Source: a virus
Reading direction: 5' to 3' (one strand)
DNA length: 35,403 nucleotides
Virus record (IMG/VR): IMGVR_UViG_3300030099_000873
Coordinates: 1 to 35,403 of that record
Both the position numbers and the translations under genes were made by a program. Under the pieces are notes generated by a model that saw only the letters and a list, made by a program, of their open reading frames with translations, had not been told where the DNA came from and made no database searches. Shown piece after piece: positions 1 through 35,403 of the stretch (the first letter of the stretch is position 1; every line of letters begins with the position of its first letter).

Positions 1-700
1 CGCCCAACGCAGAACTGTCTTGGCCTTTCAGGTAGAAGCCATTGTTTCCATAAGAGCCTGCGTACTTCACCGGCACCCACTGGCCAGTGTCGCTGTTCGT
101 TTCTCCAAAGCTGGTTGGGTCTAGTTGCTGACCATCAATGAAATTTATTTCAGCTAAGTATCCATCAATGCGGTCATTTGCTGAGGTAATATCGTAAGCA
201 TATGCACCGATTGCTTGTAACTTTCCACTTGTACAAATTGCAATTGTGTCATTTTGTGAAACGTATGCCGCAGCAGAAAAATCTGTGACTTGTGATCCGT
301 TCACATAAATTTTAGTTCTGTTACTTGCTGTCGATTGAGTTGTATCCATTGCAACAACAATGTGATACCAGCTTGCGGGATCACGGAAAACTTGACTGGT
401 TTTTATTTCAGCCCACGAGCCGGTATTAAAAGCCACATATAAGACGTCATTTTCCCAACTGATAATATCTCGGTCGCTTGATGAATTGCCCGGCGTAGCA
501 GCGGAAAAAATAGCCCTTGAAGCAGTGTCGTTAAAGAAAGTGCAAGGCTTTATCCATGTACTAAAGCTAAACTTCTGCGTGCTGGTTGGCGTGCCGATAG
601 TCCGACTGAGTGATGGCGTGTCCCCGTCATTAAACCGGATCGACTGATCGATTTCGAACGTTGCCGCAGACGACTTAGATGTGCCTTGGATTATCGACAT
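1..700 (-). CDS. LamG/concanavalin-like tail protein, 5' part (cut by window edge)
   Basis: The gene starts at ATG 700 and is still open at base 1 (233 codons). The translation has the look of a LamG or concanavalin-like fold: KFSFSTWIK near residue 39, then alternating beta-strand segments such as WYHIVVAMD and KIYVNGSQV, which is typical of laminin-G jelly rolls in marine phage tail-fibre or spike proteins. Its likely role is adhesion or host recognition on the virion surface. The start overlaps the stop of the upstream gene by one base (TAATG), so the two are translationally coupled. If the window is a circle, the frame continues at 35403 and ends at 35330, giving 257 aa in total. Fold is inferred from pattern; exact receptor role is unknown. 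Confidence 0.75.
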   Translation of the reverse strand, partial: MSIIQGTSKSSAATFEIDQSIRFNDGDTPSLSRTIGTPTSTQKFSFSTWIKPCTFFNDTASRAIFSAATPGNSSSDRDIISWENDVLYVAFNTGSWAEIKTSQVFRDPASWYHIVVAMDTTQSTASNRTKIYVNGSQVTDFSAAAYVSQNDTIAICTSGKLQAIGAYAYDITSANDRIDGYLAEINFIDGQQLDPTSFGETNSDTGQWVPVKYAGSYGNNGFYLKGQDSSALG

Positions 701-1209
701 TATGCAAACGCCGTGCTGGTGACCACATACGCATTCGTGCCATCGTCGTAGTAGCTGAGCCAGTAGGTGCCAGCGGTGCTGATTGTGCTAGCCAAGTTGG
801 CATCGCCTTTAGTGTTTGCGTGCAGGCTAATTGCGTGACCGCCACTGTTGATCAGAAGGATGTTACCCGACTGACCAGCGGTGTGGTTTGTGAACGTCAG
901 CGTGCCGGTGCCGCTGGGGGTGCATTTGAAGTTATTAGTGGTGTTCTGGTCAAAGTTTAAGTCATTGTCTGTAGTGATAGTCCCACGCTGGCTGACGGTA
1001 AACGTCTGCGCTGTATCGGTCTTTGCTGTGTCAGCGTCGTACTGTTGAAGAGTTACACCGAGATCAGCGGAGTCATACTTAGTGTTTACCGCAGTTTGAA
1101 CAGCACTAAACTCAGTGTTAAAATCTGCACCAGAAATAATTTTATTAGGGTCAGAATCGGCTAGAGCATCTTTGCCAGACCAGCTAACTTGAATTGTATA
1201 ATCGCTCAT
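700..1209 (-). CDS. Tail-fibre-like structural protein
   Basis: This 169-aa protein has a short N-terminal region rich in Asp and Ser (MSDYTIQVSWSGKDAL), then a helical stretch with TEFSAVQTAVNTKYDSADLG, then beta-rich sequence with TAQTFTVSQRGTITTDND and repeated NTTNNF, TGTLTFTN and AGTYWLSYYDDGTNAY segments. I recognise the general pattern from many marine phage tail-fibre or appendage proteins, where the AQTFT-SQRG motif precedes a small beta sandwich. No catalytic residues are visible. It is translated just before the LamG-type gene (one-base overlap), which suggests that both belong to the same host-recognition structure. Assignment as a virion surface protein is by family resemblance and position; the exact role is unknown. 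Confidence 0.65.
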   Translation of the reverse strand: MSDYTIQVSWSGKDALADSDPNKIISGADFNTEFSAVQTAVNTKYDSADLGVTLQQYDADTAKTDTAQTFTVSQRGTITTDNDLNFDQNTTNNFKCTPSGTGTLTFTNHTAGQSGNILLINSGGHAISLHANTKGDANLASTISTAGTYWLSYYDDGTNAYVVTSTAFA

Positions 1210-1225
1210 TTGTTACCTCTTGTGT

Positions 1226-1423
1226 TTAACTGCGTGAAGAATATCTAGCTATTCCATACAATGATTTAATACTACCGTAAAGAGCTTGGTCACCGTCGTC
1301 ATAAGGCGCTCTTTCGTCCTGTCGTTGGTTAGAAAGCTTTATAAACAACTGTTGCCTTGACCACTTAGGAGTCTGTGGTTTAGGCATGGGTTTAAATAAA
1401 GGTTTTGTCCTTCCACGGGGCAT
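1226..1423 (-). CDS. Small basic hypothetical protein
   Basis: This is a 65-aa protein with a very basic, proline-rich N-terminus (MPRGRTKPLFKPMPKP) and a tyrosine- and serine-containing C-terminus (SLYGIARYSSRS). I recognise no domain. ATG 1423 overlaps the stop of the lysine-rich gene upstream by one base (TAATG), so translation is probably coupled. It lies between the capsid-proximal genes and the tail-fibre genes and may be a minor virion protein. Function unknown. Confidence 0.55.
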   Translation of the reverse strand: MPRGRTKPLFKPMPKPQTPKWSRQQLFIKLSNQRQDERAPYDDGDQALYGSIKSLYGIARYSSRS

Positions 1424-1545
1424 TACGATACTCTAAGTCTTTCCCCAGCCCAACGAGCAAGGTTTTTCTTTTTCTTTTCCTCTGTCATCTTTTTCTTTTT
1501 CTTTTTGACAAAGCTACCGGCTTTTCGATTTTTAACAGGTTTCAT
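1423..1545 (-). CDS. Lysine-rich mini-protein
   Basis: This 40-aa ORF starts at ATG 1545 and stops with TAA at 1423-1425. It contains two blocks of consecutive lysines (residues 14-19 and 24-27), followed by a more ordinary C-terminus (NLARWAGERLRVS). Its start lies inside an ATGA overlap with the gene upstream and its stop forms TAATG with the gene downstream. These tight junctions on both sides are the main evidence that it is real. The charge suggests nucleic-acid or polyanion binding, but no family is recognised. It is one of several very basic small proteins in the late block. Confidence 0.6.
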   Translation of the reverse strand: MKPVKNRKAGSFVKKKKKKMTEEKKKKNLARWAGERLRVS

Positions 1546-2114
1546 AGTACAACACCATATTCCTTGTTACGTTGTCTAACCAATTCTAAAAGCTTGTCTC
1601 GTTCCTTATCCCACACTTCTTTTAACCTTTGAGTGTCTACTTTAGGATTGTCGTCAATAACTCTGGTTACTTTTCCAGTAGGAGTTTTAAGTGCTTTTGT
1701 AACTTTCTTAACTTTTGTATCTGGAGGAGTAAACAATCCTCCTTTGTAATCTTTTAATGCTACGGTGTTTGGAACTTCACCTTTTTCATTTGATTTGTTT
1801 CCCGGTGTTTTACCGGAGGCTACCGAAGGAGTTTCAAAAGATTTTTCTTTGATAGGGTCTAAATCTTCTTTGTCTGAAAGCAATGATAGAATGTTTTCAA
1901 TATCTGCCGCTTCGTCTTCAAACTCTTCAGTATCTTTGAATTCCAATTCGTTTTCTTCTAAAAAACTATACAACTCTTCTATACTTGCGGCAGGATTAGC
2001 TTGTTTAAAAGTCTTGGTAAGCAGTTCTTTATATAGCTGTGCTATCTTGTTTTTAATCTTTTCCAGTTCTAGATTGTAACTGGTATCCGATAAGGCTGCT
2101 TCAAGAGTAATCAT
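1542..2114 (-). CDS. Hypothetical late protein downstream of capsid
   Basis: This 190-aa protein is acidic in its middle (residues about 45-85, with ELEFKDTEEFEDEAADIENIL) and basic towards the C-terminus (TKVKKVTKALKTPTGKVTRV, then a helical RQRNKEYG segment). It looks mostly helical and partly disordered. No domain is recognised. It is separated from the capsid gene by a 64-bp gap containing a strong hairpin, so it could be made at a lower level than capsid protein. Position between capsid and tail-fibre genes would fit a head-completion or minor virion protein, but this is inference only. It overlaps the next gene by 4 bp (ATGA). Confidence 0.6.
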   Translation of the reverse strand: MITLEAALSDTSYNLELEKIKNKIAQLYKELLTKTFKQANPAASIEELYSFLEENELEFKDTEEFEDEAADIENILSLLSDKEDLDPIKEKSFETPSVASGKTPGNKSNEKGEVPNTVALKDYKGGLFTPPDTKVKKVTKALKTPTGKVTRVIDDNPKVDTQRLKEVWDKERDKLLELVRQRNKEYGVVL

Positions 2115-2137
2115 ATTAGCTTATCCTGTATAAGGGT

Positions 2138-2169
2138 GGGAGTCCCCAGCCATTAGACCGGAGACTCCC
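2138..2169 (-). terminator. Hairpin after the major capsid gene (partial terminator or mRNA stabiliser)
   Basis: Just downstream of the capsid stop, the minus-strand RNA can form a 10-bp stem (arms 2160-2169 and 2138-2147) with a 12-nt loop. The base pair at 2062/2045 of the arms, that is positions 2162 and 2145, is a G-U pair in the minus-strand RNA but a C-A mismatch in plus-strand RNA, so the structure favours the late transcript. No clear U-tract follows, so a partial terminator or 3' stabiliser is as likely as a full terminator. Confidence 0.5.
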
Positions 2170-2178
2170 TAGACCTAC

Positions 2179-3102
2179 TTAGGTAGCAGGTACAACGAAG
2201 GCAACACCAGCGTTGTCGCGGAGTTCCGCAACACCGTACAACGTGTCAGCCGTAAACAGGTCACCGAGGTATTCCTGTTTGTACTGGGTCTGCGAACGAA
2301 CACCCATCTGCTCAGCAAGGCACAGAGCATCTTTGTGCATCATGACACCAACGCGCTGGGCATCGGAGTTGATGGACGGGCAGTTGGACGAAACATAAAC
2401 GTCCATGCCGTAGATGCTGCCGATCTTGCCAGTCTTGATGGCGTCACCGTTACCAATGAACTGCTGTTCAGTGAAGCGGTTAATGCCGAGCATGTCGTTA
2501 GCAGCAATCGGAGGAATAACCATGCAACGGTTATCCGAAGGAACGTCAGCGTTGTCCAGCTTGAGGATCATGGCACGAATACCAGCATCCGTCAGGTCAG
2601 AAGCGTTCGAAGAGTTACCCGTGTACAGGGTCGTTCCGTCACCACCGATAACAGCCTTTTCATACAGAGAGGCACCCGTGCCGCCTACTGTTCCACCCTG
2701 AAAGCCTTCAGCAAGCGTAAACAGGTCCGTGTCAACCTGCGTAGCAAGAGCATAGCCAGCATCGTCGGTGTAGAACCGGCGAAGCGACTGAAGCGCCTGA
2801 ACTTCCGTTATGTCTTCGATCAGGACGGAATATTCATAGTGCTTGTTGATGCTAACCTGCACTTCACTGTGAGTGTCGCCCTGAAGCGTAACCTGAGTGT
2901 TTGCAGCTTTAACATTAGCAGAACCACGAACCGGAGCCGGAATGTGGATCGTGTCGCCTTTTTTACCGGCGTGGTTAATTTTGGTAACGAGGTTACCGAG
3001 GACGAGATTTGCCTTATAACCGGCAATAACTTCGTCGGACCACAGTTCGGGAATAAAAGTTGCACCCGTCGTGGTAGTTTGATGTCCAGTACCCAAAGCC
3101 AT
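2179..3102 (-). CDS. Major capsid protein
   Basis: This 307-aa protein forms the icosahedral head shell. Diagnostic sequence includes the N-terminal TGATFIPELWSDEVIAGYKANLVLGNLV, then KKGDTIHIPAPVRG (about residue 48), HYEYSVLIEDITEVQ (about residue 88) and LRRFYTDDAGYALA, all typical of HK97-fold capsid proteins from marine podoviruses and siphoviruses. The C-terminal part has the usual P-domain-like segment with MVIPPIAANDML. The gene directly follows the scaffold gene on the same strand, the normal order. Codons are more often C- or G-ending than in neighbouring late genes, as expected for the most abundant virion protein, and a hairpin follows the stop. Confidence 0.92.
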   Translation of the reverse strand: MALGTGHQTTTTGATFIPELWSDEVIAGYKANLVLGNLVTKINHAGKKGDTIHIPAPVRGSANVKAANTQVTLQGDTHSEVQVSINKHYEYSVLIEDITEVQALQSLRRFYTDDAGYALATQVDTDLFTLAEGFQGGTVGGTGASLYEKAVIGGDGTTLYTGNSSNASDLTDAGIRAMILKLDNADVPSDNRCMVIPPIAANDMLGINRFTEQQFIGNGDAIKTGKIGSIYGMDVYVSSNCPSINSDAQRVGVMMHKDALCLAEQMGVRSQTQYKQEYLGDLFTADTLYGVAELRDNAGVAFVVPAT

Positions 3103-3127
3103 AATTTAATTCCTTTCTTTATAAGGG

Positions 3128-3916
3128 TTACTTAACGCGACCCTCTGCATAAGCAGCTAGGATTTCATCCTGTAGTGACTCATAACGAGCAGGGTCAGTA
3201 GTTTTAAGTCTGATAAGATCAGCTCTACGGTAGATTTTTTTACCGGCTGTAGACTCAGAAGAAGAACGGGAAACACCTTTTCCTGCCTTCATAGCTTGTT
3301 CGCGGTTGGCTGCTTTTTCTGCTTCGACTTCACTTGTGTTATTTATCAGTGATCGCTCTTTCCAATTATTCATCAGTTCCATAGCGGCTGGTAAATTGTA
3401 GTTGTGTGCCGAAACAAATAGCTGCTGCCTTACGGGGCTATCCTGAACCCACTCCTGAAACTTGGAATCAGCAACGATATCCATAAAATCAGGATGAGCT
3501 TCTTTAAGTTTGGCAGTAGTCGTCTCAATCTGTTGTGCTTGACGCTGCTGTTCAAACTCACGGAACTTAGGATGGTTTTCAATAACTTTACTGACCGCTT
3601 GTTCAGGGTTATCGAAGAAATCAACTTCCTCTTCAAGCTCTTCTGTTCCGCTTTCTTGTGTGGTAATCTGCTGTTGAAGAATACCGTCTGTTAGTTTCCT
3701 GAGTTCGCCTAGTTCTTGACCCTTCCGTCCAAGTTCTTTTTCAAGGTTTTCATATGAAGATACGATGTCCTCCATCGACTTACCCTTGAACTTTTCAGGT
3801 AGTTCCACCTCTTGCTCTTCCTGAGGTTGTTCCACTTCGGGAGCCTCTTCGATGTTCGCATACTGTTCTGCTTCCTCAGGCGTTTCGACTTTTTCTTCTA
3901 CAACAATGCTATCCAT
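3128..3916 (-). CDS. Capsid scaffolding protein
   Basis: This 262-aa protein is highly charged: an acidic N-terminus (residues 1-40, rich in Glu and Pro), the motif LPEKFKGKSMEDIVSSYENLEKELGRKG (about 39-66) and a long predicted coiled coil with Gln runs. A basic C-terminal region (AGKKIYRRADLIRLK) probably binds the capsid inner face. The EKFKGKS-ED-V-SYE-LEKE-GRKG pattern is the usual signature of scaffold proteins in T7-like and marine phages. Position between portal and capsid genes supports the call. It would direct procapsid assembly and leave before or during DNA packaging. No protease gene is visible nearby, so processing is not expected. Confidence 0.85.
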   Translation of the reverse strand: MDSIVVEEKVETPEEAEQYANIEEAPEVEQPQEEQEVELPEKFKGKSMEDIVSSYENLEKELGRKGQELGELRKLTDGILQQQITTQESGTEELEEEVDFFDNPEQAVSKVIENHPKFREFEQQRQAQQIETTTAKLKEAHPDFMDIVADSKFQEWVQDSPVRQQLFVSAHNYNLPAAMELMNNWKERSLINNTSEVEAEKAANREQAMKAGKGVSRSSSESTAGKKIYRRADLIRLKTTDPARYESLQDEILAAYAEGRVK

Positions 3917-3965
3917 ATTACCAATCCTCCGTCTATAAAGATTATGGAGTTAAAAAATGCTGGGA

Positions 3966-4196
3966 TTAGATATCTAACTCTAATTGATCCAACGCTAGTT
4001 TGGTGGTTTCCTCTAAATTAATTATCATATTTAGCATATCCACCTGACCCCTTCGTAAGAACAGGGTCTTCTCGTCAGGTATGTTTTGTATATTTTCCAA
4101 CGATTTTGCCATTTCTTCAAGTTCCTTAGTAAAGGAAACCCAAGCGTCGTTGGTAAATAAATCTAAACGTCCTTCAAGAATTTCTTTGTCAGTCAC
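3966..4196 (-). CDS. Small helical protein between portal and scaffold
   Basis: This is a 76-aa, mostly helical, acidic protein (MTDKEILEGRLDLFTNDAW at the start; ending in LALDQLELDI). Its start overlaps the portal stop by 4 bp, so it is translationally coupled to portal. Small proteins of this size and charge are common between portal and scaffold genes in marine podoviruses, but no function is assigned to them as far as I know. A role in head assembly or packaging is inferred from position only. Confidence 0.6.
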   Translation of the reverse strand: MTDKEILEGRLDLFTNDAWVSFTKELEEMAKSLENIQNIPDEKTLFLRRGQVDMLNMIINLEETTKLALDQLELDI

Positions 4197-6136
4197 TGGT
4201 TCTGAGCTTTTGCAAGATTAAGAATAGTTTCTGACTGTAGATGCTGAACTTCAGGACCATTACGCATTGTTTCAGACCTTACATTTTCAGTATCTACTTT
4301 AAGTTTTTCAATACGTGCCAGCTTTTCTGCCAGTTCCATCTGAATTTTAGCCATGTCAATCTCAGGTACTTTAGTCTGAGCTTCGGACTGTAGCTTGACG
4401 GCATGTGCAGTGTCTTTCATTGCACTGGCTTTCATCTCTTCAATTTCCATCTGCAACTTCATAAGCTCAAGTTGCTGTGCAATTTGCTGTACCTGTGCGG
4501 CTGCTGGGTCAGGCTGCATTGTCTGAGCAATAGCCTGTTTCATTGCGTCCCTGTTTGGTACAGAACTGTTATCAAAGATGGACATAAGAAGCATAGCGTG
4601 AGGAGGAGTTCCCGGCTGAGTCATGGACATAAGCTGAATAAGCTGCATCATCTCCAACTCTTTAGCCATGATACCCATGCTTGAGTATGCTTTAAATTTG
4701 TAGTCTCCTGCCGGATACCGCTCTGGTGCAAACTGAATGTAGCGTAGAGCAGACTTGTGAATCAAAGGTATTAGGAAGTTTTCCTGAAAGTTCATAATAG
4801 TACGCTTCTGACGTTTGATGGATGCTGCCTGTAGCATAGACATGCCAGAAGCAGTAGAGTTACGGGGGTTAGCAAAGTTGCTATTAGCCCCGTCCATCGC
4901 TCCAGTACCCATCTGAACCATACGCTCTAGTTCAGCACTCTCAGTAAATGTAGTGTTTGCTACATTTCCAAAGTTTAAGGGGAGCAAGGCTGACCGAGGA
5001 TCACCGTTTGTAAGGATTGTCTTACCGGCTTTGACCTCGAACTTGACTCCCCTTGGGAGACGAGTAGCATCCACACCCATCATAGGATGTGTTGTAAGGG
5101 CCAGAGCGTCAATCCTTGCTCTTAATTCTGCATCCAGAGCCTTTTGAGGATTGTAACCTTTCTCTGCCACGCCTCGTCCCCAGAATTTATTGGGAACCCG
5201 ATCTAGCTGAAAAGACACAAAAGGACGATCTTTCATCAGATATGGATTTTCAGCCGCTTTAAGAACTACCGAATCATTTGCAATAACAACAACAGCTTCT
5301 ACAAGCTCGTCGTCTTCGTAATCAAACTCTTCCAACAGTCCTTCGGTTTTGTTGTTAAGATACTTTTTGGGAACCCGTCCCCAGTATTCTACGATCTTAA
5401 CCTTATCCATATCGGAGTAATCACCATCCGACTCTTCGTCATAACCAAAGTCAATATGGTCATAACTTCCCAGAGGTTTATCTTCGTAAACCCCTTCTTT
5501 CATTCCTTCAATGATTTCATACTTAGGCTTAGCGACTACCTGTGCAACACCAAGAGCTTCGTCAATAGAAGTTACACAGGGATCAATAACAAATTCTTTT
5601 GGTGTAAGGGAGTCAACCTTTACAGAAGTAATTACATTTTCCTGAACACTAACATCTGTAGTAAGTGTATTAGGAACAGCAGTTTCTACTGGTACACGAT
5701 CTATTTCGTCTATAACATTAATCTTGGCAATGCCTGTACCGTAGATAGCAGCATTCAAAAGACACTCAACTACTGCATCTTTTACTTTACACCTGTTCAG
5801 GTCTTCCTGCAAAAGAACCTTAACTACCGTAGCATCAATGGAGTTTTGGTCAAGAACATCATCACGCAGATCAAACCACATATCCTGACCGAAGATAGCT
5901 TCTTCTAGTTCCGCTACAGTCGATTCAATAGCCTGTTGTGTGGCGGGAGAAATCAACTTGGAGTTTTCGGACTCACGGGTTTTATCGTCATAAGACCAAA
6001 TACCACGCCAAATTCGATAGTATTCATCCCAGTTTTCCATGTAGTTGGTGTTACGATGGTTTTCCCATTCTTCCACCTTACTTATAACCCACGAAACTAG
6101 GGATGCTTTAGGGTCTTTATATGATAGTTCATCCAT
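4193..6136 (-). CDS. Portal (head-tail connector) protein
   Basis: This 647-aa protein would form the dodecameric ring at the packaging vertex through which DNA enters and leaves. The N-terminus has NTNYMENWDEYYRIWRGIWSYDDKTRESENSKLISPATQQAIESTVAELEEAIFG, here described only by position (residues about 28-84), a pattern seen in P22-like and T7-like portals of marine phages. The middle holds the wing and stem (FWGRGVAEKGYNPQKALDAE, about 330-350), and the C-terminal 120 residues form a long helical coiled-coil region rich in Gln, Met and Lys, suggesting an extended barrel. It sits directly after the large terminase (3-bp gap) and before scaffold, the standard order. Confidence 0.88.
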   Translation of the reverse strand: MDELSYKDPKASLVSWVISKVEEWENHRNTNYMENWDEYYRIWRGIWSYDDKTRESENSKLISPATQQAIESTVAELEEAIFGQDMWFDLRDDVLDQNSIDATVVKVLLQEDLNRCKVKDAVVECLLNAAIYGTGIAKINVIDEIDRVPVETAVPNTLTTDVSVQENVITSVKVDSLTPKEFVIDPCVTSIDEALGVAQVVAKPKYEIIEGMKEGVYEDKPLGSYDHIDFGYDEESDGDYSDMDKVKIVEYWGRVPKKYLNNKTEGLLEEFDYEDDELVEAVVVIANDSVVLKAAENPYLMKDRPFVSFQLDRVPNKFWGRGVAEKGYNPQKALDAELRARIDALALTTHPMMGVDATRLPRGVKFEVKAGKTILTNGDPRSALLPLNFGNVANTTFTESAELERMVQMGTGAMDGANSNFANPRNSTASGMSMLQAASIKRQKRTIMNFQENFLIPLIHKSALRYIQFAPERYPAGDYKFKAYSSMGIMAKELEMMQLIQLMSMTQPGTPPHAMLLMSIFDNSSVPNRDAMKQAIAQTMQPDPAAAQVQQIAQQLELMKLQMEIEEMKASAMKDTAHAVKLQSEAQTKVPEIDMAKIQMELAEKLARIEKLKVDTENVRSETMRNGPEVQHLQSETILNLAKAQNQ

Positions 6137-6139
6137 AAA

Positions 6140-7420
6140 TTAATATCCTGATACAGTATCCAAAGGTTCCCACTCGTGTACTTCTATCTGCTGTGCAAAG
6201 TCTGCTACCGAAACTTGGTCTATATATGCCAAAGAGTCTAACAAGTCATCGTGAGAAAGTGGACTTGGGAAGTCTAGCATCTGACTTATAAAGTGGTGGT
6301 TCCACTCTGCCTTTCTAAACTTGATCTTTCCGTGTTCAAACCTGCCCTGCAAAGACCAAACTATTCTGTCTTGCTTTCTTTTGCCGCCATGAGTAACATC
6401 TGTAAGATTAATCCAAGAACCTCTTGTTCTCATTTCGTCTTCGATGTAGGGCATGATAGCATTCTTAAGCGCACCTGCTTCAATTCCTACTGTCGTTGCA
6501 TTTACATCTTCAGCTATCGTAATAATTTTTTCTGCTGTCTCTTTGATGTTCCAACGACCGTGGTGTATGTCCTTTACTAACCACTCGTCACCAACTACTT
6601 TAACTACTGATATAGCCGTTTCGTCTAGTTTGGAAGACTTTAGTCCTCTTGACTTATCGCTTTTTTCAAAGCCTGCCGGATCGACTGAAACCACATACGA
6701 ACCTGTTTTAGTGGCCGTATCTTCATCAAACTCTTCATCATCTTCATATTTGACCCATTCTTCCTTAAATACGCCACCTGAAAAACTTTCAAAGGTAGCT
6801 TCAAATTCCTGACGAAATGCCTGAGTAGACATTGATTTCTTGGCGGCTTCGATTTCCTCGGGGTCCAGAAAAGGATTATCTGTTGAAACAAATTGATAGG
6901 ACTCCCAATCTTTTTCGTTTTCTGGTAGTTGTGCTTCTAGCCACAACTTGTGAAAGTGGTTCTTACCTGCGGGTGTACCTATAAACAATGCACCACCCCT
7001 AACGTCTGCCAGTGTGGGCCTGAGGATCATCTCCCACACTTCTGGTTTCATTGAGGCATATTCGTCCATTACGACATATGCTAGACCTACGCCTCGTAGT
7101 GTATCTGGTCTGTCTGATCCCTTTAGATAAATCTTACGGTCATTAACCAGTGTAATTGTAGCAGTGTTCTCGTGTGTGCTTTTGATTACATTCTGGCCTA
7201 CGTCCTTGAGGATTGACCAGAGAATATCTTTAGCTTGTTGAAATGTAGGGGCTACATAGAAGACATCCTTGTCCTCACTTTGGAGTGCTTTAATAATCAG
7301 CACCCATGCAGCTAAATAACTTTTACCAAATCTCCTGCCACAACTTGCTACTTTAAATCGTTTGTCAGACTTGAAGATTTGCATCTGAGCATCGTGAAGA
7401 GTAACCTTTAGATCAGGCAT
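6140..7420 (-). CDS. terL: Terminase large subunit
   Basis: This 426-aa packaging motor has both expected domains. In the ATPase domain, Walker A is GRRFGKS (residues 28-34), Walker B ends VVMDE (D119, E120) and the coupling motif is GTPAG (148-152). In the RNase H-like nuclease domain the candidate acidic metal ligands are D247 (VSVDPAG), E314 (GIEAGAL) and the HDDLLDSLAY cluster (D391, D392, D395). Length is normal for compact marine phage terminases. It translocates genomic DNA into the procapsid through the portal and cuts the concatemer. The start overlaps the small subunit gene by 8 bp, consistent with coupled synthesis of the two subunits. Confidence 0.95.
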   Translation of the reverse strand: MPDLKVTLHDAQMQIFKSDKRFKVASCGRRFGKSYLAAWVLIIKALQSEDKDVFYVAPTFQQAKDILWSILKDVGQNVIKSTHENTATITLVNDRKIYLKGSDRPDTLRGVGLAYVVMDEYASMKPEVWEMILRPTLADVRGGALFIGTPAGKNHFHKLWLEAQLPENEKDWESYQFVSTDNPFLDPEEIEAAKKSMSTQAFRQEFEATFESFSGGVFKEEWVKYEDDEEFDEDTATKTGSYVVSVDPAGFEKSDKSRGLKSSKLDETAISVVKVVGDEWLVKDIHHGRWNIKETAEKIITIAEDVNATTVGIEAGALKNAIMPYIEDEMRTRGSWINLTDVTHGGKRKQDRIVWSLQGRFEHGKIKFRKAEWNHHFISQMLDFPSPLSHDDLLDSLAYIDQVSVADFAQQIEVHEWEPLDTVSGY

Positions 7421-7784
7421 CTTTTAGTTCTTCAAACTCTGCTTCAAATACTTCCTGCTCTTTTGCTTCCTTTGCTTCTACAGCTTTTACACCTTCGATT
7501 ATAATATTAACACCTAAGTCTTGATGTTCGTGTGTAATCTCTACTGCTTTTGAGGTGGGGATAATTCTGTCCATACACATCTTCAGACAATGCCTGTCGC
7601 CTTCCAATGCCATCTCAATTACCTTGTTTACAATCTCCGGTCCCTTGGTGGACATAAGTTCTCTTGAGAGCTTTGTGTATTTGTTTAGAGAACCTTTGGG
7701 TCTTCCTTCTGGATTGAGAGGCTTCATACCCTTGTAGAAGTTTGGATTACCTCGTCTCTTCTTTACTGGCGTATCGTCTGACAT
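7413..7784 (-). CDS. terS: Probable terminase small subunit (DUF5681-like)
   Basis: This 123-aa protein opens with a basic segment, RRGNPNFYKG and NPEGRPKGSLN (residues about 10-36), which resembles the N-terminal motif of DUF5681-type proteins often found directly upstream of large terminases. The middle is helical (MALEGDRHCLKMCMDRII) and the C-terminus is an acidic coiled coil (AVEAKEAKEQEVFEAEFEEL). Small terminases recognise the packaging site and regulate the large subunit. The position immediately before terL, with an 8-bp overlap, strongly supports this role, although no canonical helix-turn-helix can be proved by eye. Confidence 0.7.
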   Translation of the reverse strand: MSDDTPVKKRRGNPNFYKGMKPLNPEGRPKGSLNKYTKLSRELMSTKGPEIVNKVIEMALEGDRHCLKMCMDRIIPTSKAVEITHEHQDLGVNIIIEGVKAVEAKEAKEQEVFEAEFEELKDA

Positions 7785-7823
7785 TCATCACTCCTGACTT
7801 TGCCCTACTACGTAGGAAGACAG

Positions 7824-8072
7824 TTACCATTTCTTACAACTCCAATATCGTGCAGTTAGTTTACTGGGTGGAGATGTATCACACTTGTGCCTCGCACGGA
7901 AGCTTTTGCGGCGCTTAGGTTGATCCTTTTTGATACTCATGTTGGGATCACCGAATCTAACTAACCTAACTTTATCCCCCTGCTTTGCCAAAACTGCAAA
8001 CTTCTTTGACTTGCCGGGAGTCCTTTTCGGTTTATTATATCCAGAAAATTTTTCGCCTCGGTAGTTTATCAT
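7824..8072 (-). CDS. Small basic protein (DUF6321-like)
   Basis: This 82-aa protein starts MINYRGEKFSGYNKPKRTPGK and continues with KFAVLAKQGDKVRLVRFGDPN, then a basic segment with SFRARHKCDT and a C-terminal LTARYWSCKKW. The pattern GYNKPKRTPG ... VLAK-GDKV--VRFG ... SF-ARH ... YW--KKW matches a small phage family that I associate with DUF6321. The two C-terminal cysteines could help bind a metal. Function is unknown; proximity to the terminase genes and its charge suggest contact with DNA or the packaging machinery. It overlaps the lysine-rich mini-gene before it. Confidence 0.65.
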   Translation of the reverse strand: MINYRGEKFSGYNKPKRTPGKSKKFAVLAKQGDKVRLVRFGDPNMSIKKDQPKRRKSFRARHKCDTSPPSKLTARYWSCKKW

Positions 8073-8131
8073 TTCTTCTTCTTAGCTTTTTTCTTCTTTT
8101 TCTTGGCGGGCTTTTTGTAACCGTAGCTCAT
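8069..8131 (-). CDS. Very small lysine-rich peptide, first late gene
   Basis: This 20-aa ORF (ATG 8131, TGA 8069-8071) encodes MSYGYKKPA followed almost entirely by lysines. It is preceded by a good ribosome-binding site (AGGAG about 8 nt upstream) and its stop overlaps the next start as ATGA. Very short Lys-rich peptides starting with a YGYKK motif are seen in other marine phages, so it is probably real. It would be the first protein made from the late promoter at 8251-8279. Function unknown; poly-lysine suggests nucleic-acid binding. Confidence 0.6.
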   Translation of the reverse strand: MSYGYKKPAKKKKKKAKKKK

Positions 8132-8250
8132 ATCGCTCTCCTTTAAAAGACCAAACCCAAACCTATCGGTTTGACTAACTTAAGTATCTTAAGAATTAAC
8201 TTAGTTATTAATTTTAATAACATACTTAATGAACAACCTAATATAACTAT

Positions 8251-8279
8251 ATTATAACATATTTAGCTTCTTTTGTCAA
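8251..8279 (-). promoter_or_regulatory. Consensus sigma-70 promoter for the late (leftward) block
   Basis: On the minus strand, TTGACA (8279-8274) and TATAAT (8256-8251) are separated by exactly 17 bp, a perfect match to the bacterial housekeeping promoter. Transcription would start near 8244 and give a leader of about 110 nt before the first late gene at 8131. No phage RNA polymerase gene is present, so host polymerase is the expected reader. Confidence 0.85.
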
Positions 8280-8508
8280 TAGGGTTCCTTAGGATTTCTT
8301 AGGAATAACCCGCCTCACCCCAAAAGTCAACCCCTAAGTTGTACTTTAGTTAAGTTAATTATCTAATTCATGGACCTCCAAATTGCTTCCCATGTGGTCA
8401 TGAGGGTATATATAACATGGGGAGGCTGCGTGGGTCCCCCCGGCCTACCTTAGTCTGCCACAGAACCCCCATGAACTTCCTGAGGATCACAGCGCCACCT
8501 TGGAACTG

Positions 8509-8560
8509 CCTCAGGATGCCTCAGGATGCCTCAGGATGCCTCAGGATGCCTCAGAACTAC
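8509..8560. repeat. Tandem 10-bp direct repeats (iteron-like array 1)
   Basis: The unit TCAGGATGCC occurs four times without change (8511-8550), preceded by GCC and followed by a degraded fifth copy (TCAGAACTAC, 8551-8560). Each junction makes CCTCAGGAT. The 10-bp period is close to one turn of the helix, so bound proteins would lie on one face. Related CCTNAGGAT sequences occur at 8287, 8479 and 12054-12105. Confidence 0.85.
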
Positions 8561-8602
8561 CGGAGAAAACGTGAGAAGGAAGAGTGCATGATTATGGATA
8601 TA

Positions 8603-8614
8603 TGGGACGTCCCA
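8603..8614. promoter_or_regulatory. Palindromic element 1, TGGGACGTCCCA
   Basis: A perfect 12-bp palindrome between the two repeat arrays, followed by AAAAAT. It shares the TGGGA-NN-TCCCA core with five other copies on the early side. This copy and the one at 8742 are not directly followed by a start codon. Confidence 0.7.
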
Positions 8615-8619
8615 AAAAT

Positions 8620-8672
8620 CCTCAGGACCACTCAGGACCACCTCAGAACCACATCAGAACCACAACGGAACC
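8620..8672. repeat. Direct repeats of 10-11 bp (iteron-like array 2)
   Basis: Units CTCAGGACCA (8621, 8631), CTCAGAACCA (8642), ATCAGAACCA (8653, first base off) and ACGGAACCA (8664) follow one another with spacings of 10, 11, 11 and 11 bp. The array becomes more degenerate to the right and ends a few bases before a TATAAT at 8681. It shares the CTCAGGA core with array 1. Confidence 0.75.
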
Positions 8673-8680
8673 AGACACCT

Positions 8681-8686
8681 TATAAT
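8681..8686 (+). promoter_or_regulatory. Candidate -10 box for the early (rightward) block
   Basis: A TATAAT hexamer lies 145 bp before the first early gene. No good -35 hexamer is present 16-18 bp upstream; that place is taken by repeat array 2. The promoter may therefore depend on a protein bound to the repeats, or may not be a promoter at all. Confidence 0.35.
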
Positions 8687-8741
8687 ATACATAGGAAACT
8701 GTTGCATATTTGTCACACTTTGGGGGATATTCAGAAAAAAA

Positions 8742-8753
8742 TGGGATATCCCA
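8742..8753. promoter_or_regulatory. Palindromic element 2, TGGGATATCCCA
   Basis: A perfect 12-bp palindrome flanked by A-runs, 77 bp before the first early start codon. A weaker look-alike (GGGGATATTCAG) lies just upstream at 8723-8734. Like element 1 it is followed by AAAAAT. Confidence 0.7.
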
Positions 8754-8830
8754 AAAATTTTTGTAGACATACCTGATAGGCTTCCCTATGTATTGTCTAT
8801 CGACAACGACAAACCAACAGGAGATATACA

Positions 8831-9457
8831 ATGTCTAAGATCGATACAGTTGAAGTCACCGCCGAAACCATCAACAAGGAACTGGTCAAGGCCGTGAAGA
8901 CCGATGCGAAGGTTGCACGGAAGCTTGTTCTCGAAGTTCATCCGTTCGCCGCTGAAATACTCAAGAAGGAGACGGATGGCGCATGGCCTGCGAAGTCTCT
9001 CACGGTCAAGATGATAGACGCCTCTCAGGTTCTACAGGACATGTTCGTCGGTCTATCTCAGGCGGACCGCTCGAACCACGTCCGCGACATTAAGTTTGTT
9101 TCGGAGAACTTCGACGCGGTCGTGACCGAAGGAGAGACGAACGGATGGCGGAAGATTGATGCCATGCGGAAGGCTATTCAGAAGGCTCAGAAAGCGGCTC
9201 AGAAGGATAGCGAAGAGGCTTCGGAGGATACTCAGGAGGCTGCTCAGGAGGCTTCTGAGGCTGCTCAGGAGGCTGCTCAGGAATTCCCGACGATCAGCAT
9301 CAATGACATTATGTCGGCGATTATGAAGCACATTCCCGACGCAACCAATGCTCAGTTGCTGGCGGTAGCGGAGGAACTTGACCCGCTGTCGAGGGAAACG
9401 AAGGAACTCACGGGAGAGGAACTGCTTAAATTTCTCGGAATGAACGCCTTCAAGTGA
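8831..9457 (+). CDS. First early gene, Ala/Gln/Glu repeat protein of unknown function
   Basis: This 208-aa protein is the first rightward gene, preceded by AGGAG about 8 nt before ATG. Residues 1-110 look globular (KLVLEVHPFAAEILKK, QVLQDMFVGLSQADRSNHVRDIKFVSENFDAVV). Residues about 112-150 are a low-complexity helical stretch of Ala-Gln-Glu repeats (AAQEASEAAQEAAQE), and a last domain (ISINDIMSAIMKHIPDATNAQLLAVAEEL) may be a small helical interaction module. I recognise no family. Codons end mostly in C or G, unlike most late genes. First position after the control region suggests an early regulator, host-takeover protein or repeat-binding protein, but nothing in the sequence proves this. 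A hairpin follows the stop. Confidence 0.75.
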   Translation: MSKIDTVEVTAETINKELVKAVKTDAKVARKLVLEVHPFAAEILKKETDGAWPAKSLTVKMIDASQVLQDMFVGLSQADRSNHVRDIKFVSENFDAVVTEGETNGWRKIDAMRKAIQKAQKAAQKDSEEASEDTQEAAQEASEAAQEAAQEFPTISINDIMSAIMKHIPDATNAQLLAVAEELDPLSRETKELTGEELLKFLGMNAFK

Positions 9458-9465
9458 CCTCTACG

Positions 9466-9493
9466 GAACCCCTTGACACACGTCAGGGGGTTC
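9466..9493 (+). terminator. Strong hairpin after the first early gene
   Basis: Arms 9466-9477 and 9482-9493 pair over 12 bp (one G-U) with a 4-nt loop, starting 9 nt after the stop codon. The sequence after it is only moderately T-rich, so termination may be partial. A TTGACA (9473-9478) lies inside the hairpin with TATAGA 15 bp later, a weak alternative promoter reading. Confidence 0.55.
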
Positions 9494-9531
9494 TATAGAG
9501 TTCATTTGTCAACATGAAAGGAAACTGAACT

Positions 9532-10212
9532 ATGTCGAATTATAAGCTAATCGGTGTGGGTAATAACGCCAAGACTGTAAAGGGTGACGGAAGCGAATAT
9601 CTCACGGCTATCCTGTACCTGACGCCGGACGACTACTTGTGTCCCTTGTCCCGTCTAGCGGGATGCAGGGAGGGTTGTCTCAATACGGCGGGACGGGGTG
9701 CCATGAATACCGTTCAAGCGGCGCGGCATCGTAAAACGCAAATGCTATTGAAACTGCCGGAACAATTCGACAAGCTTCTGCGCGACGATCTCGACAAGTT
9801 TCAGCGATACTGTCAACGCAGGGGAATACAACCCGTGGTCCGTCTTAATGGTACATCAGATTACAATTGGAAAGAAGTGATAGTAGACTATCCCGAAATA
9901 CAATTCTATGACTACACAAAGGTATACAATCGTGTATCTAAGAATTGGCCGGACAACTATCACTTGACGTTGTCATATTCTGAAGCTAATATTCAGTATC
10001 GCGACAAGGTAGTCGAGTATGCGAACAAGTACAGCGCCAACATGGCGGTAGTATTTCGGGACAAGGAGAGTATTCCTGAAACATTTCTAGGTCGTCAGGT
10101 TATAGATGGCGACAGGGATGATCTGAGATTCCTTGACCCCGAGAATGTAGTTGTGGCATTATATGCCAAGGGTAAAGCGAAGAAGGATACGACAGGATTC
10201 GTTATCGATTAA
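9532..10212 (+). CDS. GP88-domain protein
   Basis: This 226-aa protein matches the phage Gene product 88 family: a Cys cluster C37, C45, C49 followed by LNTAGRGAMNTVQAAR (residues 50-65), then KT near 68 and VRLNGTSDYNW (103-113). The family is common in phages and plasmids of actinobacteria and proteobacteria and has no established biochemical role that I know. The conserved cysteines suggest a metal or Fe-S site, and the RLNGTSD segment looks like a conserved active or binding loop. A clear AAAGGA ribosome-binding site precedes ATG 9532. The stop codon touches the next palindromic element. Confidence 0.8.
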   Translation: MSNYKLIGVGNNAKTVKGDGSEYLTAILYLTPDDYLCPLSRLAGCREGCLNTAGRGAMNTVQAARHRKTQMLLKLPEQFDKLLRDDLDKFQRYCQRRGIQPVVRLNGTSDYNWKEVIVDYPEIQFYDYTKVYNRVSKNWPDNYHLTLSYSEANIQYRDKVVEYANKYSANMAVVFRDKESIPETFLGRQVIDGDRDDLRFLDPENVVVALYAKGKAKKDTTGFVID

Positions 10213-10216
10213 AATC

Positions 10217-10228
10217 TGGGATGTCCCA
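10217..10228. promoter_or_regulatory. Palindromic element 3, TGGGATGTCCCA
   Basis: It lies directly after the GP88 stop (TAA 10210-10212) and 20 nt before ATG 10249, with GAAAGG between them. It is preceded by AAATC and followed by AAAAT, shared with elements 4-6. Confidence 0.75.
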
Positions 10229-10248
10229 GAAAATTGAAAGGTGAAGAC

Positions 10249-10398
10249 ATGACTAAGAAAGAAATGGCTGAGACTTTGACATTCAAGCTTGAAGCAATGA
10301 TGCTGATGATCGTTGCTGGTAGGAATAAAAAAGCAGAGGAATTCCTTGCTGATATCAGAACTATCCTTAGGGATGCCATTGAGGAGGGGGACGAATGA
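10249..10398 (+). CDS. Small helical hypothetical protein
   Basis: This 49-aa ORF begins at ATG 10249 after GAAAGGTG and ends TGA 10396-10398. The sequence (MTKKEMAETLTFKLEAMMLM, then RNKKAEEFLADIRTILRDAI) would form two amphipathic helices. It overlaps the next gene by 4 bp (ATGA). It is the first gene behind palindromic element 3 and so would head a sub-operon of small genes. No family recognised. Confidence 0.65.
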   Translation: MTKKEMAETLTFKLEAMMLMIVAGRNKKAEEFLADIRTILRDAIEEGDE

Positions 10399-10610
10399 CT
10401 GTTAGAGTGTGGACCAAGGAACAGACACAGGAAACCATCAAGGCACTTCGAAGGGCGGGGTACACCATCCCGCCCAAAGGGGACACCGGGATGTACAAGA
10501 CAGAAGAGGAATACGCACCGGGTAAAAAAGTTTTTGTTGCAATGGTAGGAACAAGAGGGTATCTTGTCAGGTACTGGGATGAATTATTTCAAGAGGAGAA
10601 CGACAAATGA
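10395..10610 (+). CDS. Hypothetical protein
   Basis: This 71-aa protein (WTKEQTQETIKALRRAGYTI near the N-terminus, then KVFVAMVGTRGYLVRYWDELF) looks like a small alpha-beta fold with an N-terminal helix and a C-terminal pair of strands. ATGA overlaps on both sides (10395 and 10607) tie it into the run of small early genes. A ribosome-binding site (GAGGAGG) precedes it inside the previous gene. No family recognised. Confidence 0.65.
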   Translation: MTVRVWTKEQTQETIKALRRAGYTIPPKGDTGMYKTEEEYAPGKKVFVAMVGTRGYLVRYWDELFQEENDK

Positions 10611-10801
10611 ACCACAAACATGGTAGTCCATACGATAGAGGTTCAGCGGATAGGTTCTACAATCGCAACTATGAACCACACTACTGGCCTAATGGAACCG
10701 GCAGGGGGTACAAAGTACCTCGTGAGATGATGACAGCGGACCAGATTGCAGAGTATTTGCAGGGGTGGCGTGAAGAAAACGAGAGAAAGGACTGGGGATA
10801 A
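10607..10801 (+). CDS. Small conserved phage protein (HGSPYDRGSAD family)
   Basis: This 64-aa protein opens MNHKHGSPYDRGSADRFYNR and continues with PHYWPNGTGRG and a C-terminal helix ending in ERKDWG. The HGSPYDRGSAD-x-(Y)YxR-PHxW signature is widespread in small ORFs of diverse tailed phages and some bacterial proteins; no function is known to me. It is coupled to both neighbours by overlaps of 4 bp and 1 bp. Confidence 0.75.
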   Translation: MNHKHGSPYDRGSADRFYNRNYEPHYWPNGTGRGYKVPREMMTADQIAEYLQGWREENERKDWG

Positions 10802-10893
10802 TGTTTAAAAAGATCATGAAAACAATCAACGACGACTTGTCAGTATTTCTGATTATACTGGTAACCGTGATAATTATTGAGGTATTCTTATGA
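10801..10893 (+). CDS. Tiny single-pass membrane peptide
   Basis: This 30-aa ORF has a short basic N-terminus (MFKKIMKTINDDL) and a hydrophobic stretch of about 16 residues (SVFLIILVTVIIIEVFL) that would span the membrane. Its start overlaps the previous stop (TAATG) and its stop overlaps the next start (ATGA), which supports reality despite its size. A role at the host membrane early in infection is possible but unproven. Confidence 0.6.
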   Translation: MFKKIMKTINDDLSVFLIILVTVIIIEVFL

Positions 10894-11345
10894 AACAGAA
10901 ACATTTAGTTGCATATATGGAAACTGCCTACGCATTCGCTGAGTGTAGCACGGCACGGAGGTTGAAGGTGGGGTGTATCATTGTGAAGGACGAAAGGATT
11001 ATATCCATCGGATACAATGGTACACCCTCAGGGTGGGACAACAATTGCGAATCTGAGATATATAGCACGAGTGTTGGCGATAATCCGAGACTAGTGACGA
11101 AGCCTCAGGTTCTACATGCGGAGTCCAACGCGATAGCCAAGCTTGCTAGGTGTACCGAGAGTGGAGAAGGTGCCACGTTGATATGTACGCATGCGCCCTG
11201 CATGGAATGTGCCAAGTTAATCTTGCAATCTGGGATCATCCGTGTTATATACTCAGAAGACTATAGAAGTACGGACGGTCTGGAGTTCCTGACTCAGGGC
11301 GGTGTCAATGTTGTACAAGCTAAGATGGAGGTTATAGAGGTATGA
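10890..11345 (+). CDS. dcd: dCMP deaminase
   Basis: This 151-aa zinc enzyme would convert dCMP to dUMP, the substrate for the ThyX encoded at 18439. The cytidine deaminase fold is shown by HAE (H76, E78 as zinc ligand and proton shuttle) and PC-x2-C (C104, C107 as ligands), with GYNGTPSGWDNNC (41-53) as the usual substrate loop of T4-type dCMP deaminases. Length is close to that family. It starts in an ATGA overlap and its stop overlaps the next start. A segment within codons for QSGII resembles the palindromic element, but this motif is normal for the enzyme. The gene symbol is tentative; cd is used in T4. Confidence 0.9.
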   Translation: MKQKHLVAYMETAYAFAECSTARRLKVGCIIVKDERIISIGYNGTPSGWDNNCESEIYSTSVGDNPRLVTKPQVLHAESNAIAKLARCTESGEGATLICTHAPCMECAKLILQSGIIRVIYSEDYRSTDGLEFLTQGGVNVVQAKMEVIEV

Positions 11346-11875
11346 ATATATTCTACCTACACGAGAACCCAAAACGCTGCGCCGAGATGCACTGTGACAA
11401 GCATGTAGTCAAGATGATACTGGAGACTGCCCAGCTACTCAGCACAGCGCACCATGAGATCGACGGGGAGCCTAGCATTGAGTGCTACAAGGCAACGCAC
11501 AAGAACCACCCAAGTGCGGTGTGGGCTAGGGAAAACCGTAGCAATTACATATGGTTGTGGAACCTTCTCAATAGTTTATGCAAGGAGTATACGAAGAGAT
11601 ACGGAAAGGTTCACAAGACCGAGAGGATCGGTATGGTGAGGGACTTGGGCAACTGTCCATATGAATTACGCAACGGTCCCTTCACTGACCCACCCCAGTG
11701 CATGGATGACTACTGCAAGGTGCCTGAGAATACCGTCATGGCGTACCGTAACTACTACATCAACGAGAAATCTTACATGGCCCGGTGGCAGTTTACACCA
11801 GAACCAATCTGGTATACCATCGGCATGGCCGCACAAATGAAGGATAAAGTAATGGAGCAAGTAAATGCGATGTAA
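11342..11875 (+). CDS. Conserved phage protein with CDKHVVKM motif, function unknown
   Basis: This 177-aa protein begins MNIFYLHENPKRCAEMHCDKHVVKMILETAQLLSTAHH, here spanning residues 1-38, followed by CYKATHKNHPSAVWARENRSNY and a C-terminal AYRNYYINEKSYMARW. This pattern recurs in many marine T4-like and T7-like phages. Conserved His, Cys, Asp and Lys residues near the N-terminus suggest an enzyme or metal site. I cannot name an activity with confidence; DNA repair or nucleotide-related roles have been suggested by annotation but not seen here. It is coupled to dCMP deaminase by a 4-bp overlap. Confidence 0.7.
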   Translation: MNIFYLHENPKRCAEMHCDKHVVKMILETAQLLSTAHHEIDGEPSIECYKATHKNHPSAVWARENRSNYIWLWNLLNSLCKEYTKRYGKVHKTERIGMVRDLGNCPYELRNGPFTDPPQCMDDYCKVPENTVMAYRNYYINEKSYMARWQFTPEPIWYTIGMAAQMKDKVMEQVNAM

Positions 11876-12044
11876 AATATGTGATGTTAAACTAAATAAT
11901 TCAGAATTACTTAGAAAGGATGCCCAAGGTAATCACATGGACACCTGCAACAAGTGCATCGGTGCCATCTATGAAAACACGGATGAATTCGATTTCATTC
12001 TGGATGTAAACTCAGTGCTTGACAATGAGGAGGAAGACGTGTAA
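11865..12044 (+). CDS. Small zinc-ribbon-like protein
   Basis: This 59-aa ORF starts at ATG 11865, 11 bp before the previous stop. It has a four-Cys arrangement, C3-x2-C6 (CKIC) and C28-x2-C31 (CNKC), typical of a small zinc finger or ribbon, and a strongly acidic C-terminus (LDNEEEDV). Such proteins often bind nucleic acids or transcription machinery. Too short for many gene finders; start choice is supported by AATGGAG upstream. Function unknown. Confidence 0.65.
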   Translation: MRCKICDVKLNNSELLRKDAQGNHMDTCNKCIGAIYENTDEFDFILDVNSVLDNEEEDV

Positions 12045-12053
12045 GATACTAAG

Positions 12054-12105
12054 GTATCCTAAGGGGATAGATTATTAATCATTAATGTTATTCTCCTTAG
12101 GATAC
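12054..12105. repeat. Inverted repeat CCTTAGGATAC flanking an AT-rich loop
   Basis: Arms 12054-12064 and 12095-12105 are perfect reverse complements over 11 bp, with partial extension outward, around a 30-bp AT-rich spacer. It lies between the zinc-ribbon gene and palindromic element 4. The arm matches the CCTNAGGAT theme of the control region at 8287-8550. No T-run follows, so a simple terminator is unlikely. Confidence 0.7.
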
Positions 12106-12115
12106 TTAAGAAATC

Positions 12116-12127
12116 TGGGATGTCCCA
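12116..12127. promoter_or_regulatory. Palindromic element 4, TGGGATGTCCCA
   Basis: It lies 20 nt before ATG 12148 with AGAAAGGA between. The flanks AAATC and TAATTT match elements 3, 5 and 6. Confidence 0.75.
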
Positions 12128-12147
12128 TAATTTAGAAAGGATTGGTT

Positions 12148-12318
12148 ATGTCTATCAAAGATGGTCGTCGTAAGGCACCGAAGAAGAAGAACCCTGTCGC
12201 TCGTGACATGCACAAGTTCAACAAGCGAAAGGTCTTTCGTAGTCAGAAGAGCAAGTTGGCAGCAGAGGCTGTCGATGAGGAACTTAAGGAGTACATGAGA
12301 GGTGACTACGATGGATAA
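12148..12318 (+). CDS. Small basic hypothetical protein
   Basis: This 56-aa protein is strongly basic in its first 40 residues (KDGRRKAPKKKNPVARDMHK, then NKRKVFRSQKSKL) and acidic at the end (AEAVDEELKEYMRGDYDG). It follows palindromic element 4 and a clear GAAAGG site. The charge pattern would suit binding to nucleic acid or to the host transcription machinery. No family recognised. Its stop overlaps the next gene's start region by 8 bp. Confidence 0.65.
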   Translation: MSIKDGRRKAPKKKNPVARDMHKFNKRKVFRSQKSKLAAEAVDEELKEYMRGDYDG

Positions 12319-12484
12319 AGTGTGGATTGTCTTTTCATATGATGGGTATGACAGTTCCAAGGTTCAGAAAATCTTTACGTCTGAGGAGATGGCATTGGAA
12401 TATCGGGACCACATTACCAAGTTGGGAGATGAGAGGTGGAATGGTTTCTATGTCAAAAAGTTTTCGGTTGAGAAAGGTAGTTGA
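12311..12484 (+). CDS. Small alpha-beta protein (DUF7336-like)
   Basis: This 57-aa protein (MDKVWIVFSYDGYDSSKVQ, then FTSEEMALEYRDHI and GFYVKKFSVEKGS) has the strand-helix-strand pattern of small phage proteins with a VWIV-x-YDGYDS start, which I tentatively link to DUF7336. ATG 12311 is preferred over the in-frame GTG 12302 because GAGAGG (12297-12302) is then 8 nt away. Function unknown. Confidence 0.65.
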   Translation: MDKVWIVFSYDGYDSSKVQKIFTSEEMALEYRDHITKLGDERWNGFYVKKFSVEKGS

Positions 12485-12512
12485 CAATGGAATTTTTTTC
12501 CTGTAGTATAAT
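12481..12512 (+). promoter_or_regulatory. Candidate promoter for the SSB gene
   Basis: TTGACA (12481-12486) and TATAAT (12507-12512) are both perfect hexamers but are 20 bp apart, longer than the usual 16-18. It starts at the stop of the gene before and lies 48 bp before ATG 12560, in a gap not otherwise explained. It may need help from an activator or be weak. Confidence 0.4.
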
Positions 12513-12559
12513 GGGTGTAGTATGAACGCAATGTATGACACAATAGAGGAGTGTTGAAT

Positions 12560-12931
12560 ATGATTACAGAAGGAACAGTTGCTTTTTCGAACCTCGAAGA
12601 AACGGAACGCTACAACGGACAGGACACTGGAAAGTATTCCATCGTCCTCACGCTGGAGCCTGACGAAGCAGCCAAGCTGGCACAGGAGGGAGTCAAACTC
12701 CGCGAGTACAAGAACCAGCCGCAGCGTAAGTTCGTCACCAAGTTCTCCGGGTTCCCGGTGCTTGATGCGGACGGAGATCAAATCTCCAAGTACATTCCGT
12801 ATGGCTCCAAGGTTCGAGTGATGTGGGAACCGGGCAAGCCCCACCCGCAACACGGCGTTGCTCCGTACTTCAAGAAGATCAAAGTTCTTGAGATGGCGGA
12901 ACAAGTCGGAGCGGACGACGAGGACTTCTGA
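12560..12931 (+). CDS. Single-stranded DNA-binding protein (gp2.5-like)
   Basis: This 123-aa protein has a beta-rich OB-fold-like body (EGTVAFSNLEETERYNG, KYSIVLTLEPDEAAKL, YIPYGSKVRVMWEPGK, VAPYFKKIKVLEM) and a short acidic C-terminus ending GADDEDF. The acidic tail with terminal Phe is the hallmark of T7 gp2.5, where it contacts polymerase and helicase. It would coat single-stranded DNA at the fork and in recombination. Shorter than T7 gp2.5 (232 aa), as in other marine phages. ATG 12560 is preferred to GTG 12551 because AGAGGAG (12546-12552) is then properly spaced. It overlaps the helicase start by one base (TGATG). Confidence 0.8.
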   Translation: MITEGTVAFSNLEETERYNGQDTGKYSIVLTLEPDEAAKLAQEGVKLREYKNQPQRKFVTKFSGFPVLDADGDQISKYIPYGSKVRVMWEPGKPHPQHGVAPYFKKIKVLEMAEQVGADDEDF

Positions 12932-19391: not shown

Positions 19392-19594
19392 TGGAAGAGT
19401 ATATAGAAGAAGCTTACTTCAAGGCTTTGGTAGACGAAGGACTAGACCCTGATGTTCTGTGCTTTATAGAAGAGATGGCAGCAATAAACCATAGAACAGT
19501 TACTTATTTTATTATGGAAGCTCTTGAAGATTTCAAATCACACTTGGATCAAGGCGAAGAATTTTCAGAGATTACTTTTACTTCGCACCATTAA
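19391..19594 (+). CDS. Small acidic hypothetical protein
   Basis: This 67-aa protein (YIEEAYFKALVDEGLDPDVL, then INHRTVTYFIMEALEDFKSHL) is acidic and mostly helical; the segment with NHRTVTYFIMEALE loosely recalls a ribbon-helix-helix DNA-binding unit, but this is weak. ATG 19391 follows GGAGAGAAG and overlaps the previous stop (TAATG). It lies 21 bp before the RNR gene. Function unknown. Confidence 0.6.
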   Translation: MEEYIEEAYFKALVDEGLDPDVLCFIEEMAAINHRTVTYFIMEALEDFKSHLDQGEEFSEITFTSHH

Positions 19595-19615
19595 AACTAA
19601 AGGAGAAATCCAGAT

Positions 19616-21316
19616 ATGTACGGAAGAAACTCAGTAGGACCGCTGGTCAAACCATGTGACGATCTTCACGCTATGAAGTATCGTCTTCAAAATGAAAGCT
19701 TTGAAGAAGCAATTAACAGACAAGCAGGAGTAATGTCGGATGATGAAGAACATCGTAGAGCGTATAAAGAGATCACTATGGACATGCGGTTCCTCGCTGC
19801 TGGCAGAGTCCAATCTGCTATGGGAAGTCCGAGGGATGTTACGGCGCTTAACTGTTTCGTCAGTGGAACAATTGAAGACTCTATGGACTCTATCATGCAG
19901 CGAGCTTCTGAAGCGGCTGAGACAATGCGGCGCGGAGGTGGGATTGGCTACGATTTCTCTCTTATTCGCCCTCGCGGTTCTCGCATTGTATCTCTTGATA
20001 GTTCTGCCAGTGGTCCTGTATCATTTATGCACATCTTTGATGCGGTATGTAGGACGATAGTATCAGCGGGTCACCGTCGTGGTGCCATGATGGGTATGCT
20101 TCGTGTCGATCATCCAGACATTGAAGAGTTTATCCGCGCCAAGAAGAACGACAAAGACCTGACCAACTTCAATGTCAGCGTGGCTGTTACCGATGAGTTC
20201 ATGAGGGCAGTGGAGAAAGGTGGTAGCTTTGATCTCCAGTACAAAGGTGAGAAGCACCGTACCATCGATGCTCGTATGCTGTGGGACGAGATCATGCGTA
20301 ACAACTGGGACTGGGCAGAGCCGGGTGTGATCTTCATTGATCGTGTCAACGAGGACAATCCCCTGAACTACTGTGAAACTATCGCAGCAACCAACCCCTG
20401 CGGAGAGCAACCTCTGCCTCCCTACGGTGCCTGTCTTCTTGGTTCATTCAACCTTGTTAAGTATGTTGAGGATGGGAAGTTTAACTTCAACAAAATGAAG
20501 TCTGATATTCCCCATGTGGTACGTGCTATGGATAATGTCATAGACCGTACCAAATATCCCCTTAAGGAACAGCATAAGGACCATCAGGATAAGCGTCGTA
20601 TGGGTTTGGGTATCACTGCCCTAGCAAACACCTTCACGCTTCTAGGGATGTCCTACGGCTCTCCTGAGTCCATTCAGTTAACGAAGAAGATCATGAAGAC
20701 ACTGACCTACACAGCCTATGAGGCAAGCTCTGATCTTGCAGTAGAGAAGGGATCGTTTCCTCTGTACGAGGAAGAGGGTTACATGGCTAGTGGTTTCATC
20801 TCCCGTCTGCCTAAGGACTTACAGGAAAAGATACGGAAGCAGGGTATCCGCAATAGCCACCTGACTTCCATAGCACCCACAGGTACGATCAGCTTCTGTG
20901 CCGACAACGTATCCAGTGGTATTGAACCTGTGTTTGCCTATGAGTACGACCGCACAGTTCAGCTACCCGAAGGTCCGATTGTGATGAAGATGAAGGACTA
21001 TGTGTGGAATATGTTTGAGAAGAAAGGAGAACAGACGAGCGACTTGACGACTGACGATCACCTTAACATTCAGATCGCAGTTCAACCGTTCATTGACAGT
21101 GCTTGTTCAAAGACCATTAATGTCGGTGATGCTGTTACGTTTGATGAGTTTAAGGATGTATACCTGAAGGGATGGAAGGGTAAACTAAAGGGTGTTACCA
21201 CCTTCCGACTAGCCGGTAAACGCTATGGTATCCTTAACGTCAGCGAGGAGAAGGATACTGATGAGGGTGCAGCCTGCTTCATTGACCCAGAGACAGGCCA
21301 GAAAGAATGCGGCTAA
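19616..21316 (+). CDS. nrdJ: Class II (B12-dependent) ribonucleotide reductase
   Basis: This 566-aa enzyme reduces ribonucleotides to deoxyribonucleotides with adenosylcobalamin and no small subunit. Diagnostic residues are C80 (redox), NPCGEQ with thiyl-radical C262 and E264, C273 eleven residues later as second redox Cys, PTGTIS (421-426) and a C-terminal pair C554 and C565 that would re-reduce the active site. Spacing C262-C273 equals that of class II enzymes. It depends on B12 from the host. GGAG precedes ATG. It is the last gene of the early block; its stop overlaps the stop of the convergent late block by 4 bp. Confidence 0.93.
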   Translation: MYGRNSVGPLVKPCDDLHAMKYRLQNESFEEAINRQAGVMSDDEEHRRAYKEITMDMRFLAAGRVQSAMGSPRDVTALNCFVSGTIEDSMDSIMQRASEAAETMRRGGGIGYDFSLIRPRGSRIVSLDSSASGPVSFMHIFDAVCRTIVSAGHRRGAMMGMLRVDHPDIEEFIRAKKNDKDLTNFNVSVAVTDEFMRAVEKGGSFDLQYKGEKHRTIDARMLWDEIMRNNWDWAEPGVIFIDRVNEDNPLNYCETIAATNPCGEQPLPPYGACLLGSFNLVKYVEDGKFNFNKMKSDIPHVVRAMDNVIDRTKYPLKEQHKDHQDKRRMGLGITALANTFTLLGMSYGSPESIQLTKKIMKTLTYTAYEASSDLAVEKGSFPLYEEEGYMASGFISRLPKDLQEKIRKQGIRNSHLTSIAPTGTISFCADNVSSGIEPVFAYEYDRTVQLPEGPIVMKMKDYVWNMFEKKGEQTSDLTTDDHLNIQIAVQPFIDSACSKTINVGDAVTFDEFKDVYLKGWKGKLKGVTTFRLAGKRYGILNVSEEKDTDEGAACFIDPETGQKECG

Positions 21317-21537
21317 GATTTCTTCCGCTTTCTACCTGACGCAGTGACAGACCAGTTTACCCTGCCGGGACCAGTTTTTTTCTTAGCCTCCATCTTGGAT
21401 ATACGTGAGGCTACGGACTTAGGTCTACAGGCAGGGTAAGCTCGTTTGTCGTTCTTACCGCTACGCCCACAGGGCTTCCCTGTCTTAACGTCAGTCCATT
21501 CCTCACCAAACCATTTGCCTAGACCACCTTTAGCCAC
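21313..21537 (-). CDS. Small basic protein with GLGKWF-GEEW motif
   Basis: This 74-aa protein (GTG start at 21537) reads MAKGGLGKWFGEEWTDVKTG, then KPCGRSGKNDKRAYPACRPKSVASRI and a Lys/Arg-rich end. The pattern GLGxWF-xExW-D-KTGKPCGR ... YPACRP is common in small basic proteins of marine phages. Two cysteines could bind metal. It is the last gene of the late block and meets the RNR gene tail to tail with 4 bp overlap. The non-ATG start is supported by the correct family beginning. Function unknown. Confidence 0.7.
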   Translation of the reverse strand: MAKGGLGKWFGEEWTDVKTGKPCGRSGKNDKRAYPACRPKSVASRISKMEAKKKTGPGRVNWSVTASGRKRKKS

Positions 21538-21706
21538 GTTTCCTCGCCTTCATCTTAGCTGTCTTCGATAGTTCTCCGAAGTGGTACAGACGTTTGCTGG
21601 TCTTGCCGTGAGTTTTACCTGAGTGTAGCTGACCGTTAGGCATCTTGTGCATACCGCCTTTGTGTTCCGTTCCATCTCTGAAGTAGTGCTTTACACCTTT
21701 AGCCAT
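21530..21706 (-). CDS. Small basic protein
   Basis: This 58-aa ORF (ATG 21706, TAA 21530-21532) encodes MAKGVKHYFRDGTEHKGGMH, then KMPNGQLHSGKTHGKTSKRLYHFGEL and a basic end KARKRG. The HYFRDGTEHKGGMHKMPNG-x-LHSGKTH pattern recurs in marine phages beside DUF5872-like genes. It overlaps both neighbours (8 bp and 1-3 bp). Function unknown; basic charge suggests DNA contact. Confidence 0.7.
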   Translation of the reverse strand: MAKGVKHYFRDGTEHKGGMHKMPNGQLHSGKTHGKTSKRLYHFGELSKTAKMKARKRG

Positions 21707-21903
21707 CACGCTCTCCTTTTCGCTTTTGTCTTTCTCTTGACACGGTTATCGGCACCTCGCCAAGTTCCACCCATTCTCTTGTATTCCTTGGCAGCCCAAG
21801 CGTTTGCATAGGCAGACGGATATACCTTGAACTTTCGTTTAGCCTTGGCTTTTGCCTGTGACCATTTAGCTGGGTCATTTGGGACCGATTTACTTTTAGC
21901 CAT
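21706..21903 (-). CDS. Small basic protein (DUF5872-like)
   Basis: This 65-aa protein contains KSVPNDPAKWSQAKAKAKRKF followed by KVYPSAYANAWAAKEYKRMGGTW, a pattern shared by many marine phage and giant-virus proteins that I tentatively link to DUF5872. It is very basic and ends RKTKAKRRA. It follows the 679-aa virion gene with no gap (one-base overlap) and precedes two other small basic proteins. A role in binding packaged DNA is possible but not shown. Confidence 0.7.
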   Translation of the reverse strand: MAKSKSVPNDPAKWSQAKAKAKRKFKVYPSAYANAWAAKEYKRMGGTWRGADNRVKRKTKAKRRA

Positions 21904-23942
21904 TACATGTCTTCCCTTGTCAATGGTGCATCTATTTGAGTTGTTATTGCTGAAAGCTTTGCTGCTTTACCTAAAGAGTATAGGATGTCTTCTTTTGTAA
22001 CTTTAGGATCATATTCGTTTAGTACTCTTTGATGGTATTTCACAGGACTTTCACCGGGTTGTCTTTTTATACCTGTTGTTTTCTCCAACTTAACCGCACC
22101 TTCTTTCATCTTCTTGTCTACGTCTGGCCTATCCTGTTGAGTTCTCCAGTTTTCCTGACGTTGGAAAACTTCTTTACCGGATTTAGTTTTAACAGTCTTA
22201 GTAGAGTACAGATCAATAACCTGCGTAGGTACTCCGATAATAAGATTAGGAGCGCCTTTAGGCCCACCACCTAACCCGAATAAATCCGAAGCATCGCTTG
22301 TTGTCACGTAGTTTTTATTCGTATTCAAATCTATGGTAGAGACAAAGTTTACACCACCGAGTTCTTTGTTTGACGAAAGATAGCTTCCCGAATAGGTTAT
22401 GGTATCTCCGTCTACCTTATCAGGAATTTTGTTATAATTTGAATTAGAAATTACATTTCCATTACCATCTTTAATAGTTCCAACGGGACTTCCTTGATTT
22501 TCCCAAGCCTCTAGGTAAGCTTTTTCAAATCTATTTAAAGGTTTACCTGCCTCTTGTTTAGCTCTTGCTTTAACAACAAACTTCACTGCATTTCTAGGTT
22601 TTAAATCTTTAACCTTTAAAGTTTGATTTAACTTTGTAGGAACCATCATAGGCACTTCGCCAACCCCGTCCAGCAACTCTACAGGCCCCTCTCCTTTAGC
22701 CATTCTTTTAGCTACATCATCAGTTATTCCCATAGCTATCTGATTTAAATCTACCAGTTGTTTTGGACTGAGTTTATCAACGCCGTAGATTTTAGCAGTC
22801 TCTTTTACAAGATCACCCATGTTTAACTCACGCATCAGGAAGTGTCCAGTTTTGTTTAACCCTAAGGATTCTCTTCCTACGCTATCTGACTTAGGAGGTT
22901 TAACAGCAAAGCTGGTAGGAACATTGGGGTCTTGTCCATGAACCACTTTAATGTGGTCAAGATGTCGAGTTGCTATTGAATCAGGAACATCTTTAAACAT
23001 AGTGTCCCTGATTACCTTATCATTCTTAGGATCAAACAAGTCAACTTCGTCAATTAATCTTGAGTGTAACATGAGAGGTGAGTCTGATTTCATCAAGGGA
23101 GGTTCAGCCTGTCCCGCTTGTTTACGCATTTGAATTTGCATTACTAAAGAACCTCTGGGATTTGAAGCAGTCTCTATTTCTCTTCTAGCACCGGTAGCTA
23201 TTCCAGTTGCTCTGGTTTTTGCCACCTCTTTTGGCTTTAGCATGTTTGCAAAAGTGTACGGAAGAGCGGTTGCCATCTCTCCTAGTCCCCCCGCTACTTT
23301 AAAGGGACCATAAAAAGGAATACCCGTGTCTGGTCCTCTGCCTTCTCTTCTAACAATCTCTCCAACAGTTCTTTTAGCTGCGTCGCTTCCAGCCAAAGCT
23401 TTTCCCAGATCAACCATATCTCCAAACAGACCACCCCGTACTAACGTGTTCATGTTTCTAGCGTTCATGATAGGAAAACTAGAACCAGTTAAGGCTCCAC
23501 CCAGACCCTGCTTTACTCTTTGTCTAGCAGTTCCGCCTGACATTGCCCTTCGAGTAGCTTCAACCCCTCCTTTACCGAACATACCTACTATAGGTAAAGC
23601 TCCTGCTATTTCAACTGCATTGAGAACATCTTTAGCTTCCTCTGGATTTTCCTTGGCAAGCTCAACTATTTCCCTGCCGATAGCTGTATCATTAATAAGA
23701 TAATCAATACCCTCTTTTGCAGCCTCCTTAACGCTATCTGGTGTTATAGCTTTGATAGCTTGTTCAGGAAGGTACGCAAGGATGTCTCCAAACAACCCAG
23801 CGCCAGCCCCAGTAGTTCTTAAGGTTGCTCTTAGTTGGTTTGCGTTGGGGTTCAAACCTTCTGGAGTATACCTACCGTACTTGTTAAGCCCCTCCATAAA
23901 CTGAGAGAAACGTCGCTCGAACATGTTTCTTTCGTCAGCCAT
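21903..23942 (-). CDS. Large probable virion (internal) protein
   Basis: This 679-aa protein follows the 1384-aa gene and is probably also packaged. The N-terminal third is Gly/Ala-rich with hydrophobic stretches (AGAGLFGDILAYLPEQAI, EIAGALPIVGMFGKGGVE, about residues 45-125), which could insert into membranes. The C-terminal half has basic and beta-rich sequence (IDLNTNKNYVTTSDASDLFG) of no known family. ATG 23942 is preferred to GTG 23945 because AGGAGG is then 7 nt away. In podoviruses such large proteins form the internal core that is ejected with DNA. Enzymatic activity is not visible. Confidence 0.65.
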   Translation of the reverse strand: MADERNMFERRFSQFMEGLNKYGRYTPEGLNPNANQLRATLRTTGAGAGLFGDILAYLPEQAIKAITPDSVKEAAKEGIDYLINDTAIGREIVELAKENPEEAKDVLNAVEIAGALPIVGMFGKGGVEATRRAMSGGTARQRVKQGLGGALTGSSFPIMNARNMNTLVRGGLFGDMVDLGKALAGSDAAKRTVGEIVRREGRGPDTGIPFYGPFKVAGGLGEMATALPYTFANMLKPKEVAKTRATGIATGARREIETASNPRGSLVMQIQMRKQAGQAEPPLMKSDSPLMLHSRLIDEVDLFDPKNDKVIRDTMFKDVPDSIATRHLDHIKVVHGQDPNVPTSFAVKPPKSDSVGRESLGLNKTGHFLMRELNMGDLVKETAKIYGVDKLSPKQLVDLNQIAMGITDDVAKRMAKGEGPVELLDGVGEVPMMVPTKLNQTLKVKDLKPRNAVKFVVKARAKQEAGKPLNRFEKAYLEAWENQGSPVGTIKDGNGNVISNSNYNKIPDKVDGDTITYSGSYLSSNKELGGVNFVSTIDLNTNKNYVTTSDASDLFGLGGGPKGAPNLIIGVPTQVIDLYSTKTVKTKSGKEVFQRQENWRTQQDRPDVDKKMKEGAVKLEKTTGIKRQPGESPVKYHQRVLNEYDPKVTKEDILYSLGKAAKLSAITTQIDAPLTREDM

Positions 23943-26900
23943 CACTTAGCCTCCTCAGGCGGGTCTTGATACAAAGGTCTTTCCGCCTGTTCAATTCTTA
24001 TAGCTCCTATTCTCTCACCTAAATCAGCTATCTGATCCATAGTAAATCTTTTTCTCAAAAGTTCGTCTATAAATGAATCCGTAAAGACATCATCAGGAAC
24101 GTAACGAATATCAAACCTGTCTTTCTGGTTTTTCACCGTCTCATCTAGTTGATTAAGAGAAGCTTGGAGACTTTCTATCAGTCTAGGATTAGCATTGGCT
24201 GTAAATGATCTGGTAGCAGCCTCAAGAACACGAGGGATACCTACCCTTTCCTGATCCACTACCTTCTTTCCATTACGCCTTCTTATAACTTGAACAGGCA
24301 TGCTGGCAAAGTTCTCTACTTTTCTACTGAGTTTTCTCATTGCCTGTCTACTGCGTTCCTGACTGTCTCTGTATAGCTCTGCAAACTCATTCATCTTTTC
24401 TTCAGTCAACAACTGAGGCTCCAGTTGTCTTATCTCATTCTGAAGACGCTGTTTAGAAGCAGTCAATGGAAGCATATCTTTGTATAAACTGTATCCCATT
24501 TCCAAAGTAACATTTCTTGTCTGAGGACGGCTACCGGTAGAACCCCAGAAAATTAAATCCTTCATATTCATGGGTCTTCCGTTGGCTCTCTCAGCCCTTC
24601 CCAAGCCCAGAAGTTCTTCCGCTGTTTGAGTTTTTACATAGTCGTCATAAATTTTATAACTTCCACCAGCAGCAAAAGGTTTAAAGAGAGTTTCTAAACC
24701 ATTTTCAATCTTTTCTTTAGTAGTTATACCTGCATAGTTTTCATAGACAGGCTTACCAGTTCTATTGTCTACTCCGGTAAGAACATTCATTCCTGCCTGT
24801 ACAGCAATCTTAGGAGAAACGAACTGTCCGAAAGCTACGTCTAGGGCTCTTCCTAGAGGGTCTTCCAGTTCCTTTTCTGAAAGCGTTTCACCTCCAAAGA
24901 TACGTCCAGTAAGAAGCTTTATGGGACGGACTATCTGGTCAAAGGTGTTAAAAGCGGCAGAGTTGAGAGTCCTTGTTCTGATGAAAGGTTTGTAATTTTC
25001 TTTCTGTTCTTTAACACGCTGGGCTATAAACTGTTTGTAGTTTCCTTTATACCCAAGCCTCTCTTTTATATCAGGCCAATCATCTTCAGGAAACTGTGAT
25101 TTAACAGTTTCAGGAGTAATAGCTTCAGCACCTAATTCATCTATATGAATAGGCTCCATAAAAACATCTTCTGATCCAGCAGACCAATCAGGTCTTAGAG
25201 TAGCCATAACCTTACGATGTTCATCTGTTATGCCGTAGGTGTTTCTAGACTGAGTAAACAGTTGATCCATGCCGATAGCAACAGCGGACAGACCAGCAAG
25301 CCTTCGTAGTCCTGTAGCTGCCTGACGCATGTTACCTGTTTTCAATCCCTCTTGAAGATCACGAACGCCATACTTTGCTACGTTCTTTGTAGTTCTCACG
25401 AGTTCTACAGGAAACAGAATGTAGTTACCAGCAAGAGGAAATCTAGAAAATGCTCTAAAGGCAGCAGGAGCAGAACCGTAAGTTGGCATGGTATCTCTGA
25501 CAATGGTTGCCGCTCTCTCGTTTATCTGTTTTGCAGATAGGTTGGGGAACATCGCTCTCTGTGCGGCTACTTCAGACTGAAAAGCAACAAGCTTTCCGTA
25601 CAAGTCTGGTTGTCCATAAAGCCTACCAAACTTTTCCATTGTTTTAGAAACAGCCCTGCTTCCTATGTTCCCTTGCTTGTCTCCAAAGATACGTGCATTT
25701 TGAGCAATCATTTCGCCGGTTACATCTTGGTCAATAACTCCAGCGCCCTTAAGAAAGGAAAGTGTTTCCATAGCTCTAGGGTCTTTCTTTATAACCTGTT
25801 GAGCTAAGGTGTTTATCTCTGATATAGCCCTCACATAGTTTTTAGGATTAAATCCATGACCGTTAGCTACCATCATCTGAAGCATACCTGAGGTATTCAA
25901 CAGGTAAGCAGGAGCATCTAGAGTAGTCTGGAGAGCCTGACCAAGAGAGGATGCTTTAGCTATGCCTTTCCATACCCAATGTGAGTTACTAAAATCGTAG
26001 ACATCAAGACCTCTTGAAATCATCCGTGCAAAGTATTCACTAACTGCGGGGTCTTCAAGAATTCTTTTGTTATTGACACCTCCAAACTTACCCATAGCAT
26101 CTCGCATGAGTTCACTTAGTTTTGTATCTCCAGCACCGGCACCTTCCTTAAAAGTTTCCTTACGAGACGGAAGGAAGGGAACAAGACCGGGAAGCTCAAA
26201 CTCTTTTCCTTTTGTCTGAGAGGCTATCCTCTGGATATCTTTGTAGTACCTAAGCTGAGCCAGCACCTGACCTTGAGCCAATACGGTCGATTGAATATTT
26301 TTGTAGGGGTCTTTAACCTCACCCAGAAAAGCTCTAAATTCTTCAGGTAAGTCCTTTCTTGCCAACAAGCTTTTGGCGTTTGCCTCTGCAACAGACCTAG
26401 CATGTCTATCGCTTACACCATCAAACAAGCTACGATGCCAGCTACCCTCAGTACCCCTCATGTTTTCAATGATGTTGTACATGACGTTGGCTCTCTGGCT
26501 TCTTGAAAGCTCATCCTCTGGGTCTATTAGTTTTATAACACCATTGATCCTGTTTTCAAGAGAGGCGTCTGAAATAGTCTTTTTATTCTCATAAGCAAGG
26601 ATTGCCTCTTTCATTCTCTTGTTGTCTTTAGGACTCAGAGCAGAAGAATACTGACGTGTTACATAGAAGTCCTGACCATCGGAACGAACTGCAAAGTTTC
26701 CATCCTTGTACCCAAGAAGCTTTGCAATCTCAGCCTCATTCTGATTTATCAATACCTTAAAATCATCCACCAGTTCTTTTACGTTAGGGTTTATGTCACC
26801 CTTTCCTGTATTAAAGTAGGCTTTAAAAGCATCATCAGAAACTCCGTATCTCTTCTGCGCTCTCTGAAGTTCTTTAAGACGGAAGGTTACCTGAGTTTCA

Positions 26901-28096
26901 AAATACTTACGACTGTTCTGAAAACTCAGAGCAGCTTGCATCATCTCATCATCGTCACCGATTCTCGGCAATGCTGCCCTTGAAGTAAGGATTCTACCAG
27001 TTCTCGTATTGATGTTTGCAACTGTCTCCGTTACAGGACGTAGACCAGAGGCTATACGCTTTCCTAGTTTAGTTTTGGCCCCTGTCTTAGCAGCCTTCAT
27101 GGTTGCCTTAGGACCATACTTAGCAACTGTGAAAATTGACTGTACTACAGCATTCAGAGGAAGCTCAAGAAGAGCCGCGTCTCCGTACTGTTTCAGAACT
27201 TTAGTTCTTTCACTGTCAGTATCTGCAATGCGAAGGTCATTGGCAAGCTTTACAAAGCTATCACCAAAAGGAATTTCTCTGGCAATGTAATCAAAAGTTT
27301 CTGGAAAGTTATCAACCAGTTCAGCGGATAGAATCAAGTCTTCAGGGCGAAGAGCAACATCTGCGGCAATAGAGGTAGCAGCAGTTCCCGTAGCAGTTCC
27401 TGTTCCTATAAGAACACGTTGCCTTCTTGACTGAAACTCTTTGGCTTTACCTCCCATCTGCTTGTTCATTTCAATGGCAATTTTCTTTGCCTTAGGAGCG
27501 CCAAATCTGTTCACAAGAAGTTCTAAAGTGTCTTGACTTACTTTTTTTCCAATACCAACAAGACCCAAGTAGGTTATGAGGGTAGCAGCTAAGTCTTCTT
27601 CTTTAGAAACAGGATTAAGTTTGTTTATAAAGGTAGAGACAGCCTGTCCAGTTTCAGATTGTTCTATCCTTTCCGCAGTTTCTGGGGCTAATACTTTTGT
27701 AATGTTTAGCAAAGTTTCTGGAATAGCAAGTCCCATTTTTTCAAAAGCCTTTGCCCAAATTTTACCAGCCCCTTGCTGTGCTTTTCCAATTTCAACCTGA
27801 GCATTTCCAATCATTGACATTGGATCAGAAGTTTTAGCCTTGTCAGCTATGCTTGAAAGAAGCTCCATTTCTTTCTTGAAGGGGTCTTGTGTTCTAAGTT
27901 CCTGATCTTCTGAAGCTTCAGGCGTAGCTGGAGTGTCTTCAGAAACAGGTGTTTCTGGAGTAACTCTATTTATCTTAGAATAAAAAACATCCTTATCTAA
28001 GTCACTATAATGTTTTTTTCTAATTCCTTCTAGAAGTTGTTCATCAGAAATATCATCATATTGAGGATATTGTTTTCTAATGTCTTGGATATTCAT
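23942..28096 (-). CDS. Giant internal virion / DNA ejection protein (gp16-like position)
   Basis: At 1384 aa this is the largest gene. It starts with MNIQDIRKQYPQYDDISDEQ and LLEGIRKKHYSDL, typical of large phage ejection proteins. An acidic Pro/Glu linker (about 44-70) follows, then long helical regions with hydrophobic segments (AATLITYLGLVGIGKK; AAGLRRLAGLSAVAIGM). The part with SRFPLAGNYILFPVELVRTT (about residues 890-910) resembles domains found in polyvalent phage proteins (LPD38-like), a tentative link. In T7 the corresponding gp16 makes a channel across the cell envelope. I see no clear lytic transglycosylase motif. ATG/TGA overlaps tie it to the downstream gene. Confidence 0.75.
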   Translation of the reverse strand: MNIQDIRKQYPQYDDISDEQLLEGIRKKHYSDLDKDVFYSKINRVTPETPVSEDTPATPEASEDQELRTQDPFKKEMELLSSIADKAKTSDPMSMIGNAQVEIGKAQQGAGKIWAKAFEKMGLAIPETLLNITKVLAPETAERIEQSETGQAVSTFINKLNPVSKEEDLAATLITYLGLVGIGKKVSQDTLELLVNRFGAPKAKKIAIEMNKQMGGKAKEFQSRRQRVLIGTGTATGTAATSIAADVALRPEDLILSAELVDNFPETFDYIAREIPFGDSFVKLANDLRIADTDSERTKVLKQYGDAALLELPLNAVVQSIFTVAKYGPKATMKAAKTGAKTKLGKRIASGLRPVTETVANINTRTGRILTSRAALPRIGDDDEMMQAALSFQNSRKYFETQVTFRLKELQRAQKRYGVSDDAFKAYFNTGKGDINPNVKELVDDFKVLINQNEAEIAKLLGYKDGNFAVRSDGQDFYVTRQYSSALSPKDNKRMKEAILAYENKKTISDASLENRINGVIKLIDPEDELSRSQRANVMYNIIENMRGTEGSWHRSLFDGVSDRHARSVAEANAKSLLARKDLPEEFRAFLGEVKDPYKNIQSTVLAQGQVLAQLRYYKDIQRIASQTKGKEFELPGLVPFLPSRKETFKEGAGAGDTKLSELMRDAMGKFGGVNNKRILEDPAVSEYFARMISRGLDVYDFSNSHWVWKGIAKASSLGQALQTTLDAPAYLLNTSGMLQMMVANGHGFNPKNYVRAISEINTLAQQVIKKDPRAMETLSFLKGAGVIDQDVTGEMIAQNARIFGDKQGNIGSRAVSKTMEKFGRLYGQPDLYGKLVAFQSEVAAQRAMFPNLSAKQINERAATIVRDTMPTYGSAPAAFRAFSRFPLAGNYILFPVELVRTTKNVAKYGVRDLQEGLKTGNMRQAATGLRRLAGLSAVAIGMDQLFTQSRNTYGITDEHRKVMATLRPDWSAGSEDVFMEPIHIDELGAEAITPETVKSQFPEDDWPDIKERLGYKGNYKQFIAQRVKEQKENYKPFIRTRTLNSAAFNTFDQIVRPIKLLTGRIFGGETLSEKELEDPLGRALDVAFGQFVSPKIAVQAGMNVLTGVDNRTGKPVYENYAGITTKEKIENGLETLFKPFAAGGSYKIYDDYVKTQTAEELLGLGRAERANGRPMNMKDLIFWGSTGSRPQTRNVTLEMGYSLYKDMLPLTASKQRLQNEIRQLEPQLLTEEKMNEFAELYRDSQERSRQAMRKLSRKVENFASMPVQVIRRRNGKKVVDQERVGIPRVLEAATRSFTANANPRLIESLQASLNQLDETVKNQKDRFDIRYVPDDVFTDSFIDELLRKRFTMDQIADLGERIGAIRIEQAERPLYQDPPEEAK

Positions 28097-28099
28097 ATT

Positions 28100-28924
28100 T
28101 TAAGTTTTACCCTTCTTATTAACCCGAAGATTTAACGGGTCATTATCAGAGCCGGGGCCAGAGCCTGTGCCGCTTCCTTCTTTACCGTAAGATTTAATAT
28201 TTTTTGTAATCCATTTTCTCATAGCTTTGTAGCCAGCACCAGTACCTTCTTTTTTACTAACGTCTACGAAAATGTTTGTAGCTTTAGTTAAATAGTCATT
28301 AGCTGTATTAAAAAGTTCTGGATCAGCTAGTCTTGAGCTTCCAGTTTTTAATGATATAATTTTTCCATCAGCATTGTAGGTAAACATGCCTTGGAAACCC
28401 ATTGCTTTTTCTATCTGCTCTTCTATTCTTTTCATGTCTGCGGGTTTTACGTCAAATCCTTGTGCCTTAAGAAGACTTGCTTTAGCAGTGTATCTATCAG
28501 CTAGTGCCTTCATCTCATCTATTTTTTCTTTCTTCATGGACTGAGCCATAGTAAGAAATTCTTTAGCTTCTTTCATATAACCTTTTTTAGCCAGAAGAGC
28601 AAAACCCTCACGCATTTCGTTTTCATTAATAGTTCCGTCACTGGCATAGTCTCTAATTTTTGCAAGTATTTCAGTACGATCTGCGTCAACCTTTTTAGCC
28701 ATAGTTAGACGAGGGTCTTCAGCGGCTGGCTTACCAAAGAGTCCCATGCCACTTCTCGTTAGGTCACCCACACTCTCACGCATACCTTGCTGCGCCCGTG
28801 CCATAGAAGCAACAATGGGGTCCATACCAGCACCAGCATCCCTAATACGCTTGGCCCTTTCAGCCTCCATCTGTAGCATTACCCGTGCAGCATTGTTCTG
28901 CGTATTAAACAAACCATTTGCCAT
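28100..28924 (-). CDS. Probable internal virion protein
   Basis: This 274-aa protein is helical and charged (MLQMEAERAKRIRDAGAGMD near the N-terminus; EEQIEKAMGFQGMFTYNADG in the middle) and ends in a Gly/Ser-rich, basic tail (GSGTGSGPGSDNDPLNLRVN). It sits 3 bp before the giant ejection protein gene, the place of T7 gp15-type core proteins. No domain is recognised by sequence; assignment to the virion interior is by position. Confidence 0.6.
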   Translation of the reverse strand: MANGLFNTQNNAARVMLQMEAERAKRIRDAGAGMDPIVASMARAQQGMRESVGDLTRSGMGLFGKPAAEDPRLTMAKKVDADRTEILAKIRDYASDGTINENEMREGFALLAKKGYMKEAKEFLTMAQSMKKEKIDEMKALADRYTAKASLLKAQGFDVKPADMKRIEEQIEKAMGFQGMFTYNADGKIISLKTGSSRLADPELFNTANDYLTKATNIFVDVSKKEGTGAGYKAMRKWITKNIKSYGKEGSGTGSGPGSDNDPLNLRVNKKGKT

Positions 28925-28948
28925 TTCTTTTTCCTCGTTAAATTTTAA

Positions 28949-30130
28949 TTAGAAATCGTCAAAATCGGAATCATCGTAAGAAATACTATCAACATCACCT
29001 ACATCGCTAAAGTCTAAGTCAGGACCGCCCTTTCCTGCGCTACGGCCACCTTGAAGACCTGAATCAAAACCAAAGTCAAGAGCACCTGTATCAGGATTAT
29101 AAGATGGGTTATCGATGCCAGGCGCTCCTAAATTTGAAGGATCAAACTCAGGACTGTGGTAACCGGGGGCAAATCCAAAGGGACTTGTAAAGTCAGGCGC
29201 TGCTGAGAATGCACCGGGAGCGCCAAAGCCACCAAAATCAAAACCTAAAGTCTTACCAGCAGCAGTTGTTAATTGTGACACGGGGTCTAAAGAACCAACT
29301 ACCCCTGCCATATTAAATCCGGGGTCTGCCCAATCCCACGCAGAGTAAGCTTTACCATAGTCCATAGTCATGCCTGAAATTTTTCCAGCTTGTTCCGCAG
29401 CCATTATATCTGCAATGTCAAAAGCCATACCAAGTTGATGTCTATCTACATTAGGTTCCGGGCCTAACTCGAGGTCATAATCAACAGGTTCTTTGGATGA
29501 AATTGTAGTTACATTGGCTATAGGATCATAGTTTATTGCAATATCTTTAGCAGGATCATAAGGATCACTAGCTCCCGTTAAGGCGTTCAGTGCTGTTCCA
29601 ATAGTCGTAACACTAATTGGAGCAAGGGCCATTAAACCCCGGTGCAGCCCAGCGGCGATCTTTGTTCCTATAGGTTGATTAGGGCTTCTCATGATAGCAT
29701 CAGTTACGTTACTTGGACGCGCTCTATTATAGGCATCAATAAACGAAGGGGTTTCTATACCAAACAATCCTTTAAAACTTAAATCAAGTCCAGTTGCTTT
29801 TTCAACTGCATCTACCGCAGCTTTATCCAGATCAAAAGAAAAAATATCATCTATAGCTTGCTGTACGCCACTGAATAGACCACCAGTTGAGGGTGTCGCT
29901 GAAGAAGGTGGTGCTGAAGAAACTGAAGTAGCTGAAGTAGCTGAAGTAGTATCTACCGGGTCAGGACCACCGTCTAAAATCTCTTGAAGAACTTTTTCAA
30001 AAGTAAGTTCTTGTTCTTCTTTTTCTTCTTTAGAAGTTTCTTGAGTATCCTCTTGTGCAGAAAATCTATCGGAAAATAGACCTCGATTTAAAAGATAATT
30101 AATCAGAAAAGGAGGAAGTTCAGTAGCCAT
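28949..30130 (-). CDS. Probable virion protein with Ser/Ala/Thr and Gly-rich regions
   Basis: This 393-aa protein has an acidic N-terminus (QEDTQETSKEEKEEQELTFE, about 26-45), a Ser/Ala/Thr/Pro linker (about 60-85) coded by tandem 9-bp repeats, a middle with hydrophobic helix (LMALAPISVTTIGTALNAL) and a Gly/Pro/Phe-rich C-terminus (FGFAPGYHSPEF) ending in an acidic DDSDFDDF. Mixed disorder suggests a flexible internal or tail-associated protein. The place between the 271-aa and 274-aa genes supports a virion role. No family recognised. Confidence 0.6.
   Translation of the reverse strand: MATELPPFLINYLLNRGLFSDRFSAQEDTQETSKEEKEEQELTFEKVLQEILDGGPDPVDTTSATSATSVSSAPPSSATPSTGGLFSGVQQAIDDIFSFDLDKAAVDAVEKATGLDLSFKGLFGIETPSFIDAYNRARPSNVTDAIMRSPNQPIGTKIAAGLHRGLMALAPISVTTIGTALNALTGASDPYDPAKDIAINYDPIANVTTISSKEPVDYDLELGPEPNVDRHQLGMAFDIADIMAAEQAGKISGMTMDYGKAYSAWDWADPGFNMAGVVGSLDPVSQLTTAAGKTLGFDFGGFGAPGAFSAAPDFTSPFGFAPGYHSPEFDPSNLGAPGIDNPSYNPDTGALDFGFDSGLQGGRSAGKGGPDLDFSDVGDVDSISYDDSDFDDF
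29922..29948. repeat. Three tandem 9-bp repeats inside the 393-aa gene
   Basis: The unit (A/G)CTGAAGTA occurs three times in a row. On the coding strand it spells a Thr-Ser-Ala-type linker repeat (SATSATS). Copy number may vary between related phages. Confidence 0.7.
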
Positions 30131-30138
30131 TACGTTTC

Positions 30139-30954
30139 CTATCTTTTTAACTGATTAATCAAAGAGTTTGTTCGTATTGTACTACCTAATCCAGACGCTA
30201 GAGTACCAAACAAACCGGGGTCTAGTGCTTGAGTTTGAGCAAGAAGACGCTGAGATGCTGCCTGAGACTGAAGACCAGCCGCTGCAACACTACCAACAGT
30301 ACCACCAACACCACGTCCAACATTAGCCTGTTGAAGCGGAATATCAAGAAGACCAACAGACTTAGCAATGTCGCCACGTTCTCTACCGAGAAGAGTGTCA
30401 ATCAAAGACTGTGCTTGAGTAAACCCAGTGGTCCTACGCTGCGCTCTGGACTTCTGAATAGCTTCTTCAAGCGCCCTCTGTTGTTCAGCACCACCAGTGC
30501 TACCAAGGCGTCCCTGTGCAAGCAGACGTGTTTCTAGGTCAGTTCTGGCCTTGCCCTCTTCCTCTTCAAAGAAAGGCTGCATTTGCTGATAAAACTGTTC
30601 TCCTGCTGCAAAGGGGTCCATAAAAGCATACTGAGCAGCCTGAGTACCGAACAAACCGCTACGGCTAAGACCACCTTGGTAGATATCCGTAAGCTCTGGA
30701 GAAAGCGTAAGCAATGCAGCTTGTTTATCTGGATCAAACTCCGCTATACCACCAAGGGATGCTACAGTGTAGGGCGTAGCAGTATCTGTTGCAGCCGCTG
30801 CCGCATCTCTAGCTGCCTGTGCTTGAGCCTGAGCGGCGTCCCGTGCGGCTGAAGCTTGCTCTCGTTGACCAAAGAAGCTTAGTCCCGCACCTATCAAATT
30901 AGAGGCAGGATTTGTTGCGGATAAAACTGAGCCTATAGTGTCAAAAAGTGACAT
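30139..30954 (-). CDS. Probable internal core / DNA transfer protein
   Basis: This 271-aa protein begins with a hydrophobic, Gly-rich segment (MSLFDTIGSVLSATNPASNLIGAGLSFFG, described by position 1-29), then an Ala/Gln/Arg coiled coil (about 31-57), then helical sequence with RLLAQGRLGSTGGAEQQRAL near the middle. This arrangement is typical of phage internal core or DNA-transfer proteins (the gp14 position in T7-like phages), which are released first and insert in the outer membrane. Assignment rests on composition and gene order after the nozzle gene. Confidence 0.65.
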   Translation of the reverse strand: MSLFDTIGSVLSATNPASNLIGAGLSFFGQREQASAARDAAQAQAQAARDAAAAATDTATPYTVASLGGIAEFDPDKQAALLTLSPELTDIYQGGLSRSGLFGTQAAQYAFMDPFAAGEQFYQQMQPFFEEEEGKARTDLETRLLAQGRLGSTGGAEQQRALEEAIQKSRAQRRTTGFTQAQSLIDTLLGRERGDIAKSVGLLDIPLQQANVGRGVGGTVGSVAAAGLQSQAASQRLLAQTQALDPGLFGTLASGLGSTIRTNSLINQLKR

Positions 30955-30973
30955 GTTTTTTTCCTCTATTAAA

Positions 30974-32548
30974 TTATCTAACTTTACCTTGTTTGGTAAG
31001 AAGTGTTGTGTTAATCAAGCTTGAGTAATGACCAGTTACGTCAAACGTCATCTTAAGTCTAATTGTTTTACCTGCTCTGGCAAGAGATACTCTATATTCT
31101 CTAGGACTAGCAGCGGGAGCATATTTAGCTGATCCGTATAGTGAGTTTGCAGCGCCATATAAAAACTTAACTGCATCACTGGTTAGGTTAAATGTCTTGG
31201 AAAACTTAGAGTCCTCTTCGTAATCCTTAGAAATTTCTACGGTAGCCGCTGCTCCCTCGCCACCTGTAATGGTAAACAAGCCTTGCTTGAGTATCTTGGT
31301 AAACACAGGGTCACCGAAGTCCAACCAAGGAGTTTGAAAAAGCCAGTTGTAATCGCTAGTAACTTCATTACCACCGCCATCTAAAGCTACATCATAGTAT
31401 TCGTCGTATTCTGCAACAGAGTCCGATAAACCCATGTAAAGCTCACCACTTAAAGTACTGACGGCACACAAGGGGTTGTCTTTAAATGTCCAAGTGGTTA
31501 TCCGAGGAAGCGCCCTTTTGCCTACAGTAAAATCAAATACGTATGCCTTGTTATCATCAGGCATGAAGGTAATTACAATACCTTCTTTCTGGTAGTAAAC
31601 ACTCTTGATGTTACCCACGTCTGCCGAAGATAATAGCCTTGTAAGGTCGTTACGCACTGTAAGAGACAGACCTTCCAAAGGAGATTTACCATCACTCTGT
31701 TGTATACGAGAGAGCGACTGAAGACCTTCGTAGCTTAGGAAAACTACATCAGAGTCTACGTATACAATGTTATCTCTACCTGCTAACCCTACATCTCGGA
31801 TAAGTTCGTCAAGAACCATAGTAGCTGGGTTAGTGGCACCAGAATAAATAGCAATGTTCTGTTTACCAAAGATTACTATTTTGTTTTCAATAGAACCTAA
31901 ACCAACTATCTCATCATTACCCCAGACAGTTTTTAGATCAAGCTGACCAGAAGCTCCTGTGTTTAAGTCCTGACCAATGAGGTTGTCTGAGTAAAACAAA
32001 GTTCCTTTTGCTTCAGTAACACCGCCGTAAAAAATACGACCAAACTCACCAAGAGCGCAGTTAGGATCAAAGGTAGTAACACCAGAGGGGGCGTGGTAAC
32101 CGGACAGGTCATCAATATCTTTCCAAGTTGTTCCATCGAAATTGATAACCTTATGACCTGCCTGTACACCCCAAAACTCATCATTAAAGTTTATCCACTG
32201 CCAGTTACTATCGGTAATGGTTTGAGGAGTTCCTGAGAAAGTTTGAGTAACTAGAGTATCTGGAGTAGTAGCAAAGTTTAACTTTACAATAGTTGCTCCA
32301 GAACCACCATAGTATTCTCTGGTACGGTCAGATTTAACAAACTCTCCTATGGATTTCACAGGAGATGCTACCGCACTTGTAATCTGTTTAATACCCTTCC
32401 TTGGACCCATACGACCTTCCAGATCATAAACTACGTTATTGGCCTCAGTCAGAAATTCAGGACCAATTGTAGAACTCTGGGTCTGGGTATTAAGTCCTCT
32501 GGAACCTATACCCTTAAGGATTACCGGGGTAACTGGTTTAACTGGCAT
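30974..32548 (-). CDS. Tail nozzle / tubular protein B-like
   Basis: This 524-aa beta-rich protein starts with KGIGSRGLNTQTQSSTIGPEFLTEANNVVYDLEGRMGPRKG (residues about 12-52), a signature of P22 gp10-like and T7 gp12-like nozzle proteins. Repeated beta motifs (YSDN, VWGNDEIVGLGSIENKIVIFGKQNIAIYSG) suit a propeller body. It would form the distal tail tube that closes the head until adsorption. It overlaps the adaptor gene by 11 bp, the usual partner. Call is strong on class, less so on exact family. Confidence 0.82.
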   Translation of the reverse strand: MPVKPVTPVILKGIGSRGLNTQTQSSTIGPEFLTEANNVVYDLEGRMGPRKGIKQITSAVASPVKSIGEFVKSDRTREYYGGSGATIVKLNFATTPDTLVTQTFSGTPQTITDSNWQWINFNDEFWGVQAGHKVINFDGTTWKDIDDLSGYHAPSGVTTFDPNCALGEFGRIFYGGVTEAKGTLFYSDNLIGQDLNTGASGQLDLKTVWGNDEIVGLGSIENKIVIFGKQNIAIYSGATNPATMVLDELIRDVGLAGRDNIVYVDSDVVFLSYEGLQSLSRIQQSDGKSPLEGLSLTVRNDLTRLLSSADVGNIKSVYYQKEGIVITFMPDDNKAYVFDFTVGKRALPRITTWTFKDNPLCAVSTLSGELYMGLSDSVAEYDEYYDVALDGGGNEVTSDYNWLFQTPWLDFGDPVFTKILKQGLFTITGGEGAAATVEISKDYEEDSKFSKTFNLTSDAVKFLYGAANSLYGSAKYAPAASPREYRVSLARAGKTIRLKMTFDVTGHYSSLINTTLLTKQGKVR

Positions 32549-33194
32549 ACCACGTCGTCTCGTTTACAGTTCGGTTCTCGTCTTGTACAATGGCATCTCC
32601 CAATGCTTGCTGAAAGCGTCGTAGAGCAAGGTCAGAGGTTGTACCACCGTCTTCTCCACGTTCTGCCAAAGCTAGTGAGTAAGCTCCAAGAACGATGATA
32701 TTTTCAGGAAGAGTAAAGGTATCTGTAGCTGACGTGAGATCAGCCTGAGGAATAACTGCGTGTACCTTGATGTCATACACCGCGTCTGGAGTAGGCCAGA
32801 AGGAGATGTCATTATCGTTCAAACGGTAGTAGCTGGGGTTAGCAGTCTGAGTGTCACCGATGTAAGTCAGGTTGTAAAAGTGTGAGTCACTGATCTGCTT
32901 CAGTTTGTTATCGTTGGTGTTGTCTATAACCTGCAAGATACGTGTTCTGTCGGTTACGTTAGACATATCATAGGTAGCTGTAGAAGCTGCTGTAGTTACT
33001 GTTTCAACAGAACGTAGTGCAGTCCAGTTCCAAGAATCCTCGGCAATATCCTTAGCCTCGTTTACAAGCTCTCCGATGAGCTTCTGATAGGCATCTACTT
33101 CAGATGCAGAGGAGATAGCCCCAACCCAATCAGCACCAATAGTGTCCTCTCTAAGCCTCGTTAAAACCTTGTCTATGACAGTCCTATAGCTCAT
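32538..33194 (-). CDS. Tail adaptor (tubular protein A-like)
   Basis: This 218-aa protein has an N-terminal helical part (YRTVIDKVLTRLREDTIG, KLIGELVNEAKDIAEDSWNWTALR) and a beta-rich middle (YDMSNVTDRTRILQVIDNTN; PSYYRLNDNDISFWPTP) followed by a helical end. This is the pattern of portal-binding adaptor proteins of podoviruses (T7 gp11 or P22 gp4 role), which connect portal and nozzle. Overlaps with lysozyme upstream (11 bp) and nozzle downstream show coupled translation. Confidence 0.82.
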   Translation of the reverse strand: MSYRTVIDKVLTRLREDTIGADWVGAISSASEVDAYQKLIGELVNEAKDIAEDSWNWTALRSVETVTTAASTATYDMSNVTDRTRILQVIDNTNDNKLKQISDSHFYNLTYIGDTQTANPSYYRLNDNDISFWPTPDAVYDIKVHAVIPQADLTSATDTFTLPENIIVLGAYSLALAERGEDGGTTSDLALRRFQQALGDAIVQDENRTVNETTWYAS

Positions 33195-33645
33195 CAGTTA
33201 ATTCCTCATCTAAAAATAGCTGCCGCTCTGCTTCTCTTCTTCTCAGCAAACCGGGGATAACTCTTTTGTTTGCATACTTCCACTTAAGAAACTCATCGGC
33301 ACAACCAAAGTAATCTTCTCTGTTTAGCTTCATTCTTGCTGTGCTTCGTTGAAACGCTCCTGATCCTATGTTGTAGACAAAACTAGCTAGAGCAGCTAAC
33401 TGGTTTTCATTTACTGGTACTTTAATTAGGTTCCCTAACCTGTTTACCGTTGTCTTCAAGTCTCGTTCCATCAGACCAAACGCTTCTTCTTTTGTAATCG
33501 GCCTGTGATCTCTGGTAACTCTGCTTCCGTCTAGTCCGTATATTGATCCTACACCTATTGTCCAGATACCGGCTACGTCTTTGTAAGGTTCAGAACGAAA
33601 ACCCTCGAAGCTTTCGATTAACTCCAGACCTTTCTTATTTATCAT
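33184..33645 (-). CDS. Endolysin, GH24 lysozyme (T4-type)
   Basis: This 153-aa muramidase cuts the peptidoglycan glycan chain at the end of infection. The catalytic triad is E14 (IESFEGF), D23 (YKDVAG) and T29 (WTIGVG); the spacings of 9 and 6 residues are identical to T4 lysozyme E11-D20-T26. NENQLAALASFVYNIGSGAF (about 79-98) and PGLLRRREAERQLF are further family signatures. No signal peptide or SAR helix is visible, so it should need the holin at 33642 to reach the wall. The gene overlaps holin by 4 bp and adaptor by 11 bp. Confidence 0.93.
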   Translation of the reverse strand: MINKKGLELIESFEGFRSEPYKDVAGIWTIGVGSIYGLDGSRVTRDHRPITKEEAFGLMERDLKTTVNRLGNLIKVPVNENQLAALASFVYNIGSGAFQRSTARMKLNREDYFGCADEFLKWKYANKRVIPGLLRRREAERQLFLDEELTDEL

Positions 33646-34076
33646 TTAGACCACTTGCTAACCAGACGTTGACCAAACCAAAAGCTAATGATGACACTAA
33701 AGATACCCACGATTTCATCTGACCACAGCTTGTCAAACAACTCTACGCTAATAAGACCAAAGGCTGACAGGAAAGTTAGAAGGACAAACTCAAGAAAGAA
33801 GAAGTAGGTAATCAGGGGACGTACCGTGGCAGACAGGTTGACTACCCACTGGCTAGCACGTTTGGTGTGTTCATCGGCATTCTTATGTACCGCTATGTTA
33901 GTTTCACCTACACTGGTAATTACAGCTTCATCTCTACGATCCTGAGACTGTTGAGCCATAATCTTAAGTTCATGCTCTTTGTCCCTGACATCCTGCTTGC
34001 CTTCCATGTACATCTTGAAAAGGCCGGGGCCAGTTGAAGTAGCAAACCCAAGAAGTGATCCTACTAAGCTTAACAT
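33642..34076 (-). CDS. Holin (GTA 3TM-type)
   Basis: This 144-aa membrane protein has hydrophobic segments near residues 2-20, 87-112 and 121-137, with a charged amphipathic part between the first and second (EGKQDVRDKEHELKIMAQQ). The ASQWVVNLSATVRPLITYFFF segment (74-94) matches the holin family with three TMs first seen in gene transfer agents. It would make the lesions that release the lysozyme. Adjacent lysozyme and coiled-coil membrane protein complete a lysis cassette. Confidence 0.8.
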   Translation of the reverse strand: MLSLVGSLLGFATSTGPGLFKMYMEGKQDVRDKEHELKIMAQQSQDRRDEAVITSVGETNIAVHKNADEHTKRASQWVVNLSATVRPLITYFFFLEFVLLTFLSAFGLISVELFDKLWSDEIVGIFSVIISFWFGQRLVSKWSK

Positions 34077-34438
34077 TATTCTGCTTTCCTTTCGTTGGCT
34101 ACTGGCGGATGTTTGCCGTTGTGCATGGCATAGAGTCGGTCATAATTTTTTTCAAGCTGTTTAACATTAGTTAGCATTTCTGCTAGTTGCATGTGATCCC
34201 GCCTAAGGTTTTCTGGAGAAGCCATCTTAGAAAGAACGTCTATACGTTGCTCCTGAGTTTCTGTAGAGGTATTAAGCTTGTCACACCTACTATCCATTTT
34301 TCTTAGACGTTGCTCTACGTCTTCTAAAGCTTCTGATAGTTGTTTTATTTGCATTTTAGCTACAGCACTGGCTCCAGCTACACTAAACAAAACACCTCCC
34401 AAGGTTAATACGGTTCTTAAATCAATTGCTCCTTCCAT
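34076..34438 (-). CDS. Membrane-anchored coiled-coil protein, possible spanin-like
   Basis: This 120-aa protein has one N-terminal transmembrane helix (about 10-28, TLGGVLFSVAGASAVAKM) and then a long charged coiled coil (about 30-100, with QLSEALEDVEQRLRKMDSRC). The shape resembles an inner-membrane spanin (Rz) or a Bdr/DUF-type small phage membrane protein. It lies directly before the holin gene with a one-base overlap. No separate outer-membrane lipoprotein with a lipobox is seen, so the spanin call is tentative. Confidence 0.6.
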   Translation of the reverse strand: MEGAIDLRTVLTLGGVLFSVAGASAVAKMQIKQLSEALEDVEQRLRKMDSRCDKLNTSTETQEQRIDVLSKMASPENLRRDHMQLAEMLTNVKQLEKNYDRLYAMHNGKHPPVANERKAE

Positions 34439-34742
34439 GCTTAACCTCTTCTTTAGTATCTTTAGGAGTTACAAACTTCCAATCCGTTCCCATAAAAACT
34501 ATACAAACCGCACCTTCTAGTTCAGGAGGGGATAACGTAAGAAGCCAGTATCCTTCAGAACTAACAGATAGTTTAACCAAAGCTCCTTCTCTAATTCCAT
34601 AACCACGAACCAGTTCAGAAGGTTCAAATATTTGACTTTCTTCTTTTCCTACACAAGGTATTTCATATGCAGAAGGAGAACGTATCATAAATGCTATGAT
34701 AAATATAGTGAGAAGAGAAAGGGTTACTATCTTACCGATCAT
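34422..34742 (-). CDS. Exported small protein of lysis region
   Basis: This 106-aa protein begins with a hydrophobic signal or anchor (MIGKIVTLSLLTIFIIAFMI), then RSPSAYEIPCVGKEESQIFEP and a small beta-rich domain (YGIREGALVKLSVSSEGYWLLTL). Two cysteines (30 and about 85) could form a disulfide after export. Similar exported proteins are common near phage lysis genes in marine phages. It overlaps genes on both sides. Function unknown, possibly periplasmic. Confidence 0.6.
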   Translation of the reverse strand: MIGKIVTLSLLTIFIIAFMIRSPSAYEIPCVGKEESQIFEPSELVRGYGIREGALVKLSVSSEGYWLLTLSPPELEGAVCIVFMGTDWKFVTPKDTKEEVKHGRSN

Positions 34743-35320
34743 TCTTCAAGCTCAGGCCAGTCGTACAGGATTCCAGCCTTTGTGGTGCTGCCATCGTCTT
34801 CCAGTGTATACGTCACAAACAGCGCAGCGATGGCGGCAGTGTCGGCAGCGTTAGTGATTGCCGTTTCCATCTCTGTGGCTTTGGACCGGATAGCAGCACG
34901 GTAGGTTGCAATGTTGTCAGGAACCGCTGTACCAGTGTCAGCGTTGCGGATCACAGCCCAGTCAGTTTGGGACAACAGTGCGCCTTGCTGCGCCTTGACT
35001 TCGGCAATCAGGTTCGACTTGACGCCCTTGGTAACGACCTGTTCGCCGTCTTCCATAATGGGATCGCCGTTTTCGTCAACTGCATTAACGTCATCCAGTG
35101 ACTTAGCTGTGCTGTTGACCGTACCGTCGTCGTTGTAGGACCAAGTGTACAATCGGCTATCAGGATGCGGCTGTTGCACGATTTCGGTGATACCTAGTTC
35201 TGCCTTGCGCTCTGCGCTGTAGGTGTGCCAGCTTGCGGGATGCATAACCCCGTCTCCGTCAGTCCACGCCTTACCGGGTCGAATGGTCTGCCCGTGGCAG
35301 CATTTATAGATTGATGTCAT
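34739..35320 (-). CDS. Tail-fibre-associated protein (DUF4376-like C-terminus)
   Basis: This 193-aa protein opens MTSIYKCCHGQTIRPGKAWTDGDGVMHPASW and has LSQTDWAVIRNADTGTAVPDNIATYRAAIR (residues about 117-146), a motif of phage tail-fibre assembly or DUF4376-type proteins, where DW-xIR-xxTG-xxxP is typical. It directly follows the LamG-type gene if the window is circular, with GGAGG 6 nt before ATG 35320, so both probably work in fibre assembly or attachment. Confidence 0.65.
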   Translation of the reverse strand: MTSIYKCCHGQTIRPGKAWTDGDGVMHPASWHTYSAERKAELGITEIVQQPHPDSRLYTWSYNDDGTVNSTAKSLDDVNAVDENGDPIMEDGEQVVTKGVKSNLIAEVKAQQGALLSQTDWAVIRNADTGTAVPDNIATYRAAIRSKATEMETAITNAADTAAIAALFVTYTLEDDGSTTKAGILYDWPELEE

Positions 35321-35329
35321 GTGTGCCTC

Positions 35330-35403
35330 CTATCGGGCGGTTGCTGTTTTAAAAGGGGACTCGGCAAAGGCCATATAGATAATGGTCTGCGTATTGATAT
35401 TAG
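35330..35403 (-). CDS. LamG-type tail protein, 3' end (continuation of 1-700)
   Basis: Reading minus-strand from 35403 in the frame carried over from base 1 gives 24 more residues, with IIYMAFAESPFKTATAR at the end, and a TAG stop (35332-35330) ten bases before the next gene. The YMAFAE-P segment is the usual C-terminal ending of these LamG-like phage proteins. This shows that the two window ends are adjacent on the genome. Confidence 0.75.
   Translation of the reverse strand, partial: NINTQTIIYMAFAESPFKTATAR

What the first reader, a model, noticed from the sequence alone, without database searches (positions are those of the whole stretch)
8509..8672. Two iteron-like arrays in the divergent control region
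Array 1 has four identical 10-bp units plus a degraded one; array 2 has about five related 10-11 bp units. Both share CTCAGGA and are phased with the helix, next to an AT-rich tract (8160-8280) and between the late and early promoters. This is the layout expected of an origin with iterons or of a cooperative repressor/activator site. T7-like phages normally start replication at promoter-linked origins using their own RNA polymerase; this phage has none, so it needs another way.
Basis: partly seen in the sequence, partly recalled or inferred. Interest (0 to 1): 0.72.

Follow-up and report, generated by a model that had tools for sequence, protein, structure and literature searches.

The report
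Phage genome-end and DNA-packaging junction
The repeat arrays are real, but they most likely belong to the junction where this phage's chained genome copies are cut into unit lengths and packaged (a T7-type terminal repeat) rather than to a replication origin, and they may show how a T7-like phage without its own RNA polymerase marks its genome ends.

Summary
The arrays are real and far above chance. About 100 uncultured relatives carry the same module between the terminase/late and early operons: a 33-bp element A, a C-run at fixed distance, a variable stretch with 10-11-bp phased repeats, a conserved element B, then a second phased array. Array sequence and copy number change, but the phase (best lag 10 or 11 in 34 of 42 lineages) and a degenerate core motif (CTCAGGACCAC, also inverted inside A) persist.

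Known T7-type phages (T7, T3, gh-1, phiKMV, SP6, Syn5, Pf-WMP3, PP) have a C-run starting 25-29 nt inside the left end of their terminal repeat, and most have phased short repeats inside it. The same rule puts this phage's left end at 8411, C-run at nt 26, and predicts a terminal repeat of about 8411-8605. Array 1 lies inside it, array 2 just outside. Pf-WMP3, with the same late/early layout, has its 234-bp terminal repeat in the same gap. Relatives' contig ends cluster at both predicted borders.

Origin evidence is weak: no DnaA-box or IHF enrichment, no initiator found, GC skew tracks gene strand. No virion-end data exist, so the terminal repeat is inferred.

The parts
8251..8279 (-). late promoter, sigma70 consensus 12/12 with extended -10; a similar TTGAC-17-TATAAT is visible in relatives
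8378..8410 (+). element A (CCAAATTGCTTCCCATGTGGTCATGAGGGTATA), conserved across distant relatives; holds an inverted copy of the array motif (GTGGTCATGAG); predicted flank of the terminal-repeat left border
8411..8605 (.). predicted direct terminal repeat (about 195 bp; right border uncertain, 8601-8608)
   Evidence: inference
8436..8441 (+). C-run (GGGTCCCCCC), nt 26 of the predicted terminal repeat
8507..8556 (+). array 1: 10-bp units TGCCTCAGGA x4 plus TGCCTCAGAA, inside the predicted terminal repeat; the x4 expansion is private to this genome
8579..8597 (+). element B (GAAGAGTGCATGATTATGG), conserved; just left of the predicted right border
8603..8614 (+). palindrome TGGGACGTCCCA at the predicted right border
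8620..8673 (+). array 2: five 10/11-bp units (CCTCAGGACCA and similar) just outside the predicted terminal repeat; position comparable to T7's CCTAAAG array
8742..8753 (+). second palindrome TGGGATATCCCA upstream of the early promoter
8764..8792 (+). early promoter-like TAGACA-17-TATGTA
   Evidence: read from sequence
7413..7784 (-). probable small terminase (DUF5681 hit); detected in 41 of 42 lineages with the module
6140..7420 (-). terminase large subunit, weak T7-type RNase H-like similarity in its C-terminal part

Best explanation
The finding is part of a T7-type concatemer junction. The predicted direct terminal repeat runs from about 8411 (10 nt from the start of TGA in element A, with a C-run at nt 26) to just after element B at about 8605. 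Array 1 lies inside it, and array 2 just outside, in the position of T7's short-repeat array. During late infection the terminase would recognise A, B and the phased arrays on concatemeric DNA, cut at the two borders, duplicate the repeat and package one unit. The phased arrays are most likely cooperative binding sites for one DNA-binding protein, probably the small terminase at 7413-7784. Shown: the arrays, the module's conservation, phase, shared motif, C-run spacing, and location next to the terminase operon. Inferred: that the virion ends lie here, the exact right border, and the identity of the binding protein.
For: C-run starts 25-29 nt inside the terminal repeat in T7, T3, gh-1, phiKMV, SP6, Syn5, Pf-WMP3 and PP (20 in Pf-WMP4; chance about 4% each), and 26-31 nt from the predicted left end in 40 of 41 relatives. 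The border contexts TGAGTGACTA| (T7), TGAATGGGTA| (T3), TGAATGGTCA| (gh-1), TGAAGGGGTA| (Syn5) resemble TGAGGGTATA| here. Pf-WMP3 has the same order (early genes +; terminase, portal, scaffold, capsid on -) and its 234-bp terminal repeat lies in the gap between the two blocks. Known terminal-repeat interiors show 10-12-bp periodicity in T7, T3, gh-1, SP6, Pf-WMP3, Pf-WMP4 and PP. Predicted repeat lengths of 124-315 bp overlap known 107-414 bp. Contigs of relatives end at -2, +6, +12 from the predicted left border and 4, 9, 11 nt after B: 6 of 14 ends in 23 of 350 bp, P about 1.5e-4, windows chosen after the fact. The array motif is enriched right of B on one strand only (49 v 4.7 shuffled; other strand 1 v 0.75), starting at +22/23 from B in most other lineages and +42/43 in this clade. 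The probable small terminase is found in 41 of 42 lineages at 66-98% identity.
Against: No virion-end or read-depth data. No contig with two copies of the repeat was found. The right-border motif of several T7-like phages (ATCTGTT) is absent, so that border rests on B and three contig ends. T7's array right of its terminal repeat has a 13-bp period, not 10-11. Contig ends also cluster because repeats break assemblies (L030 ends inside a 22-bp tandem repeat). Circularly closed contigs fit headful packaging as well. The TerS fold prediction was too poor to use (pLDDT 56).
Confidence: 0.72

Rival explanations
1. Replication origin with iterons: a phage or host initiator binds the phased arrays and melts adjacent AT-rich DNA.
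For: Phased direct repeats beside AT-rich stretches, start of the early region, cumulative GC-skew minimum at about 8.5-9 kb.
Against: DnaA boxes 4 v 3.4 expected over 42 lineages, IHF 4 v 1.8; no initiator family hit; skew flips with gene strand at 8.5 and 21.3 kb; the candidate binder 8831-9457 was detected in only 15 of 42 lineages; C-run and border contexts unexplained.
Confidence: 0.12
2. cos or headful pac site: same terminase function, but without duplication of a terminal repeat.
For: Next to the terminase genes, conserved core with repeats on one side, circularly closed contigs.
Against: C-run position and repeat phase match direct-terminal-repeat phages specifically; two border-like elements A and B rather than one; contigs read through the region, which unligated cos virion DNA would not give.
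Confidence: 0.1
3. Transcription control: phased operator arrays for a phage activator or repressor of the early and late promoters.
For: Array 2 ends about 8 bp before a TATAAT; palindromic TGGGANNTCCCA sites nearby; sigma54-like sites in 24 of 42 lineages.
Against: Good sigma70 early and late promoters lie about 90 and 230 bp from the nearest array; arrays have a fixed phase to B, not to the promoters; A and the C-run unexplained.
Confidence: 0.05
4. Neutral slippage repeats without function.
For: Unit copy number changes between near-identical genomes; the 10-bp x4 unit is private to this genome.
Against: 10 or 11-bp phase is best in 34 of 42 lineages with differing unit sequences; motif enrichment and strand bias.
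Confidence: 0.01

Closest known systems
T7/T3 concatemer junction (terminal repeat flanked by CCTAAAG short-repeat arrays)
   Same: C-run at nt 26; TGA about 10 nt before the left border; short repeats inside and right of the terminal repeat, period 11-12 inside; placed between the terminase gene and the early promoters
   Different: T7 has its own RNAP and ATCTGTT at the right border, where the RNAP-lysozyme complex pauses to start packaging (PMC3276506, PMC11617373); its array right of the repeat has period 13; terminase genes are at the end, not the start, of the late block
Pf-WMP3, Pf-WMP4 and cyanophage PP terminal repeats (Saffermanviridae)
   Same: Pf-WMP3: same late/early layout and 234-bp repeat in the gap between the blocks; C-run at nt 27 (20 in Pf-WMP4); no ATCTGTT border; capsid homologue of this phage (about 37% identity)
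   Different: No sequence match to elements A or B; repeats weaker (lag 10-11, z about 2-3.4)
Plasmid R1 parC (type II partition site)
   Same: Direct-repeat arrays split in two, a protein that wraps DNA (PMC5016525)
   Different: No ParM or ParR family hit among the proteins scanned; arrays flank B, not a par promoter
Iteron origins (lambda O, plasmid Rep)
   Same: Helically phased direct repeats near AT-rich DNA (general knowledge)
   Different: Units of about 17-22 bp with a cognate initiator (general knowledge); none found here

Membership tests
T7-type direct terminal repeat / concatemer junction | Virion DNA bears the same sequence directly repeated at both ends | not testable with these tools
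   no virion reads; no contig with two copies found
T7-type direct terminal repeat / concatemer junction | C-run about 20-29 nt inside the left terminus (feature found here by comparing nine phages) | tested here: met
   nt 26 in the window; 26-31 in 40 of 41 lineages; the left terminus itself is predicted
T7-type direct terminal repeat / concatemer junction | Located between the terminase/late block and the early promoters | tested here: met
T7-type direct terminal repeat / concatemer junction | Short phased repeats in and beside the terminal repeat | tested here: met
   period 10-11 here, 13 right of the repeat in T7
T7-type direct terminal repeat / concatemer junction | ATCTGTT pause signal at the right border (T7, T3, SP6, Syn5; variant in gh-1) | tested here: not met
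   also absent in Pf-WMP3, Pf-WMP4 and phiKMV, so it does not define the whole group
Iteron replication origin | Cognate initiator protein or DnaA boxes | tested here: not met
Iteron replication origin | Replication starts at the site | not testable with these tools
   needs nascent-strand or depth data
Type II partition site (parC) | Linked ParR and ParM genes | tested here: not met
   no such hits in the proteins scanned; not every ORF was scanned

The most novel reading that the evidence does not exclude
An RNA-polymerase-independent way to mark the packaging end. In T7 the phage RNAP pauses at ATCTGTT at the right border and helps terminase start packaging. In this RNAP-less group that signal is missing, and a conserved element B flanked by phased arrays (inverted to its left and direct to its right in some relatives, for example L108) takes its place as a terminase loading site, in about half of the lineages together with sigma54-like sites inside the repeat.
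Probability: 0.3. Interest if true: 0.75.

Novelty: new member of a known kind. Interest (0 to 1): 0.52.

Why it matters
It gives a sequence rule (TGA, 10 nt, border, C-run at nt 26) that predicts genome ends of a widespread uncultured phage group from assembled contigs, where end repeats are collapsed. It moves the finding from replication to packaging, and it makes testable how T7-like phages without their own RNA polymerase find the concatemer junction.

Tried and rejected
Origin: no DnaA or IHF enrichment, no initiator hits, and GC skew confounded by gene strand. Product of 8831-9457 as the partner: detected in only 15 of 42 lineages, though some loci do not reach far into the early region. 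Coding: the 119-aa ORF across the arrays is not kept in most close relatives. Structured RNA: no Rfam match. cos by homology: SSU5, whose terminase shares about 49% identity over half its length, has no arrays or C-run at its ends by eye. Named relatives by DNA: none. Host or prophage copies of A: the genome scan used a 16-mer that was too short, and none of its hits carried the A plus C-run pair. Terminal repeats in full-length contigs: only assembly overlaps of 94 and 127 bp, plus a 122-bp shared stretch at the ends of L030's contig. Contigs starting at the predicted left end: none. TerS structure: pLDDT 56, not used for a fold search. Iteron and terminal-repeat paper searches gave no description of this module.

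Full report
OBSERVATION. The window is a 35,403-bp IMG/VR virus record with late genes on the minus strand (8072 down to 700, and 35320 down to 21313) and early genes on the plus strand (8831 to 21316). Array 1 (8507-8556) is TGCCTCAGGA x4 plus TGCCTCAGAA; array 2 (8620-8673) has five units at 10, 11, 11, 11 bp. The longest lag-10 identity run is 38 bases; the best over lags 5-30 in shuffled windows is 14.

RELATIVES. A terminase search gave 80 loci and a search with the first early protein 14 more. In close relatives the array unit is mostly 11 bp and copy number changes by whole units; the 10-bp x4 run is private to the window. Flanking elements are far more conserved: A (CCAAATTGCTTCYSATGTGGNCMTGAGNGT) followed at fixed spacing by GGGTCCCCCC, then B (AAAGARTGYMTGAGTATGG). 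The A plus C-run pair is in 116 of the loci held, several of them from the same contig; after removing similar ones 42 lineages remain.

WHAT THE ARRAYS KEEP. Best autocorrelation lag is 10 or 11 bp in 34 of 42 lineages, although unit sequences differ. The 11-mer CTCAGGACCAC, present inverted in A, is enriched right of B on the plus strand (49 v 4.7 shuffled) and not on the minus strand (1 v 0.75); left of B both strands are enriched. Right-hand units start at +22/23 from B in most other lineages and at +42/43 in the window's clade. Some relatives carry inverted units left of B and direct units right of it (L108). This points to one protein with a degenerate target bound in helical phase.

IDENTIFICATION. 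The decisive comparison was with phages of known ends. Pf-WMP3 has a capsid homologue, early plus-strand genes and a minus-strand late block that includes terminase, portal, scaffold and capsid in the same order, and its 234-bp direct terminal repeat lies between the two blocks. Across T7, T3, gh-1, phiKMV, SP6, Syn5, Pf-WMP3 and PP a C-run begins 25-29 nt inside the left terminus (20 in Pf-WMP4); about 4% of random positions would do so. In T7, T3, gh-1 and Syn5 the border follows 10 nt from the start of a TGA. Applying that to the window puts the border after 8410 and the C-run at nt 26; 40 of 41 relatives give 26-31. Interiors of known terminal repeats show 10-12-bp periodicity in seven of nine phages.

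BORDERS. Fourteen contigs of relatives end within about 350 bp of A: three at -2, +6 and +12 from the predicted left border, three 4, 9 and 11 nt after B. A uniform model gives P about 1.5e-4, but the windows were chosen afterwards and repeats also break assemblies (L030's contig ends inside a 22-bp tandem repeat). Some full-length contigs close on themselves by 94- and 127-bp overlaps at other places, so reads cross the junction; this disfavours unligated cos ends but fits terminal repeats or headful packaging.

MECHANISM. Inferred: terminase recognises A, B and the arrays on concatemers, cuts at about 8411 and about 8605 and duplicates the repeat. The probable small terminase (7413-7784) is the best candidate binder: adjacent, detected in 41 of 42 lineages, 66-98% identical. 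Its role is not shown; the fold prediction was unusable. How small terminases bind DNA is itself debated (PMC9611059, PMC11331095).

WHY NOT AN ORIGIN. DnaA boxes and IHF sites are at chance, no initiator was recognised, GC skew switches with gene strand at 8.5 and 21.3 kb, and 8831-9457 lacks detected homologues in most lineages. An origin nearby is not excluded.

WHAT MAY BE NEW. T7, T3, SP6 and Syn5 carry ATCTGTT at the right border (variant in gh-1), the class II pause/termination sequence of phage RNAP (PMC11617373); [quoted passage not shown] The signal is missing from this module, as in Pf-WMP3 and Pf-WMP4 and also phiKMV. B and the arrays sit in its place. That RNAP-independent marking is a testable reading, not a result.

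Noticed in passing
relatives L032, L035, L036, L038, L043, L061, L064, L155 and others, between the C-run and B: Near-consensus sigma54 (-24/-12) sites TTGGCAYGnnnnTTGCAT: 58 in the control regions of 24 of 42 lineages against 0.08 expected, and only 2 elsewhere in 347 kb; mostly inside the predicted terminal repeat, often as facing pairs. The window has none. Unexplained.
   Followed up: partly
window 8603, 8742, 10217, 12116, 16586: Five exact TGGGANNTCCCA palindromes, all intergenic; the last three lie just upstream of a start codon in a shared context (AATCTGGGAYGTCCCA then AT-rich then ribosome-binding site). Could be an operator or an RNA hairpin.
   Followed up: partly
window 8251-8279 (-): The late operon has a full 12/12 sigma70 promoter with extended -10, odd for late genes unless it is repressed or occluded early.
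   Followed up: no
window 9178-9290: In-frame GCTCAGGAGGCT-type codon repeats in the first early gene, sharing CTCAGGA with the arrays; probably coincidence of Ala-Gln-Glu repeats.
   Followed up: no
L030/L336 (contig IMGVR_UViG_3300020810_000012): A 22-bp tandem repeat (two 11-bp half units) in the same place, about six copies; the contig's two ends both fall in it with different copy numbers.
   Followed up: yes
window 12551-12931 and 17857-18255: T7-like replication and recombination genes: a probable single-strand-binding protein (by eye only) and an endonuclease I homologue, beside primase-helicase and PolA, with no RNAP found among the proteins scanned.
   Followed up: no
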